Shown: one piece after another, positions 1 through 64,000 of the stretch | Position numbering within the stretch: position 1 is the first letter of the stretch | How the letters are laid out: each line of letters opens with the position of its first letter | Source of the DNA: Guptibacillus hwajinpoensis | Lineage (GTDB): Bacteria > Bacillota > Bacilli > Bacillales > Bacillaceae_O | Direction of reading: 5' to 3' | Assembly (NCBI GenBank): GCA_016841765.1 | Contig: JAENYN010000019.1 | Span: 1 to 64,000, forward strand | Length of the DNA: 64,000 bases | Notes under the pieces: model-generated | Seen by the model: only the letters and a program-made list of their open reading frames with translations | Database searches by the model: none | What the model was told of the DNA's origin: nothing | Made by a program: the position numbers and the translations under genes

Positions 1-20
1 GAGGCTTTCAGCCGTAGAGC

Positions 21-48
21 AAACCACCCGTTCTCACGGGTGGTTTTG
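21..48 (+). terminator. Rho-independent terminator of the gene left of the window
   Basis: AAACCACCCGT and ACGGGTGGTTT form a perfect stem around a TCTC loop and end in a T tract. The gene it serves lies outside the window. In Bacillus secG commonly follows eno, so an enolase terminator is a guess only. Confidence 0.75.
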
Positions 49-83
49 ATTATGTCCAGGGGAACGACCTCCAGAACAGTCAC

Positions 84-208
84 AATGCCAGGCATTATCC
101 CACTGGATGACCCCCCAGAGAATGCCTGGCATTAAATGAGCACCAAACAACATCCGAAAGCATCCCTGATATTGCAGAAGTTTATTGCCTCGCAATTGCC
201 AGGCAATA
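84..208. repeat. Three short palindromes of the type AATGCCWGGCATT
   Basis: Near-identical palindromes occur at about 84-96 (AATGCCAGGCATT), 120-132 (AATGCCTGGCATT) and 195-207 (ATTGCCAGGCAAT), between the upstream terminator and secG. The GGCAWT cores lie 37 and 74 bp apart. No gene is visible here and the ORF-track entries are antisense shadows. Function is unknown. Confidence 0.5.
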
Positions 209-325
209 AAAACCCCTCCGAAATCCGCCTGCATCTGCTCACGGCCCGCTTTTTCCTATTGTCCTTGCCCCCATAATATGCTACATTTATTGTATGGTAT
301 TGTGCGAATTTAGGAGGTGTAGGAT

Positions 326-562
326 GTGCTGCATACGATTTCAATCATCCTTTTAATTTTGGTCAGCCTTGGGCTGATTACGATGGTTCTGTTGCAATCC
401 GGTAAAAGTGCCGGTCTTTCCGGGGCGATTTCCGGTGGCGCAGAACAGTTATTCGGCAAGCAAAAAGCGCGCGGCATTGACGCTGTGCTTCATCGCATAA
501 CAGTTGTTTTATCGGTATTATTCTTCGTTCTCACAATTGCAGTAGCTTATCTTGGTGCATAA
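326..562 (+). CDS. secG: Preprotein translocase subunit SecG
   Basis: This 78-residue membrane protein is the small accessory subunit of the SecYEG channel, which helps SecA-driven export of unfolded proteins. Two hydrophobic helices (about residues 2-22 and 55-77) flank the conserved glycine-rich loop containing [17 protein letters not shown], the family signature. The start is GTG at 326 behind TAGGAGGTGTAGG. An ATG two bases earlier is in another frame. Length is normal for the family. It precedes the carboxylesterase and rnr, the usual Bacillus order, and its own terminator follows. Confidence 0.95.
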
Positions 563-573
563 CGGAAGACCGG

Positions 574-604
574 ACAGCAGGGCATTTCGCCCTGCTGTTT
601 TTGC
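574..604 (+). terminator. Terminator of secG
   Basis: ACAGCAGGGC and GCCCTGCTGT form a 10-bp stem around ATTTC followed by TTTTTG, 11 bases after the secG stop. The esterase gene downstream therefore probably has its own promoter. Confidence 0.85.
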
Positions 605-654
605 TTTGTTTTACAGCGGATAAATAATGGTGTTGTTTTTGGCCGCCGGCGATA

Positions 655-770
655 TGGCAGGAAAGCTTCTCGCTGCCGCGTGAAAGCGTCCTTGCATGGC
701 GTGAAAGACGATGGTTATGGCGTGAAAACACCCAAAAACATCATGAAAGAGAGCCGTTCGGCGTACATAT
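655..770 (+). repeat. 21-bp phased GGCGTGAAA array A
   Basis: Five recognisable units begin at 655, 676, 697, 718 and 739, exactly 21 bp apart, with a degenerate sixth near 759. Two are perfect TGGCGTGAAA; the others are TGGCAGGAAA, CCGCGTGAAA and CATCATGAAA. The 11 bases after each core vary. The array fills the secG-esterase gap. ORFs called across it (611..844 minus and 680..940 plus) have no ribosome site and look spurious. Confidence 0.75.
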
Positions 771-988
771 CCCTTTGCGGTTTTGGTTTTGCAGGTGACG
801 AAAGACGCAATGATAAAAACGGGGCTGGTTATCCATACGTTCACGATTATGGGAAGTTGTTTTCGGGAATAGTTGGTAAAGAGAAAACGGACGGAATAAG
901 TGTATCTTTAGACGCTTTTATGCATGGAAGGTACAATTGATAATTGGATACTAAAAGTGATTCATGAAAGACAAGGAGACGAGTTGTT

Positions 989-1732
989 ATGAAAATTGTT
1001 GCACCTAAACCATTTACATTCGAAGGCGGCAAGCGTGCCGTTCTGCTGCTTCACGGTTTTACCGGCAATACGGCTGATGTGCGGATGCTGGGCCGGTTTT
1101 TGCAGAAAAAAGGATATACGGCCCATGCCCCGCTTTACAGGGGCCATGGTGTTGAACCGGAAGAGCTTGTGAAATATACAGCCGAGGACTGGTGGCAGGA
1201 TGTGCTGGACGGCTATAATCACCTGAAAGACAGCGGGCATGAGGAGATTGCGGCTGTCGGACTGTCGCTTGGCGGTATTTTCTCTTTGAAACTGGGTTAT
1301 TCTAAACCTGTGAAAGCCGTCATTCCGATGTGTTCGCCAATCACGCCGAACTATGACCGCATGTCGGGCGGAATCCGCCGCTTTGCTCAGGAATACAAGA
1401 GCAAGGTCGGCAAAAGTGAAGAGGAAATCAAAGAGGAAATGGAAGCATTCGAGGGAACAGAGGAAAAGACACTGAAAAGCCTTGACAAACTTATCAGGGA
1501 TGTCCGTTCCCATATCGATATGATTTACGCACCGACATTTGTGGTGCAAGGCAGGCTGGATCATATGATCGATCTTGACAGTGCGAACATTATCCATGAT
1601 GAAGTGGAAGCTCACAAAAAGAAATTGAAATGGTATGAAGAATCCGGCCATGCCATCACGCTTGATAAACAGCGTGATGAAGTCGAACAGGACGTATATG
1701 AGTTTTTGGAGGAATTGGACTGGTCTGAATAA
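989..1732 (+). CDS. Carboxylesterase, Est30/YvaK type
   Basis: This 247-residue alpha/beta hydrolase cleaves short- to medium-chain esters and is cytosolic, with no signal peptide. The oxyanion-hole motif LLHGFTG is near residue 21. The nucleophile elbow GLSLGG places the serine at residue 93, with likely acid Asp191 (GRLD) and His221 (GHAITLD). This closely matches the spacing of the Geobacillus Est30 triad. The ATG follows AAGGAGACGAGTTGTT. Its position between secG and rnr is conserved in Bacillus. The true substrate is not known for the family. Confidence 0.9.
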
Positions 1733-1797
1733 AGGCCATAGGCTGCCGGCTGAAAATGGTTCCGGCAGCCCTCCAATTTACATAAGGAGGGAAGCAG

Positions 1798-4143
1798 ATG
1801 GAGACCGATCAGCGTATCGAACAGCTGTTATCGTTTATGAGAGAAGAAGCATACAAGCCCCTGACTGTGCAGGAGCTTGAAGAAGCACTTGGCATGGAAG
1901 ATTCTGCAGAATTCAAGGAATTTGTGAAGGTGCTTGTCCAGATGGAGGAACAGGGCCTGATTGTACGGACGAGGAGCAACCGTTATGGCATACCGGAAAA
2001 AATGAACCTTCTACGCGGAAAAGTGATCAGCCATGCCCGAGGTTTTGCGTTTGTAAAGCCTGAACAGGAAGGCATGGAAGACATCTTTATCCCGCCAAAT
2101 GAAGTGAACAGCGCCATGAACGGCGACCGGGTGCTTGTGCGCGTGAGTCCGCGCCAGTCGGGCTCCAGGCAGGAAGGTGTCATTATCCGGATCCTTGAGC
2201 GCGGCGTCAAGCAGGTTGTAGGAACCTACCAGGAAAGCCGCAATTTCGGATTTGTGCTGCCGGACGACAAGCGGATCACCAATGACATTTTCATTCCGAA
2301 AGGATCGACCAACGGAGCAGTCGACGGGCACAAGGTTGTCGCGAAACTCGTCAGCTATCCGGAAGGCCGGATGAGTGCCGAAGGTGAAATCATTGAAATC
2401 CTTGGTCATAAAAACGATCCGGGCATCGATATTTTATCCATCATTTACAAACACGGGCTTCCGGGTGAATTTCCGGAAGAAGCGCTCGAACAGGCCAATT
2501 CGGTACCTGATGAAGTGCCGGAAGAAGAAATGAAAAACAGGCGCGACCTCCGCGACCAGACGATTGTCACAATCGACGGGGCAGATGCCAAGGATTTGGA
2601 TGATGCCGTCACGGTAACAAAACTGGACAACGGCAATTACAAGCTCGGCGTCCATATTGCCGATGTTTCCCACTATGTGAAAGAAGGCTCGCCGATTGAT
2701 GTGGAAGCATACGAGCGCGGGACAAGTGTCTATCTCGTCGACCGCGTCATCCCGATGATTCCGCATCGGCTCTCAAACGGCATCTGCAGCCTGAATCCGA
2801 AGGTGAACCGCCTCACGCTCTCCTGCGAAATGGAAATCAATCCGCAGGGCGAAGTCGTGAATCATGAGATTTTCCAGAGTGTCATTAAAACGACCGAGCG
2901 GATGACGTATCAAAATGTGCGCAAAATCCTTGAGGACCGCGACGAAGAAGTGATGGAACAGTATAAAAATCTTGTCCCGATGTTCGAGCTAATGGGCGAA
3001 CTCGCCAGCATTCTTACTAAAAAACGGATGGCGCGCGGCGCGATCGACTTTGATTTTAGCGAAGCAAAAATCATTGTCGACGAAGACAGCCATCCGACAG
3101 ACGTGGTGCTGCGCGAGCGGTCAGTTGCAGAACGCCTCATCGAAGAGTTCATGCTGGCTGCCAACGAAACGGTCGCAGAGCATTTCCACTGGATGGACGT
3201 GCCGTTCATCTACCGGATCCATGAAGACCCGAACGAGGAAAAACTGCATAAGTTCTTTGAGTTCATCACCAACTTCGGTTATGTCGTGAAAGGATCGGCC
3301 AATGACATCCACCCGCGGGCGCTGCAGAAGATCATTGATGAAATAGAAGGGACACCGGAAGAAACAGTGATCTCGACTGTCATGCTCCGGTCGATGCAGC
3401 AGGCGAAGTATTCGGCAGAAAGCCTTGGTCACTTCGGTTTATCGGCAGAGTTCTACACACATTTCACGTCGCCGATCCGGCGTTATCCGGACTTGATCGT
3501 CCACCGCCTGATCCGCGAATATCTCATCAAGAAAAATGTGGATGAAAAGACACGCAGCAACTGGGCTAACAAGCTGCCGGAAATCGCCGATCACACTTCG
3601 GAAATGGAGCGGCGGGCGGTTGATGCCGAACGTGAAACCGATGATTTGAAAAAAGCTGAGTATATGGAAGATAAAATCGGTGAAGAGTTTGACGGCATGA
3701 TCAGTTCAGTTACGAACTTCGGCCTGTTCGTCGAGCTGCCGAACACCATTGAAGGCCTTGTCCATGTCAGCTACCTGACAGACGATTACTACCGCTATGA
3801 TGAGCAGCATTACGCGATGATCGGGGAGCGGACCGGCAAAGTGTTCCGAATCGGGGATGAAATCACGGTCAGGGTCATCAACGTCAATAAAGATGAACGC
3901 GCCATCGACTTTGAAGTCGTCGGCATGAAAGGAACACCGAAACGGCGGAGCGGAGAAGCGCCAAAAGTGATTCAGAGCGGAAACCGCGGCAATAAAGGCG
4001 GCGGCAAGCCAGGAAACGGCAAAGAACAGGGAAAATCCAAAAAAGGCCGCGGGAAAGCGAAAGCGGCCAAGGATAAAAAAGGCAACGGCAATAAACCGTT
4101 TTACCAGAACGTTGCCAAGAAGAAAAAGAAAAAGCGCAAGTAA
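1798..4143 (+). CDS. rnr: Ribonuclease R
   Basis: This 781-residue processive 3'-5' exoribonuclease degrades structured RNA and acts with SmpB-tmRNA in clearing non-stop mRNA. Domains in order are an N-terminal winged helix (about 1-65), two cold-shock-like OB folds (about 70-225), the RNB catalytic domain (about 250-580) and S1 (about 625-700, [16 protein letters not shown]). The RNB domain carries the Asp-rich metal motif [13 protein letters not shown] near residue 260. A Lys/Gly-rich tail (about 715-781) is typical of RNase R. TAAGGAGGGAAGCAG precedes the ATG. It lies directly upstream of smpB and ssrA, which fits its role. Confidence 0.97.
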
Positions 4144-4148
4144 TGGAT

Positions 4149-4188
4149 AGAGCAGCTGATTGTGACCGGTCGGCTGCTCTTGTGTTTT
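4149..4188 (+). terminator. Terminator after rnr
   Basis: AGAGCAGC and GCTGCTCT form an 8-bp stem with a 16-base loop, then TGTGTTTT. It starts six bases after the rnr stop. The T tract is imperfect, so some read-through to smpB is possible. Confidence 0.6.
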
Positions 4189-4214
4189 GAGTGAAAAAGG
4201 GCATGATAACACGT

Positions 4215-4285
4215 TTAAACAAACGTTTATTTAGCCGCCGCTCCCTTCAGCTATCAAAGGCTGGATCATTGTTAAACAAACGTTT
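4215..4285. promoter_or_regulatory. Paired TTAAACAAACGTTT sites upstream of smpB
   Basis: TTAAACAAACGTTT occurs twice as an exact direct repeat (4215-4228 and 4272-4285). Each copy contains the near-palindrome CAAACGTTTR. They lie in the rnr-smpB gap, upstream of an apparent -10 region (GATATAATAT near 4342-4351). The form suggests an operator for a dimeric repressor, but no known consensus was matched with certainty. Confidence 0.4.
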
Positions 4286-4383
4286 GCTTAATTCTTTAGC
4301 CAGCTATCCCCCTTCGGTTTTCTTTCATTTAAGCAGTCATTTTGATATAATATAAGTTACGGTTAGACGAGGAGGCAGAAGAC

Positions 4384-4854
4384 ATGGCACGACGAGATAA
4401 CAATGTTTTAGCACAAAACCGTAAAGCAAGGCATGACTATCATGTTGAGGAAACGTTCGAGGCCGGCATCGTCCTGCAGGGGACAGAAATCAAGTCGCTC
4501 CGGGCCGGAAAGGCGAACTTGAAAGACTCGTTTGCCCGTGTTGAAAACGGGGAAGTGTTCCTTCATAACATGCATATCAGCCCATATGAGCAGGGGAACC
4601 GTTACAATCATGATCCGCTTCGTACGCGGAAGCTTCTGCTTCATAAAAAAGAGATCAGCAAGCTGATCGGCCTTTCAAAAGAAGAGGGATACACGCTCGT
4701 ACCGCTTAAAATGTATATCAAGCACGGCTATGCGAAAGTGCTGCTTGGTGTTGCCAAAGGTAAAAAGAAATTCGATAAGCGTGAAGACTTGAAGCGGAAA
4801 GAAGCGAAACGTGAAATCCAGCGGTCAGTAAAAGAGAAGCTGCGCGGCCTGTAA
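4384..4854 (+). CDS. smpB: SsrA-binding protein SmpB
   Basis: This 156-residue RNA-binding protein carries tmRNA into stalled ribosomes for trans-translation. Family signatures are [18 protein letters not shown] at the N terminus and [18 protein letters not shown] (about residues 33-51), the OB-fold tmRNA-binding surface. The Lys/Arg-rich C-terminal tail (GKKKFDKRE and [20 protein letters not shown]) occupies the empty mRNA channel. The start is ATG behind GAGGAGGCAGAAGAC. The partner RNA ssrA lies about 160 bp downstream, and rnr, which degrades the released mRNA, lies upstream. Confidence 0.97.
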
Positions 4855-4897
4855 AGAAGATTTCCACCTATTGGCGGAAGGATTCCGTATAAAAGAC

Positions 4898-4925
4898 TTG
4901 AAAATAAGAACAAATGTGCTATAAT
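4898..4925 (+). promoter_or_regulatory. Sigma-A promoter of ssrA
   Basis: TTGAAA at 4898 and TATAAT at 4920 are separated by 16 bp. They would start a precursor about 85 bases before the mature tmRNA. That leader holds a hairpin (AACCGAA...ATAGATCA / TGATCTAT...TCGGTT, about 4961-4999) that could guide 5' processing. Confidence 0.65.
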
Positions 4926-5015
4926 AGGTAGTGTCGTTGAGATAAACAACGCACATTGATAACCGAATATAGATCATAAGCTGATCTATCCGTTTCGGTT
5001 CTCCACTTTCATATT

Positions 5016-5369
5016 GGGGACGATCCGGATTCGACAGGGGTAGGTCGAGCTTAAGTTGCGAGCCGAGTCGGCAATCTCGTTAAACTGCCAACGCCTATAA
5101 CTGGCAAAGAAAACAATTTCGCATTAGCAGCGTAAGCTGACTAATGGATCCTCCCTCCATCGCCCGTGTGGTAGGGTCAGGGTCCCAAATTAAGCGGGCT
5201 ACGCCGGATTCCGCCGTCTGAGGATGAAGGAAGAGAACAATCAGGCTAGCTGCACGGAAGCCCGTCGATAGGCCGAAGTGTCAGCGAATCGCCAATATAT
5301 CGACTACGCTCGTAGATACTTAAGTGCCGATGCTTCTGGACGTGGGTTCGACTCCCACCGTCTCCACCA
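5016..5369 (+). ncRNA. ssrA: Transfer-messenger RNA (tmRNA, SsrA)
   Basis: The 354-base gene starts GGGGACGATCCGGATTCGAC and ends with the T arm GGGTTCGACTCCC and an encoded CCA. Its ends pair into the alanine-acceptor-like domain. The tag frame at 5103-5135 reads GKENNFALAA then TAA, giving AGKENNFALAA with the tmRNA-borne alanine. The ALAA end is the ClpXP-type degron. At 11 residues this tag is shorter than the 15-residue B. subtilis one. smpB and rnr are adjacent upstream. Confidence 0.97.
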
Positions 5370-5397
5370 AATACATATTTGGTGGTTTTTTATTTTT
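5364..5397 (+). terminator. Terminator of ssrA
   Basis: CCACCAAATA and TATTTGGTGG pair around CA and run into TTTTTTATTTTT. The left arm overlaps the CCA end of the tmRNA. Confidence 0.85.
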
Positions 5398-5489
5398 GTG
5401 TGTAACGTAAAGCATAAGATTTCCAAATGGACAGTTTATGCTTTACAGATATGAATAAATGCGAATTACACAAAATGCACTGTCTTTTT

Positions 5490-5972
5490 CTATAGAAAAA
5501 CATGTAAAAGCAAAAATCCGAAAAATACGAATGCCATTGTATAGTGAAATCTCCTTCTTCTCCCCGATGCTTTCCATCTTCTCAATAGACCACTGTATAA
5601 CAGAACGATGAGAATGCTGATCGCGACACTGCCGCTTATTGTTTTGGCTCTCCAAAGATGTTCCAGATGTGCATAAATCATAATCGCGGCGTGAATCAAG
5701 ATTAGTAAGGAAGCGGTTACCGCGATAGGGATATGATACTTCATCATCTTTTTAGAAATTTTCGCAAGCTTAATCTTCACATTTCTGATTTTGCTTTTTC
5801 GGATGAGGAGGAATACGAAATACATATTGATGTTTATTAGAAATAAAACAAATGCGAACTGTGCGACTAATTTCCCTATTAATACAGCGCTGGAATCATA
5901 TCCTTGATACATACTCCACAATATAATGATGAAGATTGTTAGGAAATTTACCGTTAGCCATCGAGCAATCAT
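5490..5972 (-). CDS. Membrane protein with paired histidines, ferric reductase/cytochrome b-like
   Basis: This 160-residue protein is almost wholly hydrophobic, with about five helices. Two helices carry histidine pairs with equal spacing: YHIPIAVTASLLILIH and FHYTMAFVFFGFLLLH, each with 13 residues between the histidines. This arrangement is expected for two b haems bound between a helix pair, as in ferric-reductase-like and cytochrome b561-like domains. No flavin or NAD(P)H domain is attached, so an electron partner would be needed. The ATG follows GGAGGGGTGCG. It is monocistronic and leftward. The assignment is inferred from topology, with no close family name recognised. Confidence 0.6.
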   Translation of the reverse strand: MIARWLTVNFLTIFIIILWSMYQGYDSSAVLIGKLVAQFAFVLFLININMYFVFLLIRKSKIRNVKIKLAKISKKMMKYHIPIAVTASLLILIHAAIMIYAHLEHLWRAKTISGSVAISILIVLLYSGLLRRWKASGRRRRFHYTMAFVFFGFLLLHVFL

Positions 5973-6094
5973 CGCACCCCTCCGGTTTTAATCCAATATA
6001 ACATGTTTAAAAGCAGGTTCCTTTTTCGTTCATGAGGTTTTAAGTCTTTACCTTTTTTAAGTTGAGTATTATTTCTTTTACCTTTTTTGGTGCA

Positions 6095-6436
6095 TTAAAT
6101 ATTTTGAGCGTATTGATCATTAGGGGTTTTATTTAGCATGACATATATGCTTGCGTTTGATGAACCATTATTGGTAAATGCAAATTCTTCATTGCCGTCA
6201 CAGACAAGGACATCATCCTTTTGTGCAGGAACTTCTTTTCCGTTTATTGTAAAAGCGCCTTCTCCTTGTAAAACAAGTAAATAAACATTTGTGCCCGGAT
6301 GCTTATGTGCAGGCAAAGACTGACCAGGCTGAAAATTAAGAACAAATACTGTGCTTTCTTGTTCTTTGAAAATAATTCGTTTCGTAAACTTTTCGTTATT
6401 AAATTCAACATATTCGTTAAGGTTCTGTTTTTTCAT
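6095..6436 (-). CDS. Small single-domain cupin protein
   Basis: This 113-residue protein forms one cupin barrel. Motif 1 is seen as PGQSLPAHKHPGTNVYLLVLQGEG (the G-x5-H-x-H pattern with the downstream Glu replaced by other residues). Motif 2 (CDGNEEFAFTNNG) lacks the usual histidine, so metal binding may be weak or absent. The ORF-track start is a TTG five codons earlier, but GGGAGG lies between the two starts and fits the ATG at 6436. Such small cupins are often sensors or enzymes of unknown substrate. No operon partner is visible. Confidence 0.7.
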   Translation of the reverse strand: MKKQNLNEYVEFNNEKFTKRIIFKEQESTVFVLNFQPGQSLPAHKHPGTNVYLLVLQGEGAFTINGKEVPAQKDDVLVCDGNEEFAFTNNGSSNASIYVMLNKTPNDQYAQNI

Positions 6437-6533
6437 TTTTATTCCTCCCAATTCATCGTTTTTAAAATTTTGAATTCTTTTTTCAAGTATGTTTTTCCCT
6501 GCATGATGTAATTTAATCGTTTATTTATTGAAA

Positions 6534-6720
6534 AGGCTGTGTTAAAGCTCAATGATTTTTCACTAGTTGATTGGAGTGGAAGGTGCGAGACTCCTCGAAA
6601 CTAAAAACCAATTTAATTCGTGCGATGTCCATTCGAAGAAGCTCATTTAATGTCCTGCGGGACTAGCGGGACAGGTGAGCCCCCGCAGGAGCCATGCGCT
6701 ATGATGAGGCTCACCGCCCG
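6534..6720 (+). mobile_element. Degenerate MITE-like repeat, copy A, interrupted by 61 bp
   Basis: The left end (AGGCTGTGTTAAAGCTCAAT) and body (TTGGAGTGGAAGGTGCGAGACTCCT, CTGCGGGACTAGCGGGACAG) match the intact copy at 29665-29849. The body is split after GACTCCT by a 61-bp insertion (6596-6656) flanked by a CCT repeat, and the right end is lost after GGCTCACCGCC. The remaining gap to about 7000 shows no gene. Confidence 0.7.
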
Positions 6721-7002
6721 ATTAAGTGCCCATATATTGAATATGATGAAGTTGATTATTTAAATAAACATTATGAGATTTTTTAAGCGTTTCTACTTTT
6801 TCTCCTAAAGAAAAAGACTCGTTCCCTTTCTATTGAAAAGCTGCCTTTTTTTTCACCATGTTCGGCCGAGATGAAAGGAATTACTAAGGGGGTGCAGGTT
6901 CGCATACACCGGGGAGGAGAGATGCTTTTCTAGTGCAGCATACTCCTGAAGAATGCTGATTTTAATAAAGGGACGTTAAAACATATGGAGAACTTGTGCG
7001 AT

Positions 7003-7032
7003 AAAGAAAGGGCTCCCGAAGAGTGGAAGCCC
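7003..7032 (-). terminator. Terminator of the rhodanese-persulfide dioxygenase gene
   Basis: On the minus strand GGGCTTCC, loop ACTCTTC and GGGAGCCC are followed by TTTCTTTAT, about 35 bases after the stop at 7069. Confidence 0.7.
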
Positions 7033-7068
7033 ATTATGAAAGGATTTGTTTTTTTCAGCTTGCCTGAC

Positions 7069-8193
7069 TTACACAGCGCAGCGATTTGGACCCATTTCCA
7101 TTTCACGGCGTTCGTTCAAACTTGGATTGAGCTTGCCCATGTTCGTCTTGCGGATTTCCTGGTGACTGTTGGGCTGAGGCGGCAGGTCATCCGTGACAAG
7201 ATGTCTGAATTTTTCTTCTCCCTGTATGTTTAACCCTTCGTTTTTCTTATACAATTCCTCCAACTTTGCCAAAACCTTGCCGCTGTTATTTATTTCTTCC
7301 ATCGTTCCAAAGTGGGCAGGCAAGACGAGTAAGTCCTGCGACAGATCCTGATATCGGTCATATAACGTGTTATGCAAGTCATCGACCCAGTCTTCGGCTT
7401 TGCCAGCCAGGTCAGGGCGGCCAATGGATTCTACAAACAAAATATCACCTGTCAGCAAATACTTGTTATCCACAATGAAACTGGTGCTGCCGATCGTATG
7501 GCCCGGCGAGTAAAAAGCAGAAATGGTGACAGCATCTCCGACCGTTACCTCTGTACCATCCTGCAACTTATTATAGTCAAGTGCTACCCCCTCATCATCT
7601 TTTGGCGGGAAATAGTAGTCTGCATTGGCTTGGTCTGCCAGTGTTTTCCCTCCTGAAATATGGTCGGCATGAAGATGGGTATCCAACACAACCGTAATGG
7701 CTGCATTTTTTTCCTCAGCAAAATCCGTAAAGGTTTCTGTCATTCTGACAGGGTCGACAACAGCTGCTTCACGGTTGCTGATAATCATATACGAAAGGCA
7801 TCCTTTTCCAAGCCGCAGGAACTGATAGAGTTCACCTCCACCTGAAAGGTCCCCAATTTTAATCGGTTCAAGGTGCTCACTCCAGGCTGTCATTCCACCT
7901 TTCAAATAGGTGGCATTTTCCACACCTGCCTCTGTCAGCATTTTTACTGCATCCTGGGAAGAGACTCCTTTTGCACAAACTACGTAAATGGTCTGGTCTT
8001 CAGGAAGCTTATCTTTTACCTTATCCACCTGGTTCTCCAGTTGATTATAGGGAATATTCAAGCTATGGACATTTTCACCTTCGATCGTCCAATCTCTGTA
8101 GTCTGTCTCAGAACGGACGTCGAGGATGAACACTTCCTCTTTTACAAGGACTTTTTGGGCCAGTTTTTTTGCTGTCAGTGGTTTGAGTGACAA
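7069..8193 (-). CDS. Rhodanese - metallo-beta-lactamase persulfide dioxygenase fusion
   Basis: This 374-residue cytosolic enzyme probably oxidises low-molecular-weight persulfide to sulfite and moves sulfane sulfur with its rhodanese part. The N-terminal rhodanese domain (about 1-110) has FILDVRSETDYRDWTIEG and active loop VVCAKGVSSQ with its cysteine. The MBL domain (about 120-370) has THLHADHISGG, SPGHTIGST and LLTGDILF, the mononuclear-iron ETHE1-like ligand set. The order rhodanese-first differs from staphylococcal CstB, where the dioxygenase domain comes first. A related ArsR-rhodanese regulator lies 4 kb away (11919-12584). Confidence 0.85.
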   Translation of the reverse strand: MSLKPLTAKKLAQKVLVKEEVFILDVRSETDYRDWTIEGENVHSLNIPYNQLENQVDKVKDKLPEDQTIYVVCAKGVSSQDAVKMLTEAGVENATYLKGGMTAWSEHLEPIKIGDLSGGGELYQFLRLGKGCLSYMIISNREAAVVDPVRMTETFTDFAEEKNAAITVVLDTHLHADHISGGKTLADQANADYYFPPKDDEGVALDYNKLQDGTEVTVGDAVTISAFYSPGHTIGSTSFIVDNKYLLTGDILFVESIGRPDLAGKAEDWVDDLHNTLYDRYQDLSQDLLVLPAHFGTMEEINNSGKVLAKLEELYKKNEGLNIQGEEKFRHLVTDDLPPQPNSHQEIRKTNMGKLNPSLNERREMEMGPNRCAV

Positions 8194-8411
8194 TCCAATC
8201 CCTCCAATGGTAAGTAAATGTAATTGAAGGCTTGTTAAAGTTAAAAAGCTGAATCAAGGCGGCAACAAATTTTCCCTAAAAGCTATGATGAGACGTTTCT
8301 ATTAAAAATACCACACAAGGTACTATGATAAACGAAGAGTTCCTTTCCCTCATAATCGCACATCTCAATGAAGCAACGGTAAATGCCTCCTGTTGATAAA
8401 TTCTTATACGA

Positions 8412-8450
8412 TAAAAGAGGATTCCGGCATATTTACCGGAACCCCCTTTT
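8412..8450 (-). terminator. Terminator of the multicopper oxidase operon
   Basis: On the minus strand GGTTCCGG and CCGGAATCC flank TAAATATG, followed by TCTTTTAT. It begins immediately after the oxidase stop codon. Confidence 0.7.
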
Positions 8451-8451
8451 A

Positions 8452-9924
8452 TCACTCTTCAACTTTTATTTGGCCCATCATCCCTGCGTCCTCATGCTCA
8501 AGAATATGGCAATGGTACATGAAAGTCCCTTTGTAGTCCCAGGTTGCCAGGACTTCAACTTCCTCACCGGGATAGACGAGAACCGTGTCCTTCCAGCCCC
8601 TTTCATTCGGGGGAGGGGGATTTCCATCTCTGCTCAGCACCTGAAACTGGACGCCGTGCACGTGGAATGGATGCGCGAGTCCGCCTTCATTGCCCATCAT
8701 CTGCATCATGCCCATCTTCGGATTGGTGATTCTCCAAATTTCAGGTTCATGAAGTTTAAGAACTTCGTCGATTCGGTTAATATCCATTTGCTTGCCGTTG
8801 ATATTGACCATGGGCCCCATTCCCTGCATCGCAAATTCCCTTGTGCGTTTGGCTGTGCTTCGGTCAGGCTCCGGGATATCGGCGAGTTTGTCAGGCAGCG
8901 GACTACCATTTCCTTTCTTATTATCGACACGGAATTCAATGAAAGGAGTGCCGCTGTCAGTCAACTGAACGGTTTCCCCTTCTTTATAGTCAGAAAAATC
9001 AACGATGATTTCCGCCCGTTCTCCGGGTGAAAGTGTAAGTGAATCCATTTCTACCGGCTTTTCCAGCAGCCCGCCGTCACTGGCGATTTGATGGAAGGAT
9101 TCTCCGTTATCAAGCTGGAAATCATATATTCGTGCATTGGAACCATTCAACAGCCGGAACCGTACTTTTCCACGAGGGACGTCTTTATAAGGATTAATTG
9201 TTCCATTGACGGTAACTGTGTCACCGTGCAATCCCATCATGACATCCGGCATATTCAGGTTATATGTAATATTGCCGTCTTCGGTGAAGGTTCGGTCCTG
9301 AACGATGAGCGGAATGTCATCGACGCCGTATTCCTTTGGAATATCCAGGGATTTGGAGTTTTCATCATCAATATAAAAAAGTCCTGCCATTCCTTTGTAA
9401 ACCTGCCTGCCGGTTTCATCCAGCAAGTGAGGATGATACCACATTGTGCCTGCTGGCTGGTTAATCTTAAACTCAGGTTCCCATACGGTTCCGTCGTCAA
9501 TTACGGTGTGCGGCCCGCCGTCATCCTCGCCGTCTATTTCCAGGCCATGCCAATGGACTGTCGTTTCTTCGCCGATTTGGTTCTCGACTTTCATTTGCAC
9601 CTGTTCGCCCGTTTTTACACGGATAAGCGGTCCGAGATAGTCACCATTGAAACCAAGAGTGTCGGCTTCCTTGCCTGGAAAAAATTCTTTCTTGCCTTTT
9701 TGGGCCTTTAAGTGAAATTCAGCTTTATTCGGATCAGGATTTTGATCTTTAAGTACAGGAGGGATGGGCAATTCCTTTTCCCACTTTGCCAGCTGAGGGT
9801 TCACGAGGTCGTCCATTGCTTTGACGTTCATTGCCCGGCTGTTTTCTTCTGTCAGAAAGTAGACGGTAATTGTACCGGCAACAACAATGACGGCTGCAAT
9901 CCAGAGGTCAACAAACTTTTTCAT
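8452..9924 (-). CDS. Membrane-anchored multicopper oxidase (CueO/laccase type)
   Basis: This 490-residue blue copper oxidase couples substrate oxidation (Cu(I), Mn(II) or phenolics) to reduction of O2 to water. An uncleaved N-terminal anchor (about residues 5-24, VDLWIAAVIVVAGTITVYFL) places it outside the membrane. All four copper motifs are present: HWHGLEID, MWYHPHLLDE, HPFHVHGVQF and MYHCHILEHEDAGMMG, the last joining the type 1 and trinuclear sites. A Met-rich stretch (MGMMQMMGNEGG) resembles Cu(I)-binding inserts of CueO. It follows the 41-aa membrane protein by 15 bp, with AAGGAG before its ATG. A copper or manganese detoxification role is inferred. Confidence 0.9.
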   Translation of the reverse strand: MKKFVDLWIAAVIVVAGTITVYFLTEENSRAMNVKAMDDLVNPQLAKWEKELPIPPVLKDQNPDPNKAEFHLKAQKGKKEFFPGKEADTLGFNGDYLGPLIRVKTGEQVQMKVENQIGEETTVHWHGLEIDGEDDGGPHTVIDDGTVWEPEFKINQPAGTMWYHPHLLDETGRQVYKGMAGLFYIDDENSKSLDIPKEYGVDDIPLIVQDRTFTEDGNITYNLNMPDVMMGLHGDTVTVNGTINPYKDVPRGKVRFRLLNGSNARIYDFQLDNGESFHQIASDGGLLEKPVEMDSLTLSPGERAEIIVDFSDYKEGETVQLTDSGTPFIEFRVDNKKGNGSPLPDKLADIPEPDRSTAKRTREFAMQGMGPMVNINGKQMDINRIDEVLKLHEPEIWRITNPKMGMMQMMGNEGGLAHPFHVHGVQFQVLSRDGNPPPPNERGWKDTVLVYPGEEVEVLATWDYKGTFMYHCHILEHEDAGMMGQIKVEE

Positions 9925-9939
9925 GCTTAAAACTCCTTA

Positions 9940-10065
9940 TCACTTGTTGTTTTTCAAGGCCAGTCTGACAGCAATGTAGACAACTGCTCCCATGACAAGC
10001 AAGTTGACTATATAGGCAAGGATACCGAATCCCATTGCCTGGCTCATCATGCCCTGCATTCCCAT
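9940..10065 (-). CDS. 41-residue membrane protein in operon with the multicopper oxidase
   Basis: The ORF track extends this gene upstream to 10167, but GGAAAGGAGAATTTGT places the start at ATG 10065. The product begins with a Met-rich segment (MGMQGMMSQAMGFG), continues with one hydrophobic helix (about 14-34) and ends RLALKNNK. Methionine-rich tips are typical of Cu(I)-contacting proteins. The oxidase gene starts 15 bp downstream. A role as a copper-delivery or anchoring partner is inferred. No named family recognised. Confidence 0.75.
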   Translation of the reverse strand: MGMQGMMSQAMGFGILAYIVNLLVMGAVVYIAVRLALKNNK

Positions 10066-10170
10066 ACAAATTCTCCTTTCCGGTACGATAATGGATAAAT
10101 GGATATCTATATTAAATTTCACAAGTCTATTTGTTATAAACCCGTTATCATAACAATATGTGAACAAAGT

Positions 10171-10197
10171 AAGGCAGACTTTCCGTCTGCCTTTTTA
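10171..10197 (+). terminator. Orphan rightward terminator
   Basis: AAGGCAGA and TCTGCCTT flank CTTTCCG and run into TTTTTAG. No rightward gene precedes it: the oxidase operon leaves leftward from 10065. It may end a small RNA or be the remnant of a lost gene. The stretch from here to 10386 holds no supported gene. Confidence 0.55.
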
Positions 10198-10386
10198 GGG
10201 ATGTTAGTCAGTTTAGACATGGGGTTATTTGCTTGCCTGTTTAACAAAGTGCATGACAATGGCGGTTGGAGTTTGCTCTGATGCGTCAGGATGATGTGCC
10301 CATCAAAATCCTTTTTAAGAGAAAAATATTTTCTTGAGTGGTGAAATAAAATGGTTTTTAGAAAGAGGAAAAGGGGGGGAGTGCCT

Positions 10387-11291
10387 ATGATGAATCAGCC
10401 TCCACTGCCAGGACATGTAAGTGCTGAGCAATTTAATCAAATGCTGGTTGACCCGGAAACATTTGCTGCAAAACCAGAGTCACTAACTGAACAGATATTC
10501 ATTGAACGCTCACTGACTGAAAATAGGTTTTGGCTTAGGATTATGAAGGAACACGCTTTATTCCTTGGTGAAGGATTTAACCGAAAAGATACACAACTGA
10601 TTCAGCAGGCCGACAGGTTCCATCATTATTTTGAACAGCAGGAAAAAAAGGCTTATCAGGTGTCTCCCAATACAGAAGTGGTCCGAAGATTGAACGAGGA
10701 AAGTATTGAATTGGTGTATGGTTTTAGGAATTTCAAAAGAAACCTGCTTATCCTCATTGTGAACTGCAAAGTAAGCGGCTTTAATTTTCCTTTGCTGGTT
10801 GACCATATTGCAAGGGAAGCCGAATACTTTATGCGGACATTAAAGAAATTCAACCAGGGGATTCTCGAGCCTATCCAGGATGCCATTATAAGTGAAAATG
10901 TGTTTTGGCTGAGAATCATGATGGAACATTCACGTTTTATTTCCGCGCTGTTGGACCAGTCGGAAAGAAATTTAGTCAATACCGCAAGGAAGTTTGGGGA
11001 TGATTTTGAAACGCTGTTGAACCAGGCCCGGGATGTGGAATCGATGCTGTACCGCAAACATCCTACATATCCCGTCATCGGCAAAATGAACAAGGACAGT
11101 GAAAGTGCCACGGAAGAGCTAAGGGATTTTAAGAAAGCGGGATGGAGCTCATTCGCTCATGTCAGATTCGGAATGTAATAAACCCGCTGCTTGCTGACCA
11201 CGTTCTGAGGGAAGCGAATCACTTCCTTTACATGATTCATGTTCTGGAAGAAAGAATGAATTTGAAAATGAAAGCGGAACAAGGGCAGTGA
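10387..11291 (+). pseudogene. DUF2935 protein, frameshifted near the C terminus
   Basis: The open frame (to 11178) gives two related four-helix halves with repeated motifs (IERSLTENRFWLRIMKEHA and AIISENVFWLRIMMEHSRF), as in DUF2935 proteins. After DFKKAG the frame runs into SSFAHVRFGM and stops. Reading one base shifted from 11140 restores MELIRSCQIRNVINPLLADH and HFLYMIHVLEERMN, ending at 11291, which is the expected family C terminus. A single base, probably an A in GGGATGG, is missing. The start ATG 10387 follows GGGGGGAGTGCCT. The histidine-rich helices suggest a metal-binding protein of unknown role. Confidence 0.8.
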
Positions 11292-11309
11292 CCGAAAAGA
11301 GGTGAGAAG

Positions 11310-11651
11310 ATGGCGAAAGTCGCCAAGGATGATTTTGTAAAGGGTTTTGTGCCGCACCATAATCATGGATCAGTTGATTACACCTCTGTAGAAGCAGGGC
11401 ACGTCCATCAGTGCCTCGATGTTTCGTCTCCTCCCATTCCCACTCAAGATAACAGCAGCCATATTCATTACACAGAGGGATATGTGGTGTTTGAAAACGG
11501 CCACACGCATTATTATAAAGCCTATTCAGGTCCAGCAATTCCGGTGGGAAATGGCATGCATGTTCATTACTATGATTTCTATACCACTGAGGACGATGGG
11601 CATAGGGATCATATAAGAGGGGTTGATTCGGCGGCTCCAGGTAATAAATGA
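11310..11651 (+). CDS. ymaF: YmaF family histidine-rich protein
   Basis: This 113-residue soluble protein is rich in His-X-His pairs: FVPHHNHG, GHVHQC, SSHIHYTEG, NGHTHYYK and GMHVHYYDF. This spaced pattern is characteristic of the YmaF family. The role is unknown; metal binding is the obvious inference. The ATG follows GAGGTGAGAAG. It lies 18 bp after the broken DUF2935 gene and faces the MFS stub and ArsR-rhodanese regulator. Other genes nearby also suggest metal or sulfur stress. Confidence 0.75.
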   Translation: MAKVAKDDFVKGFVPHHNHGSVDYTSVEAGHVHQCLDVSSPPIPTQDNSSHIHYTEGYVVFENGHTHYYKAYSGPAIPVGNGMHVHYYDFYTTEDDGHRDHIRGVDSAAPGNK

Positions 11652-11715
11652 ATAGGGTGGAAACGACCAGTCAGAGAAATGGCAAGCTGGTGCATAATTT
11701 CGCAATGTCTGATAT

Positions 11716-11868
11716 TTACGTTATATCATTTTTTTCTCCTATGGTTGGAAGGATGGTCCTTTCCAATCCAACCATGGAACCAACAAATAAATTAATGACA
11801 ACAAGCAATGAAAACTGAAGGATATTTTCTTTGATGCCAATTTTCGTTTTCGCGACAGTGTTTTCCAA
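11716..11868 (-). pseudogene. N-terminal stub of an MFS transporter
   Basis: Too short for the ORF track. On the minus strand GGAGGTGCAGTA precedes TTG 11868, and 50 residues follow. FSLLVVINLFVGSMVGLERT matches the start of a family of major facilitator transporters: first helix and the charged loop after it. Similarity ends at about ILPTIGEK, and a stop follows four residues later. The rest of the gene (over 1 kb) is absent. It lies directly downstream of the ArsR-rhodanese regulator, so an adjacent regulated transporter was probably lost by deletion. Confidence 0.65.
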
Positions 11869-11882
11869 TACTGCACCTCCTT

Positions 11883-11911
11883 AAAAAGAACCTGAGTGAA
11901 ATCAGGTTCTT
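11883..11911 (-). terminator. Terminator between ArsR-rhodanese regulator and MFS stub
   Basis: On the minus strand AAGAACCTGAT and the imperfect complement TCAGGTTCTT end in TTTTT. It lies just after the regulator stop and before the stub's ribosome site. Confidence 0.7.
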
Positions 11912-11918
11912 AACAATG

Positions 11919-12584
11919 TCAATGTTGGGCATGTCTTTCTTGTTCGTGCTCCCATTCATGAACCCCGGATTCAAGGCGGCTTGCCTTGAACCCTTTTGAC
12001 TGCAGCATCTCGACTGCCTCTGTAGCATAGACGCAGTATGGTCCCCGGCAATAGGCTGCGATTTCTTTATCCTTCGGGAACTCGGAAACGAATCTTTCCA
12101 TCTCCTCAAGCGGAACAGAAATCGCCCCTGGAATATGTCCCGCCTCGAATTCAGCTGCAGGTCTTACATCAATTAATAGGGTGTCTTCAGCTTTCATCCT
12201 GATCCTGAGTTCATCCTCTTCAACCGTGTCAAGGTGATCGGGCCTGACGATATATTCATTCCTAAGCACATTGAGCTCTGCCAATTGTTCTTCGCCAAGC
12301 TCCCGCAACGAAAACATCAGGTCAATCACTTTTTTGCAGGCCAAGTGATAAATGACATGGTTCTTTTCTTTGTGAAAACGCACCAAACGTGCATCAAGCA
12401 GTGCCTGCAAATGTTTGGACGTATTTGCGGTATTCATCTTTGTTTCCTTAGCCAGCAGTTCAACTGACATAGGACCCTGGGAGAGCAAATCGAGCAGTTC
12501 GATCCGCCTTGGGCTGGACAACACTTTTCCGGTTTGGGCAAAAAGGCCGTAAACATTATTTTTGAACTCTCGATGTTCCACCAT
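11919..12584 (-). CDS. ArsR-family regulator fused to a rhodanese domain
   Basis: This 221-residue protein joins an ArsR winged helix (about 1-95, with SSPRRIELLDLLSQGPMSVE and recognition region KMNTANTSKHLQALLDARL) to a rhodanese domain (about 120-215, LIDVRPAAEFEAGHIPGAIS). The rhodanese active loop is CRGPYCVYA, with two cysteines five residues apart. Such fusions probably sense sulfane sulfur or thiophilic metals. The track start is TTG 12599, but GAAGGTGAT before ATG 12584 fits better. TTCAACT half-sites directly upstream suggest autoregulation. The persulfide dioxygenase at 7069 is a plausible target. Confidence 0.88.
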   Translation of the reverse strand: MVEHREFKNNVYGLFAQTGKVLSSPRRIELLDLLSQGPMSVELLAKETKMNTANTSKHLQALLDARLVRFHKEKNHVIYHLACKKVIDLMFSLRELGEEQLAELNVLRNEYIVRPDHLDTVEEDELRIRMKAEDTLLIDVRPAAEFEAGHIPGAISVPLEEMERFVSEFPKDKEIAAYCRGPYCVYATEAVEMLQSKGFKASRLESGVHEWEHEQERHAQH

Positions 12585-12594
12585 ATCACCTTCA

Positions 12595-12620
12595 TTCAAC
12601 TATTCAACTGATTAGTTGAA
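12595..12620. promoter_or_regulatory. Candidate ArsR-type operator
   Basis: A perfect inverted repeat TTCAACT-GATT-AGTTGAA (12603-12620) is preceded by a third half-site TTCAACTA at 12595-12602. It touches the regulator's start, as in autorepressed ArsR genes. Confidence 0.55.
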
Positions 12621-12857
12621 AAATATAATAGGACAAGATTTGTTGTAAAGTACAAAATGGGTAAAAAAGCAGTTTGTATAAAGTGAGGTGTTTTCAAGCT
12701 GGTCATCTCCCCAAAAGTGAAAGCATGCAAGTAGTCATGTTCCATTTTTGATATAAGCGGTTGATTTTATGTTTATTTCCAATTGCGCTATAATAATAAC
12801 CACTGCTTACCAGCAGATCGGCGTTTCTGGACAGTACATAAGAACGGACAGGGGGAT

Positions 12858-13451
12858 ATGAAAGTGAGACGCTATTTTTTATTTATTTTAGCAGCAGTAT
12901 TGCTTACTGCATGTTCGGCGAATGAAACATCGGGGGAAGTAAAAGAAGACAAACAAAGTGATAGCGAGGCTGTGTCTGACAGCAAGGATAGTAAGCCCGG
13001 GTTCGAGGCTTATCAAGGAAAACCTTTGAAAATAGCTGTTATCGGAGAGCCGCCTGCCATAAAAGAAGAGGACTTGGTCACGTTCACCAAGTTGGGGATG
13101 GATGAACTAAAAAGTGGCAATGTGAGCAAGTATGATGCAGTGATCGTCAAGCATAAGTATTTAAAACAGGCAGCAAAGAGTGAATATGCTGAGGTATATA
13201 AACAAGCCAAATTGCCATTTTTCTTTATCCAGTCCGAAAAAACATTTCTTGCCTTCACAATCAGCGATCTATCCTACAAAGATGCCCGGTCATTAAGCAA
13301 TCAAGAGTATGCTGTCGGATTTGTTTCAAAAGAGGATGGGTACTCCTATTGGAAATATGGATTGTATAATGACAAAGAGTCTGATCAAAACATTAAAGAT
13401 GTCTATAGCAGGATATTCAAAACAATTGAAACAACACAGGAATCAATATAG
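12858..13451 (+). CDS. Putative lipoprotein of unknown function
   Basis: This 197-residue protein has a lipoprotein signal peptide (YFLFILAAVLLTAC, cleavage before the cysteine), an acidic Ser/Asp/Lys linker (about 22-50) and a globular domain starting GKPLKIAVIGEPP. It should be tethered to the outer face of the membrane. The ATG at 12858 sits only two bases after GGGGGAT; a GTG at 12864 has better spacing and would shorten it by two residues. The upstream extension in the ORF track lacks a signal peptide. No family recognised. It is monocistronic. Confidence 0.75.
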   Translation: MKVRRYFLFILAAVLLTACSANETSGEVKEDKQSDSEAVSDSKDSKPGFEAYQGKPLKIAVIGEPPAIKEEDLVTFTKLGMDELKSGNVSKYDAVIVKHKYLKQAAKSEYAEVYKQAKLPFFFIQSEKTFLAFTISDLSYKDARSLSNQEYAVGFVSKEDGYSYWKYGLYNDKESDQNIKDVYSRIFKTIETTQESI

Positions 13452-13472
13452 TTTGCACATTGACAAAAGCCC

Positions 13473-13506
13473 AGCGCTCATCTGAAATAAGGTGAGTGCT
13501 TTTTTG
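13473..13506 (+). terminator. Terminator after the lipoprotein gene
   Basis: AGCGCTCATC and GGTGAGTGCT pair around TGAAATAA and end in TTTTTTG. The gap from here to 13796 holds several inverted repeats (CAAGATGCA/TGCATCTTG; GCAGCTGCC/GGCAGCTGC) but no supported gene. Confidence 0.75.
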
Positions 13507-13796
13507 TTTTTCTCTCAAGATGCAATCTTTTGTCCTTTAACTTTTTGAATGGGGTGAAGGGAAACAGAATGTGCATCTTGAAAGATGTATAGAATGAAAC
13601 TCGCCGATTGGCGAAGACAGAGGCGCAGCTGCCCATATCAATATTCTTAAAATTGGCAGCTGCATCGAAATACTCCCTTGCTGACAATTTATGCTTTCCT
13701 ATATGGAAAAAAAGGGAATGCATTCTGTGAAAGAAAACGAATAATATACGTTGCCTCACTTTGGCTGAATTACATAAAACGAGAGGAGTATGCAAG

Positions 13797-14975
13797 TTGA
13801 ATTTAGACCAACATCTTTTTTCGAAGGAATTCAATAAAAATCCTTATCCAGCCTATTCAAAAATGCGGGAGGCGGAGCCGGTTTATAAAATGACATTCCC
13901 TGACGGCCAGCAAGGATGGCTGATCACGAAGTATGAGGATGCTGTCGATGCTTTGAAGCATCCAAAGATCATCAAGGATTTCACCAGGCTATTTGGTGAG
14001 AGTATGGAAGAAGCGAGTGTTTTCAGCAGAAATATGCTCTTTGCCGATCCGCCTGACCATAAAAGGCTTCGCGGCCTGGTACAGCAGGCCTTCACCCCGC
14101 AAATGATTGACGGGATGCGGGACAGGATCCAGGAAATAACGAACGAGCTGCTTGATGAACTGTCCGGAAAGGACACAATCCGGCTGATTGACGAGTTTGC
14201 GTTTCCGCTGCCGATCATTGTCATTTGCGAAATGCTGGGCATCCCATCTGAAGACCGCGACAAGTTCCGTCTCTGGTCAAACTCCCTTGTCGAAGGGACG
14301 GGTTCTGAACAAGCAGCTGTCCAGCATATGAATGAATTTATCCAGTACCTAGATCAATTGTTTGCAAAAGTCCGCAAAAATCCCGGTGATGACCTTGTCA
14401 GCGGCCTTATTCAAGCTGAGGAAAGCGGTGATAAGCTGAGTAAGGAGGAACTATTCGGAGCCGTAAGCTTGCTGATCATTGCAGGACACGAGACAACTGT
14501 TAATTTAATCGGCAACAGCATTCTTGCTTTATTGGAGCACCGTGACCAGCTTGAGCTGCTGAAGGAAAAGCCGGAGTTGATCCGAAGTGCGATAGAAGAA
14601 TCGCTCCGTTACAACGGGCCGGTGGAGTTCAGCACATCACGGTGGGCTGCGGAGGACTTGGAGTTCAAAGGAAAACAGTTCCGGCAGGGTGAGCTTATTA
14701 TCATTGCACTGGATTCAGCAAATCGTGACTCCGATATCTTCAATAATCCTGATGTATTTGATATCACAAGGGAGAAAAGCCCGCATCTGGCATTCGGCAA
14801 AGGAATCCATACGTGCCTCGGTGCCCCGCTGGCAAGGCTTGAGGGGGAAATCGCAATCAGCAGCATCATTGAACGGTTCCCCGACATGGAGCTTGATGGT
14901 GACAGGGACCAGCTCGAGTGGAGGCCGGGGATGATAGTCAGGGGAGTGAAGGAAATACCGCTAAAAATCAGATAA
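13797..14975 (+). CDS. Cytochrome P450 (CYP107/CYP109-like)
   Basis: This 392-residue soluble haem monooxygenase has the I-helix motif AGHETTVNLIGN, the K-helix ExxR (EESLRYNGPVEFSTSRW) and the cysteine haem loop FGKGIHTCLGAPLARLE near residue 340. Redox partners are not encoded nearby. Length is normal for a bacterial class I P450. The start is TTG 13797 behind GAGAGGAGTATGCAAG; the track's longer version has no ribosome site. Relatives hydroxylate fatty acids, steroids or secondary metabolites. No biosynthetic cluster surrounds it, so the substrate is open. Confidence 0.92.
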   Translation: MNLDQHLFSKEFNKNPYPAYSKMREAEPVYKMTFPDGQQGWLITKYEDAVDALKHPKIIKDFTRLFGESMEEASVFSRNMLFADPPDHKRLRGLVQQAFTPQMIDGMRDRIQEITNELLDELSGKDTIRLIDEFAFPLPIIVICEMLGIPSEDRDKFRLWSNSLVEGTGSEQAAVQHMNEFIQYLDQLFAKVRKNPGDDLVSGLIQAEESGDKLSKEELFGAVSLLIIAGHETTVNLIGNSILALLEHRDQLELLKEKPELIRSAIEESLRYNGPVEFSTSRWAAEDLEFKGKQFRQGELIIIALDSANRDSDIFNNPDVFDITREKSPHLAFGKGIHTCLGAPLARLEGEIAISSIIERFPDMELDGDRDQLEWRPGMIVRGVKEIPLKIR

Positions 14976-14983
14976 ATGCCAAA

Positions 14984-15018
14984 ATCCTTCAATAGTGTTG
15001 TTCTATTGGAGGTTTTTT
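14984..15018 (+). terminator. Terminator after the P450 gene
   Basis: CCTTCAATAG and CTATTGGAGG pair around TGTTGTT and are followed by TTTTTTG. Confidence 0.8.
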
Positions 15019-15168
15019 GTTGTCTTTTTTGGAAAAAGATTGAGTAAATCAAAACTGTTTGAAATAATTGGTAGTATACTGGTTGGTCAGTAGGTGGCAA
15101 GCCGGCCGAAACTATTCCTGTGCAGCCCGGCTCACTGCCATAATTACTGTTTTAGGGGAGTCGTATTC

Positions 15169-15663
15169 ATGGACTATGTCAAAGAACTGAGGAAACTGGT
15201 TGGCCATTGGCCTTTGATTTTAACAGGGGCCGTTGTGTTGGTCATAAATGAAAAAAACGAACTGTTATTGCAGCATCGTACAGATGGCGGCTGGGGATTG
15301 CCGGGCGGCCTTATGGAACTGGGCGAACGTTTAGAGGATGCGGCAAGAAGAGAAGTGAAAGAAGAGACAGGGCTTGCAATCGGAAACTTAACATTACTGG
15401 GTGTTTTTTCAGGGCCAGAATACTATTTCAAAGTCTCGAATGGAGATGAACTATATTCAGTGACTGCAGTCTATTTGACTCATGAGGTTGAAGGGGAAAT
15501 TGAGATTGATAAAAATGAATCGATTGAAGTCCGGTATTTTGATCTGAATGAACTTCCGGAAAATATAACGGAAGAAACCAGGAGCTATATGAAGCCGTAC
15601 ATAGAACAATCAACTAAAGGAACAAAAGGAGGAAGACTTTATTGCAATTTTTTATCGGAATAG
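15169..15663 (+). CDS. Nudix hydrolase
   Basis: This 164-residue pyrophosphohydrolase carries the Nudix box: [23 protein letters not shown] matches GX5EX7REUXEEXGU (about residues 46-68). Substrates are nucleoside diphosphates linked to another group, not predictable here. The start ATG 15169 follows TTTAGGGGAGTCGTATTC; the upstream 25 codons in the track have no ribosome site. Its last 22 bases overlap the 2H-phosphoesterase gene, so the two are translationally coupled. Confidence 0.88.
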
Positions 15664-16175
15664 TACCGCCGGAAGAATACAAACAGAAAGTCATTGAATT
15701 CCAGCATAAGTGGATAAACAATACGATCACTGATGTAGTCGAACCGCATATCACTCTAAAAGCGCAGGGCGGCCTAACCGAAGATAAAAAATGGCTGAAC
15801 AACGTGAAAAACATCTGCTGCACGACAGAACCGTTTCAAATATCGTTAGGGGAACCGATGTTTTTCGGTGAAGACATCCTTTACATAAGCGCCCGGTCAC
15901 ATGAACTGCATGGACTGCATCGGCGGATTGTTGGAGAAATTGCCCCTTCCCGCCATTTGATCAAAAAATATTTCGAACTTGAAGATTTTGTCCCGCATAT
16001 GACGTTAGGAAAAACAACGTACGGTCTAACAAAACAAGAACTGATTGAGATGTCAAAATTGGCGGAAGAAGAACTCAGCCCTTTTCCAGCTTTTGATGTC
16101 AACTTTATCAGAGTTTATCAAGAAATCGAACAAAACAAGTATCGAAAGCTTGAGGATATCCCTTTAGGTAGATAA
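15642..16175 (+). CDS. 2'-5' RNA ligase / 2H phosphoesterase family protein
   Basis: This 177-residue protein has the two His-x-Thr motifs of the 2H superfamily: EPHITLKA near residue 34 and VPHMTLGK near residue 122. These give the paired catalytic histidines of LigT/ThpR and YjcG-like enzymes, which act on cyclic phosphodiesters or 2'-5' RNA linkages. The start is TTG 15642 behind AAAGGAGGAAGACTTTA, inside the end of the Nudix gene. The physiological substrate is unknown. Confidence 0.85.
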
Positions 16176-16194
16176 TCGGGCAGGAGAGAATGGG

Positions 16195-16275
16195 GCGATC
16201 ATTCTTATAATCGGGGGCTTCTATTTTAAGCGAACGGTTTCAGCGGGTTTTGGGGATAATCATTCTTATTGCGGG
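16195..16275 (+). repeat. Degenerate ATCATTCTTAT repeat next to array B
   Basis: GGGGCGATCATTCTTATAAT and GGGGATAATCATTCTTATTG recur 61 bp apart, about three 20-bp steps, with weaker TTCTATTTT-like units between. They directly precede the GGCGTGAAA array and resemble the T-rich family at 46.7 and 53.3 kb. Confidence 0.45.
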
Positions 16276-16325
16276 ATAAAAGGCGGTTTTGTCGGGCTGT
16301 GGCTTGTCCGCTCGTATCCTGGGTT

Positions 16326-16596
16326 TGGCATGAAATGGCCGGGTTATGGCGTGAAAAGCCTGGAGTATGGCGCGAAACCAGCCGTTTGGCGTGAAAAGAG
16401 GTAGTTCTGGCATGAATACACCGGTGTTTGGCCTGAAAACAGGGAGGTTCCGCGTGAAAGTGAGGTTATCTGGCGCGAATGCTGTATCCAGGCTCTGCCG
16501 CCAATGCCGTTCGGCGTGAAAAATCCTGGTAATGGCGTGAAAAGTCCTGATTACGGCGCGAAACCGGCATGTCCCGGCATGAAACAGAACTGCCGC
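16326..16596 (+). repeat. 21-bp phased GGCGTGAAA array B
   Basis: Twelve clear units start at 16326, 16347, 16368, 16387, 16408, 16429, 16450, 16471, 16512, 16533, 16554 and 16575, with a degenerate one near 16492. Steps are 21 bp except one of 19 (after the unit TGGCGCGAAA) and one degenerate pair of 41. Core variants are TGGCATGAAA, TGGCGTGAAA, CGGCGCGAAA and TGGCCTGAAA. The 19-bp step breaks the reading frame, so the antisense ORF 16240..16689 with FHA repeats is unlikely to be a protein. Confidence 0.85.
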
Positions 16597-16672
16597 CCCT
16601 TGTCTCTGGTATAATTTAACCAGGAGCATACAGAAATGGCTGCTGATATCCCATTTTAGGAGAGGATCAAAC

Positions 16673-17299
16673 TTGATAACCCTATACATAACAAGACATG
16701 GTGAAACGGTATGGAATAAGCAAAAACGGATGCAGGGCTGGAGAGATTCCGAGTTGACGGAAACCGGGGTTCGAAATGCCGGGTTGCTTGGAGATAGACT
16801 CAGAGATGTACCTTTTGACGCTATTTATTCAAGTCCCAGCATACGGACGCGGTCAACCGCAGAATTAATTAAGGGTGAAAAGGACATTCCCATCAACTTT
16901 GATGAAAAGTTGAAGGAAATCAACATGGGGGAATGGGAAGGCAAAACGGTTTCTTTTATTGAGGACAATGACCCCGAGCAATTTCATTGTTTCTGGAACA
17001 CTCCTCACCTATATACCGCACAGACGGGCGAGAATTTTGGCGATTTAAAAAACAGGGTGCTGGCATTTCTAACGTCGATTCAAGAAAATCACACTTCAGG
17101 AACCATACTGGTTGTCACGCATGCGGTTGTCATCAAAACCATGATGTCCCTTTTTAAAAATAATCCGCTGGAGAAATTGTGGGATCCGCCTTTTATTCAT
17201 GATACGAGTCTGACGGTTGTGGAAGTGAGTGGTGAGACATATAAGATTGTGATGGAAGGGGATATATCGCACCGGACAGTTGAGGGAATCGAAAACTAG
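16673..17299 (+). CDS. Histidine phosphatase (phosphoglycerate mutase-like)
   Basis: This 208-residue enzyme of the branch-1 histidine phosphatase family carries the catalytic LYITRHGETVWNKQKRMQGW at the N terminus (phospho-accepting His in RHGE), SSPSIRTRSTAELI (phosphate-pocket arginine), the acid GEWEGK and the second histidine in VVTHAVVIKTMM. Members dephosphorylate small metabolites, such as PhoE, GpmB-like and CobC enzymes. The start is TTG 16673 behind AGGAGAGGATCAAAC. A short gap leads to the amidohydrolase gene, so the two may be co-transcribed. Confidence 0.88.
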   Translation: MITLYITRHGETVWNKQKRMQGWRDSELTETGVRNAGLLGDRLRDVPFDAIYSSPSIRTRSTAELIKGEKDIPINFDEKLKEINMGEWEGKTVSFIEDNDPEQFHCFWNTPHLYTAQTGENFGDLKNRVLAFLTSIQENHTSGTILVVTHAVVIKTMMSLFKNNPLEKLWDPPFIHDTSLTVVEVSGETYKIVMEGDISHRTVEGIEN

Positions 17300-17342
17300 T
17301 ACCAACGTGGACATCTATTACTCTAGGTAGGAGGCCGCTTCC

Positions 17343-18095
17343 ATTAAAATTTTCGATGCACACTTGCATATCATAGATAAAAGATTTCCGCTCATTCGGA
17401 ATCAAGGATACCTCCCCGATTATTTTTCTTGCAGTGACTATTCAGAACGGACAAAAGGCTTGAATATCATGGGAGGGGCCATCGTATCAGGTTCATTCCA
17501 GGGTTATGACCAATCCTACCTGATTGATGCAATACAAACGCTTGGCGACAATTATGTCGGTGTCACGCAGCTTCCTTATGATACTCCTGATGAAGAAATT
17601 TTAAGGCTTAACGAAGCAGGAGTAAGGGCACTTCGGTTTAATGCCAATCGCGGCGGCTCAGAAGATCTATCCCGGCTTGACTATTTTGCAAGAAGAGTCT
17701 ACGAGTTGGCTGGATGGCATGCGGAGCTATATATTGATGCAAATCGGCTGCCGGATGTGTCGCAAGTGATTGAAAAGCTTCCCGCTGTATCTGTGGACCA
17801 TCTCGGATTGTCCTGGCGCGGGTTCGGCCATTTGCTTTCACTGGTGGAGAAAGGCGTCAAAGTCAAAGCGACCGGATTTGGGAGGATTAATTTTGACCCA
17901 ATTGAGGCGATAAAACAGGTCTATTCAATAAACCCGCATGCTCTTATGTTCGGGACCGACTTGCCGTCCACAAGAGCGGACAGGCCTTTTCAGCTTGCTG
18001 ATGTGGAGTTGATCAAAAACCACATGGAACAAAAGCACGCCGAAAAAATATTATATGAGAATGCATGCCATTGGTATTTAAAGAGAATCACTTAA
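17343..18095 (+). CDS. Amidohydrolase-2 family metal-dependent hydrolase, apparent ATT start
   Basis: The track begins at TTG 17364 (LHII), which would cut through the metal-binding motif. In the same frame IKIFDAHLHI begins at ATT 17343, eight bases after TAGGAGG, and an in-frame TAG lies just upstream. No ATG, GTG or TTG is available between. The 250-residue TIM-barrel has the family N-terminal D-x-H-x-H, mid-protein YIDANRL and SVDHLGLS, and the C-terminal acid FGTDLPS. Substrates of this family are decarboxylated or hydrolysed ring compounds. Its last 18 bases overlap the convergent regulator gene. Confidence 0.8.
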   Translation: MKIFDAHLHIIDKRFPLIRNQGYLPDYFSCSDYSERTKGLNIMGGAIVSGSFQGYDQSYLIDAIQTLGDNYVGVTQLPYDTPDEEILRLNEAGVRALRFNANRGGSEDLSRLDYFARRVYELAGWHAELYIDANRLPDVSQVIEKLPAVSVDHLGLSWRGFGHLLSLVEKGVKVKATGFGRINFDPIEAIKQVYSINPHALMFGTDLPSTRADRPFQLADVELIKNHMEQKHAEKILYENACHWYLKRIT

Positions 18096-18950
18096 AAGGC
18101 TGTTCAAACGTTTTTCCGTGGAGCGGTACATTCTGTCGTTCCCGGTCAGCTCATATATCATCAGGGCTTTTTTAAAATTCGTTTTGGCGTTTTCCTGATC
18201 ATTCAGGTCAGCATGATTACTGGCAATATAGAAATAGATATCACCCAGGATGAAATAGGAATGGTGTTCTCTGCTGGAATGAACCCCTTTTACGAGATAG
18301 TCGTTGGACTTTTGATAATACCCGTTGTTTCTTAGTGCGACCGCATAGTTATAATAAAGCTTGATGGCGACCTGGATATCAAAAGAATAGCGGAATGATT
18401 TGAGTCTGGACAGGGCTTCCTCGTAAAGGGCATATGCCCGGCTGTATTGCTTGGCTTCAGAATAAAGATTCGCATTGGATATGAGAATTTGAAGAGTGAC
18501 TGCGTCATATTTGAACGAAGTGTTTTCGGAAAGGGACAGGGCCTCCTCCACACATGACAGAGCGGTCTTAAGGTCATCTTCTAGATAAAAAATGGCCGTC
18601 CCCTTAAACCATAACAGGATCCGTTTATGGCGCGACTTAAAATACGGATTTTTTTCCTCTGTTTGAACAATCCGCTGTATCGCTTTGTAATCACGCTTTA
18701 CAGCTGCTCTCTTTAATTGGGCCAGCACTTCTTCCGAATAATCATACCGTTCATCATAAGAAGAAGCGATCAGGTAATCAAGGTTGACACCGAGCCGTTT
18801 TGCGAGCAGCCAGAGGATTTCGCCTGAAGGTGAGATATCGTTGTTTTCCACTTTGCTGATGTAAGTCTGGGTGCAAATGCCGTCACTTAATTCTTTCTGG
18901 GAAAGATTCAGCTGCTTTCGCAATGTTTTTATTCGCCCACCTACACCCAT
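18078..18950 (-). CDS. HTH-TPR transcriptional regulator, RRNPP (PlcR/NprR-like)
   Basis: This 290-residue protein starts with an XRE-type helix-turn-helix (about 5-60, IKTLRKQLNLSQKELSDGIC and YISKVENNDISPS). A tetratricopeptide array follows (about 75-285), including YNYAVALRNNGYYQKSNDYL and DIYFYIASNHADLNDQENAK. The layout is that of RRNPP quorum-sensing receptors, whose TPRs bind exported and re-imported peptides. The start ATG 18950 follows GGGAGGCAGCCGT. No cognate propeptide gene was found next to it. It converges on and overlaps the amidohydrolase by 18 bp. Confidence 0.82.
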   Translation of the reverse strand: MGVGGRIKTLRKQLNLSQKELSDGICTQTYISKVENNDISPSGEILWLLAKRLGVNLDYLIASSYDERYDYSEEVLAQLKRAAVKRDYKAIQRIVQTEEKNPYFKSRHKRILLWFKGTAIFYLEDDLKTALSCVEEALSLSENTSFKYDAVTLQILISNANLYSEAKQYSRAYALYEEALSRLKSFRYSFDIQVAIKLYYNYAVALRNNGYYQKSNDYLVKGVHSSREHHSYFILGDIYFYIASNHADLNDQENAKTNFKKALMIYELTGNDRMYRSTEKRLNSLLSDSL

Positions 18951-19173
18951 ACGGCTGCCTCCCTCACTAGTTCGATAATTACATATTCTCATAAAAACCG
19001 TTCTTCCATCAAAGTGATTTAAGAACATTTGGTTTTTCTTAACCGGTTCGGTTGGAAGAAAATTAAAACAATCTACTGTTGCATTTAGGAACGTAAAGTT
19101 GATATCCACTGCAAAAGCTCGCTTTCAACGGGGCGAACCCAACTATATTTTTTACATGACAGGAGAGATAAAC

Positions 19174-19593
19174 ATGAAAATCATCCAGCAATGGAACGAG
19201 GAAGACAGCAATTTTATCCGGGGAAAAGTGATTGAATACAATCTATCGGTACTGCAGGATGACATGAAGCATCCAAAGAAAAATGTCAGCTTTATCCTTA
19301 GAAATGATGAAGAAGAAATGATGGGAGGAATCACAGGGACAATCTATTGGCAGCATCTTCATATCGATTTTCTCTGGATTGACCAGTCCGTCAGAGGGGA
19401 AGGGTATGGAGCTGAATTGCTTGCCAAAATCGAGGATATTGCACGGCAAAATAAGTGCAGGCTCATTCTGTTGGATTCGTTCAGTTTTCAGGCGCCTGGC
19501 TTTTACCAAAAGTACGGATATGATGTTACCGGTGTCGTGGAAGATTTTCCGAAGGGGCATCAGAGGTATTATTTGGAGAAAAGGCTTGTCTAG
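19174..19593 (+). CDS. GNAT family N-acetyltransferase
   Basis: This 139-residue enzyme has a GNAT fold. The acetyl-CoA loop is WIDQSVRGEGYGAELLAKIE (R-x-x-G-x-G/A near residue 73) and the C-terminal strand motif is SFQAPGFYQKYGYDVTGVV. The start ATG 19174 follows AGGAGAGATAAAC. The acceptor is unknown. It is divergent from the RRNPP regulator and about 35 bp from the following esterase gene, so a two-gene unit is possible. Confidence 0.85.
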   Translation: MKIIQQWNEEDSNFIRGKVIEYNLSVLQDDMKHPKKNVSFILRNDEEEMMGGITGTIYWQHLHIDFLWIDQSVRGEGYGAELLAKIEDIARQNKCRLILLDSFSFQAPGFYQKYGYDVTGVVEDFPKGHQRYYLEKRLV

Positions 19594-19627
19594 GCTGAAT
19601 GGATAATATACAAAAGGGGGGAGTCCC

Positions 19628-20407
19628 TTGTTAGAAAGCTTTCAAGTCTATATGGAGGCATTTAAGGAAGAAAGAACGGTAACCGTTTATCTGCCCGACA
19701 GTTATGATCCAATGAGTAATAGAAGGTATCCTGTCATATATATGCATGATGGCCAAAACGTTTTCAGGGATGATGGAGCAATCGGCGGGATATCCCTATC
19801 ACTGGAAGACTACCTCCTTAAACATGCACACAACGTTATCGTAGTGGCAATTGACCAAAACAGTGAAGAACGGGTAAATGAATATTGCCCGTGGATAAAC
19901 GGTAAGTACAGTGAAAAAATACTGGGCCATAAAAGTGAATTGGGAGGTAAAGGCGGGAAGTATATTGATTTCATCACCTGGGAACTAAAGCCTCTCATTG
20001 ATGATAAGTATCCTGCATTAGAAGATGACACTGTCATGGCAGGTATCTCATTGGGAGGGCTTGTTTCTGTATTTGCCGCATGTAAATATCCTCATATATA
20101 CCGGCATATTGTCGTGTTTTCTGCTGCCTTCTTTCGTAACCAGGAGCAAATAGAAGAGCTGATACAAGTTTCAGACCTGTCATCCATTAAAACCATTTAC
20201 ATGGACTGGGGAGATCAGGAAACAGAAGATGAGAAGATCAGTAAGCAGTTTTCCGCTTCAAACCAGGCAGTGGCTGATTTGTTGAAAAAGAAGAAGATAA
20301 ATGTTGAATGGAAAAAGCTAACTGATGGCAAACATCATTACGTGTCTTTCAAAAAGAGGGTACCTGCCATTTTTTCTTTCCTGGAGGAAAAAAGCTCAGA
20401 GCAGTGA
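19628..20407 (+). CDS. Putative esterase of the esterase D / Fes family
   Basis: This 259-residue alpha/beta hydrolase has the family motif YPVIYMHDGQNVF near residue 36 and the nucleophile elbow MAGISLGGLVSVFA (Ser near 142). The C-terminal DGKHHYVSF supplies the likely catalytic histidine. Family members include S-formylglutathione hydrolase-like and siderophore esterases. No signal peptide is seen. The start is TTG 19628 behind AAGGGGGGAGTCCC. A strong terminator overlaps its 3' end. Confidence 0.8.
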   Translation: MLESFQVYMEAFKEERTVTVYLPDSYDPMSNRRYPVIYMHDGQNVFRDDGAIGGISLSLEDYLLKHAHNVIVVAIDQNSEERVNEYCPWINGKYSEKILGHKSELGGKGGKYIDFITWELKPLIDDKYPALEDDTVMAGISLGGLVSVFAACKYPHIYRHIVVFSAAFFRNQEQIEELIQVSDLSSIKTIYMDWGDQETEDEKISKQFSASNQAVADLLKKKKINVEWKKLTDGKHHYVSFKKRVPAIFSFLEEKSSEQ

Positions 20408-20422
20408 ACTCTGAGCTTTTTT
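20391..20422. terminator. Bidirectional terminator between esterase and carboxypeptidase
   Basis: AAAGCTCAGAG and CTCTGAGCTTT pair around CAGTGAA, with T's on the plus side and A's on the left side. It can stop both convergent genes. Confidence 0.85.
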
Positions 20423-20460
20423 CATTTTTCAAACAGATACAGCTTCTTGCTGACCAAATC

Positions 20461-21825
20461 CTAAAAGTCTTCTCTTGTAGTGGGATCTGAGATGCTGTGT
20501 GCTGCTTCGGGAATGTTATCATAAATTGCAGGGTCCACCTCATGGATGGAGCCGTCGGCAAGCTTTTTGGCCACCTCATAGATTGGTACAGAAACGGTGG
20601 ATTTCAACATGCCGGCTTGCTTCTGGCCAAGGTTCTGGCTCTGGCCCTTAATTTCAATCAGCATGATTGACGCATCATTTAAGGCAAAGGCGCCAAGTGC
20701 TGTGCCTGGCAAATCCACTTTCGGATACTTCTGAATCGCACCGAAAGAAGAGAAGCCGCGCTGCAGTGATTCATGTGCAACGGCGTTTACCTGCTTGCCC
20801 AATTTCAGGACGTCATCATCGACTGAATATTCTTTTCCGGTAAATGGATCAGTATAATCTTCCGCTACATCGGCTGCAACCTGGATGGAGACCTGGCGAT
20901 TGTCGTCTTCAGACAGGGTATTGAAGTAGCGGTGATGGACATCGATATACACATCCGGGTTAAACTGTTTGAATACATCAGTTACAATCCTGGATTCAGC
21001 GGTTACATAAAAACCGCCGTAGTCACTGCTGTTTCTGCCGTTATGTTTCTCATGCCAAGTTCCATTCGCGTCTTGTTCCCAGACATCTGTATCATTCAGG
21101 GCAGCAGCGGCTTCACCAACATTGCCGCCATTGATTCTGAAATCGAGGTTCGGATTGTAATCACGGTTCTGGTCATAGCCTGGGATTCCATACACGACAC
21201 GGCCGTTGTTGTTTTGCGCCCGCTCGCTTCCATCAGCGTTATAATACCACGGAGCCAGCGTGTCCGCAGGCAATCCAAGTGCTTCAGGATCCCACGTCTG
21301 GTGTGTATATCTGGCAGGGTACCATTCTCCTTCATATTGATTCATTGAACCTTCCGGGTTGATTCTCGGCAAGAACCAGATGGAAACGTCATCAAGGATT
21401 TCTTCCACTTCTTTTCCTCCGGCAGCGAGTTTCTGCATCAGGTCGATTGCGCCCTCTGTACCCACCTGTTCATTACCGTGGATTTGAGTTGTTACTAATA
21501 TTTTCTTTTTACCAGGGGCATCATCGCCAAACTTCGCCACATAAATCGGATCGCCTTTTTCTTCCTCTGTCCAATAGTTGTCAGGTTCATACACATTGGA
21601 ATGCCCCGCAACCTCAAGAGTCATTCTGCCCTGTGAACTTCTCTCGAGTTTTTCCAGTGTTTTATAGAGTTCTTCATTACTCATAAAACTGGAAAAGGAA
21701 AGGTTTTGTTCGTTTTCCACCCAGGGCCCGTTTGGCTTGGACTGCGGGTTTGCGTATGCTGCAGACGAAAAGGCAAGGGATAATGCAAGGGTAGTCGGTC
21801 CGGCAACTTTTAAAAACTTATTCAT
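20461..21825 (-). CDS. Secreted M14 zinc carboxypeptidase
   Basis: This 454-residue protein has a Sec signal peptide (FLKVAGPTTLALSLAFSSAAYA) and an M14 domain. The zinc motif is TQIHGNEQVGTEGAIDL (HxxE) near residue 116, the substrate arginine is in PRINPEGS, and the third zinc ligand is in YIDVHHRYFNT. The C-terminal catalytic glutamate is probably MLIEIKGQ. It would trim C-terminal residues from extracellular peptides. The ATG follows AGGAGGCTGTTTC. The 370-bp gap upstream (to 22196) contains an inverted repeat but no gene. Confidence 0.9.
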   Translation of the reverse strand: MNKFLKVAGPTTLALSLAFSSAAYANPQSKPNGPWVENEQNLSFSSFMSNEELYKTLEKLERSSQGRMTLEVAGHSNVYEPDNYWTEEEKGDPIYVAKFGDDAPGKKKILVTTQIHGNEQVGTEGAIDLMQKLAAGGKEVEEILDDVSIWFLPRINPEGSMNQYEGEWYPARYTHQTWDPEALGLPADTLAPWYYNADGSERAQNNNGRVVYGIPGYDQNRDYNPNLDFRINGGNVGEAAAALNDTDVWEQDANGTWHEKHNGRNSSDYGGFYVTAESRIVTDVFKQFNPDVYIDVHHRYFNTLSEDDNRQVSIQVAADVAEDYTDPFTGKEYSVDDDVLKLGKQVNAVAHESLQRGFSSFGAIQKYPKVDLPGTALGAFALNDASIMLIEIKGQSQNLGQKQAGMLKSTVSVPIYEVAKKLADGSIHEVDPAIYDNIPEAAHSISDPTTREDF

Positions 21826-22048
21826 GAAACAGCCTCCTATGTATGTTTTTTCCCGTCAAGAAATTTACGGGTTACGAAGGGAAGGGCGCATAAAAAGCGA
21901 TGCCTGTCCCTTTAAAAAGGTTGTTTAAGCTGGCAATCCTCCTTCCAGTAAATGTTTAAATATACAAAATATTCTTACTAAAATCCTATAGAAGTTATGT
22001 TTGATACACAATCGAACCAGCGAACTGTTTTGCATCATTCATTAATAG

Positions 22049-22078
22049 TTCCATTGGTGGTAATATAAACCAATGGAA
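22049..22078. promoter_or_regulatory. 10-bp inverted repeat in the 21.8-22.2 kb gap
   Basis: TTCCATTGGT and ACCAATGGAA form a perfect inverted repeat with a 10-base centre in the divergent gap between the carboxypeptidase and the methyltransferase. No T tract follows, so an operator is more likely than a terminator. Nothing else is recognised in this gap. Confidence 0.4.
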
Positions 22079-22196
22079 GGAATAAAGTGCTAATAGTGAG
22101 AGTTAAGGAAGCGCCGAAGAAGGGGAATTCTGACTAAACGCGAATACTCTACTGTACAAAATTGTCATAGCAAGGGATATAGGAGGAGAAACAAAA

Positions 22197-22973
22197 ATGG
22201 ATACAGTAAACCAAAACAGCAAGGCATGGGATCAGAAGGTTGAAGAAGGGGCCAGGTACACGCAGCCGGTAAGCAAAGAGGTCATCGAAGAGAGCAAAAC
22301 AGGAAACTGGCAAATCACTGTGACAACGGAAAAACCGGTGCCGCGTGAATGGTTCCCGGACTCCATCAAGGGGCTGAAAATCCTTTGCCTGGCATCAGGG
22401 GGAGGGCAGCAGGGCCCGGTCCTTGCCGCAGCCGGCGCTGATGTGACTGTGATGGATATATCAAAGAAGCAGCTGGAGCAGGATGAATTTGTGGCGAGGC
22501 GTGACGGGCACCCGCTTAAAACGGTGCAGGGGGATATGTCTGATTTAAGTGAATTTGATGATGAATATTTCGACATGATTGTACATCCGGTTTCAAATGT
22601 GTTTGTAAAGGACGTACATCCGGTCTGGAAGGAAGCGGCAAGGGTCTTGAAAACGAAGGGGGTCATGATTGCCGGCTTCACCAATCCGCTACTATTCATT
22701 TTCGATGATGCCGAAGAAAGAAAGGGGAATTTGGAAGTGAGGCACTCGATTCCTTTTTCGACTCTGGATGCGCTTCGGGAGGATGAAATCGAGGCGTATG
22801 TCCGTTCAAACGAGACGATTGAATATGCCCACACACTGGAAGACCAAATCCAGGGGCAAATCAATGCCGGGTTTCTCATTTCAGGATTTTTCGAAGATGA
22901 TTTTGGCGGTTCACGGATACTTGACCGCTATATCAAAACGTTTATTGCAACGAGGGCAATTAAATTTTATTGA
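22197..22973 (+). CDS. Class I SAM-dependent methyltransferase
   Basis: This 258-residue cytosolic protein has motif I as ILCLASGGGQQGPVLAAAGA (SAM glycine loop, near residue 62), the acidic ribose-binding VTVMDISKKQLEQ and motif II VQGDMSDLS. The post-core part (NPLLFIFDD, EIEAYVRSNETIEYAHTLED) is shared by a group of Bacillus methyltransferases of unknown substrate. ATAGGAGGAGAAACAAAA precedes the ATG. A 44-bp palindrome follows the stop. Confidence 0.85.
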   Translation: MDTVNQNSKAWDQKVEEGARYTQPVSKEVIEESKTGNWQITVTTEKPVPREWFPDSIKGLKILCLASGGGQQGPVLAAAGADVTVMDISKKQLEQDEFVARRDGHPLKTVQGDMSDLSEFDDEYFDMIVHPVSNVFVKDVHPVWKEAARVLKTKGVMIAGFTNPLLFIFDDAEERKGNLEVRHSIPFSTLDALREDEIEAYVRSNETIEYAHTLEDQIQGQINAGFLISGFFEDDFGGSRILDRYIKTFIATRAIKFY

Positions 22974-22981
22974 CAGCGGGC

Positions 22982-23025
22982 GGTGCCTGACCCCCGGCGC
23001 GTTAACGCGCCGGGGGTCAGGCACC
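22982..23025. terminator. Perfect 44-bp palindrome, terminator-like repeat
   Basis: GGTGCCTGACCCCCGGCGCG is followed, after the central TTAA, by its exact reverse complement. It lies between convergent genes and could stop both. The outer GGTGCCTGAC...GTCAGGCACC belongs to a palindrome type often seen in Bacillus intergenic regions. A shorter relative, GGTGCCTGTCACC, lies at 44754. No T tract follows, so termination is inferred. Confidence 0.6.
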
Positions 23026-23033
23026 ATTAAACG

Positions 23034-24512
23034 CTACTCTTTCCGATAATGAACCTCATAAGCGGCACGCACGCCCGACTCAATGGCGCCTTCCACCCAG
23101 CCGTGTAAACGGGATGTCTGTTCTCCGGCAAAGTGGACGCGTCCTTGCGGGATATGGACAGCTTCAGCTATGTCCTGTTCTTGATAAGGGGAAAACAGGA
23201 CAAATGCACCTGCTGAAAAGGGGTTTTGGGCCCAGCTGTAGGTGGATCCGGTAACAAATTCCCTGTAAACAATGTCGCCATATATTTTGGCGAGTCCTTT
23301 CAGTACTTCATAGATCCGTTCTTGCTCGGGCTGGCTGGTCCATAAGTTAGCATTTTGGCCCCAACTGTAGCTGCCGAGCATTACCCCGGGCTGTCCAGTT
23401 GCTGCTGAATGGCTCGGAATGTAGGTGAATCTGGTCGGGAAGTCCGTAACGATGTTGCTGATGCCGGTTTGCTCCCAGAAAGGCTGTTTGAATTCAAGAG
23501 CGGTTTTGACAGCGTTTATATAATTCAGTTCCCGTATGGCCTTCCATTTCAAGAATGAGAAGGAATCATAAGGGTACACATCAATCAGCTGAAATACGGA
23601 GTAAGGTACAGTTGATACGATATAATCACCGCGGAACGTATGATACTGATTGGTTGATAGATCCCTTGACGTGACAGCAGCCCCATTCTCATCCTGGATG
23701 ATTTGTTTTACTTTGTGCCCGAGTAGCACATTCTCGCCAAGTGAAGGAAGGAACGAGCGCGGAAGAAGATCATTTCCGCCGGTAATTTCATAGAATTTCA
23801 GGTCTTCATTAAACACCGTGCCTACGATATCCAGTAATATATCGACAAACGAAAACTCGGGGAACCCTTCGATTCCAAGGATTACTTTTACTAAACGGAT
23901 GGCGTTTGGTGAAAGCTTGCTGCCGATCAAATTTTCCCGTAAAAAATCTTCAAATGAATAACTGTCAAAGTTTTTGCGAAGCTGCTTTTGTTTCTCGGGC
24001 GGCAGGCTGTTATAAAGGTTCAAAAAAGGCTCGACTGCAGAAAGGAGCAGTTCGCGGGCTGTTTTCCCCTTTTCGTGTTCGGGTAACGGATAGTTTAATA
24101 TATCGGGGTTTTTTTCATAATCTGATAGGCTGGCAAGAATGCCGTTAATATATAACACATCATTTTCGGTCACATTCTGAAACGGATTTACTGGCAACTT
24201 GAATTTCCGGACATATCCATCTATCAATTTATGGGTATTCGGAAACCGCATCGCCCCCATTTCAATGTAATTCCCTCTTGTGAATGGTTCCCTGACAGTA
24301 TAGATGCGTCCCCCTACACGGTTATTTCCTTCAAGGATTGTAACGTGGTGGCCGGAATCTTTTAAAAGGGAAGCAGTGACGAGGCCTGCCATACCTGCAC
24401 CGATGACAATCACTTTTTTGGGGGCATCCGCTTTCGGAAACCCATTTTTGATAATCGAAAGCATGTCGTCCGGATAAGTCAATGCTCCGTATTCATGGAC
24501 TTCAGGCTTCAT
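23034..24512 (-). CDS. Flavin amine oxidase (L-amino acid / monoamine oxidase family)
   Basis: This 492-residue flavoenzyme has the FAD dinucleotide-binding motif VIVIGAGMAGLVTASLL, followed by EGNNRVGGRIYT, the GG-motif of the family. The C-terminal FAD contact VHFAGEQTSRLHGWVEGAIESG is intact. It would oxidise amines or L-amino acids to imines with release of H2O2. There is no signal peptide, so it is probably cytosolic. GGAGGAGGGGAAG precedes; the ATG at 24512 is favoured over the distal ATG at 24539. Substrate unknown. Confidence 0.88.
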   Translation of the reverse strand: MKPEVHEYGALTYPDDMLSIIKNGFPKADAPKKVIVIGAGMAGLVTASLLKDSGHHVTILEGNNRVGGRIYTVREPFTRGNYIEMGAMRFPNTHKLIDGYVRKFKLPVNPFQNVTENDVLYINGILASLSDYEKNPDILNYPLPEHEKGKTARELLLSAVEPFLNLYNSLPPEKQKQLRKNFDSYSFEDFLRENLIGSKLSPNAIRLVKVILGIEGFPEFSFVDILLDIVGTVFNEDLKFYEITGGNDLLPRSFLPSLGENVLLGHKVKQIIQDENGAAVTSRDLSTNQYHTFRGDYIVSTVPYSVFQLIDVYPYDSFSFLKWKAIRELNYINAVKTALEFKQPFWEQTGISNIVTDFPTRFTYIPSHSAATGQPGVMLGSYSWGQNANLWTSQPEQERIYEVLKGLAKIYGDIVYREFVTGSTYSWAQNPFSAGAFVLFSPYQEQDIAEAVHIPQGRVHFAGEQTSRLHGWVEGAIESGVRAAYEVHYRKE

Positions 24513-24704
24513 CTTCAAGGAACTTCCCCTCCTCCGCATCAGTTAAGTTTATGTGCGGGACAAAAAGAGTATTCAGAAACTGCAATGGGTTCAATTTGTG
24601 CAGGTTATGAGGAGAGAACACTGTTAAGATTGAATTTGGCAGTCGAATTGGCTAAGCTTTACTTATAATGATTTGTATTTATTTATTCGGGAGAGTGGAC
24701 ACTG

Positions 24705-25982
24705 TTGGACGAAATACCGCTTAGTTCGTTTCTTTTACTTGCTTTTTTAATTCTTTTATCCGCTTTTTTCTCATCGGCAGAAACTGCTTTTTCAAGCGTC
24801 AATAAAATTCGGCTGAAGCATTTTGTCGACGAGGGACGGCGGGGGAGCAGAAAAGCGCTGGCGATTGCAGAGGATTTTGATAAAACGCTATCGACCATTT
24901 TGGTCGGGAATAATATCGTCAATATCGCGGCTGCCAGTATTTCGGCGAAGCTGGCAACGGATCTGGTCGGCGGGACGACCGGGATTCTCATCAGTACGGT
25001 TGTTATGACGATCGTTATTCTTATTTTTGGTGAAATTTTGCCAAAGTCACTGGCGAAGGAAAATGCGGAAAGTTATTCTCTCGCAATAGCAGGTGTCCTT
25101 CACTTTTTGATCATCCTGCTCACTCCCATCAACTTTTTCTTTATCCAGCTGAAATTGTTGGTTTCAAAGATTTTCTCAAAAGAATCGGGCATGCCGTCGG
25201 TTACGGAAGAAGAAATCAGAGTCATGCTCGATATCAGTGAAGAAGAAGGAGTCATTGACCGGGGCGAACGCGAACTGATTCACCGGTCGATGGATTTTGA
25301 CGACATCCTTGTCCGGGAGATTTTGACGCCGCGTATCGATATGGTCGCAGTCGAAGTCAATCAGCCGGTGGAAGAGATCAAGCAGGTATTTTTTGAAGAG
25401 CGATTTTCCAGAATTCCTGTATATGAAGAAACGGTCGACAACGTGATCGGCGTGTTATCGGAACGGGAATTTTACACCCATGTATTGAAATACAATGATG
25501 TGAACATCAGGGAAATTATGAGGAAGCCGAAATTTGTTGTGGAATCGATGAAAATTTCTTCACTGCTTCCGCAGCTGCAGAAACAGAAAGTACATATGGC
25601 AATAGTTCTTGACCAATATGGCGGAACGGCCGGCCTTGTTACACTGGAAGATGTCCTTGAAGAAATTGTGGGCGATATCTGGGATGAACAGGATGAAAAA
25701 ATAAACGAAATGACGAAAATCAGCGATACGTTATACGAATTTGATGCCCAGTACCAGCTTGATGACTTCGCGGAAACCATGGAGATTTCAATGCCGGAAA
25801 GTTCTTACCACACCCTGGGCGGCTGGGTGATCGAGATCTTCGGCACGCTGCCGGTAAAAGGGGATACATTCAATTTCGGGAATCTGACAGTGACAGTGGA
25901 TGAGGTGGAAGAGCGCCGTATTAGAAAAATCCTTGTTGAAATACAGGAAAATGAGGGGAACGATGGCTCCGCTTCTGAATGA
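24705..25982 (+). CDS. CNNM/CorC-type transporter with CBS pair (hemolysin family)
   Basis: This 425-residue membrane protein has an N-terminal CNNM/DUF21 domain with about four helices (1-190; SAFFSSAETAFSSVNKIRL and ILIFGEILPKSLAKENA). Two CBS domains follow (about 205-330; LTPRIDMVAVE, LDQYGGTAGLVTLEDVLEEI), then a CorC_HlyC domain (about 345-420; YHTLGGWVIEIFGTLPVKGD). Bacillus homologues such as MpfA act in Mg2+ efflux; the hemolysin label is historical. The start is TTG 24705 behind CGGGAGAGTGGACAC. Monocistronic, with its own terminator. Confidence 0.9.
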   Translation: MDEIPLSSFLLLAFLILLSAFFSSAETAFSSVNKIRLKHFVDEGRRGSRKALAIAEDFDKTLSTILVGNNIVNIAAASISAKLATDLVGGTTGILISTVVMTIVILIFGEILPKSLAKENAESYSLAIAGVLHFLIILLTPINFFFIQLKLLVSKIFSKESGMPSVTEEEIRVMLDISEEEGVIDRGERELIHRSMDFDDILVREILTPRIDMVAVEVNQPVEEIKQVFFEERFSRIPVYEETVDNVIGVLSEREFYTHVLKYNDVNIREIMRKPKFVVESMKISSLLPQLQKQKVHMAIVLDQYGGTAGLVTLEDVLEEIVGDIWDEQDEKINEMTKISDTLYEFDAQYQLDDFAETMEISMPESSYHTLGGWVIEIFGTLPVKGDTFNFGNLTVTVDEVEERRIRKILVEIQENEGNDGSASE

Positions 25983-26040
25983 AAGAACATACGATTTTGC
26001 AGCCTGAATAACAAGTGATCAATAACATAATCAGTACACA

Positions 26041-26070
26041 AAAAGCCTGGGGATATTCCCAGGCTTTTTG
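26041..26070 (+). terminator. Terminator of the CNNM gene
   Basis: AAAAGCCTGGG and CCCAGGCTTTTT pair around GATATT with a T tract. Confidence 0.85.
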
Positions 26071-26159
26071 TGTCTAACGGGTTGTTATTATTTTATTAAA
26101 GGACCTTTTAATGGCAATAAATATATTTGTGAAAATGATAGTAGTCTACTCTGGAGCTT

Positions 26160-26358
26160 ACTCGTTCCTTTCCGCTGCAGGCATTTGCTTTCACCATGGG
26201 CACAAGTGCGACATCTGTTCATGCTTCCCTCTGGTCGCACTCACAGTGTCTTCTTTGCCGCGGGGCGACCGGGAAGCCTCCTCGGCGCTATGCGCGCCTG
26301 CGGGGTCTTCCCTGTTCGCTTCCCCCGCTGGAGTCTCATGCCTTCCGATTCGATTCAC
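26160..26358 (-). mobile_element. Bacillus-type intergenic repeat, copy D, interrupted by 66 bp
   Basis: TTCCGCTGCAGGCATTTGCTTTC...CGCGGGGCGACCGGGAAGCCTCCTCGG...GGAGTCTCATGCCTTCC is the reverse orientation of the repeat type at 29665. Between GCTTTC and CGCGGGG lies a 66-bp insertion (26193-26258) holding an AGTGCGAC/GTCGCACT hairpin. From here to 26681 there is no gene I can support. Confidence 0.65.
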
Positions 26359-26681
26359 TCAGTTTTTAGAATCATTTTTAGAAAATAAAAAACATCTATA
26401 ATGTGGTGATCTTCGATTCTATATTTTTTTAAAACCGATGTCTGCCATTGTTAACATATCGAACGGAGAGGGTTATCGGGGCTTATCAGTGTTATAGTGT
26501 CCTCAAAGTGTTCAAGCAGGAAAGATCGACAACGACGACATCCGCCGTTCGTTCATAGTCATTCCGACGTCTATTCTCCTTTGCTGGGTTTCCATCGTTT
26601 CCCTGTACTATCCTCAAGCCGTCTTTCAGCCTTATTGAAATCTTTTTTCCCAAAAGAAAAATCATTATCGGACATTATATT

Positions 26682-26972
26682 TTATTTCTTCGCTTTCACA
26701 AGCCGTTGTATACCTAATAGCAAAAACAACACACTGAACGCCCATAATATACCACCTTGTCCCATATAGAACGATGCGTTTTCTGAAATCATACTTGGGT
26801 GATATTTGGACGCATCAATTGCTTTAAACAATGAATATCCCGCAAAACCGAACAATACAAGATAAGTAACCAAATAGATAAATGCGCGGAGATTGAATTT
26901 TCGATTTAGCCACAGTCCGATTAGAAAACTGAATTGTGTCGCCATCACAGATCCAAACCCCCAAATTAGCAT
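26682..26972 (-). CDS. Small membrane protein of unknown function
   Basis: This 96-residue protein has about three hydrophobic helices (MLIWGFGSVMATQFSFLIGL, IYLVTYLVLFGFAGYSLF, GILWAFSVLFLLLGI) and a basic end RLVKAKK. The track start at 26999 precedes the ribosome site GAGGAGGAAG, which fits ATG 26972. An apparently decayed frame ends just before it. No family recognised. Confidence 0.6.
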   Translation of the reverse strand: MLIWGFGSVMATQFSFLIGLWLNRKFNLRAFIYLVTYLVLFGFAGYSLFKAIDASKYHPSMISENASFYMGQGGILWAFSVLFLLLGIQRLVKAKK

Positions 26973-26989
26973 TTTATAGACTTCCTCCT

Positions 26990-27210
26990 CTAAATACATT
27001 TACACAACACCTTTCTTATTGTTTGAAATGCTTCCCTTTCAGAAGATGAAGCGAAATGTTCACCATACCCCAGTTGAGCCCGTGACATAATTATTTTTCT
27101 GGCACCTGCCCATTTTGCCGCTTTTTTGTTTTCATCTGCATAAATAACTTGACCGGAATTACGTCTTTGTCGATGTCAATAAAATATGTATTCCTTTTCG
27201 CCTCAAGTTT
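26990..27210 (-). pseudogene. Possible decayed gene fragment
   Basis: On the minus strand a frame reads VIYADENKKAAKWAGARKII and continues to EREAFQTIRKVLCKCI, ending inside the ribosome site of the next gene. An adjacent frame just upstream reads EAKRNTYFIDIDKDVIP. Joined by one frameshift they look like the end of a lost protein. No start or family was identified, so this is tentative. Confidence 0.3.
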
Positions 27211-27261
27211 AGTTGATTTGGAAATCCATAACAAGTTTCCTTGACTGTTTATAAATTGCTA

Positions 27262-27295
27262 TCGTTATGACAGTTTTAGATTTCTGTCATAACGA
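27262..27295. promoter_or_regulatory. Perfect 12-bp inverted repeat TCGTTATGACAG
   Basis: TCGTTATGACAG and CTGTCATAACGA flank a 10-base AT-rich centre. No T tract follows on either side. It may be an operator or an element end. The surrounding 27.2-27.6 kb shows no gene. Confidence 0.4.
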
Positions 27296-27638
27296 ATGGA
27301 TGATTAGATATGGAAAACTGAGGAGTGGACCGACGAGAAAGCTATAGGTATCACACTTTTATCAATGGTGAAAGCGAGCCCCTGCAGCGGGAATCAATTT
27401 CCATCTCAAGATGCTACTGTGCGAAAGACTCTCCTTCTTCCTATTCAGGATGCTTTTTTACATATCAGTTAAGGAACACTAAGAAATTATCCTATTGGCA
27501 GCATACATCTCCGGCCAGCAAAAGCTGGGGGATTTAGGTTAATCTCTTTTGAGGGATGGACAACTCCCAGATTATATTAATCCGGTTTTCTGGCCATTCC
27601 ATCCGGAACGTTGGGGCCAGGGCTGCCGAAATGTCCTT

Positions 27639-27667
27639 ACACGTCTTATCAGCCCATGCATATAGTA
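27639..27667 (+). promoter_or_regulatory. Candidate sigma-K promoter of the spore cluster
   Basis: CATATAGTA at 27659 matches the sigma-K -10 consensus CATANNNTA. AC at 27641, 16 bp upstream, fits the -35. Transcription would start about 15-20 bases before the ribosome site of the GerP-like gene. Late mother-cell expression fits the products. Confidence 0.55.
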
Positions 27668-27697
27668 GTCGTAACCGGAGAAACAGGAGGAGGTAAA

Positions 27698-27940
27698 ATG
27701 CCAATATTCATCAACATTTACAGTATTAAAATCAACAGTATTGCCACTAATGGAGCGTTTAACATCGGCGAATCCCTTCTCAATTCGCCGACGGCAAATA
27801 CTAAATCCCAGGGTCAAAACGCATCATTCGGTGATGTGTCACCGACTTCTTCAGGGATGGAAAATGTCTTTATCGATCCCGATATGAATGATATGAATGA
27901 AGTTGCCAATCCGGCAAATGCGAATACAGTCCAGGGATAA
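27698..27940 (+). CDS. GerPA/GerPF-family spore germination protein
   Basis: This 80-residue protein has the family N terminus PIFINIYSIKINSIATNGAF and the pattern GESLLNSP...ASFGDVSP of GerPA/GerPF proteins, which in B. subtilis and B. cereus help nutrient germinants cross the spore coat. The C terminus is Asn/Asp-rich (IDPDMNDMNEVANPANAN). ACAGGAGGAGGTAAA precedes the ATG. It is followed within 25 bp by a paralogue and then an Hsp20 gene, not by the full six-gene gerP operon, so a specialised copy is likely. Confidence 0.85.
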   Translation: MPIFINIYSIKINSIATNGAFNIGESLLNSPTANTKSQGQNASFGDVSPTSSGMENVFIDPDMNDMNEVANPANANTVQG

Positions 27941-27964
27941 CGACAAAAAGAAAGGAATGATCGT

Positions 27965-28207
27965 GTGCCTTTTCTCATTAACGTTTTCAATATGAAAACA
28001 AATGGTGTGACCCAAAACGGAAACATTGATATCGGAGGAACAGTCCATAATAGCCATACGGCAAACTCTAAATTCTTTGGAGCTAATTTTTCACTCGGCG
28101 ACCTTTCGCCAACCAGTGGGTGGATTGCGAATGGCGTTCTGGATACTGACGTCAGTGACCAGGATCAATTTGGCAATCCAGCGATTCCTTATACAAATCA
28201 GTTGTAA
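27965..28207 (+). CDS. GerPA/GerPF-family spore germination protein, second copy
   Basis: This 80-residue paralogue of the preceding gene shares the layout PFLINVFNMKTNGVTQNGNI, GGTVHNSHTANSKF and SLGDLSPTSG, and ends IPYTNQL. The start is GTG 27965, 24 bp after the first gene, behind AAGAAAGGAATGATC. The two are similar enough for an old tandem duplication. Expression is probably from the upstream sigma-K-like promoter. Confidence 0.83.
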   Translation: MPFLINVFNMKTNGVTQNGNIDIGGTVHNSHTANSKFFGANFSLGDLSPTSGWIANGVLDTDVSDQDQFGNPAIPYTNQL

Positions 28208-28251
28208 GGATAAAAATCTTTTAGGATGGCACAATCAGAGGAGGGTGAACC

Positions 28252-28716
28252 ATGGATATGGACCGTTTACAAGAGTGGCTGAAAATCGCCCAGCAACATC
28301 AAGGCGGAGATTTTTGGAAGAATATTTTTGAAAACAAAATAAATCAACCATTTCTGAATAATGCAGTAGAAGATATTAAGCATGATGAAAACATAAAACT
28401 TATAGATTTTCCAAGAACCGATGTGTATCTTACAGAAACCCATATCCTCGTCCTCATCGAATTGCCGGGAATAAGGAGAGAAGATATCCTTATCTCCAGC
28501 TCAGGAAACAAACTATATATTAAGGTTCATGTCCATCCTCCTTTTACTAATGCCTATACCGTACAAAATGAACGGGTATACGGGGAACACGAACGAACGA
28601 TCGAATTGCCAGAACCAATAGATAGAAGAAGGGCCTCCACTTCCTTTGTCAATGGCCTGATGATCCTCGGCTATGAAAGAAGTGCCCCGGGTCTCAAAGA
28701 GAATCGGGGATATTAA
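28252..28716 (+). CDS. Hsp20/alpha-crystallin family protein, probably spore-associated
   Basis: This 154-residue protein has an alpha-crystallin domain at about 55-145: FPRTDVYLTETHILVLIELP, GIRREDILISSSGNKLYIKV and a C-terminal strand GLMILGYER in place of the usual GxLxI/V end. The N-terminal 50 residues are helical and specific. Spore-coat proteins such as CotM share this fold. Its place directly behind two GerP-like genes supports a spore role. GAGGAGGGTGAACC precedes ATG 28252. Classic heat-shock induction is not indicated. Confidence 0.82.
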   Translation: MDMDRLQEWLKIAQQHQGGDFWKNIFENKINQPFLNNAVEDIKHDENIKLIDFPRTDVYLTETHILVLIELPGIRREDILISSSGNKLYIKVHVHPPFTNAYTVQNERVYGEHERTIELPEPIDRRRASTSFVNGLMILGYERSAPGLKENRGY

Positions 28717-28738
28717 AAAATGAGGTAAAGCGGTAATC

Positions 28739-28775
28739 AAAAGTCTTTTTCCCTAAAAAGGGAAAAGACTTTTTT
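28739..28775 (+). terminator. Terminator of the spore cluster
   Basis: AAAAGTCTTTTCCCT-type arms (AAAAGTCTTTTTCCCT / AGGGAAAAGACTTTT) pair around AAAA and end in T's. The following 250 bp to 29024 hold no gene that I can support. Confidence 0.85.
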
Positions 28776-29024
28776 GCTCAAGAAAAAAGTTTGCTTGAGA
28801 AAACGCTCCGAAAAAGTAAGTATGATTAATAGGAAGCATTGATTTTTAATTTTGAAACATTTCAAGCGGGTCGTCCGTAAAATGTTTCGGAAATGAAAAT
28901 GAAAGATCTGGGTAAAGAGAAAGGGCCATATTCGGCTATTTGATAAGTTTATCGAGAGGCATAGCAATGTTGTTGAATACTAGGAAACGAAGCAAGTTAC
29001 CATATAGTGAGGGAGTGAACAAAC

Positions 29025-29663
29025 TTGCACCAAACCAATCCATTTAAAGATACGGTTCAAACAGAAGAAGAACTACGGTTGATTATCGGCTCACCGAGTA
29101 AGTTAGTGAAAAATAAGGTGATTACATACGTGGATTGCCATTGTGCCCATTTTATTTCAAAATCACCTTTTGTAGTCATTTCCACTGCAGACGATTCAGG
29201 CTCTTGTGATGTTTCACCAAGGGGAGATATTCCGGGATTTGTTCATGTGTTAAATGAAAAGCAGTTAGTCATTCCGGAAAGACCGGGCAATAAACGGATT
29301 GACTCGATGCGTAACATTTTAAAAAATCCGCGAGTGGGCCTGCTGTTTTTGATACCCGGAATGGGTGAGACATTGCGGATCAATGGGACGGCTAAGCTGA
29401 TAAAAGATGATGAACTTCTTGGAAAGATGGCGGTGAAAGGCCGCAAGCCACGTTTGGGCATTGGCATCGAGGTGGAGGAGTGCTTCCTTCACTGTGCAAA
29501 GGCATTTAAGCGGTCGAAGCTGTGGGAGCCTGGTTCCTGGCTGGATGAATCGGCACGGCCGTCTGCAGCTGAAATTCTGTTTGAACACGCAAGTATACCT
29601 GATACAAGTGTTGATTCTATTAATGAAAGACTTAAAAAAGGATATGAAAAACGGCTTTACTAA
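29025..29663 (+). CDS. PNPOx-like FMN flavoprotein (MSMEG_1061 type)
   Basis: This 212-residue protein has the split-barrel flavin fold. FVVISTADDSGSCDVSPRGD (about 50-69), a PERPGNKRIDSMRNILKNPR FMN-phosphate region (about 86-105) and LLFLIPGMGETLRINGTAKL are typical of the PPOX family with this gene name style. The C-terminal HCAKAFKRSKLWEP is also conserved in the subgroup. The substrate is unknown. The start is TTG 29025 behind GAGGGAGTGAACAAAC. A MITE is inserted exactly at its stop codon. Confidence 0.85.
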   Translation: MHQTNPFKDTVQTEEELRLIIGSPSKLVKNKVITYVDCHCAHFISKSPFVVISTADDSGSCDVSPRGDIPGFVHVLNEKQLVIPERPGNKRIDSMRNILKNPRVGLLFLIPGMGETLRINGTAKLIKDDELLGKMAVKGRKPRLGIGIEVEECFLHCAKAFKRSKLWEPGSWLDESARPSAAEILFEHASIPDTSVDSINERLKKGYEKRLY

Positions 29664-29855
29664 AAGGCTGTGTTAAAGCTCAATGTTGATTTTTTCACAA
29701 GTTGATTGGAGTGGAAGGTGCGAGACTCCTGCGGGACTAGCGGGACAGGTGAGACCCCGCAAGAGCGTCAGCGATGAGGAGGCTCACCGCCAGCCCCGCG
29801 GAAAGCGAGTACCTGCAACGAAAATCAACACTAACGTTTAACAGAGCCTACTAAA
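29659..29855 (+). mobile_element. Intact MITE-like repeat, copy B, with TIRs and target duplication
   Basis: Imperfect terminal inverted repeats AGGCTGTGTTAAAG... and ...GTTTAACAGAGCCT bound a 185-bp element (29665-29849) with no ORF. The 6-bp direct repeat ACTAAA flanks it on both sides (29659-29664, 29850-29855), the sign of insertion. The left duplication contains the TAA stop of the PNPOx gene, so that gene was not altered. Confidence 0.8.
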
Positions 29856-29868
29856 AAGGAGGGATTCT

Positions 29869-30315
29869 ATGTTGATAAGAAAAGCCCGGGCTGAAGATTA
29901 CCAAATTCTCAGTGAACTGGCATTTACATCAAAAGCATATTGGGGTTATTCGCAAGATTTCATGGAAAAATGCAGGGACGACCTCACCGTAACCCCGGAA
30001 TATATCGAAGAGAATCCTGTCTATGTACTGGAACTTGATAACAGGATTGCTGCTTACTACAGCCTCTCTTTAATCTCTGCTAAATTAGAGGCTCTATTTA
30101 TCGACCCTGTTTTCATCGGTAAAGGGATTGGCCAATTACTGTGGGAAGATGTGATGCAAAGAGCATTACAGTTAGGTGTAAAGGAATTCACACTGGACAG
30201 TGATCCGCATGCGGAAGGCTTTTATTTGAAAATGGGGACAAAAAGAGTGGGAGAAGTCCGCTCAACCGTTTTTCCGGACCGGGTGCTGCCGCTGATGTCA
30301 GTAAAAGTGGAATAG
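29869..30315 (+). CDS. GNAT family N-acetyltransferase
   Basis: This 148-residue protein starts MLIRKARAEDYQILSELAF, has the acetyl-CoA loop ALFIDPVFIGKGIGQLLWED (about 64-83; x-G-x-G-x-G-like) and the terminal motif DPHAEGFYLKMGTKRVGEV. AAAAGGAGGGATTCT precedes the ATG. Such proteins are often called acetyltransferases of unknown acceptor. The MITE immediately upstream may now provide part of its leader. Confidence 0.85.
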   Translation: MLIRKARAEDYQILSELAFTSKAYWGYSQDFMEKCRDDLTVTPEYIEENPVYVLELDNRIAAYYSLSLISAKLEALFIDPVFIGKGIGQLLWEDVMQRALQLGVKEFTLDSDPHAEGFYLKMGTKRVGEVRSTVFPDRVLPLMSVKVE

Positions 30316-30383
30316 CTGAACATGGATTGAATATCCCGCTTGCAGCTACATATAGTTGTAAAAAAAGCAAGGGCGGGAATGCT

Positions 30384-31289
30384 GTGGCCTACATGTTCGA
30401 TACAGACAGGTTTGTAGATGAACGGACGTTAAGTGTGAGTGTGAAAAACAAAGCCCTGAATTATGGGCTCGGCTGTCTTGATGGAATCAGGGGATTCTGG
30501 AATGAACAGGAGCAGCAATTGTTTGTATTCCGTCTCTACGATCACTTGAAACGGTTCCACAGTTCGGGGAAAAGCATGTTTGTCCCGATTCCATATTCAG
30601 TTGAAGAGCTAACATCGCTGGTCCGTGAGCTTCTCATCATCAATAAAGTGACACAAGATGTCTATATCCGTCCGATTTGCTTTAAAGGCAGTAGCGGCTT
30701 GCGTCCTGATTTAAGCGAGCCTTTTAATCGGCTGGCGATTTTTACCGTTTTCACCGAGTATGTGCCGCAGCCGGTTTTGCGGACATGCATTTCTTCCTGG
30801 ACACGGATCGGAAGCAATATGATCCCTCCACAGCTAAAATCAACAGCAGGCTACTTGAATTCGGCACTGGCGATAAACGAAGCCCAGGAAAACGGATTTG
30901 ATGAAGCCATTTTCGTAACCGAAGAGGGGAATATCAGTGAAGGTGCTACAGAAAATATTTTCATCGTGAGCGGGAACTCTGTTTTGACGCCTCCTGTTTC
31001 GGATGATATTCTGCCTGGAATCACAAGGGATACCGTCATGCGGATTTTAAGCAGGGAATTGGGCTGTGCTATAGTGGAACAAAGTTTTACAAGGACTGAA
31101 CTGTACAAGGCGGATGAAGTGTTTGTCACAGGGACGGCGTGCGGAATCAAGCCGGTGATTGAGGTGGACCGCAGGGTGATCGGAAGCGGTGGGCCCGGAC
31201 CGGTTACGCTGCAAGTCAAGAGGATTTACGAACTGATCGTGCTGGGGGAATTGCCGGATTACCGTCATTTTTGTTTCCCGGTGTATTAG
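30384..31289 (+). CDS. Class IV aminotransferase (branched-chain aminotransferase-like)
   Basis: This 301-residue PLP enzyme of fold type IV shows the catalytic lysine in PPQLKSTAGYLNSALA, the glutamate pocket EGNISEGATENIFIV and the PLP-phosphate motif LPGITRDTVMRI. The N-terminal ALNYGLGCLDGIRGFW is shared with IlvE-like enzymes. Aminodeoxychorismate lyase and D-amino-acid transaminase are alternatives. Start choice is uncertain: GTG 30384 lies six bases after GGCGGGA, ATG 30393 is three codons later. The track version from 30327 lacks a ribosome site. Confidence 0.83.
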   Translation: MAYMFDTDRFVDERTLSVSVKNKALNYGLGCLDGIRGFWNEQEQQLFVFRLYDHLKRFHSSGKSMFVPIPYSVEELTSLVRELLIINKVTQDVYIRPICFKGSSGLRPDLSEPFNRLAIFTVFTEYVPQPVLRTCISSWTRIGSNMIPPQLKSTAGYLNSALAINEAQENGFDEAIFVTEEGNISEGATENIFIVSGNSVLTPPVSDDILPGITRDTVMRILSRELGCAIVEQSFTRTELYKADEVFVTGTACGIKPVIEVDRRVIGSGGPGPVTLQVKRIYELIVLGELPDYRHFCFPVY

Positions 31290-31304
31290 TATTTATCGGA
31301 AAGG

Positions 31305-31331
31305 GCAGCTAACTGGGAGCGGTTAGCTGTT
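31305..31331 (+). terminator. Weak terminator after the aminotransferase
   Basis: CAGCTAAC and GGTTAGCTG pair around TGGGAGC, followed by TTGTC rather than a full T run. The gap from here to 31574 has no supported gene. Confidence 0.45.
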
Positions 31332-31574
31332 GTCATACATATCTGTGTTTTTGTTTAATAACCTTTGGAGTGCATCTTGATCTTAAACAAGCTTTGCCGT
31401 GTTTCTTGACCAATGGGTAAGTTGAAATTTTGTTGGTGTGAAGGCTCCTCTTCCAGTTGACCCGGCAAATCAACCCGAGCTCTGAGAATTTTTTGTGTTT
31501 TGTTCCCAGCAGCTAACGATTCTGCCAGATAAAATGATAAAGTAGAAGTATCAATAGAGCAGAGGTGGTCGAAA

Positions 31575-32492
31575 ATGAAAAAAATCAATTTAGGTAACAG
31601 CGGTCTTGAAGTAAGTGAAATCTCACTCGGCTGCATGCGGATGAACAGTCTGTCCAAAAAGGAAGCTTCCTATGTCATTGAAAATGCAATGGATGCCGGT
31701 GTTGATTTATTTGACCATGCGGATATTTATGGGCGCGGTGAGTCGGAGTCGGTTTTTGCGGATGCGGTCGAGATGAATCCATCGGTGCGGGAAAAGATGT
31801 TGATTCAAACGAAGTGCGGTATCCGGAAAGGTTTTTTTGATTTTTCGAAGGAACATATTCTTGAATCGGTCGAGGGCAGCCTCAAACGGCTGAAAACGGA
31901 TTATATCGACATTTTGCTGCTGCACCGCCCGGATACGCTGATGGAGCCTGAAGAAGTGGCCGAAGCATTCACCAGTCTGAAAGTGAGCGGCAAAGTGCGT
32001 TACTTTGGCGTCAGCAACCAGAATCCGATGCAAATCGAGCTGCTGAAAAAGTATGTGAAAGAAGATTTGATTATCAATCAGCTGCAATTGAGTCTTATGC
32101 ATACGCCAATGATTGATGAAGGATTCAATGTGAATATGCACAATGACCCTGCCATTGTCCGCGCCGGCGGTGTGCTTGAATACAGCCGTTTGAACGACAT
32201 GACGATCCAGGCCTGGTCCCCATTCCAGTATGGCATGATCGAAGGAACATTTATGGGGAATAAATATTATCCGGAAATCAATGAAAAGATGCAGGAAATT
32301 GCCGAGAAAAAAGGTGTGACTGATTCCGCCATTGCCATTGCGTGGATTTTGCGCCACCCGGCAAGGATCCAGCCGGTGGTCGGGACGATGAACCCGCAGC
32401 GCCTGAAGGATATCGCAAAAGCATCAGACGTCAAGCTGACAAGAGAGGAATGGTACGAGCTTTACCGGGCTGCCGGCAACGACCTTCCGTAA
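31575..32492 (+). CDS. Aldo/keto reductase (YdhF-like)
   Basis: This 305-residue NADPH-dependent oxidoreductase is a TIM barrel with the family signature GVDLFDHADIYGRGESESVF (about 41-60) carrying the catalytic Asp and Tyr. Lys (IQTKCGI) and His (DILLLHRPD) complete the tetrad. The C-terminal cofactor region is PVVGTMNPQRLKDIAKA. It resembles the YdhF/YcsN subgroup. AGAGGTGGTCGAAA precedes the ATG. The physiological carbonyl substrate is unknown. Confidence 0.9.
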   Translation: MKKINLGNSGLEVSEISLGCMRMNSLSKKEASYVIENAMDAGVDLFDHADIYGRGESESVFADAVEMNPSVREKMLIQTKCGIRKGFFDFSKEHILESVEGSLKRLKTDYIDILLLHRPDTLMEPEEVAEAFTSLKVSGKVRYFGVSNQNPMQIELLKKYVKEDLIINQLQLSLMHTPMIDEGFNVNMHNDPAIVRAGGVLEYSRLNDMTIQAWSPFQYGMIEGTFMGNKYYPEINEKMQEIAEKKGVTDSAIAIAWILRHPARIQPVVGTMNPQRLKDIAKASDVKLTREEWYELYRAAGNDLP

Positions 32493-32528
32493 ATCCTAAT
32501 CGGCATTTCAAAACTTCACAGCAAAATG

Positions 32529-32565
32529 AAAGGCGTAATTCTTTTCGGGGAATTACGCCTTTTTT
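32529..32565 (+). terminator. Terminator of the aldo/keto reductase gene
   Basis: AAAGGCGTAATTC and GAATTACGCCTTTTTT form a long stem around TTTTCGGG. Confidence 0.85.
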
Positions 32566-32661
32566 AGAAGGATTTGTAAAGAGTGAGGAGAAATGTAAGA
32601 AGTGCTGTTTAATCACCATAATACAGGTGGCAAAGCAACAAATGATCAGGAGGGGAATCAA

Positions 32662-33021
32662 GTGCTGAACAAGGTTTGTGTGCTTACGGTGAATGTGAAT
32701 GACATGAAAGAAGCGATTGACTTTTACACGAGGGTTCTCGATTTTGAAGTATCAAAGCGCTACGGGGAGACGATTGTCAGCCTGGTACATAACGGTCTGC
32801 CGATTGTGCTGGAGGAGAAAAAGGGTTCGGGCCAAGCTGGCAGCGGGCAGAGTGTACTGCCCGGAATTCTATCGGAGGCCATTGAGAAAGACTTTGAGCT
32901 GCTGAAATCGAAAGGAGCGGTGATGATTTTTGACGAACCCAAGCCCTGCCCGCCAGGCCGGTATTTTGTGATAGAGGATCCGTCCGGGAACCAGATTGAA
33001 GTTGTGGAGTTTTCCAACTGA
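32662..33021 (+). CDS. VOC (glyoxalase/bleomycin resistance) family protein
   Basis: This 119-residue single-domain protein has two beta-alpha-beta-beta-beta units, with VLTVNVNDMKEAIDFYTRVL at the start and YFVIEDPSGNQIEVVEF at the end, the classic VOC motifs. Family members bind a metal between units; the likely ligand Glu is the last VVEF. The start is GTG 32662 behind ATCAGGAGGGGAATCAA; the longer ORF in the track is unsupported. The function could be lactoylglutathione lyase-like, thiol transfer or antibiotic binding. It may be co-transcribed with the next small membrane gene. Confidence 0.85.
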   Translation: MLNKVCVLTVNVNDMKEAIDFYTRVLDFEVSKRYGETIVSLVHNGLPIVLEEKKGSGQAGSGQSVLPGILSEAIEKDFELLKSKGAVMIFDEPKPCPPGRYFVIEDPSGNQIEVVEFSN

Positions 33022-33047
33022 AAATCAGGATCCAGGGGGCGGTAGGA

Positions 33048-33344
33048 TTGTCGAAAAATAAAACGATCGGCATGATCAGGTCAGGCATTTTAGCAGGCAT
33101 AGCAGGTATGTTTTTACTATTATTCAGTGTAAACCTTGGCGGGATGATGGCAGATGAATGGATCATGAAGCGGGGCGGGGCTGATCCTGCCGTTTTTCAG
33201 GTTGTGCTGCAAGGATATATCAATGCCTTTTTAGCCATGGGCAGCATTTTGTTTGCTCTTGGCCTTTTTGCCGCAATTTTTGGTTATGTCCACATGCAAA
33301 AGAAGGCTGAGCACAGCGGGGAGCAGAAGGATAGCCGCTTTTGA
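33048..33344 (+). CDS. Small membrane protein
   Basis: This 98-residue protein has two helices (about 10-32 IRSGILAGIAGMFLLLFSV and 57-82 INAFLAMGSILFALGLFAAI) and a charged tail KKAEHSGEQKDSRF. The start is TTG 33048 behind GGGGGCGGTAGGA, 26 bp after the VOC gene. Function unknown; no family recognised. Confidence 0.6.
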   Translation: MSKNKTIGMIRSGILAGIAGMFLLLFSVNLGGMMADEWIMKRGGADPAVFQVVLQGYINAFLAMGSILFALGLFAAIFGYVHMQKKAEHSGEQKDSRF

Positions 33345-33385
33345 TGGACAGACAGAGAGCCCGCTGTCTTTATGTTTGGCAATCT

Positions 33386-34000
33386 TTATTTTCGTGCAAC
33401 TGCAATCCCGATTGGATAATCCGCTTCTTTGCGGCCGGGAACAGGTTCAATCAATACCCCTTTCTGGTAAAAAAATTCAACGGAGCTGAATGGCTGGAAG
33501 AGGTTGTGAAATTCTTCCTCGGTAAGTTGATGGAAATGGAAGCGCTCTCCGCACGGCTTGCCTTTTCCATTTCCAAAAGGGGTCGATAAAATCAGTGTTC
33601 CGTTCTCGTTCAAAAGACTGTGCATATTGTCCATGAAACGCTTATCATCTTCAACATGCTCAATGGTTTCGAAAGAGAGGATGGTATCAAAAGTGCCGAG
33701 TTTTTTTGGAAGGCTGCCGTCAAGGACATCCGCTTCAATAAAGTCCGTTAGAGGATGATAGTATCTGCCCCGCGCATACTCGACCGCCTCGCTGGAAACA
33801 TCAGCGCCAATCACTTCGCTTACTTGCTTTTTACACACCTTGGCAATAAGGTGTGTTCCGTATCCTGAACCGGATGCGATATCAAGAACCCTGCCGCCTG
33901 CGTAAGCAATCGAAAATTGGTACCTTGCGATATGCTCTAATAATAGATTGTTCATTGGGTCCATCGCGTCAGGAATGACCCGTTCACCAGTAAATTTCAA
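33386..34000 (-). CDS. Class I SAM-dependent methyltransferase
   Basis: This 204-residue protein starts FTGERVIPDAMDP, typical of a group of methyltransferases in which FTGERxIP is the first conserved block. SAM motif I is GRVLDIASGSGYGTHLIAK, the acidic strand is VIGADVSSEAVEYA and motif post-I is TILSFETIEHVEDD. The start is taken as TTG 34000 with GGTGA upstream; the 41 extra residues in the track are unlike the family. Substrate unknown. It converges with the small membrane gene, with no clear terminator between. Confidence 0.8.
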   Translation of the reverse strand: MKFTGERVIPDAMDPMNNLLLEHIARYQFSIAYAGGRVLDIASGSGYGTHLIAKVCKKQVSEVIGADVSSEAVEYARGRYYHPLTDFIEADVLDGSLPKKLGTFDTILSFETIEHVEDDKRFMDNMHSLLNENGTLILSTPFGNGKGKPCGERFHFHQLTEEEFHNLFQPFSSVEFFYQKGVLIEPVPGRKEADYPIGIAVARK

Positions 34001-34498
34001 AATCGTTTCACCGCTTTTATGTAAAATTAAGTTCCGGAAAATGATGAAGATTCGATTTAACCCTCTCAGAAAAGGGTAATGTTTTAATGCGCAAAAAAGA
34101 CAGTCACGGATAGTATAAACCACTCTTGAAGATTAATAAACAATGTTGGACAAGCCTGTGTGCCCGCCCGCTGAAAAATTAATGGTATAATGGAAAAAAT
34201 ATCATGATTCAGAATACATATAATGAGAGCTCGTTTTTACCATTCGCGGACTCCACTTTTTTCTTCTACAGAAGGCTCCCCGCCCGCCATTCAAGTCAGT
34301 CCGTCCATCTACAAGATTTAATACGGCCGCTTTGGCTTTTCGGGTACAGCAAATATAGATACGGATTTTTCCAGGCCATACCTGGACTGATCCTCCTGAA
34401 AAAACCTGACGGATAGAAATGCGCCGGGGGAATCTGAACTTATCCTATTCGTACATTTTCTAATGCACATTCCAAGATCAGTAAGGGGGATATTCAGC

Positions 34499-35398
34499 GT
34501 GACAGACCAGTCTATCCAGGAGCAGCTGAAACAGAAAGTTCCGCAGCATCAAAAACTGACTAAGGGAAGGATCGCTAAACGAGCGGTTTTTATTATACTT
34601 GGCGCCGTTTTAATGGCAATCGGGATTGAAGTGTTCCTCGTTCCGAATTCCATCATGGACGGCGGCATAGTTGGCATCTCAATTATCCTGTCGCACTTGA
34701 CGGGGATCAAACTGGGGTTGTTCCTGTTCTTATTAAACGTTCCTTTTTTCTTTCTCGGCTATAAGCAAATCGGTAAAACGTTCGCGATTTCCACCGTTGC
34801 CGGGGTAGCGATTTTGTCCTTCACAACCTACTATTTGCACGATGCGCCGGCTTTTACAGATGACATTCTCCTGGCGACCGTATTCGGCGGAGTTGTCCTT
34901 GGAACCGGTGTCGGACTTGTCATCCGCTTCGGAGGTTCCCTTGACGGAACGGAGATTTTAGCGATTCTGCTCGATAAAAAATTCCCGTTCTCCGTCGGCG
35001 AATTCATCATGTTTTTCAACGTTTTCATCTTTGGCTGGGGCGGTTTTGTTTTTGGGTGGGACCGCGCCATGTATTCCGTATTGGCCTATGCAATTACCTT
35101 CCAGGTAATCGATATTGTCATCGAAGGGTTCCAATCGAAATCTGTCTGGATTATAAGCGAATACCCTGAAGAAATCGGGGAAGCCGTCATGGCCCGCTTA
35201 GGACGCGGCGTCACTTATTTGAAAGGCGAAGGAGCCTACACAGGGGATGATAAGAAAGTCGTTTTCTGCGTCATATCCCGTCTTGAGGAAGCGAAGCTGA
35301 AGAGTATCGTGGAAGAAATCGACACATCCGCTTTTCTGGCTGTCGCCGATATTGCCGAAGTGCAGGGCGGACGGTTCAAGAAAAAGGCGATTCACTAA
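34499..35398 (+). CDS. YitT family membrane protein (DUF161/DUF2179)
   Basis: This 299-residue protein has five to six helices (about 30-200; IILGAVLMAIGIEVFLVPNS and GGIVGISIILSHLTGIKLGL are the DUF161 signature). A cytosolic DUF2179 domain follows (about 225-290; GRGVTYLKGEGAYTGDDKKV and FLAVADIAEVQGGRF). B. subtilis has several paralogues of this family, without clear function. The start is GTG 34499, nine bases after TAAGGGGG, in preference to ATG 34463. The upstream gap 34.0-34.5 kb holds no gene. Confidence 0.88.
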   Translation: MTDQSIQEQLKQKVPQHQKLTKGRIAKRAVFIILGAVLMAIGIEVFLVPNSIMDGGIVGISIILSHLTGIKLGLFLFLLNVPFFFLGYKQIGKTFAISTVAGVAILSFTTYYLHDAPAFTDDILLATVFGGVVLGTGVGLVIRFGGSLDGTEILAILLDKKFPFSVGEFIMFFNVFIFGWGGFVFGWDRAMYSVLAYAITFQVIDIVIEGFQSKSVWIISEYPEEIGEAVMARLGRGVTYLKGEGAYTGDDKKVVFCVISRLEEAKLKSIVEEIDTSAFLAVADIAEVQGGRFKKKAIH

Positions 35399-35413
35399 TA
35401 AAGGTTATATGAA

Positions 35414-35447
35414 GAAAGCTTTTCCCGGTGTGGGGAAGGCTTTTTTA
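35414..35447 (+). terminator. Terminator of the YitT-family gene
   Basis: AAAGCTTTTCCC and GGGAAGGCTTTTTT pair around GGTGTG. The following stretch to 35685 shows no gene; a possible leftward hairpin (ACCGCC/GGCGGT, 35625-35652) may end the next gene. Confidence 0.75.
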
Positions 35448-35685
35448 TTGGGGGGATAATTTGTCAGCAAGGAAGAATTTTGATGCAGCGTCAAATTTAA
35501 GACTACGCCTCTGAAGGACGGACAGTCGGCAAGTTTTCTTAATGGAAAAATGGAACCGGAATCATGTTCGAAGGTGGGCACTCGAGGCACAGTGTGGATA
35601 AGGAAAGACCGGAAACAGTAAAATTTGCAGACCGCCTGATGACTGATGGCGGTGCTTTACACATAGAAACCCGCTGAATATCAAG

Positions 35686-36243
35686 TTATAAATATTTCCC
35701 TCTCCCAACTGCAGCAATGATTGACCCGGCTGCCTGGACCCAGCTTCCGACCGTGTACAAGTTTTGCCCATCTTTTCCACTCGCTTTGACCATTCCGCCA
35801 AGAGCCTGTGTTGCGTTGCCAATAGCTTGAAGCAGGTTTCCATAAAGTACATAAAGATACTCATCAGTAGGCGTTTTTCCAAATGCATCGGCAAAAACAG
35901 CTGCACTTCCTGTGGCCTGAAGCAAGTCGCCTTTAATGACCAAATCAAGACCTGTTTCCCCTTCTTCGTACAAGATAAAGCCGGTGAGAGCGGTTGAGTT
36001 CCCGATTGCCTGCACAATATTACCGGTTTTTGACAGTGTGAAATTTTTTTCACTATCGGCTTGAATGGCATTGCCTGTACCTTGAAGCGTTTGGCCCCAT
36101 AAATTCAGATTAACAGGGCTGAAGAGTTCGTTGTGAATAGTTAGCAAAGGGGTACTGCCGACTGCCGATATTGTTGTTCCGATTGCCTGGATCACGGCAC
36201 CAAAGAAGTCCTTTAAATTCTGTTCCTCATCCACTTGCCTCAC
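35686..36243 (-). CDS. DUF6944-type repetitive protein
   Basis: This 185-residue protein consists of about six imperfect repeats of the pattern GxxLQAxGNxxxAxG: GAVIQAIGTTISAVGS, GQTLQGTGNAIQA, GNIVQAIGNSTALTG, GDLLQATGSAAVFA, GNLLQAIGNATQALGG and GSWVQAAGSIIAAVGRG. Such Gly/Gln/Ala repeats would stack as amphipathic helices. I link it to the repetitive DUF6944 family of Bacillus, of unknown role. The start is GTG 36243 with AAAGGCAG upstream; GTG three codons later is possible. Confidence 0.7.
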   Translation of the reverse strand: MRQVDEEQNLKDFFGAVIQAIGTTISAVGSTPLLTIHNELFSPVNLNLWGQTLQGTGNAIQADSEKNFTLSKTGNIVQAIGNSTALTGFILYEEGETGLDLVIKGDLLQATGSAAVFADAFGKTPTDEYLYVLYGNLLQAIGNATQALGGMVKASGKDGQNLYTVGSWVQAAGSIIAAVGRGKYL

Positions 36244-36392
36244 CTGCCTTTCGTTCTTTAATTATTGTATACAAACTTCTGGTAACGCGTGTGGGGGAAG
36301 TGAACAGAGTAAAAGCGTTTTTTTATTTAACAAACTGTTAAATGTGAATACCTGTTGAAATGGGCTGCTGGAACAAAAAGAGAACAGCCTGA

Positions 36393-36444
36393 TTGACGAA
36401 AAAGTTTTATTTGGTGTAAAATGTTTACCTAAGGAAACATTTTT
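36393..36444 (+). promoter_or_regulatory. Promoter with MntR/DtxR-like operator before the ZIP transporter
   Basis: TTGACG (36393) and TAAAAT (36417) are spaced 18 bp. An inverted repeat ATGTTTACCTAAGGAAACAT (36421-36440, extended by A's and T's) overlaps the -10 and start site. The core TTTACCTAAGGAAAC resembles MntR and other DtxR-family boxes. Metal-dependent repression is inferred. Confidence 0.55.
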
Positions 36445-36540
36445 ATACAAGTGCATATATATACGTATCAGAGCATGCGCTTTGACCATAAATGAATTCT
36501 TCAAAGAACAGACAAAATCGATATGTTGGAGGAGTAGAAG

Positions 36541-37350
36541 ATGGCTGAAAATGTGTTATTCGCGTTTAGTTTGACGTTAGTGGCCGGCCTGGCAACAGGT
36601 ATCGGAAGTGTGTTGGCCTTTTTCACTTCCGAGACGAATACTAAATTTTTATCACTGGCACTGGGGTTTTCAGCAGGTGTCATGATTTACGTTTCCATGA
36701 TCGAGATCTTTGTAAAGGCAAAGGATGCCTTGATTTCGGCAATGGGGATTGAACTGGGGAATTGGGTGACCGTCGGAGGATTTTTCGGAGGCATGCTGGT
36801 CATTGCGTTAATCGATAAATTCATTCCAAAGCAATCAAACCCGCATGAGCTGAAAAAAGTCGAAGATATGAATCGCCCGGGTCAATATGTCAAGGACCCT
36901 GCCCTGCTGAAAATGGGTACATTTACTGCACTGGCAATCGGCATCCATAACTTCCCGGAAGGCATTGCCACCTTCACGTCAGCATTGCAGGATCCGGGCC
37001 TGGGCATTGCTATTGCTGCAGCGATTGCTATTCATAACATCCCGGAAGGAATAGCCGTGTCCGTCCCGGTGTATTTCGCAACCGGCAACAAGAAGAAAGC
37101 TTTCTTGCTTTCATTCCTGTCCGGCTTATCAGAACCGATTGGAGCTCTTGTCGCCTACCTGATTCTGATGCCGTTCTTGAACGATATCATGTTCGGGGTC
37201 ATCTTTGCCGCCGTCGCCGGCATCATGGTCTTCATCTCACTCGATGAACTCCTGCCGGCAGCGAAAAAATACGACGAAGCCCACACCTCGATTTACGGTC
37301 TGATCGGCGGAATGGCTGTTATGGCATTGAGTTTGCTGTTGTTTATTTGA
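36541..37350 (+). CDS. zupT: ZIP family metal transporter (ZupT-like)
   Basis: This 269-residue inner-membrane protein has eight hydrophobic helices and the two ZIP metal motifs in helices IV and V: AIGIHNFPEGIATF (about 134-147) and AIHNIPEGIAVSVP (about 163-176). It would carry Zn2+, Mn2+ or Fe2+; ZupT of E. coli has this broad range. The cytosolic loop (about 95-120) is short and charged. TTGGAGGAGTAGAAG precedes the ATG. An MntR-like box in its promoter favours manganese or iron. Confidence 0.9.
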   Translation: MAENVLFAFSLTLVAGLATGIGSVLAFFTSETNTKFLSLALGFSAGVMIYVSMIEIFVKAKDALISAMGIELGNWVTVGGFFGGMLVIALIDKFIPKQSNPHELKKVEDMNRPGQYVKDPALLKMGTFTALAIGIHNFPEGIATFTSALQDPGLGIAIAAAIAIHNIPEGIAVSVPVYFATGNKKKAFLLSFLSGLSEPIGALVAYLILMPFLNDIMFGVIFAAVAGIMVFISLDELLPAAKKYDEAHTSIYGLIGGMAVMALSLLLFI

Positions 37351-37525
37351 GTGGAGGATCCGCTGCCCGGGTTGTGGGGTGGCGGTTTTTTTATTTTTAA
37401 AAGATTAGGATTGGGCAGGGGTGAAGTGTTTGGGAAGGTGTTTCGCTGAATGTGGGAGCCAGTAATAAGAGTGCACATTGGCGGATTTTCTTAAGAAAAA
37501 GAAAAACCCAGGAAGTTGCACATAA

Positions 37526-37630
37526 ATGGTTCGTTTTAAAAGGAAAAACAAATTTAAAAAAGAAAAAGGCTTCAGTTTGAAAGAAAAACGGTGTGCGCCG
37601 GTCGAATTGGTGCGGGAACATGGAAATTGA
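37526..37630 (+). CDS. 34-residue basic ORF of tandem unit 1
   Basis: It begins MVRFKRKNKFKKEKGFSLKE and ends LVREHGN. The stop comes earlier than in unit 3 because of a frame difference at GGAAATTGAG. Only a weak AGGAAG lies upstream. Function unknown; it may be a decaying copy. Confidence 0.35.
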   Translation: MVRFKRKNKFKKEKGFSLKEKRCAPVELVREHGN

Positions 37631-37751
37631 GCCGGGTTGCAGTGCTCCGGGAGGCATTTTGGTGAAGCCAGAAGCTTTGAACGATAGAAAACGGAGTATG
37701 CCTGGGCGGATTTTCTTCAGAAAAAGAAAAAGAGGGGGGAGTTGCACATAA

Positions 37752-37856
37752 ATGGGTCGTTTTAAAAGGAAAAACAAATTAAAAAAAGAAAAAGGCTTCA
37801 GTTTGAAAGAAAAACGGTGTGCGCTGGTCAAATTGGTGCGGGAACATGGAAATTGA
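37752..37856 (+). CDS. 34-residue basic ORF of tandem unit 2
   Basis: It begins MGRFKRKNKLKKEKGFSLKE and ends LVREHGN, so it is nearly identical to unit 1. GGGGGAG lies 10 bases before the ATG, the best ribosome site of the three. Not in the ORF track because of its length. Function unknown. Confidence 0.4.
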   Translation: MGRFKRKNKLKKEKGFSLKEKRCALVKLVREHGN

Positions 37857-37976
37857 GCGGAGGTGCAGTGCTCCGGGAGGCCATTCTGGTGAAGCCAGAA
37901 GCTTGAACTCAAGCAAATGGCGTATGTCTGGGTGGATTTTCTTCAGAAAAATAAAAATCAGTAAAGTTGAACAAAA

Positions 37977-38162
37977 ATGGTTCATTTTAAAAGAAAAAAC
38001 AAACTAAAAGAAGAAAAAGCATCCAGTTTGAAAGAAAAACAGAGTACGCCTGCCAAATCGTTTCACGATCAGGAAATTGAGCCGGGATTAAGAGCCCAGC
38101 GCAGCTTTCAATCAAGCAAAAAGAGCGTGCCCGCCCGCATTTTCTTCCAAAAACCTGTCTAA
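37977..38162 (+). CDS. 61-residue basic ORF of tandem unit 3
   Basis: It begins MVHFKRKNKLKEEKASSLKE and runs on through EIEPGLRAQRSFQSSKKS to PARIFFQKPV. The corresponding residues exist in units 1 and 2 in a shifted frame (EIEPGCSAPGG... and PGRIFFRK), so unit 3 may show the ancestral full-length frame. No clear ribosome site is seen. The product is strongly basic; function unknown. Confidence 0.4.
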   Translation: MVHFKRKNKLKEEKASSLKEKQSTPAKSFHDQEIEPGLRAQRSFQSSKKSVPARIFFQKPV

Positions 38163-38314
38163 GGTGAAAACAAATCCCCATTTCAAACTAAAAAACGATC
38201 AATTTTGAAACTGATTTCGTGCAGCAGTCCAAATTTCAGGCCCGCCAAGTTCGCAAACGAGGGGAATATGCCTTTTTTAAAGAATTATTTTATTAAGAAA
38301 AAAGGGGGCATGCA

Positions 38315-39283
38315 ATGATCGTAAAAGAGCGAAAACGGCCGATTTTTATTGAAAAGCTGGAGGCTTTGCTGCGCCGGACACCCCCGGGGCATCGGATGTA
38401 TCCTCATATTCAAGATAGTTATGGAAGGCATCTGGCAGGGTTCAAAGGAGAAGAGTCGCTTGATTATCCTTTAAGCTTTCTTCCGGCGAAACGGTACTTT
38501 ATTTATCATGGCCTCCGTCTGCAGGGGGAGAATTATCCGTTTCAAATTGATACGCTGTTGATTTCGCGTTGTTTTCTTATGATTTTGGAAGTGAAGAATC
38601 TTTCTGGGACTTTATTTTTTGATCACCATTTTCATCAGCTTATCCGGAGTAAAGATGGGACTGAAGAAGGTTTTCCAGATCCTCTTCTTCAGGTGAAGCG
38701 GCAGGAAATGCAGCTTAAGGATTGGCTTGCTGCAGAAAAGTTCCCGGACATCCCCATCCTTTCCCTCATTATCATCAGCAATCCCTGTTCTGTTATCAGG
38801 ACTTCACCTGAAAATCAGCAAATAAGCAAAAAGGTCATTCACGGCAACTTTCTGCCGGAAAAAATCAAGCAGCATGAAACGGCGTTTAAAGATGTTAAGT
38901 GGACAGAGAAAGATGTGAAGCGGTCGATACGGAGACTAAAAAAGAAAGAATCCGCTGTGGATGAGATGATTCTTGAACGATTCGAGATGAAGAAAGAAGA
39001 GCTGATCAGGGGAGTTCAATGTTCTGAATGCAGTGTGGTTCCGATGACAAGGATTTATGGGAACTGGTCCTGTATGTCTTGCGGATGTACCTGTAAATCA
39101 GCACATGTATCTGCGATAAAGGACTATACCCTGCTGGTTAGCGCTGTTTTTCGAAACCGGGATATCACTTCTTTTTTGAACATAAAAGACCCAGCGTTGA
39201 CGACACGCCTGATCCGTTCCAGTGGATTGCATTCAGTAGGAAGGAGTAAAGGTGCTGTCTATACGTTCCCAATTGATGAATAA
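38315..39283 (+). CDS. NERD domain protein with C-terminal zinc ribbon
   Basis: This 322-residue protein has a NERD (nuclease-related) domain at about 37-150. The active-site pattern is FQIDTLLISRCFLMILEVKN (D-x-n-E-x-K), related to Holliday-junction-type nucleases. LLQVKRQEMQLKDWL follows. A C-terminal zinc ribbon CSECSVVPMTRIYGNWSCMSC (about 236-258) could contact nucleic acid. AAAAGGGGGCATGCA precedes ATG 38315. NERD proteins are common in Bacillus, with poorly known roles. The gene is monocistronic next to the tandem repeats. Confidence 0.82.
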   Translation: MIVKERKRPIFIEKLEALLRRTPPGHRMYPHIQDSYGRHLAGFKGEESLDYPLSFLPAKRYFIYHGLRLQGENYPFQIDTLLISRCFLMILEVKNLSGTLFFDHHFHQLIRSKDGTEEGFPDPLLQVKRQEMQLKDWLAAEKFPDIPILSLIIISNPCSVIRTSPENQQISKKVIHGNFLPEKIKQHETAFKDVKWTEKDVKRSIRRLKKKESAVDEMILERFEMKKEELIRGVQCSECSVVPMTRIYGNWSCMSCGCTCKSAHVSAIKDYTLLVSAVFRNRDITSFLNIKDPALTTRLIRSSGLHSVGRSKGAVYTFPIDE

Positions 39284-39362
39284 CGGCATTTTTCCCCTAA
39301 AAAGAATGAACTCCACAAATCAGCACAAACTACACACACAATCATCAAGGAGGTCACTCAAC

Positions 39363-39599
39363 ATGAGACAAAATAAGAAGCAAACCCGTGAATCAGCGGG
39401 GAAAGTTGCGGAGAAGTCGTACGAGCCAGCGGATTATAAGAGCAGCGACGAAACCGCCCGGGGGCTGGCTAATACACATGAACAGGTATCGGACACGCTT
39501 GTGGAAGGTACAGGTGAAGGCAAGATTGATGTTGTGGATGAAAATGGCGAACTGATTTCGTATGACGGGGAGGACTTGATTGGTGGGCAGGAGAAATAA
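39363..39599 (+). CDS. yozQ: YozQ family protein (DUF4025)
   Basis: This 78-residue hydrophilic protein contains SAGKVAEKSYEPADYKSSDE and ARGLANTHEQVSDTLVEGT, then VVDENGEL, which match the YozQ/DUF4025 pattern. The role is unknown. The track start lies upstream in noncoding DNA; ATCAAGGAGGTCACTCAAC places the ATG at 39363. Its 3' end overlaps the SASP-like gene by 20 bp, so the two are co-expressed, probably in sporulation. Confidence 0.75.
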   Translation: MRQNKKQTRESAGKVAEKSYEPADYKSSDETARGLANTHEQVSDTLVEGTGEGKIDVVDENGELISYDGEDLIGGQEK

Positions 39600-39837
39600 A
39601 ATTTTAGTCCCGGCAGCCCGGAAAGATCTTGATTTGCTGAAAGCAAGAGTCAGTCGATCCTCATCCCCTGATGAGGCGAAATATGAAGTTGCCAGGGAGC
39701 AGGGGATTCCGCTCAGCCGGGGATATAACGGCGATATCAAGGCGAAGGATGCCGGCCGGATCGGCGGGGGAATCGGCGGCGGCATGGTGCGCGAGATGGT
39801 GAAAATGGCAGAAGAACAGCTGAAAAAGAAACGGTGA
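39580..39837 (+). CDS. Alpha/beta-type SASP-like small acid-soluble spore protein
   Basis: This 85-residue protein has the alpha/beta SASP layout. KYEVAREQGIPL corresponds to the germination-protease site region. DIKAKDAGRIGGGIGG corresponds to the conserved GG turn. MVREMVKMAEEQL is the C-terminal DNA-binding helix. It is longer and more divergent than SspA/B and closer to the SspF-like branch. The N-terminal extension MVGRRNKILVPAARKDLDLL keeps the LLVP-like motif. The start is TTG 39580 or GTG 39583 behind GGGGAGGA, inside yozQ. It probably coats spore DNA. Confidence 0.78.
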   Translation: MVGRRNKILVPAARKDLDLLKARVSRSSSPDEAKYEVAREQGIPLSRGYNGDIKAKDAGRIGGGIGGGMVREMVKMAEEQLKKKR

Positions 39838-39842
39838 AGAGT

Positions 39843-39867
39843 AGACATACAGCAGTATGTCTCTTTT
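39843..39867 (+). terminator. Terminator of the yozQ-SASP pair
   Basis: AGACATAC and GTATGTCT pair around AGCA, followed by CTTTT. Confidence 0.75.
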
Positions 39868-39969
39868 CTCATGCTGCACTCGAAAGCTGTCGAAAAATAT
39901 CTATCGAAGGCTTACTATTTTTACCTGTATAATATAGGTATAAAATACTAAATTTTTGGCAGGTTGATT

Positions 39970-41016
39970 ATGTATAAAAACGTCGAAGTTTCCAGTAACT
40001 TAATAGGAAAAGAGTTGGGGGAAGATATTTTTCTCGAGAACGGCTCTTTATTGCTGGGCAAAGGAGTCAAGCTTACTCAGCTCCATATTGAAATGTTGAA
40101 AAAGAGAGCCGGCAAGCAAGTGATTAAAGTGGGATTCTTTGACTCACAGGAAATCCAGAAGTTTAAGCTACTGTACCAGGAAAGCATGGGAAATATCAAA
40201 CGTAAATTTCAGGGGATTGCGCAAGGGGAAATTCCGCCGATCCATGAAATGAAGCAAAGCTATATGCCATTGATTAAGCAGCTGTTAAAAACTGAGCATA
40301 CACAGCCGCTTTTTTCGCTGATTGAGCAATCGGACCATTATACATATAAGCATTCGCTGAACGTCGGCATCATCGCCTCGATCATCGGAAAGGTTTTGCA
40401 GCTTCCGATCCCTTCGCTGGCGCTTCTCGTTGAAATGGGCATCCATCACGATCTTGGAAAGCTTGCCCTGCCAGGCATCGTCAGTAAGGAAGGTTCACTT
40501 TCAAAGTATGAGTGGGAGGAAATGAAGAAGCATACGGTTGAAGGATTTGATCTGCTCAGCAGGATGGGGGAAAAGCGGAGAGAAGTGCTGTATAGCGCCC
40601 TTTTGCACCATGAACGGCTGGATGGAAGCGGGTATCCGGGCGAAGTGAAAGGGGACAAAATTCCGTTCCTCGTCCAAATTGTCTCGGTTGCCGATGTCTA
40701 TGATGCCATTACGACCGAACGGCAGTACCAGCGGAAATCTACTCCTCTCAAGGCCATGCAGGAAATAATGGCAGATACTTATGAGGGCAAGCTGAATCCC
40801 GCTGTAACTGTGCCGTTTGCCCGTTACATTATGCGCCAATATTTGAGAAAAACAGTGAATCTGTCGGATGGCAGAAGAGGTGAAGTCATTTTTATCAATG
40901 ACCATGAACCGCATCAGCCGCTTGTGCTGCTGGAGAACGGGTCTGTTATTGATTTACGAAAAAATCATCATGTCACAATATTGGCTGAAGATACACAGCA
41001 TTTACTGTCATCATGA
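39970..41016 (+). CDS. HD-GYP domain phosphodiesterase
   Basis: This 348-residue protein has an N-terminal helical region (about 1-120) and an HD-GYP domain (about 120-300). The HD residues are in MGIHHDLGKLALP, the second set in ALLHHERLDGSGYP (HHExxDGxGYP), and SVADVYDAITTER follows. These are metal ligands of c-di-GMP phosphodiesterases. A short C-terminal part (DGRRGEVIFINDHEPHQPLV) resembles the PilZ-like tail of related Bacillus proteins. There is no receiver or membrane domain. The start ATG 39970 is favoured over TTG 39964. Confidence 0.88.
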   Translation: MYKNVEVSSNLIGKELGEDIFLENGSLLLGKGVKLTQLHIEMLKKRAGKQVIKVGFFDSQEIQKFKLLYQESMGNIKRKFQGIAQGEIPPIHEMKQSYMPLIKQLLKTEHTQPLFSLIEQSDHYTYKHSLNVGIIASIIGKVLQLPIPSLALLVEMGIHHDLGKLALPGIVSKEGSLSKYEWEEMKKHTVEGFDLLSRMGEKRREVLYSALLHHERLDGSGYPGEVKGDKIPFLVQIVSVADVYDAITTERQYQRKSTPLKAMQEIMADTYEGKLNPAVTVPFARYIMRQYLRKTVNLSDGRRGEVIFINDHEPHQPLVLLENGSVIDLRKNHHVTILAEDTQHLLSS

Positions 41017-41179
41017 TATGCCGTGCGGCCAGAAAAACCCTCATTGTCTCCGCCAGAGCAGAAAAAACGGTTTTCAACAGGTTCAATGCGGACCATCGCA
41101 ACGGAACCGGCTGTTGGAAAATCGACTGCCAGTGAAATTCTGCTTTACCGGTGAAGTGAATTTATCCGATTATTCATTA

Positions 41180-41212
41180 AAAAATGGCCGGCTCCTGGTG
41201 CCGTGCCCTTTT
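41180..41212 (-). terminator. Terminator after the broken lipoprotein gene
   Basis: On the minus strand GGGCACGGC, ACCAGGA and GCCGGCC are followed by ATTTTTT, directly downstream of the stop at 41216. Confidence 0.55.
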
Positions 41213-41215
41213 TCC

Positions 41216-41557
41216 TTATTGTTCAGGTGACTCTTCCGCTTTACCTTCTTCATTTTTATCGTCATTTTCTTTTGACCCCGGTTCAACATCAAGGTCGACT
41301 TCGTCTTCATCAAAGTTTTCTTTATTTTTTTCTTCCACTGGTTCATTGGAATCGGGTCCTTCGCTGCCTTCATTGTCTGCATCTCCGTCTCCGATTGCCG
41401 TTTATTCCACGTCTTCATCCGCCGAATTATCTTCATTCATTTGTTCTTCTTCCGGTTCATCCGCCGGTTCCTCAGCATCGTCCGTACATCCGGTCAGGAG
41501 GATGCTGCCACCGAGTGACAGTGCCATAAAGAGTTTTTTGTATCCATATGACTCCAC
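41216..41557 (-). pseudogene. Acidic lipoprotein gene with a frameshift and an in-frame stop
   Basis: The minus strand reads KKLFMALSLGGSILLTGC, a lipobox, then an acidic stretch to ADEDVE, a TAA at 41402-41404, and in the same frame DGDADNEGSEGPDSNEPVEE continuing to EESPEQ and a stop at 41216. The ribosome site GGTGGAG and ATG upstream are one base out of frame. An extra A in the run of six would give MDTKKLFMALSL. Two lesions suggest decay, or a sequencing error in part. The Ser/Phe-rich ORF 41184..41609 on the plus strand is its antisense shadow. Confidence 0.7.
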
Positions 41558-41625
41558 CTTTATTTATCTTTTATTCCCTGAGATTTTTCTGGTGAACAGA
41601 TATATTTAAGTGAAATAACGGATGG

Positions 41626-41796
41626 TTATTCGTCTTTTTTTTCATTTTTATCGTGCAGTTTTTCATTCGGTCCATTTTCGTCTTTTTCCGCATCGTTAAT
41701 CGGTTCATCATCAGGCATATCGATATTATCGGAACAGCCTGTTAAGGCAAGGCCGAAACTGAGGGGTAAAATAATCAAGTATTTTTTCAATTTCAT
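41626..41796 (-). CDS. 56-residue acidic lipoprotein
   Basis: Below the ORF-track cutoff. The product has a lipoprotein signal KKYLIILPLSFGLALTGC, then an Asp/Glu/Lys-rich tail (SDNIDMPDDEPINDAEKDEN). GGGAGAGGACAGC precedes ATG 41796. It lies immediately upstream of the broken paralogous lipoprotein on the same strand, so a two-gene unit is likely. Short acidic lipoproteins of this type are common in Bacillus, with unknown roles. The gap to 42081 holds no other gene. Confidence 0.7.
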   Translation of the reverse strand: MKLKKYLIILPLSFGLALTGCSDNIDMPDDEPINDAEKDENGPNEKLHDKNEKKDE

Positions 41797-42081
41797 GCTG
41801 TCCTCTCCCTGTTATGAGGCTTATCATCAGTATTCCCTGCACTATTTCAATAAAACTTTTTTAGAAGTATCAGTAGAAAAGGTTGTCATTCCCTGCCGAT
41901 GGACACCCGTCACGATTGGGGGCATGCCAATGACTGACACATTGCTATCATTCTGACTTAATTAAGGATCATACTCACGGCAGACTAGCAGAAAAGTAAA
42001 TAAGTGAGTGGACGTTTAGCCTGTTTCCGTTCAGTGTATAGAAATATGATAGGCTGAATTTTTCGGAAAGGGTGAACATGG

Positions 42082-43410
42082 ATGCTGGATGCGATGCTGA
42101 AAAAGATGCTTGAGCACACGAGTGATGAAGTCATTGAAAAGATGACGACCGACAATTATCACGAGAGCCTGCTTGAATTATGGACAACTTCGCAAAAGTT
42201 TGGAATCGCCCCGATGCTGGAAGCGACTATTAGGGCAAACAAAGGAAAATCGATTCACCGCCCGCTTGGCAGCCCGATCAACCATTCCCACTGGGACTAC
42301 CTTTACTTGAACTCTGTTCAGCTCCATCAGATGCCGACAACTGAAGATGTAGACATTGATACGGAAGTTACGATTGGCCCGCGCGCGAAACGGCCGCTGA
42401 AGCTCAAAATGCCGATCATGATTACGGCAATGAGCTACGGCGGTTCCTTGAGCCCGCAGGCAAAGGTGGCGCTCGCAAAAGGGGCCTCACTTGCCGGGAC
42501 AGCGACAAATACGGGTGAGTCTTCGCTTCCTGAAGAGGAAAGGCAGGCGGCGGACTTGCTCATTGGCCAGGTGAGCAGGGACAGGCTCATGACAGAAGAG
42601 GACCTTGCCAGGCTCGATGCGATTGAACTGCGGTTTGGCCAGGGGGCTCACGGCGGAAATGTGCCCGAGTTGAAAAAAGCGAAGTCGATCGATGAAAACC
42701 TGCGTGAAACGTGGCGGCTTGAAAAAGGCGAGGACATGCAGTACCACTCCCGGCTGGAAGGTGTAAACAGCGCCGATGATGCAGTGGACTTCATCAACAG
42801 GCATAAGGAGAATTACGATGTCCCTGTAGGGGTGAAAATCGCTGCGACACATAACATCGAAAAAGAACTTGAAGTCATCACACGTACGGAAGCGGATTTC
42901 ATCGTGATCGATGGAGCGGAAGGAGGCACCGGCCATGCGCCGGCAATGCTGCAGGATACGGTGGGGATGCCGACCATTTACGGCATCAGCAGGGCAGCCC
43001 GTTACCTTGAGAAAAAAGGGCTGCGCGATAAATACCAAATCATTGCGGCAGGCGGCATGAAAGGGCCGGCCGTCTTCTCAAAAGCCCTGGCGCTTGGTGC
43101 GGATGCCGTTTATATCGGTTCAATCGCCCTTATGGCCATGGCGAAAACACAGGTCGAAAAGCCGTTGCCGTTTTACAACCCGCCGCAGCTGGTCATCAGC
43201 GGCGGCCATATGGCGGATGAACTCGATATCGACCAGAGTGCCCTGAATTTATCGAAATTCTTGAAATCCTGCCTGGAGGACATGAAAAAACCGGTATACG
43301 GACTCGGCAAAACGAAGCTTACAGAGATTACGAGGGATGATCTTGTATCGGTTGATCCGGAGCTGGCGCGAGTGCTCGGCGTCGGTTATGTCGGAGAGGC
43401 GAATGGTTGA
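42082..43410 (+). CDS. FMN-binding glutamate synthase-family protein (GltB-like)
   Basis: This 442-residue protein corresponds to the FMN barrel of glutamate synthase without the amidotransferase or GXGXG parts. IMITAMSYGGSLSPQAKVAL, TNTGESSLPEEER, RFGQGAHGGNVPELKKAKSI and FIVIDGAEGGTGHAPAML are the substrate and FMN loops. IIAAGGMKGPAVFSKALALG follows. The usual 3Fe-4S cysteines are not visible, so electron supply differs from full GltB. AAAGGGTGAACATGG precedes ATG 42082. It resembles YerD-type proteins of B. subtilis, of unproven reaction. Confidence 0.88.
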   Translation: MLDAMLKKMLEHTSDEVIEKMTTDNYHESLLELWTTSQKFGIAPMLEATIRANKGKSIHRPLGSPINHSHWDYLYLNSVQLHQMPTTEDVDIDTEVTIGPRAKRPLKLKMPIMITAMSYGGSLSPQAKVALAKGASLAGTATNTGESSLPEEERQAADLLIGQVSRDRLMTEEDLARLDAIELRFGQGAHGGNVPELKKAKSIDENLRETWRLEKGEDMQYHSRLEGVNSADDAVDFINRHKENYDVPVGVKIAATHNIEKELEVITRTEADFIVIDGAEGGTGHAPAMLQDTVGMPTIYGISRAARYLEKKGLRDKYQIIAAGGMKGPAVFSKALALGADAVYIGSIALMAMAKTQVEKPLPFYNPPQLVISGGHMADELDIDQSALNLSKFLKSCLEDMKKPVYGLGKTKLTEITRDDLVSVDPELARVLGVGYVGEANG

Positions 43411-43424
43411 ATATCCTAAACGGT

Positions 43425-43456
43425 AAGACCATGCTCAACCGGGCATGGTCTTCTTC
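43425..43456 (+). terminator. Terminator of the GltB-like gene
   Basis: AAGACCATGC and GCATGGTCTT pair around TCAACCGG, followed by CTTC. Confidence 0.75.
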
Positions 43457-43551
43457 ATTGAATTTTCACAAAATTTAAAGCCTTTTTCAGTTTATGCCTG
43501 TGTGAGGAAGGGAAGCCGGACAGTGAGTATGTCTAAAGGAGGGAAATAGCA

Positions 43552-43782
43552 ATGCCAACTGACCGCAAAACGTGGAAACCGTATGTAAACGCCGAAGATC
43601 CGTGCCCGCCAAGGAAGGAAAAGACATATGAAACTCCGCCGCATCTGTACATGGGCGTTCAGGAGCCTGGCCTTGAACAGTTTTCCATAGAGGAAGCGCT
43701 CCAAAAAGGGACATTGTGGCCTGCCCTTTACAGTGATTATACCAGCCCTTTTGAAAAAGCGGATGGAAAGGAGAAAAAGTGA
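43552..43782 (+). CDS. cotJA: Spore coat protein CotJA
   Basis: This 76-residue proline-rich protein has the CotJA pattern KTWKPYVNAEDPCPPRKEKT, PPHLYMGVQEPGLEQFS and ALQKGTLWPALYSDY. It is the first gene of the mother-cell cotJABC operon; in B. subtilis it is needed to assemble CotJC in the spore coat. AAGGAGGGAAATAGCA precedes the ATG. Its stop overlaps the cotJB start (TGATG). A sigma-E promoter would be expected, but I could not assign one. Confidence 0.92.
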   Translation: MPTDRKTWKPYVNAEDPCPPRKEKTYETPPHLYMGVQEPGLEQFSIEEALQKGTLWPALYSDYTSPFEKADGKEKK

Positions 43783-44045
43783 TGCATAAGGAGCTTTCGA
43801 AAGACTTTAAAGACAACCTGAAAAAACTGCAGGCGATCCACTTTGCGATGATGGAGCTCACCCTTTATTTGGACACACACCCGGATGACAAAGAAGCGAT
43901 TAAGCAATATAACGAACTTGCCGAGAAACGGAATGATGCCAAAGCAGCCGTTGAAGAAGAATACGGGCCGCTTTCTTTTACTGAAAAAAACAGCAAGGAA
44001 ACGATCTGGCAGTGGAGCACAGGCCCGTGGCCCTGGCAGCTCTAA
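43782..44045 (+). CDS. cotJB: Spore coat protein CotJB
   Basis: This 87-residue protein has the family pattern LKKLQAIHFAMMELTLYLDT, a central helix with HPDDKEAIKQYNELAEKR and the closing WQWSTGPWPWQL. Second gene of cotJABC. GGAGAAAAAGTG precedes ATG 43782, which overlaps the cotJA stop, so translation is coupled. Its precise role in the coat is unclear. Confidence 0.92.
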   Translation: MHKELSKDFKDNLKKLQAIHFAMMELTLYLDTHPDDKEAIKQYNELAEKRNDAKAAVEEEYGPLSFTEKNSKETIWQWSTGPWPWQL

Positions 44046-44049
44046 AAAG

Positions 44050-44091
44050 GATTACTGCCGACACGCGGCCCCCGTTGTGTGGGCAGTAATG
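44050..44091 (+). promoter_or_regulatory. Hairpin between cotJB and cotJC
   Basis: GATTACTGCC and GGGCAGTAAT pair with a GC-rich nested loop (ACACGCGGCCCCCGTTGTGT). No T tract follows. It may partly attenuate cotJC or stabilise cut mRNA. Confidence 0.45.
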
Positions 44092-44179
44092 CCAGAGGGT
44101 CTCATTTTGTTCCAGAGTCAAAGCGTTCTTCCTGTTTAATGTCCGATTGTGCAAACCAACCCAATAAGGAGGCTTCTTC

Positions 44180-44749
44180 ATGTGGACATATGAAAAAAAG
44201 CTGCAATACCCGGTTAAAGTGAGCCAGTGCAACCCGAAACTGGCAAAGTACTTAATAGAGCAATACGGCGGTGCTGACGGAGAACTTGCGGCCGCTCTTC
44301 GCTACTTAAATCAGCGTTATTCGATTCCGGATAAAGTGGTCGGCCTGTTGACAGATATCGGAACGGAAGAGTTTGCACACCTTGAGATGATTGCTGCGAT
44401 GGTGCAGAAGCTCACTAAGGACGCAACACCGGAACAAATCAAAGAAGCAGGTCTTGAAGGCCATTATACGAATCACGGAATCTCCCTTTTCTACCATAAC
44501 ACCGGCGGACAGCCATTCACTGCAACATATATCCAATCAAAGGGCGACCCGATCGCCGATTTGTATGAGGATATTGCTGCTGAGGAAAAAGCGAGAGCTA
44601 CATACCAGTGGCTTATCAATCTCTCTGATGACCCAGACATCAACGACAGCCTGAAATTCTTGCGCGAACGTGAAATTGTCCACTCCCAGCGCTTCCGCGA
44701 AGCCGTTGAAATCCTCAAAGATGAACGCGACCGGAAAAAAGTATTTTAA
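44180..44749 (+). CDS. cotJC: Spore coat protein CotJC, manganese catalase family
   Basis: This 189-residue protein belongs to the di-manganese catalase family. The metal-ligand helices are seen in YGGADGELAAALRYLNQRYS and GTEEFAHLEMIAAMV, and later in EEKARATYQWLIN and REREIVHSQRFREAVE (Glu and His ligands). It sits in the spore coat and may remove peroxide. ATAAGGAGGCTTCTTC precedes the ATG. The 134-bp spacing from cotJB contains a hairpin. It is shorter than vegetative Mn catalases, as is usual for CotJC. Confidence 0.93.
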   Translation: MWTYEKKLQYPVKVSQCNPKLAKYLIEQYGGADGELAAALRYLNQRYSIPDKVVGLLTDIGTEEFAHLEMIAAMVQKLTKDATPEQIKEAGLEGHYTNHGISLFYHNTGGQPFTATYIQSKGDPIADLYEDIAAEEKARATYQWLINLSDDPDINDSLKFLREREIVHSQRFREAVEILKDERDRKKVF

Positions 44750-44767
44750 TAGGTGCCTGTCACCTTT

Positions 44768-44799
44768 CCCCTCTGCACAACCTGCAGAGGGGTTTTTGC
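44768..44799 (+). terminator. Terminator of cotJABC
   Basis: CCCCTCTGCA and TGCAGAGGGG pair around CAACC, then TTTTTGC. A short palindrome GGTGCCTGTCACC lies just before it at 44752. Confidence 0.88.
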
Positions 44800-44935
44800 A
44801 TTTTTGAACATTGTTTAAAAAATGGACACATTTTTTACCATATCGGCAGTGGAAAACGTTTATAATAGAAATAGTATAAAAGGGATCTGTCACTTACTTT
44901 TTTATAGATGACTTCATTTTTTGGGGGGGAACATT

Positions 44936-45628
44936 ATGAAGACACCTTTACTTCAAAGACTGACTCCTGCTGACCGTGAATTGATTATTGCAAACTCCAC
45001 CCTCGTTCCGATCAAAAAAGGATCATTTGTTTTTATGGAAGGCGATAAAGCGGAAAAAATCTTTTTTATAAAAGAAGGGACGTTCCGTGTCCATAAACAG
45101 ATCGATGATGGCAAAGAGGTCACTGTTTTTCTGAGAGGGGCAGATGACGGATTCGGAGAAATCGGCCCATTCAGCGGACCTACGTATTCCTGTTCGGCGC
45201 ATGCGGAAACAAATGGCGAGGTATATTGCATCGACGAAGATAAAATTGAGAGCATCCTGACAAACAACGGAGCCATAACCCTTGAATTCCTGCGCTGGGC
45301 TGCCGAAAGCCTGGAAACAAGCGGTTCCAAGCTGAAGGACTATATGATGCACCAGACCCAGGGAGCGGTGGCATCTGTCCTGATCCGCCTGACAAACATG
45401 TACGGCAAAGAAACGGAAGACGGCATCGTCATCGATGAACCGATCACAAATTACGACATCGCCTCCCATATCGGCAGCAGCCGCGAAACGGTCAACCGCT
45501 TCATTAACGGGTGGCGCCAGGAAGGCATCATTGAAGTGGACCGCAAAATCATTACAATCAAAGATATGGATTACTTCCGCGACATGCTGAAATGCGACAA
45601 ATGCGGCGTCCAAAACTGCGTCATCTAG
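44936..45628 (+). CDS. fnr: FNR-type oxygen regulator, copy 1
   Basis: This 230-residue Crp/Fnr protein has an N-terminal cyclic-nucleotide-like beta barrel (about 10-120), a dimer helix (about 121-150) and a winged HTH with recognition helix IGSSRETVNRFINGW (about 185-200). The C terminus CDKCGVQNC is the C-x2-C-x4-C cluster site known from B. subtilis FNR, whose [4Fe-4S] is sensed by oxygen. The start ATG 44936 follows TTGGGGGGGAACATT. It lies upstream of a paralogue and the nitrite reductase operon, its likely target. Confidence 0.9.
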   Translation: MKTPLLQRLTPADRELIIANSTLVPIKKGSFVFMEGDKAEKIFFIKEGTFRVHKQIDDGKEVTVFLRGADDGFGEIGPFSGPTYSCSAHAETNGEVYCIDEDKIESILTNNGAITLEFLRWAAESLETSGSKLKDYMMHQTQGAVASVLIRLTNMYGKETEDGIVIDEPITNYDIASHIGSSRETVNRFINGWRQEGIIEVDRKIITIKDMDYFRDMLKCDKCGVQNCVI

Positions 45629-45649
45629 GAAACTGGATGATGCTTTTTT
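45618..45649 (+). terminator. Terminator overlapping the fnr-1 stop
   Basis: GCGTCATC and GATGATGC pair around the TAG stop and GAAACTG, then TTTTTTG. The same layout recurs after copy 2. Confidence 0.65.
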
Positions 45650-45736
45650 GTGTTTTGGCCGCATGGGCGGATTGTGTCCCAAATGATAGTGCCAGCCCAC
45701 ATTACCGAAACGGTTTCACAAACCCCTTTTTATTTA

Positions 45737-45785
45737 TTGAGCTTTTCACCGTAAAAGATTATGATATTGTTGAAAACGCTTACGC
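45737..45785 (+). promoter_or_regulatory. Promoter and cre-like site of fnr copy 2
   Basis: TTGAGC (45737) and TATGAT (45760) are spaced 17 bp, a sigma-A promoter. TTGAAAACGCTTACGC at 45770-45785 fits the CcpA cre consensus and overlaps the predicted start site, so catabolite repression is possible. Confidence 0.55.
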
Positions 45786-45834
45786 ATAAAGGGAGCCGGA
45801 TTTGCTTGATAACGAAGTGGGGGGGAGAAGCCGA

Positions 45835-46530
45835 ATGGCAAGGATGCCTTTACTGAAAAGATTGGAAGCACATGACAGGGAATTTATACTTAGCCAATGC
45901 ACGCCATTTTTTGCGGCCCGCGGGACATTTATTTTTACAGAAAACGAAGTTGCCAAAAAAATCTTTTTTATCCAGAAGGGAAAGGTCCGGGTCCATAAGC
46001 AAATCGATGACGGCCGGGAGATCACCATTTTCATCAGGCAGGCTGATGATGCATGTGGAGAAATCGGCATCTTCAGCGGCAATACGTATTCCTGTTCGGC
46101 GCGGGCGGAAGAAGATTGCCAGATTTATTTCATGGATAAAGCGCATATGGAAGGTTTGCTTGTCAATAACGGGGCGATTGCGCTCGAGTTCATCCGCTGG
46201 GCTGCCGAAAGCCTCGAGGCAAGCAGTTCCAAGCTCAAAGATTATTTGATGTATCAATCCGGCGGCGCGCTTGCTTCCATTTTGGTCAGGCTCGTCAACA
46301 TGTATGGTGAAAAAGTTGAGGGCGGCTACATGATCGAGAATGTGCCGACAAACTATGAACTTGCCCTGCACATCGGAAGCACAAGAGAGACGGTGAACAG
46401 ATTCCTGAATATATGGAAAAGCCAGGGGATCGTAACAGCGGAGCATAAATCGATTATGATTCATGATATGGAGTACTTAAAAGGGCTGCTCGGTTGCAAT
46501 GAGTGCGGCGTGCAAAACTGCGTCATCTAG
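45835..46530 (+). CDS. FNR-type oxygen regulator, copy 2
   Basis: This 231-residue tandem paralogue of copy 1 has the same barrel, dimer helix and HTH (HIGSTRETVNRFLNIW). The C terminus CNECGVQNC keeps the C-x2-C-x4-C cluster cysteines. It differs most in the N-terminal barrel (SQCTPFFAARGTFIFTENEV), which has an extra cysteine. The start ATG 45835 follows GGGGGGAGAAGCCGA; TTG 45802 is less likely. A cre-like site lies in its promoter. The pair may divide sensing or allow different expression. Confidence 0.88.
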   Translation: MARMPLLKRLEAHDREFILSQCTPFFAARGTFIFTENEVAKKIFFIQKGKVRVHKQIDDGREITIFIRQADDACGEIGIFSGNTYSCSARAEEDCQIYFMDKAHMEGLLVNNGAIALEFIRWAAESLEASSSKLKDYLMYQSGGALASILVRLVNMYGEKVEGGYMIENVPTNYELALHIGSTRETVNRFLNIWKSQGIVTAEHKSIMIHDMEYLKGLLGCNECGVQNCVI

Positions 46531-46552
46531 GAAACTGGATGGCGTTTTTTTT
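46521..46552 (+). terminator. Terminator overlapping the fnr-2 stop
   Basis: CGTCATC and GATGGCG pair around TAGGAAACTG, then eight T's. It mirrors the terminator of copy 1. Confidence 0.65.
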
Positions 46553-46687
46553 ATGGACTTTGATTGACAATTTCACCTGCAAACGCGTCCATTATGTTGT
46601 TTTCGTGCTCTGATGTACCAATCCGGGTCTTGAATGAGTTTAATTAATTGATTACATGGTCCGGCCACATGTTAACTATTCAAAATG

Positions 46688-46763
46688 GGGCGTTTTTCTT
46701 ATTGTTCGGTGATTTTTCTTTTAAAAAGGACAATTTTTCTTTTAGTTTGGCATTTTATCTTTT
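46688..46763 (+). repeat. T-rich 20-21-bp phased repeat array
   Basis: Four units end in CTT at 46698, 46718, 46739 and 46759, spaced 20, 21 and 20 bp: GGGCGTTTTTCTT, GGTGATTTTTCTT, GGACAATTTTTCTT and GGCATTTTATCTT. No gene is visible between 46560 and 47440. Confidence 0.65.
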
Positions 46764-46964
46764 TCTGCCGGAAACGGTAGTGTGTCGCGAAACCTATACA
46801 TCAGTTTCCGGTGATCTGGCTGCACTTTTAGCAACATACCCGTAGGTCAAGCCACATTGAAAAGACTTTTGGACATAACTAAATAAGTCGTGCTTAGAGA
46901 CGAACAATATCTATTCAACGTATACTGTTTACTAATAATCAGTAAAGATAAAAAAACAAGTTCG

Positions 46965-47092
46965 TTCCATTCCGCTGCAGACACTCGCTTTCCACGGGGA
47001 GGAAGCTGAGCCTCCTCGGCTGCGCCTGCGGGGTCTCAGCCTTTCCTCTATTTCCCGTTGGAGTCGAGTGTCTTCCGCTCCATTCCACTGTT
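46965..47092 (-). mobile_element. Bacillus-type intergenic repeat, copy C
   Basis: TTCCGCTGCAGACACTCGCTTTCC...GAGCCTCCTCGG...GGGGTCTCAGCC...GGAGTCGAGTGTCTTCCGCTCC is the reverse orientation of the body at 29700-29830, uninterrupted. Terminal inverted repeats of copy B are not seen here, so it is a related but different end type. Confidence 0.65.
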
Positions 47093-47119
47093 TTTAAAAA
47101 TAGGATGCAAAATAAAGGA

Positions 47120-47171
47120 CCCGAACAGTCAGGCGAAAGATCCATTGAAATCTTACGCCTGACCATTCGGG
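47120..47171. repeat. Interrupted inverted repeat before the nir promoter
   Basis: CCCGAACAGTCAGGCG and CGCCTGACCATTCGGG pair with 13 of 16 or more matches around a 20-base centre. It lies upstream of the FNR site and may be a bidirectional terminator or element end. Confidence 0.4.
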
Positions 47172-47238
47172 TTTATCTTAACTGACACAAAAGATGTGAC
47201 CCTTCACACACCAATTGTTCACAAATTATCCGCGATTA

Positions 47239-47281
47239 TGTGATGCTTGTCACAAAACGGCCGTTCACTGCACGATAGAAT
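47239..47281 (+). promoter_or_regulatory. FNR-dependent promoter of the nitrite reductase operon
   Basis: TGTGATGCTTGTCACA (47239-47254) is a perfect TGTGA-N6-TCACA palindrome. TAGAAT at 47276 is the likely -10, with a start near 47288. The site centre then lies at about -41.5, the class II activator position. Confidence 0.75.
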
Positions 47282-47461
47282 AACAACATAGAAAAGGTAA
47301 AAACATATAAAGTGAAGTGCAATTATGTGAAATGATGAACAATCAAACAGCCTGCAAGGAACGATGAACAGACTCCCCCCTTCTCATGCGGGGGATGGAG
47401 CCGTCGGCAAGCATTTGTGAAATGATGAACAATATAAAGAACTTTAATGGAGGTTTTCCAT

Positions 47462-49882
47462 ATGGGAAAGAAACAACTCGTAATGATCGGAAACGGCATG
47501 GCGGGCGTCCGGACAATCGAAGAAATCCAGAAACTCAATCCGGAAATGTTTGAGATTACGATTTTCGGTGCCGAACCGCACCCGAATTACAATAGAATCC
47601 AGCTTTCCACCGTCCTGCAGGGGGACACGGAGCTGAACGATATCATCTTGAATAACTGGGACTGGTATAAAGAAAACAATATTAAGCTTTATACCGGTGA
47701 GAAAGTTACTGCGATCGATACGCAGAACAAGCAGGTCTTATCTGAGAATGGTACGAGGGTTCCATATGATGAACTGATTTTGGCGACTGGATCAAAAGCA
47801 TTCATCCTGCCGGTTCCCGGCTCAGATAAAGAAGGTGTCACCGGATTCCGCGACATCCAGGATACGGAAACGATGATCGCCGCTGCAGGGAAATATAAAA
47901 AAGCTGTCGTCATCGGTGGCGGACTGCTCGGGCTCGAAGCGGCCCGGGGACTGCTCAATCTTGGCATGGAAGTCGATGTCGTCCATCTGATGGGCCATTT
48001 AATGGAACGGCAGCTGGACCCGGTTGCATCAGATATGCTGAAGAAGGAGCTGGAAAGCCAGGGCATGAACTTCCTGCTGGAAAAACAGACGGCCGAAATT
48101 TTCGGGGAAGACCGGGTCGAAGGCTTGCGCTTTACCGACGGCACCGAGACAAAAGCAGATCTAGTCGTCATGGCTGTAGGCATCAAGCCAAATGTCAGCC
48201 TTGCGAAAGAAAGCGGGCTTTATGTCAACCGCGGCATCGTCGTCAGTGACCTGATGGAGACAAATGTGGAATCGGTCCACGCTGTCGGAGAATGTGCGGA
48301 ACACCGGGAAATCACTTACGGGCTGGTTGCGCCGCTTTACGAACAGGCAAAAGTGCTGGCAGAGCATATTTGCGGCCGTAAAGCCCTCCCGTATGAAGGT
48401 TCGGTTACCGGCACCCAGCTCAAGGTTGCAGGTGTCGATCTGTTTTCCGCGGGTGAGATTTTCGACGATGAGTCAGCTGAAATCATCCGCATTCATAATG
48501 AATTCGCAGGTGTTTATAAAAAAGTGATCCTGCGCGATAACCGGATTGTCGGAATCGTCATGTACGGTGATACAAAAGAAAGCTCAAGGCTGTTCCGGTT
48601 GATGACTGCAAAAGAGGACATTTCCGAAATGACGGAAATTGAAATCCTCCAGGCGCCGGGGGCAGAACAGGCAAGCAGTGTTGCTGACATGCCTGACGAT
48701 GAACTGGTGTGCGGCTGTAACGGGGTCACAAAAGGCGAGATTGTTGCAGCGATTCAGGAAAAAGGATTGACTTCGGTCGATGAAGTCGGCGGCTGCACGA
48801 ATGCCGGGCGCTCCTGCGGACGATGCAAGCCGGTCATTTCGGACATTCTTGAACATACACTTGGTGATGAATTTGATGCATCTTCACAAAAAACAGCGAT
48901 TTGCGGCTGTACAACCTATAGCCGGGATGAGGTTGTCGCCGAAATAAGGGAAAAAGGGCTGACAACCGTTAAAGAAGTGATGAATGTACTTGAATGGTCC
49001 ACTGAAGAAGGCTGCTCCAAATGCCGTCCGGCCCTGAATTATTATCTCGGCATGGTCTATCCGGAATACCGGGATGAGCGCGACTCACGGCTTGTCAATG
49101 AAAAAATGCATGCCAACATCCAGAAAGACGGCACTTACTCTGTTGTTCCAAGAATGTACGGCGGCGTCACATCAGCCCAGGATCTCATCAAAATCGGCCA
49201 GGTCGCGGAAAAGTACAACATCCCGCTTGTTAAAATGACCGGAGGCCAGCGGATTGCTTTGATCGGGGTGAAAAAAGAAGATCTGACAGCCGTCTGGGAA
49301 GAGCTCGATATGCCATCCGGCTACGCATACGGCAAAACGCTCCGTACCGTCAAGACATGTGTCGGCTCCACATTTTGCCGTTACGGCACCCAGGATTCAA
49401 TGGGACTTGGCATCGAACTTGAGAAAATGTTCGAGCGGCTGGATACACCGCACAAAGTGAAAATGAGCGTATCCGCCTGTCCGCGCAACTGCTCTGAATC
49501 GGGCATCAAGGATGTCGGCATCGTCGGCATTGACGGCGGCTGGGAAATTTACGTCGGCGGCAACGGTGGAACGGACTTACGGGCCGGGGATCTTCTTTAC
49601 ACAGTTAAAACGAAGGAAGAGCTGCTCGACATTACCGGAGCCTACTTGCAGTATTACCGTGAAACAGCCAACTACCTGGAACGCACATCCAAGTGGGTGG
49701 AACGTTTCGGACTCGATCATATAAAAGAAGTCCTTGAAGATGACAGGAAGCGTGCTGAACTGAACGGACGCCTCCAGCAGACGCTGGCACGCTATGAAGA
49801 GCCATGGAAACAGGCAGTCGAAGATGAAACGGTCAGGAACAACTATTATACAAAACGGAACGCGCCGGTACCGGCAAACTAA
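47462..49882 (+). CDS. nirB: NADH-dependent nitrite reductase, large subunit
   Basis: This 806-residue enzyme reduces nitrite to ammonia in the cytosol. Domains in order are an FAD/NAD(P)H oxidoreductase (about 1-400; VMIGNGMAGVRTIEEI, VVIGGGLLGLEAARGL), two BFD-like [2Fe-2S] segments (about 420-535; VCGCNGVTKGE, CTNAGRSCGRC, ICGCTTYSRDE) and the siroheme/[4Fe-4S] sulfite-nitrite reductase part (about 550-760). The cluster ligands are in TCVGSTFCRYG and SACPRNC. The start ATG 47462 follows AATGGAGGTTTTCCAT. First gene of nirBD-cobA/hemD-sirB-sirC behind an FNR-site promoter. Confidence 0.95.
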   Translation: MGKKQLVMIGNGMAGVRTIEEIQKLNPEMFEITIFGAEPHPNYNRIQLSTVLQGDTELNDIILNNWDWYKENNIKLYTGEKVTAIDTQNKQVLSENGTRVPYDELILATGSKAFILPVPGSDKEGVTGFRDIQDTETMIAAAGKYKKAVVIGGGLLGLEAARGLLNLGMEVDVVHLMGHLMERQLDPVASDMLKKELESQGMNFLLEKQTAEIFGEDRVEGLRFTDGTETKADLVVMAVGIKPNVSLAKESGLYVNRGIVVSDLMETNVESVHAVGECAEHREITYGLVAPLYEQAKVLAEHICGRKALPYEGSVTGTQLKVAGVDLFSAGEIFDDESAEIIRIHNEFAGVYKKVILRDNRIVGIVMYGDTKESSRLFRLMTAKEDISEMTEIEILQAPGAEQASSVADMPDDELVCGCNGVTKGEIVAAIQEKGLTSVDEVGGCTNAGRSCGRCKPVISDILEHTLGDEFDASSQKTAICGCTTYSRDEVVAEIREKGLTTVKEVMNVLEWSTEEGCSKCRPALNYYLGMVYPEYRDERDSRLVNEKMHANIQKDGTYSVVPRMYGGVTSAQDLIKIGQVAEKYNIPLVKMTGGQRIALIGVKKEDLTAVWEELDMPSGYAYGKTLRTVKTCVGSTFCRYGTQDSMGLGIELEKMFERLDTPHKVKMSVSACPRNCSESGIKDVGIVGIDGGWEIYVGGNGGTDLRAGDLLYTVKTKEELLDITGAYLQYYRETANYLERTSKWVERFGLDHIKEVLEDDRKRAELNGRLQQTLARYEEPWKQAVEDETVRNNYYTKRNAPVPAN

Positions 49883-49899
49883 AAAACGGGGTGACAAAT

Positions 49900-50223
49900 A
49901 TGATTAAAACAATGACTCGGGTTAAAGCGGCAAGTTATTCCGGGCTGGAGCCGCGCATCGGCAGGACAATTGCTGTAGGCGGACAAGAAATTGCTTTATT
50001 TAAAGTGACGGACGGAACCGTTTATGCGATTGAAAACCGCAGTCCCCATCCAAAGGGCGGCGTCCTGTCAGAAGGGCTTGTAAGCGGGGCGTTTGTCTTT
50101 TGTCCGGTGTATGATTGGAAAATTTCACTCGTAGACGGGAAAGTTCAGGATCCGGATGAAGGACAGGTAAAAACATTCAACGTTGAAGTGAAAGGCGACG
50201 ACATTTTTATCATCATAGAGTGA
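49900..50223 (+). CDS. nirD: Nitrite reductase small subunit (Rieske-like)
   Basis: This 107-residue protein has the Rieske fold and partners NirB. The usual cluster motifs C-x-H and C-x2-H are degraded: the positions read RSPHPKGG and CPVYDWKI, with one His and one Cys only. A [2Fe-2S] cluster is therefore unlikely, as known for other NirD proteins. The start ATG 49900 follows ACGGGGTGACAAAT, 17 bp after nirB. Loss of ligands is typical of this family, not damage. Confidence 0.9.
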   Translation: MIKTMTRVKAASYSGLEPRIGRTIAVGGQEIALFKVTDGTVYAIENRSPHPKGGVLSEGLVSGAFVFCPVYDWKISLVDGKVQDPDEGQVKTFNVEVKGDDIFIIIE

Positions 50224-50292
50224 TGCAGAAGAGGGGGGCAGCAACTGCCTGTTCCCCGGGACCGCAATCAGATAGAAGGAAGGAAGATTCAC

Positions 50293-51801
50293 ATGAAACA
50301 GGGAAAAGTGATGCTGGTCGGTGCAGGCCCGGGCGATGAAAAGCTGATAACAGTTAAAGGGATGGAAGCCATCCGCAAGGCAGATGTCATTTTATATGAC
50401 CGTCTCGCCAACCCGAAACTGCTGGCATATGCGAAAGACGGCTGCGAGCTCATTTACGGCGGAAAATTGCCGAATCGCCATTTCCTGCGCCAGGAAGCCA
50501 TCAACCAGACACTCGTCGAAAAAGCGCTTGAAGGAAAATTGGTTGTCCGCTTGAAGGGCGGCGATCCAAACGTCTTCGGCCGTGTCGGTGAGGAAGCGGA
50601 AGCCCTTGCTCAATATGGCATTTCGTTTGAAATCGTACCCGGTATCACTTCCGGCATTGCTGCACCTGCATATGCGGGCATCCCTGTCACTCATCGTGAA
50701 TACGGCGGGTCGTTCGCCGTTGTCACCGCCCATGATAAATCAAAAGACGGAAAGCCGTCCATTAACTGGGAAGGACTTGCTGCGGGCGTGGATACGATCG
50801 CCTTTTACATGGGTGTCGCCAACCTTTCCTATATTTGCGATAATTTGAAAAAACACGGGAAGTCACCGGAAACACCGGTCATCCTCATTCAATGGGGTAC
50901 ATTCGGCCGCCAGCAGACCCTCGAAGGGACACTCGATACAATCGCAGCAAAAGCGGAAGCAGTCCAATTCAAAAATCCGGCCATCACGCTTGTCGGTGAC
51001 ATCGTTTCCTTGAGGGAGAAAACAAAATGGTTTGAGAACAAGCCGCTTCACGGCCGCCAGATTCTCCTTGCCCGCACTGGTGTGAAGAAAAGTGAACTTG
51101 CCGAAAAACTGGCGGAGCAGGGCGCGGATGTATTTGAGTTTCCGAAGATGAAAAATGTACGGATCTCGATGGATTCCAGCCGCAAGCGGGTATTAGAAAA
51201 GGTCGAGGACTACAAAACGATCATTTTTTCCAGCCCGGAGAGCATTGATATCTTCTTTGAAAACCTTTTTAAAGAAGGCAAAGACATCCGCAGCATTAAA
51301 GCGAATCTGTTCGGCGGTTCATCAAAATCAGTCAAAGCACTGAACCGGCGGGGTTTCCAGGCTGAAATTGCCGGGAACCTCCATGCGATTCAATCAGGAG
51401 AACCTGTGTTGATTGTCGGAGATGATTCCATATATGGGAAGCGCTGGTTTTTTGCCCTGCAGTATGATCAGTATGAGCTGTTCACAACACACGAAGCAAA
51501 AGTTGATGAGGCTTATTTCCCGATTTTCAAGCGGATGCTGGAGGATGCGGAACTCAATACCGTTATTTTCCCGTGCGCCAAATCGGCAGGCCTTTTAAAA
51601 GAAGCGTTGACTCAAGCCGGCATGGATGCAGAAGCAATGCTGGCGCCGCTTCAAGCCGCCTGTTTCGGGGAACAATCCGCCCAGGCAGCGCGCCGGAATG
51701 GAATCGGGAATATAACCATAGCGGAATCACCTGATGCAGAAGGGATCATTTCAGTATTGAGCAAAACAAACAGCGAGAGTGCGGCTGTTAAAAAAGCATA
51801 A
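50293..51801 (+). CDS. cobA: Uroporphyrinogen-III C-methyltransferase fused to HemD-like domain
   Basis: This 502-residue two-domain protein supplies siroheme for NirB. Residues about 1-240 are SUMT (KVMLVGAGPGDEKLITVKGM, VVRLKGGDPNVFGRVGEEAE, VPGITSGIAAPAYAGIPVTH), which methylates uroporphyrinogen III twice to precorrin-2. Residues about 255-495 resemble uroporphyrinogen-III synthase (RQILLARTGVKKSELAEKLA). AGAAGGAAGGAAGATTCAC precedes the ATG. Such CobA-HemD fusions occur in other Firmicutes. Whether the HemD half is active is uncertain because its motifs are weakly conserved. Confidence 0.92.
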   Translation: MKQGKVMLVGAGPGDEKLITVKGMEAIRKADVILYDRLANPKLLAYAKDGCELIYGGKLPNRHFLRQEAINQTLVEKALEGKLVVRLKGGDPNVFGRVGEEAEALAQYGISFEIVPGITSGIAAPAYAGIPVTHREYGGSFAVVTAHDKSKDGKPSINWEGLAAGVDTIAFYMGVANLSYICDNLKKHGKSPETPVILIQWGTFGRQQTLEGTLDTIAAKAEAVQFKNPAITLVGDIVSLREKTKWFENKPLHGRQILLARTGVKKSELAEKLAEQGADVFEFPKMKNVRISMDSSRKRVLEKVEDYKTIIFSSPESIDIFFENLFKEGKDIRSIKANLFGGSSKSVKALNRRGFQAEIAGNLHAIQSGEPVLIVGDDSIYGKRWFFALQYDQYELFTTHEAKVDEAYFPIFKRMLEDAELNTVIFPCAKSAGLLKEALTQAGMDAEAMLAPLQAACFGEQSAQAARRNGIGNITIAESPDAEGIISVLSKTNSESAAVKKA

Positions 51802-51825
51802 ATTAACTTGAGGGAGGGACAGGGC

Positions 51826-52569
51826 ATGGAAGCGAATCTTTATATCGGGCACGGCAGCCGGACTGAAGCGGGAAACCGCCAGTTCGCCGAATTCATCGGC
51901 CGAACGAGCTCCCGGCTGGAAGTGCCTATACAGGAGTTTGCCTTTTTGGAACTGGCCGAACCTTCTATAGACGAGGGGATCAGCCGCTGTATTGAACAGG
52001 GCGCGCGCCGGATTACCGCCATGCCTGTCCTATTGTCTTCCGGAATCCATGCCCGGGTCGATATTCCCGCCGTTTTAAAGCGGGCAGCAGGCAGCTTTCC
52101 GGATGTCGAGTTTGTGTACGGTGACGTATTAAGCAGGGGTGCAGGAATGGCAGATATCCTTGCGGGAAAACTGGCGGAAAAAGGATTTCGCGGCGATGGA
52201 ACGGAAGCGATCCTGCTGACAGGCCACGGCAGCCGGACAGATAAGGAAGCAAAGGAACTGGAAAAACTGGCCGGGGGATTGCTCAAAAACCATGGCGCCG
52301 GCACAGTCCGAACCTGCTACTTGAAAGAGGCGCAGCCGTCCTATCCGGATGTACTCGGAACTATGGTGAAGGAGCCCTTTGACACGATTTATATCCTGCC
52401 GTATCTTCTGTTTACAGGAAAGTTTACGGAGCGAATGGAAAAAACAGCAGCTGAAATCCAAAGAATCTCCCCTTTGAAAAGCCTGGTTATGTGTAATGCT
52501 GTCGGATTTGATGCCGGCCTTGAGGAAGTTCTTGCCGGTCTCGCTGCTGCTGCAGGAGATGATGCATGA
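51826..52569 (+). CDS. sirB: Sirohydrochlorin ferrochelatase (CbiX family)
   Basis: This 247-residue protein inserts Fe2+ into sirohydrochlorin in the last step of siroheme synthesis. It consists of two CbiX-like halves. The first has YIGHGSRTEAGNRQFAEFIG, the second LLTGHGSRTDKEAKELEKL; each GHGSR includes the metal histidine. A histidine expected in the LLSSGIHARVDIP segment is present. The start ATG 51826 follows GAGGGAGGGACAGGGC; the track start at 51808 precedes that site. Its stop overlaps sirC. Confidence 0.9.
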   Translation: MEANLYIGHGSRTEAGNRQFAEFIGRTSSRLEVPIQEFAFLELAEPSIDEGISRCIEQGARRITAMPVLLSSGIHARVDIPAVLKRAAGSFPDVEFVYGDVLSRGAGMADILAGKLAEKGFRGDGTEAILLTGHGSRTDKEAKELEKLAGGLLKNHGAGTVRTCYLKEAQPSYPDVLGTMVKEPFDTIYILPYLLFTGKFTERMEKTAAEIQRISPLKSLVMCNAVGFDAGLEEVLAGLAAAAGDDA

Positions 52570-53177
52570 TGAAAAACTTGTATCCGGCCATGCTGAATTT
52601 GACAGGGCGGAAAGCCCTGGTTGTCGGCGGCGGTAAAGTTGCCGAACGGAAAATAAGTGCCCTGGTTGATGCTGAAGCAGCGGTGATGGTCATAGCGCCT
52701 GAAGTGACAGAATTCATTCGTGATTTACACTTCAAAAAAATCATCTGCTGGATAGAGGGTGAATTTTCCGCAGAGTTGGCGGAAACGGCATTCATGGTCA
52801 TTGCTGCTACCAATGACAGAGAAGTAAACCAGCAAGTCGCGGCGGCAGCGGGACCCGACAAACTCACCAACATTGCCGATGACCCGGAGCAATCCACCTT
52901 CCATGTGCCGTCAGTAATCAGGCGCGGCAGGCTCTGCATCACCGTATCAACGGGAGGGGCGAGCCCGAAACTCGCCCGGAAAATCCGTGATGACATTGCC
53001 GCCGGCTATCCGGAAGATTATAAAGAATATATGGAGTTTCTTTTTGAAAAGCGGAAGGAAATCAAACAAAAAATCAGCAGCCCCGAACGCAAACAGGAGC
53101 TTCTCGCTGCCCTCCTGGATGAAAGATTCATCAGGTGTAACGACAGGGAAGCGGCGTTCAGGGAATTGTTGGAGTGA
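52566..53177 (+). CDS. sirC: Precorrin-2 dehydrogenase / siroheme synthase domain
   Basis: This 203-residue NAD-dependent enzyme oxidises precorrin-2 to sirohydrochlorin. The N-terminal Rossmann part shows ALVVGGGKVAERKISALVDA and FMVIAATNDREVNQQVAAAA. The middle signature FHVPSVIRRGRLCITVSTGG and ASPKLARKIRDDI is typical of SirC/MET8. It starts at ATG 52566 (or 52569), overlapping the sirB stop. Last gene of the nir-siroheme operon, which ends in a strong terminator. Together with cobA and sirB it gives the complete siroheme path from uroporphyrinogen III. Confidence 0.92.
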   Translation: MMKNLYPAMLNLTGRKALVVGGGKVAERKISALVDAEAAVMVIAPEVTEFIRDLHFKKIICWIEGEFSAELAETAFMVIAATNDREVNQQVAAAAGPDKLTNIADDPEQSTFHVPSVIRRGRLCITVSTGGASPKLARKIRDDIAAGYPEDYKEYMEFLFEKRKEIKQKISSPERKQELLAALLDERFIRCNDREAAFRELLE

Positions 53178-53180
53178 GGA

Positions 53181-53215
53181 AGAACCGCTGGAGGATGGGC
53201 GGTTCTTTTCTTTTT
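53181..53215 (+). terminator. Terminator of the nir-siroheme operon
   Basis: AGAACCGC and GCGGTTCT pair around TGGAGGATGG, followed by TTTCTTTTT. Confidence 0.85.
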
Positions 53216-53311
53216 AAAAAAGTAAACATAGTCTGCAAGGAAATTTACAGACGCAGTTGCCAGCCCATTTCAGCATACCGGCAGCACTTAAAGTGGGGTT
53301 CCGGATCACTT

Positions 53312-53532
53312 AGCAGCTGATATATTTCAAGTTTGGCTGTTTATCTTTATCTTTTGCGATTATTCTTTTGAAACAGGCAATTTATCTTCAAGTTCTGGCA
53401 TTTATCTTTTTTACTGAAATCCCAGTATTCTCAGTGACACCTTTTCCGGTTTTAAACGTTCCGGCTCCACTAAAAGGTGTTCCAGAACAGACTGCAGCTG
53501 ACATATTTTAAATCTGATTATTTATCTTTTAT
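53312..53532 (+). repeat. T-rich 20-21-bp phased repeat array, second copy
   Basis: CTT-ending units at 53345, 53365, 53386 and 53406 are spaced 20, 21 and 20 bp (GGCTGTTTATCTT, GATTATTCTTTTG, GGCAATTTATCTT, GGCATTTATCTT). A further unit at 53526 lies 120 bp on. A longer motif, GCAGCTGAYATATTTYAA followed by TTATTTATCTT-like sequence, occurs twice (about 53313 and 53493). No gene lies between 53216 and 53611. Confidence 0.65.
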
Positions 53533-53611
53533 GAGGCTTTAATTTAGTGAATCTTAGACATCCCTCCCCTCATATCATGAAAAAGACAGTGAAAAACGGG
53601 AGGTCGTATGG

Positions 53612-54010
53612 ATGTACTACCAAAATTGGATGCCGATATATGGTGGAGTGGATTACAGGCAGGGGCAAATGGGAATGGGGATCAAACCGCCGCCCGGTCT
53701 TTTGAAAACGGTCCAGGACTGTGCAGCGGTATGTGAACACATGACCCATATGCTTCATTACAGAAATGATGGGGTGATGCGTGCGAAACAGCAAGATTTA
53801 TTGAGGGATTGTGCGGACATTTGCCATACGATGACCGCTTTTCTCGGCCGTCATAGCCGGCTTTCACGGCGTGTAGCAGCAGTGTGTGCTTACATTTGCC
53901 AGCGCTGCGCCAATGAATGTATGAGATTTCAGGATGCTGAATCCCAGCACTGTGCCAGGGTATGTATGCATTGCGCGAGGGAATGCCAGCAATTTGCGGA
54001 GAGCGAATAG
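53612..54010 (+). CDS. Cys-rich four-helix-bundle copper-binding protein (DUF326/Csp-like)
   Basis: This 132-residue cytosolic protein has 13 cysteines arranged on helices: VQDCAAVCEHM, LRDCADICHTM, VCAYICQRCANEC and CARVCMHCARECQQF. The C-x3-C and C-x2-C-x3-C spacing on helices is the pattern of Csp copper-storage proteins and DUF326 members, whose bundles bind many Cu(I). A His/Met background supports this. ATG 53612 follows GGGAGGTCGTATGG. A similar copper theme occurs at 8.4-10 kb. Spore-coat association is an alternative. Confidence 0.82.
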   Translation: MYYQNWMPIYGGVDYRQGQMGMGIKPPPGLLKTVQDCAAVCEHMTHMLHYRNDGVMRAKQQDLLRDCADICHTMTAFLGRHSRLSRRVAAVCAYICQRCANECMRFQDAESQHCARVCMHCARECQQFAESE

Positions 54011-54017
54011 GAATACC

Positions 54018-54047
54018 GGGTCTTCTATTAAGGAGACCTTTTTATTT
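54018..54047 (+). terminator. Terminator of the Cys-rich gene
   Basis: GGTCT and AGACC pair with weak extension around TCTATTAAGG, then TTTTTATTT. Confidence 0.6.
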
Positions 54048-54169
54048 GAACTGAGCGAATGTTGGCTGAATGCCTTTGGTTTTCAACCTTTCTGGACAGG
54101 CACTCAAAAAACAGAAGGGTTTCACCTCCGGGCTGGCGAAATAGTCGGCAAATAAAGGAGTGGTGCGGT

Positions 54170-54820
54170 ATGGAGAACCCGGCATTTGCCCTTGCGGCGG
54201 CAGCCATCGTTTCAGGCGGAGTTTATCTTGCAGCCATCCGGCATAATAAGCCGGTGGTGAAGTACATATTAAAACCAGGAACCATGTTTTTCATCATTTT
54301 GTTCAGTATGAGCGGGGGTGCTCTTGATTCAACTTACGGGTGGCTGATCCTGGCCGGACTGCTGCTTTCATTGGTTGGGGATGTGTTTCTTATGCTTCCA
54401 TCAGACCGCTTTTTGCAGGGGCTTGCCAGCTTTTTCGCTGCACATGTTTTATATGCGGCAGCTTTCTGGCGTGAGGCTACGCTCGGTTTTCTTGAGGTTT
54501 TTCCGATTATTGCCGTTTTGTTACTCGCTGTAAGCGGCAGTCTGTTTTTTGCTTCGTTAAAAAATGAAGTTGCCGAAGAAGGAGGGGGCGGGTTGCTTAT
54601 CGCTGTAACCTTTTATATTGCTGTGATTTCCATGATGGTACTCGCTGCGGCGATGACAGGAAATAAAGCCGCTGTCAGCGGTGCCCTGCTTTTTTATTTT
54701 TCCGATGCCGTGCTTGCCTGGAACCGGTTCAAAGAACGGTTTTCCCTTGCGGAATATTTGGTGATGGGGTCTTATTTCGGCGCCCAACTGCTCATAGCGT
54801 ATAGTGTGCATCTTTTTTAG
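54170..54820 (+). CDS. YhhN family membrane protein (lysoplasmalogenase-like)
   Basis: This 216-residue protein has eight hydrophobic helices. Conserved family positions are KPGTMFFIIL (about 36-45), LLSLVGDVFLMLPSDRFLQG with the GD pair and YFSDAVLAWNRF near the end. Mammalian TMEM86 homologues hydrolyse lysoplasmalogen; the bacterial role is unknown. The start ATG 54170 follows AAAGGAGTGGTGCGGT; the track extension from 54059 is not supported. Confidence 0.82.
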   Translation: MENPAFALAAAAIVSGGVYLAAIRHNKPVVKYILKPGTMFFIILFSMSGGALDSTYGWLILAGLLLSLVGDVFLMLPSDRFLQGLASFFAAHVLYAAAFWREATLGFLEVFPIIAVLLLAVSGSLFFASLKNEVAEEGGGGLLIAVTFYIAVISMMVLAAAMTGNKAAVSGALLFYFSDAVLAWNRFKERFSLAEYLVMGSYFGAQLLIAYSVHLF

Positions 54821-54825
54821 CTGAG

Positions 54826-54909
54826 TCGAAATAAGTCGAATTAAGTCGATTTAAGTAAAAGTGCAATATACAGCTTAATAAAACGCAAAACATTGCATTT
54901 TTACTTAAA
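54826..54909. promoter_or_regulatory. AAGTCGA iterons and long inverted repeat upstream of the DeoR gene
   Basis: AAGTCGA occurs three times at 10-11-bp spacing (about 54831-54849), then TTTAAGTAAAAGTGCAAT (54850-54867) and its near-complement ATTGCATTTTTACTTAAA (54892-54909) form an 18-bp inverted repeat. This is a plausible operator for autoregulation by the DeoR protein. Confidence 0.5.
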
Positions 54910-54957
54910 ATCACTTATGATAAAAGTATAAATCCTTACGATAATGGAGAGGCAGAT

Positions 54958-55743
54958 ATGTATCAGGAAGAGCGGATGGCATCCATCCTTGACTACATAA
55001 AAGAGCATAAACGAATCTCGATTGATCACATTTGCCGGATGTTTGATGTATCCAGAGATACGGCGCGGCGTGACCTCGTTAAGCTTGAAAAACAGGGGGC
55101 ATTGAACAGAACGCGGGGCGGAGCGGTCTTGCCTGATCTTGAAGGCAGGCTTAAGACTTATCAGGATCGGCTGATGGTTGTATCGGAGGAAAAGCGGGCG
55201 ATCGGAAAAATGGCCGCATCCCTGATCAAAAACGGGGAAAACATCATTCTGGATACCTCGACAACGGTCCAGGCCTGTGCGGAAAGCCTTGCAGCTGTGG
55301 ATATCACCGTTGTGACCAATTCCATCAACCAGGTGGAAATCCTATCGCAAAAGGACCGGGTCGAAACATACTTGCTTGGCGGCAGGCTCAACAAGCACCA
55401 CCGGTTTTTATATGGGACGTCAGCTGTGGAAAAACTGGCGGAATACCATGCGGATAAAGCATTTATCGGTGTTGGGGGAATCATGGATACCGGCATTGCC
55501 ATTCAATATGAAGAAGACGGCATGATCAAAAAGAAGATGATTGAGCAGGCCGATCAAGTCATTTTGCTTACGGACCACTCAAAGTTCGGCAAACCGTATT
55601 TTTACCAGTTCGCTACACTTGAGGACATCGATGTCCTGGTGACCGACAGGCTTCCGGATGAACCGTTTCTGCAACTGTTAAATCAGGCAGGCGTAACAAT
55701 TATGACAACAGAAAATGACGATCCAAGAGACAAGAGGAGTTGA
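54958..55743 (+). CDS. DeoR-family transcriptional repressor
   Basis: This 261-residue protein has an N-terminal DeoR HTH (about 5-58; RISIDHICRMFDVSRDTARR) and a sugar-phosphate sensor domain (about 75-235). ILDTSTTVQACAESL and VTNSINQVEIL are the phosphate-binding region, and KAFIGVGGIMDTGIAI follows. Family members sense phosphorylated sugars. Its stop is 4 bp before the start of a HAD phosphatase, so the two form an operon, and the phosphatase substrate may be related to the inducer. ACGATAATGGAGAGGCAGAT precedes the ATG. Confidence 0.9.
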   Translation: MYQEERMASILDYIKEHKRISIDHICRMFDVSRDTARRDLVKLEKQGALNRTRGGAVLPDLEGRLKTYQDRLMVVSEEKRAIGKMAASLIKNGENIILDTSTTVQACAESLAAVDITVVTNSINQVEILSQKDRVETYLLGGRLNKHHRFLYGTSAVEKLAEYHADKAFIGVGGIMDTGIAIQYEEDGMIKKKMIEQADQVILLTDHSKFGKPYFYQFATLEDIDVLVTDRLPDEPFLQLLNQAGVTIMTTENDDPRDKRS

Positions 55744-55747
55744 CAGC

Positions 55748-56608
55748 ATGAAACTTGTAGCAATTGATATGGATGGAACCCTTTTAAACAACCGGGGGGA
55801 AATAAGCAAGGAGAATGTGGACGCCATCCGGCATGCCCAGGCAAATGGCGTCGAGGTTGCGATTGCGACCGGCCGGATCTTTTATGACGTCAATCAGATT
55901 ACGGACGTATTCGGGATTAACACCCATGTGATCAGCACGAACGGGGCAACCGCCCATTCCAAAAACGGCGAGCTGCTCAGGTCGATTCCGATGCGGAATG
56001 AGGATATTGACCGGATCGTCACGTGGCTCGCTGAAGAAGATTTCCATTTTGAAGTCTATACCGATAAGGCGATTTTCACCCCGGAAAACGGCCGTGAGCG
56101 GATGCTTGCGGAAATCGACCGTTTTAAAAGTGCAAATCCGGAATTTGATGAAACGGATTTCGTTTATATGGTCAACAAGCATTATGACCAGGGCGAGTTC
56201 AGCTATTTCAAAACAGCCGCTGATATTATGGAAGGCACTAAAGAGTATTATAAAGTCCTCGCTTTTTCCATGGATCCCGGCAAGCTTGAAAAGGGTTGGA
56301 ATAAATTCAGGGGCCTTGAGCATGTGTCCATCGTCTCTTCAGCTGACAATAACTTCGAGCTGCAGCATAAAGACTCTTCCAAGGGTAATGCCCTGGAGCT
56401 GCTGGCAGATTCCCTCGGAATTCCGATGGAAAACACGATGGCGATCGGGGATAACTTCAACGATGTCTCAATGTTTGAAAAAGCGCGCTACAGCGTGGCG
56501 ATGGGGAATGCAAACCCGGAAATCAAAGCGATGTGTTCCATGACGACAGCCGAAAATGATGAAAACGGCGTCGCTGATGCCCTATATAAATTCACGGATG
56601 AACTTTGA
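55748..56608 (+). CDS. Cof-type HAD phosphatase
   Basis: This 286-residue phosphatase of the Cof/YkrA type has motif I VAIDMDGTLLNNRG with the nucleophile Asp, motif II VISTNGA, Lys in the SKGNALELLA region and motif IV IGDNFNDVSMFEKA. A large C2 cap (about 85-200) selects small phosphosugars, FMN or PLP. The start ATG 55748 follows AGAGGAGTTGACAGC; the track start is inside deoR. It is co-transcribed with the DeoR regulator. Confidence 0.9.
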   Translation: MKLVAIDMDGTLLNNRGEISKENVDAIRHAQANGVEVAIATGRIFYDVNQITDVFGINTHVISTNGATAHSKNGELLRSIPMRNEDIDRIVTWLAEEDFHFEVYTDKAIFTPENGRERMLAEIDRFKSANPEFDETDFVYMVNKHYDQGEFSYFKTAADIMEGTKEYYKVLAFSMDPGKLEKGWNKFRGLEHVSIVSSADNNFELQHKDSSKGNALELLADSLGIPMENTMAIGDNFNDVSMFEKARYSVAMGNANPEIKAMCSMTTAENDENGVADALYKFTDEL

Positions 56609-56683
56609 TTATCAGAAGAAACCGCCGGCGTAACCTGCGGGGCGTGACGGGGGTTTTTTCCTCCTTTTTAAGGAGTATACAGG

Positions 56684-56723
56684 GAAAGCATAGCACCATA
56701 TGGCGCTATGCTTTCTTTTTTTC
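56684..56723 (+). terminator. Terminator of the deoR-HAD operon
   Basis: GAAAGCATAGC and GCTATGCTTTC form an 11-bp stem around ACCATATGGC, then TTTTTTTC. A weaker GC hairpin precedes it at 56620-56655. Confidence 0.85.
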
Positions 56724-56882
56724 TGAAAAATGCAGCGGCCGATTTTATAAAAAGGCCTGGCAATAGCGAGTTTTTCTTTAAAGTCGCACGCTCTCTGCGC
56801 ACCCGATCGAAACAGCGGCAGGCAGCTCGATCGCATTTTGAAAACGCACAATGCTATGCTGCCAAAAGGATGGCGCTCAAAA

Positions 56883-57050
56883 TCAATTTCTTGCTTCAGT
56901 GGACGTTTCCAGCCCGGTGATGTCTGCCGGCGGCTGTGCGGGAATACGCATTGTGAAATCCTGCTCGATGCCCGGATGCCTGGTGACGTGCTCGATTTCC
57001 CTGATATGCGGATGCTCGATCTCCGTCTTACGCTTTTTATCTTCTGCCAT
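56883..57050 (-). CDS. 55-residue hydrophilic protein of unknown function
   Basis: Below the ORF-track cutoff. On the minus strand AAAGGAGGGATGAAG precedes ATG 57050, and the product reads MAEDKKRKTEIEHPHIREIE, continuing to RHPGIEQDFTMRIPAQPPAD and ending TEARN. It is soluble and charged. The good ribosome site and codon use like the neighbours support a real gene. No family recognised. Confidence 0.55.
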   Translation of the reverse strand: MAEDKKRKTEIEHPHIREIEHVTRHPGIEQDFTMRIPAQPPADITGLETSTEARN

Positions 57051-57158
57051 CTTCATCCCTCCTTTATTTTAGTTTGGCTGTTGAGGGGGAGAAGTATGAA
57101 AATCCCCTGTAGTCAGTTGAGGAGGGAATAAACACCATACCGGGAAGATATAGTTTTA

Positions 57159-57779
57159 GTAAGTGAAAACTTGTTCATCGGATGTGAAAGGTTTCTTTAG
57201 TGTAGTGATGAACCGTGCATGAGGTTTTGTTAGGTGTGAAAACTCGTTCGAATGGCGTGAAACATGGCTCGAACGGCGCGAAAGGAACCGAATGGCGTGA
57301 AAACGAGTCGCTGTCGCGTGAAACATATATGATTCCGCGTGAAAAGAGATCAGATTGGCGCGAAAACGTGGAGAAACGGAGCGAAACTCGCCCGCCGCAA
57401 TCGCCACACCTGAAATTGATTTTGGCGTGAAAACTCGTTCATATGGCGTGAACCCCCACTCGAACGGCGCAAAAGGAACCGAAAGGCGTGAAAGTGAGTC
57501 GCAGCGGCTTGAAATATGCTCGATTCGGCGGGATACGAAACCAGATTGGCGCGAAAACAGGAAGAAACAGCGTGAAATCCGCCCGCCGCAATCGCCACAC
57601 CTGAAATTGATTTTGGCGTGAAAACTCGTTCATATGGCGTGAACCCCCACTCGAACGGCGCAAAAGGAACCGAAAGGCGTGAAAGTGAGTCGCAGCGGCT
57701 TGAAATATGCTCGATTCGGCGGGATACGAAACCAGATTGGCGCGAAAACAGGAAGAAACGGCGTGAAATCCGCCCACAG
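57159..57779 (+). repeat. 21-bp phased GGCGTGAAA array C, built from three 191-bp super-units
   Basis: About 30 units of (T/C)GGCG(T/C)GAAA run over 620 bp. Super-units start at 57215, 57406 and 57597, exactly 191 bp apart, each with steps 17-21-21-19-21-21-21-21-29. Units 2 and 3 are almost identical; unit 1 is clearly diverged but keeps the same spacing. Three irregular cores (57159, 57180, 57201) lead in. ORFs on both strands here (57156..57836) reflect the repeat and lack ribosome sites. Confidence 0.9.
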
Positions 57780-57979
57780 ATGGTGCCTAGCCATCACATC
57801 CCCACCACTCAATTCGACGAAAATATACAGCGTCACTATCGATATTTCAGTCTTTTCCGACCCATAAGCAGGAATTTCTTGTTTTATTTAGAAAAAGTAA
57901 AGGAGGCATGTAAGCAATTTTGATGACAGCTAAGGCCTGGAACTATTGTAATTGGAAAGGCAAAAAGGAGGCATATGGA

Positions 57980-58537
57980 TTGGACTGGACTGTTTTGGTC
58001 GTTTATACAGCCCTGTTTTTCTTTGCCGTGAATTTCTGCTCGGTCATTTATCACTTTTTCAGGCAAAAGGAGTTCGGTGATATCTTGTATCCCTATGGGC
58101 ATGTCTTTCAGACCGAATTTGGTTCGATTGTCATAAAGTCAACGGATACATGGCAGTATAGGGCGGCTGTGGCGCTGGCGGGGCTGTTCGTTTCCGGTGC
58201 AGCGGCAGGTTTTTACTTTTACCCGGTTTCAAGTCAACTCTTCTTTTTGCTTCCGATGGGAATGCTTTACAGTTTCACCCTGGTTCTATTATTTAATGTG
58301 ATGGAAATCAGGACAAAAGGGATCACAATAAACGGGTTCACCATTCCCTGGGAGGAAGTCAGCTCTTACCGGTGGAATGGGAGCGGACTCCATTACCGGC
58401 TCTGTATTTATCACAAGCAGGCGTTTTTCACCCGCAAACATCAAACGATGCTGATTCCGAAGGCAGAAAAAGAAAAAATAGAGGCGCTTATGACCGAAAA
58501 GCTTGGAATCGGAGAATCAAAAGGCCTGCCGGTATAG
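57980..58537 (+). CDS. Membrane protein, DUF5673-like
   Basis: This 185-residue protein has three hydrophobic helices (about 3-22, 58-80, 86-104) and a cytosolic domain with the pattern EIRTKGITINGFTIPWEEVS, then YRLCIYHKQAFF and IPKAEKEKIEALMTEKLG. This PH-like tail resembles DUF5673 proteins. The start is uncertain: AAAAAGGAGGCATATGGA favours TTG 57980 (DWTVLVV), while the track uses TTG 57920. Function unknown. It follows array C. Confidence 0.6.
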   Translation: MDWTVLVVYTALFFFAVNFCSVIYHFFRQKEFGDILYPYGHVFQTEFGSIVIKSTDTWQYRAAVALAGLFVSGAAAGFYFYPVSSQLFFLLPMGMLYSFTLVLLFNVMEIRTKGITINGFTIPWEEVSSYRWNGSGLHYRLCIYHKQAFFTRKHQTMLIPKAEKEKIEALMTEKLGIGESKGLPV

Positions 58538-58622
58538 CCGCAGCCTTTTCTTTATGTAAAACAAGCCGGTATTTGCGATCGTACAGGCGCTTTTTAGTTG
58601 TAAAAAAGAAAGGGGGACCAAC

Positions 58623-60659
58623 ATGGAGCGCAGATTTTATTTTTATATATTACTTATTCTTACGGCATTGAGTTTCCTTTCATTGAGCGGCTGTGCTGAA
58701 AAACCGAAGCCTGAAGATGCTTTTGCGAAATATGTGGAGCACTGGAATGAGCAGGATTTTAACAGCATGTACAGCATGCTTACGGCAGAGACGAAAAAAA
58801 GAATAGGCAAAGAGGATTTTGCCGGCCGTTATGAAAAGATTTATGAAGACCTTGATGTTGAAGGTCTCAAAGTTAAGTTTGACCGGCCGGAAGAGGAGGT
58901 GGAGCCGGGGGAAAACGGGACGGTGACATTTCCTTATCATGTAAAAATGGATACGGTTGCGGGTCCGATTGAATTCGATCACGAGGCGGTCCTGAAACAG
59001 GAAGAAGTTGAGGAAGAAGAGCGCTGGACGGTCAAATGGGACACGACGATGATTTTTCCAGAACTGGCTCCGGGAGATAAAATAATTCCGGTTACGCTGC
59101 CCGCTGAACGCGGCGACATTGAAGACCGCGATGGCGTTAAGCTTGCAACAAAGGGTACAGTGCTTGAAGTAGGTATGGTGCCAGGCCGGATGGAAGGCCA
59201 GGAAGATCAATCGATCAAAGAGACAGCGGAAATCCTTGGGGTATCCGAGGATCATATCCGCAAGCAGCTCGGCTTATCATGGGTCAGCCCGGAAAGCTTT
59301 GTGCCGATTGCCAGGATTCCGGCCGATGATGTGGAAACGAGCAAAGAAGCCCGGGCTGTAAAAGGAGCCATGGTGAAAGAAGTGGCGGACAGGGTATATC
59401 CGTATAAGGAAGCTGCCGCCCATTTGACAGGATATGTAGCGAAAGTGACTGCCGAGGATATTGAAGCACATCCAGAGATGAATTATAAGTCGAATGATTT
59501 TATCGGCAGGCGCGGTCTCGAGAAAGTGTTTGAGGAAAAACTCCGCGGGGAACCCGGTGCGAGGGTCGATATTGTAAGCGGTGAAGGAGATCCTGCCGTT
59601 TTGGCGGAGAAGCCGCCGAAGCATGGGGAAACGATCCGGCTCACGATTGATATTTCCATTCAAGAAGGTATGTACGGCCAGCTTGCTGGCGAACAGGGGG
59701 CAGGCGTAGCCATTCATCCGAAAACAGGAGAGATTTTGGCAATGGCAAGTGCGCCTTCTTATGACCCGAATGACCAGCTCCCGAACCGGCCGGGCGGCAG
59801 TGCCGGCAAAGAGGAACTGCTGGCCAGATTCGGCATGCGGTATGCGCCCGGGTCGACATTCAAGCCGATTACAGCGGCAATCGGTCTTGAAACTGGTGCG
59901 ATCACACCGGAAACAACGATCAATGTTTCCGGAAAAACATGGAAAAAGGATTCGTCATGGGGTGATTATCATGTTACCCGGGTTTCGGATCCAGGCGGAC
60001 CGGTCAATCTTGAAAAGGCGCTCGTCACTTCCGATAACATTTATTTTGCCCAGGCGGCTCTTGCTATCGGAAAAGAAAAATTCACTGAGTCAGCTAAAAA
60101 ATATGGATTTAATGAAGGTGTCCCGTTTGCATATCCGGTTTATGAATCGATTCTCGCAGCGGACGCCGGATTCAAAAATGAAATTCAGCTAGCAGACACC
60201 GGGTACGGCCAGGCCGAAGTCGAAACGTCTCCGGTTCATCTAGCCTTTATGTACACACCGTTTCTGAACAATGGAAATCTGATCAGCCCGCAGCTGATCA
60301 AACAGGATGCGGAACAGGGAGAAGTCTGGCATGAAGGCGTTATGAGTGAACAAACCGCACGCATTATCCGTGAGGATTTAATTCAGGTTGTTGAATCCCC
60401 GAATGGCACGGCCCGCTCGGTGGATGTTCCAAATGTAAGGCTTGCCGGCAAGACCGGGACAGCCGAGCTGAAGAAGAGCAAGGATGAAAAGGGGCAGGAG
60501 AATGGCTGGTTTGTTGCCTTCGATGCCGAAAAGGGTGACTTCCTGACAGCCATGTTAATTGAAGATGTGAAAAATGGAGAAGGCAGCCATTATGTATTGC
60601 CGAAAGTGGAACGTGTCATTGAGCAGCACCTTTTGAATCAGGCGCAGGGAAGTCAGTGA
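58623..60659 (+). CDS. pbpC: Class B penicillin-binding protein, MecA-N type lipoprotein (PbpC/PBP3-like)
   Basis: This 678-residue transpeptidase cross-links peptidoglycan outside the membrane. It has a lipoprotein-like signal (TALSFLSLSGC), an NTF2-like MecA-N domain (about 30-145), a PBP dimer domain (about 150-310) and a transpeptidase domain (about 340-670). The active-site motifs are STFK (APGSTFKPITA), SDN (VTSDNIYFA) and KTGTA (LAGKTGTAEL). B. subtilis PBP3 (PbpC) has the same architecture and low beta-lactam affinity. GAAAGGGGGACCAAC precedes the ATG. Confidence 0.9.
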   Translation: MERRFYFYILLILTALSFLSLSGCAEKPKPEDAFAKYVEHWNEQDFNSMYSMLTAETKKRIGKEDFAGRYEKIYEDLDVEGLKVKFDRPEEEVEPGENGTVTFPYHVKMDTVAGPIEFDHEAVLKQEEVEEEERWTVKWDTTMIFPELAPGDKIIPVTLPAERGDIEDRDGVKLATKGTVLEVGMVPGRMEGQEDQSIKETAEILGVSEDHIRKQLGLSWVSPESFVPIARIPADDVETSKEARAVKGAMVKEVADRVYPYKEAAAHLTGYVAKVTAEDIEAHPEMNYKSNDFIGRRGLEKVFEEKLRGEPGARVDIVSGEGDPAVLAEKPPKHGETIRLTIDISIQEGMYGQLAGEQGAGVAIHPKTGEILAMASAPSYDPNDQLPNRPGGSAGKEELLARFGMRYAPGSTFKPITAAIGLETGAITPETTINVSGKTWKKDSSWGDYHVTRVSDPGGPVNLEKALVTSDNIYFAQAALAIGKEKFTESAKKYGFNEGVPFAYPVYESILAADAGFKNEIQLADTGYGQAEVETSPVHLAFMYTPFLNNGNLISPQLIKQDAEQGEVWHEGVMSEQTARIIREDLIQVVESPNGTARSVDVPNVRLAGKTGTAELKKSKDEKGQENGWFVAFDAEKGDFLTAMLIEDVKNGEGSHYVLPKVERVIEQHLLNQAQGSQ

Positions 60660-60772
60660 TGAATGGATGACTTTCTCTCTGAAATTTTCGTAATGGGATA
60701 ACTGTAGTTTCTCGGTCTGAAACGAACTGCAGGCGGCCAATAACAGAGGAGTTCCGGTAAAAGGTTATATGC

Positions 60773-60790
60773 TTGGCATGATTTTTGCAT
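60773..60790 (+). promoter_or_regulatory. Sigma-54 promoter of the thiolase gene
   Basis: TTGGCATGATTTTTGCAT has GG at -24 and GC at -12 with exactly 10 bases between, and one mismatch to the core YTGGCACGRNNNTTGCW. An imperfect inverted repeat CTGTAGTTTC/GAAACGAACTGCAG (60701-60731), 45-75 bases upstream, is a possible activator site. Confidence 0.8.
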
Positions 60791-60832
60791 ATTAAATTAA
60801 TCGAATTCGAAATGATGGAGGAGGATTTTTAA

Positions 60833-62014
60833 ATGAGAGAAGTAGTGATTGTAGGGGCAGCCAGGACACCTGTCGGATCATTCGGTGGAGCGCTTGCTTC
60901 AGTTTCGGCTGTGGATCTTGGTGTGGCAGCAGCGAAAGAAGCGATTAAACGTGCGGGTGTGAGCCCGGAAGAGATAAATGAAGTGCTGATCGGTAATATT
61001 TTATCGGCTGGCCTTGGCCAGAATCCGGCCAGGCAGGTTGCGATTAAAGCAGGTTTGCCTGAGTCGGTTCCCGGCATCACAATCAACAAATTGTGTGGAT
61101 CAGGCCTGCGGACAGTAAGCATGGGGGCGCAGTTCATCCAGCTTGGTGATGCGGATGTCGTGCTTGCCGGCGGTATCGAGAGCATGAGCCAGGCGCCTTA
61201 CGTGATGCCGAATGCACGCTGGGGCCAGCGCATGGGTGACGGCAAAATCGTTGATACGATGCTCAAGGATGCCCTTCAAGATGCTTTCCATGATATTCAT
61301 ATGGGCGTTACTGCTGAAAATATTGCAGAACAGTGGAACCTTTCCCGTGAAGAGCAGGATGAGTTTGCGCTCCGCAGCCAGCAGCGGGCTGAAAAAGCCC
61401 AGAAAGAAGGACGCTTTGATGATGAAATCGTTCCGGTTACTGTGCCGCAGCGAAAGGGCGAACCGAAAATCGTTGATACCGATGAATATCCGAAGCACGG
61501 CATGACAATGGAAAAACTGTCAAAACTCCGCCCTGCCTTCAAAAAGGATGGCACAGTGACAGCCGGCAACGCTTCAGGCATCAATGATGGTGCAGCGATG
61601 GTCGTGCTGATGTCCAAAGAAAAAGCTGACGAGCTTGGACTTAAGCCGCTTGCAACGATCAAATCGTGGGGATCTGCCGCCCTTGATCCGAAAATCATGG
61701 GTTACGGCCCGGTGCCGGCAACAAAGCGCGCTTTTGAAAAAATCGATATGGATATTAAAGATATCGACCTGATTGAAGCGAACGAAGCGTTTGCGGCCCA
61801 GTCCCTTGCAGTTGTGCGCGACCTGGAACTCGATCCGGAAAAAGTGAACGTCAATGGCGGTGCCATCGCACTTGGCCACCCTGTCGGGGCTTCCGGAACG
61901 CGAATTCTGGTCACGTTGCTGTATGAGATGATGAAACGCGACTCTAAAACCGGTCTGGCAACACTTTGCATCGGCGGAGGCATGGGAACATCGCTTGTCG
62001 TAGCAAGGGACTAG
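60833..62014 (+). CDS. Acetyl-CoA acetyltransferase (thiolase)
   Basis: This 393-residue enzyme of the biosynthetic thiolase type joins or cleaves acetyl-CoA/acetoacetyl-CoA. The nucleophile cysteine is in [12 protein letters not shown] (about residue 88), [14 protein letters not shown] carries the active-site Asn, the His is in [14 protein letters not shown] and the second Cys in [33 protein letters not shown] precedes the ATG. A sigma-54 promoter lies 45 bp upstream and a sigma-54 activator gene follows, so induction by a metabolite is likely. Confidence 0.94.
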
Positions 62015-62034
62015 ACACAGAGTATCCATTTATG

Positions 62035-62068
62035 AAAAGGTACCGTAACGGTATCTTTTCTTTTTTTT
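62035..62068 (+). terminator. Terminator of the thiolase gene
   Basis: AAAAGGTACCGT and GGTATCTTTT pair around AAC, then CTTTTTTTT. The activator gene downstream therefore has its own promoter or relies on read-through. Confidence 0.8.
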
Positions 62069-62117
62069 GCTGGTTATAATACAGTCAGTATGATTTTTAC
62101 AAAGAAGGTGCTGTTAC

Positions 62118-64000
62118 GTGAAAGTCAAAATGGTTATGAGCCAGAGTCCGATCGCTGTATCCGCCACCAACAGCGTGCGTGAGGTTGCCAATGTGATGAA
62201 GGAAAATCAAATTGATAGTGTGCCTGTCATCGATGACGGCCAGCACCTGATTGGGATAGTCACAAACAATCAATTGATTGATGCAGTCCAACAGGGACTG
62301 CCAAGTGAGACACCGGTAAATGACATTATGGATGTCTCGGCCAAGGTTATCTATGAAGATGAAGAAGCGATTGTCATTTTTGATGAGCTAGCCGAAAAAT
62401 TTCCGGTATTAGACCGGCGCGAACGCCTTGTCGGGATGCTGACAAAAACGGACCTCCTGAAAGCCTATTATAAAAAGTATAAAAATATGGCAACAAGCAT
62501 GGAGGCACTGCTGGAATCCACCGATAACGGCATTGTTTCCACTGATCCCGACGGAAAATTGACGATCATAAATAAAAAGGCCGAGCAGATCATGGAGGTA
62601 AAAGCGGCAGATGTGATAGGAAAGCCATTATCTGAAGCGCTCCCGAACACCCTGATCCGGAATTTGATCGAATCAGGCGCCGGCACCGGCGGCAAACCGG
62701 TTGAATGTAACGGAATGTCCCTGATCGTCAATCGGACGCCGATCCGCCTAGACGGCCGTGAGATCGGAGCCGTCGCTGTACTGAGCGATATTACCGATTA
62801 CCGCAGTGCATTGGAAGAACTGACAACAGAGAAAAATACTTCGGAAATCCTGAAAACCATCATGGATATTGCATACGACGGAATTGTCGTTGTCGATCAA
62901 GAAGGGTATATCACGATGCTGAGTAAGGAATACGCCAAATTCCTCGGCGTTTCCGAGAAAGAGGTAATCGGCAAACATGTGGCTGATGTCATTGAAAATA
63001 CCCGTATGCACCTGATCGTAAAAACCGGCAAGCCCGAAATCGCCAGCCTCCAAAAAATAAAAGGAAATTACATGATTGCAACCCGGATTCCGATCATCAA
63101 AAACGGGGTCATTACAGGTGCGGTCGGAAAAGTGCTGTTCCGGAATTTGAGTGACTTGAACTCCCTTCACAGGCAAATCCGCAAAATGGAAAAAGAGCTG
63201 GAGCAGTATCGCGGTGAATTGAAAGAAATCAATAAAGCGAAGTATCAGTTTGACAACCTGATCGGCGAAAGCGAGTCGCTCGAACAGGCGAAGAAAATCG
63301 CTGAGCGGGCAGCTCAGACTAATTCCAATGTCCTGCTGCTTGGAGAGAGCGGGACGGGAAAAGAGCTTTTCGCCCATGCAATCCATAATGCTAGTTCAAG
63401 GTCATTCGGAGCTTTCGTGAAAGTGAACTGTGCGGCGATCCCTGCCGATTTGCTGGAATCCGAACTGTTCGGCTATGAAGAGGGCTCTTTCACTGGCGCC
63501 CGCAAAGGCGGCAAGAGTGGAAAATTTGAAGCGGCTGACGGAGGGACGATTTTCCTTGATGAGATCGGGGAACTGCCGATTCATATGCAGGTTAAGCTTT
63601 TGCGGGTCCTGCAGGAACGGGAAGTGGAAAAAATCGGTGCAACGAGCAGCAAAGCGGTTGATGTCCGGATCATCGCCGCGACAAACCGCAATCTGGAGGA
63701 AATGGTCGACAAAGGCGAATTCAGGGTGGACCTATTTTATCGCCTGAATGTCATCACGGTGAATATTCCCGCATTGCGAGATCGCTCCGATGACATCCTC
63801 CTCCTCACCAGGTACCTGGTGAATAAATTGTCCGGACGGCTAAATAAGCTGGTCGGCGGCATTGGGGAGCGGACAGCGCAGTACCTGATGAATTACGATT
63901 GGCCCGGGAATGTCCGGGAACTTGAAAATGTCCTTGAGCGGGCTATCAACTTGATTGATCCGGGTCAATCCATCCAACCGGAACATCTGCCGGAGAAAGT
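62118..64000 (+). CDS. Sigma-54-dependent activator with CBS, PAS and AAA+ domains (3' end outside window)
   Basis: Missing from the ORF track because no stop occurs before the window end; over 627 residues are visible. Order: two CBS motifs (about 1-115; [31 protein letters not shown]), two PAS domains (about 125-350; [36 protein letters not shown]) and the AAA+ domain (about 375 onward). Walker A is [16 protein letters not shown], the sigma-54 loop [10 protein letters not shown] (Ser for Ala in GAFTGA), Walker [14 protein letters not shown], then [19 protein letters not shown]. The DNA-binding end is cut off. The start is GTG 62118 behind AGAAGGTGCTGTTAC. It resembles BkdR-type activators. 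Confidence 0.92.

Follow-up and report, generated by a model that had tools for sequence, protein, structure and literature searches.

At positions 57159-57779 of a Guptibacillus hwajinpoensis contig (JAENYN010000019.1), inside the 64,000-nucleotide stretch analysed here (the window), short repeats follow one another at nearly constant intervals in the gap between two genes. The locus raises the question of what holds a short DNA word at such intervals, and whether the array is a local tandem repeat or one site of a wider system.

Structure of the focal array

The focal stretch (621 bp) contains 25 cores matching YGGCGYGAAA with at most two mismatches, and 17 of the steps between them are exactly 21 bp. 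In 1000 dinucleotide shuffles the same stretch holds on average 3.7 cores (maximum 10) and 0.016 exact 21-bp steps (maximum 1), and its spacing is thus far more regular than that of shuffled sequence. TRF gives a period of 191 bp in 2.8 copies (57236-57775), in agreement with the 21-bp units in 191-bp superunits described in an initial annotation; the estimate of about 30 cores made there was slightly high, 28 being reached at three mismatches.

Cores start at 57232, 57253, 57274, 57293, 57314, 57335, 57356 and 57377 in superunit 1, and run from 57423 to 57568 and from 57614 to 57759 in superunits 2 and 3. All three superunits have the spacings 21-21-19-21-21-21-21 and are joined by a core-to-core distance of 46 bp (Table 1). 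The spacing series first proposed holds in this central part, and the 29 and 17 at its ends add up to a single 46-bp linker that a weak core had divided. Only degenerate cores occur upstream of 57232, e.g. at 57180. Superunits 2 and 3 are identical at 161/162 positions and are a fresh duplication, whereas superunits 1 and 2 share 155/191 positions with the register unchanged. A diverged first unit with its spacing kept, two nearly alike units and a recent amplification had all been read from the sequence at the outset, and these figures bear them out.

The gap that holds the array is divergent, lying between a minus-strand small ORF, in which a Pfam scan found no match, and a DUF5673 gene. Pfam matches in the neighbourhood are a HAD hydrolase, DUF5673, a penicillin-binding protein and a thiolase. 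The window also carries an A-tract-rich intergenic tandem repeat at 37480-38084 (226-bp unit, 2.7 copies). It has no sequence relationship to the arrays, and the model used below gives it no strong curvature.

Table 1. Arrays, their parts and neighbouring genes in the window
Feature	Position	Strand	Remarks
Third, short array	655..727	+	four cores at 21 bp
Second array	16326..16584	+	21-21-19-21-21-21-21-41-21-21-21; congener ortholog L096 with identical spacings
Small ORF upstream of focal array	56883..57050	-	points away from array
Degenerate units ahead of superunit 1	57159..57189	+	weak cores only
Superunit 1	57232..57386	+	eight cores at 21-21-19-21-21-21-21
C-rich linker	57387..57422	+	holds CCCGCCGCAATCGCCACACC
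Superunit 2	57423..57577	+	eight cores, register as superunit 1
C-rich linker, second copy	57578..57613	+	
Superunit 3	57614..57768	+	eight cores
Gene downstream of focal array	57920..58537	+	DUF5673 protein

Dispersal and conservation of the arrays

Paired cores occur 97 times in the host genome (4.27 Mb), in about 35 arrays, and a reversed control pattern gave no matches in the same scan. They are more frequent (197) in the one congener examined. The usual plan is 21-21-19-21-21-21-21 and, after a linker of about 41 bp, a further three or four cores in 21-bp steps; in the histogram of core spacings 21 far exceeds 42, 19 and 41, and 31 is almost absent. The congener also has an array (L097) at the position matching the short array of the window, with units that do not align one to one. 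Absence of such arrays elsewhere, named in the initial annotation as evidence that would speak against it, is therefore not what is found: arrays recur in the same genome and in relatives.

Information content over 23 non-redundant host copies is 1.31 bits per base in the core (GGCG close to 1.9 bits) and 0.26 in the spacer; the register is free of indels, and spacers of different host loci are 34% identical, not much above the 25% expected by chance. A neutral tandem repeat (VNTR or minisatellite) was rejected on these values, as its whole unit should be alike. Congener arrays occupy the same places relative to the genes that flank several host arrays. In the four orthologous pairs with both arrays intact, cores are identical at 258/320 positions (81%) and spacers at 190/344 (55%; Fisher p = 2e-12), although core conservation is somewhat inflated because arrays were located through their cores. 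The L043/L111 pair, in which the G000 array has decayed and L111 is intact, was left out of these totals. Spacing is identical in the four pairs, with no indel over 166 bp while spacers have diverged by about 45%; the intergenic DNA around the arrays can be aligned between the species only with many gaps. Because cores outconserve spacers and the register lacks indels, both the motif and its helical register are under selection. Selection on spacing, as first suggested, is upheld by a register common to about 30 dispersed copies and to orthologous loci of a second species.

A search for three cores in 21-bp steps, allowing up to two mismatches, matched 34/399 genomes of the order, in 22/135 genera, and left the other 365 genomes without a match. 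A reversed control matched 11 genomes, in most cases a single time or where tandem arrays are present. Of 362 further genomes of the class, all from other orders, three match at up to one mismatch. Among the matches listed in an exact scan, nearly all of those in other phyla are plain tandem repeats whose spacers are identical. Versions whose spacers diverge are present in Fictibacillus, Lentibacillus, Oceanobacillus massiliensis, Ornithinibacillus, Alkalicoccobacillus (which uses 19-bp steps too), Peribacillus deserti and further genera. On a complete chromosome of another family (G269), the longest arrays run to about 30 units in unbroken or nearly unbroken succession. In most lineages the unit consists of a W-tract, a GC-rich core, a second W-tract and a variable stretch, with a core sequence that varies by lineage.

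Two further observations concern the form of these arrays. Several Fictibacillus arrays (L063-L065, L239-L253) end in a GCGYGAACGTGTAATAAA...ACACGTACCG inverted repeat, which may mark a fixed 3' end. An array of 32 cores in Halobacillus litoralis (L158) mixes 20- and 21-bp steps.

Position relative to genes and replication

All arrays scored in the two congeners are intergenic, most often shortly past the 3' end of a gene. Gene calls at the loci compared come from a simple hexamer-based finder rather than annotation. The upstream gene is in sense with the array in 27/34 cases, and between same-direction neighbours in the two congeners the array reads with the genes 43 times and against them 10 times. 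Co-transcription is an unlikely reason for this orientation because an intrinsic terminator often separates the upstream gene from the array (20/30 in the congener, G001, and 11/12 in G269), less often so in the host genome (9/29, G000).

With the origin placed by dnaA, arrays are biased towards the origin in Lentibacillus G399 (KS p = 0.003), G269 (0.002), G117 (0.0008) and Fictibacillus G193 (0.02). Their orientation relative to replication is uniform in G399 (16/16 scored) and among the exact matches listed for G269; it is 14/17 one way in G193 and 29:11 in G117. In G269 and G193 the prevailing direction is away from the origin, in G399 and G117 towards it. A strict replication polarity as a universal rule was rejected, the sign being lineage-dependent and exceptions occurring in Fictibacillus (3/17) and G117. 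Convergent and divergent gaps are informative here because gene direction gives no cue, and 17/20 arrays in such gaps follow the sign of their own genome (p = 0.003). In the two draft congeners, with replichores inferred, local GC skew agrees at 18/24 convergent or divergent gaps. On G117:C1, about 12 arrays lie within 55 kb (2736397-2790459), much denser than on the rest of the chromosome.

Candidate roles and known systems

We put at about an even chance the reading that these are dispersed, cis-acting arrays of double-stranded DNA that seat a sequence-specific protein along a single face of the helix, with help from curvature, in chromosome organisation. Each 21-bp unit, two helical turns long, would present TWYGGCGYGAAA on the same helix face. 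Copies of one protein would line up next to each other, or bind cooperatively, over about 160-260 bp, and W-tracts flanking the GC-rich core, roughly one per turn, would bend the DNA towards it or around it. The role would be local chromosome organisation, such as anchoring, placement of loops or supercoils, segregation or division control. We infer this role in preference to single-gene control because the arrays are intergenic, mostly 3', origin-biased and mostly of one replication orientation. Counting against it are the varying core sequence, the lineage-dependent orientation sign with a mere 29:11 in G117, and the focal array itself, which lies in a divergent gap, where few arrays sit, counter to the 3'-end trend. 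The many genera that lack the pattern count against it too; either the role is confined to some lineages or the motif has changed too far for the search to catch.

Curvature offers an account that needs no dedicated protein, in which phased W-tracts curve the DNA and pin plectoneme tips or favour topoisomerase action behind transcription units. In a wedge model with manually entered angle values, where periodic A-tracts yield curvature almost by construction, the predicted ratio of end-to-end to contour length is 0.66 for arrays; breaking the spacing raises it to 0.88 and shuffling the spacers to 0.78, and random sequence gives 0.91. The effect has the same direction in eight lineages and under a second model. 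The arrays at 16451 and 57271 are among the most curved 0.2% of the window. Arrays often lie behind genes, and in Fictibacillus also at convergent gaps; in vitro, plectonemes become pinned at curved DNA about 75 bp long (PMC6301789). This account is nevertheless unlikely, for it leaves GGCG, at close to 1.9 bits, unexplained, it leans on a model that nearly guarantees curvature, and focal superunits 2 and 3 are predicted to curve only mildly (9th and 24th percentile). The DNA bending first suggested is thus predicted for arrays generally and for superunit 1, and is weak for the other two; on this modelling, curvature may assist an array and does not account for its fixed GGCG. A selfish or inert dispersed repeat of MITE-like type, tolerated in 3' intergenic DNA, would fit the 191-bp tandem duplication in the window, the gain and loss of an array between the two species (L037/L108) and about 12 closely similar congener copies at separate loci, duplicated along with adjoining repeat DNA. 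Inert copies, however, should lose core and spacer equally and gain indels, which is not observed, and neither terminal repeats nor an encoded mobility gene was recognised. Drift or recent copying of a selfish repeat does not explain the kept motif and register, and we consider this origin quite unlikely as the main explanation; the arrays are both spread and kept by selection, and the recent copying is visible in superunits 2 and 3 and in the congener subfamily. Beside that subfamily, at about 4150-4350 and 3550-3620 of L121 (G001:C41), lies a second dispersed repeat (CCCCGCTTATRCGTACRCCGCTAAGCGGGCGCC...), two words of which have no copy in the 64-kb window at up to four mismatches.

Action as RNA, for example as an element of a 3'-UTR or of an antisense transcript along which protein-binding or rut-like sites recur, would suit the arrays that follow upstream genes in sense in g1, Fictibacillus and G269. 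It is improbable given the terminators that often precede the array, the mostly antisense arrays of Lentibacillus and the lack of covariation or a stable fold: RNAalifold on both strands of 48 aligned copies yielded next to no structure and did no better than column shuffles, and single-sequence folds of the arrays have z about -0.3. An Rfam search of the window matched only the tmRNA, with no known structured RNA at the arrays. Proteins with heptapeptide repeats are hardly credible as the product, even though a 21-bp unit spans seven codons and some arrays are overlapped by weak ORFs. The frame is broken by the conserved 19-bp step and the 41-bp linker, the spacers are little constrained, and the best frame is open over 166 bp in at most 25/48 copies (about 16 with shuffled spacers).

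For the protein-seating array, the kept features are the 10-bp word and the helical register, and it is difficult to see why they would be retained at dozens of loci unless a protein partner reads them or the DNA itself does mechanical work. A tentative extension, which we think possible and rather doubtful, is a putative novel chromosome-organising system of Bacillaceae in which origin-biased, replication-oriented, helically phased sites would bind a protein that may be of ParB/Noc type and would act in segregation, nucleoid occlusion or domain formation, the recognised word changing from one genus to another. If true, a factor dedicated to the nucleoid or to segregation would recur in Bacillaceae and add a layer now missing from the picture of chromosome organisation, and array DNA can serve directly as bait for the binder.

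The ParB-family resemblance is a lead, not an assignment. The unit TWYGGC-GYGAAA has the right half of parS (TGTTTCAC-GTGAAACA) and likewise of Noc-binding sites (NBS, TATTTCCC-GGGAAATA), with the T/A flanks (sequences from PMC7383237). NBS avoid the terminus (PMC4331003), and arrays are likewise origin-biased and depleted near the terminus in G399, G269, G117 and G193. Identity with parS or NBS was rejected, the left half matching mostly at 3-4/8 positions and forming no 14-16 bp palindrome; those are also single sites, whereas the arrays are direct and phased at 21 bp. REP/BIME elements of enterobacteria, with a proposed link to supercoiling (PMC3733652), resemble the arrays in being dispersed and extragenic, often at 3' ends or in convergent gaps. 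They are, however, foldable palindromic units of 20-40 bp, and the arrays are direct, phase-locked and longer, with no consensus fold or covariation, so a REP identity was rejected. CRISPR arrays share a short conserved word and variable spacers of fixed length, yet are expected to have repeats of about 23-50 bp and unique spacers of about 25-50 bp; here a 10-bp core with a 9-11 bp spacer (11 bp in the regular unit) recurs at dozens of loci, and the spacers descend together with their locus. The initial statement that no known CRISPR, REP or BOX type fits stands for CRISPR and REP, as tested.

No earlier description of such arrays was found in the literature searched, which omits most subscription journals, and the versions present in many genera suggest that the arrays are a kind of protein-docking or DNA-shaping chromosomal site not described before. 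The bcr elements of the Bacillus cereus group, bcr1 among them, compared by description only, are likewise dispersed, intergenic repeats of Bacillus; they fold as stem-loops and are not known to have the phased core seen here. Bacillus subtilis reportedly has some ten copies of a 190-bp repeat, all in the half of the chromosome that contains the origin (ascribed to Kunst, 1997); by description these are alike in length and position and are not reported as phased arrays. Plasmid centromere and iteron arrays are likewise phased direct repeats, and those load a protein; unlike them, the arrays described here are present in dozens of chromosomal copies with spacers that are not conserved.
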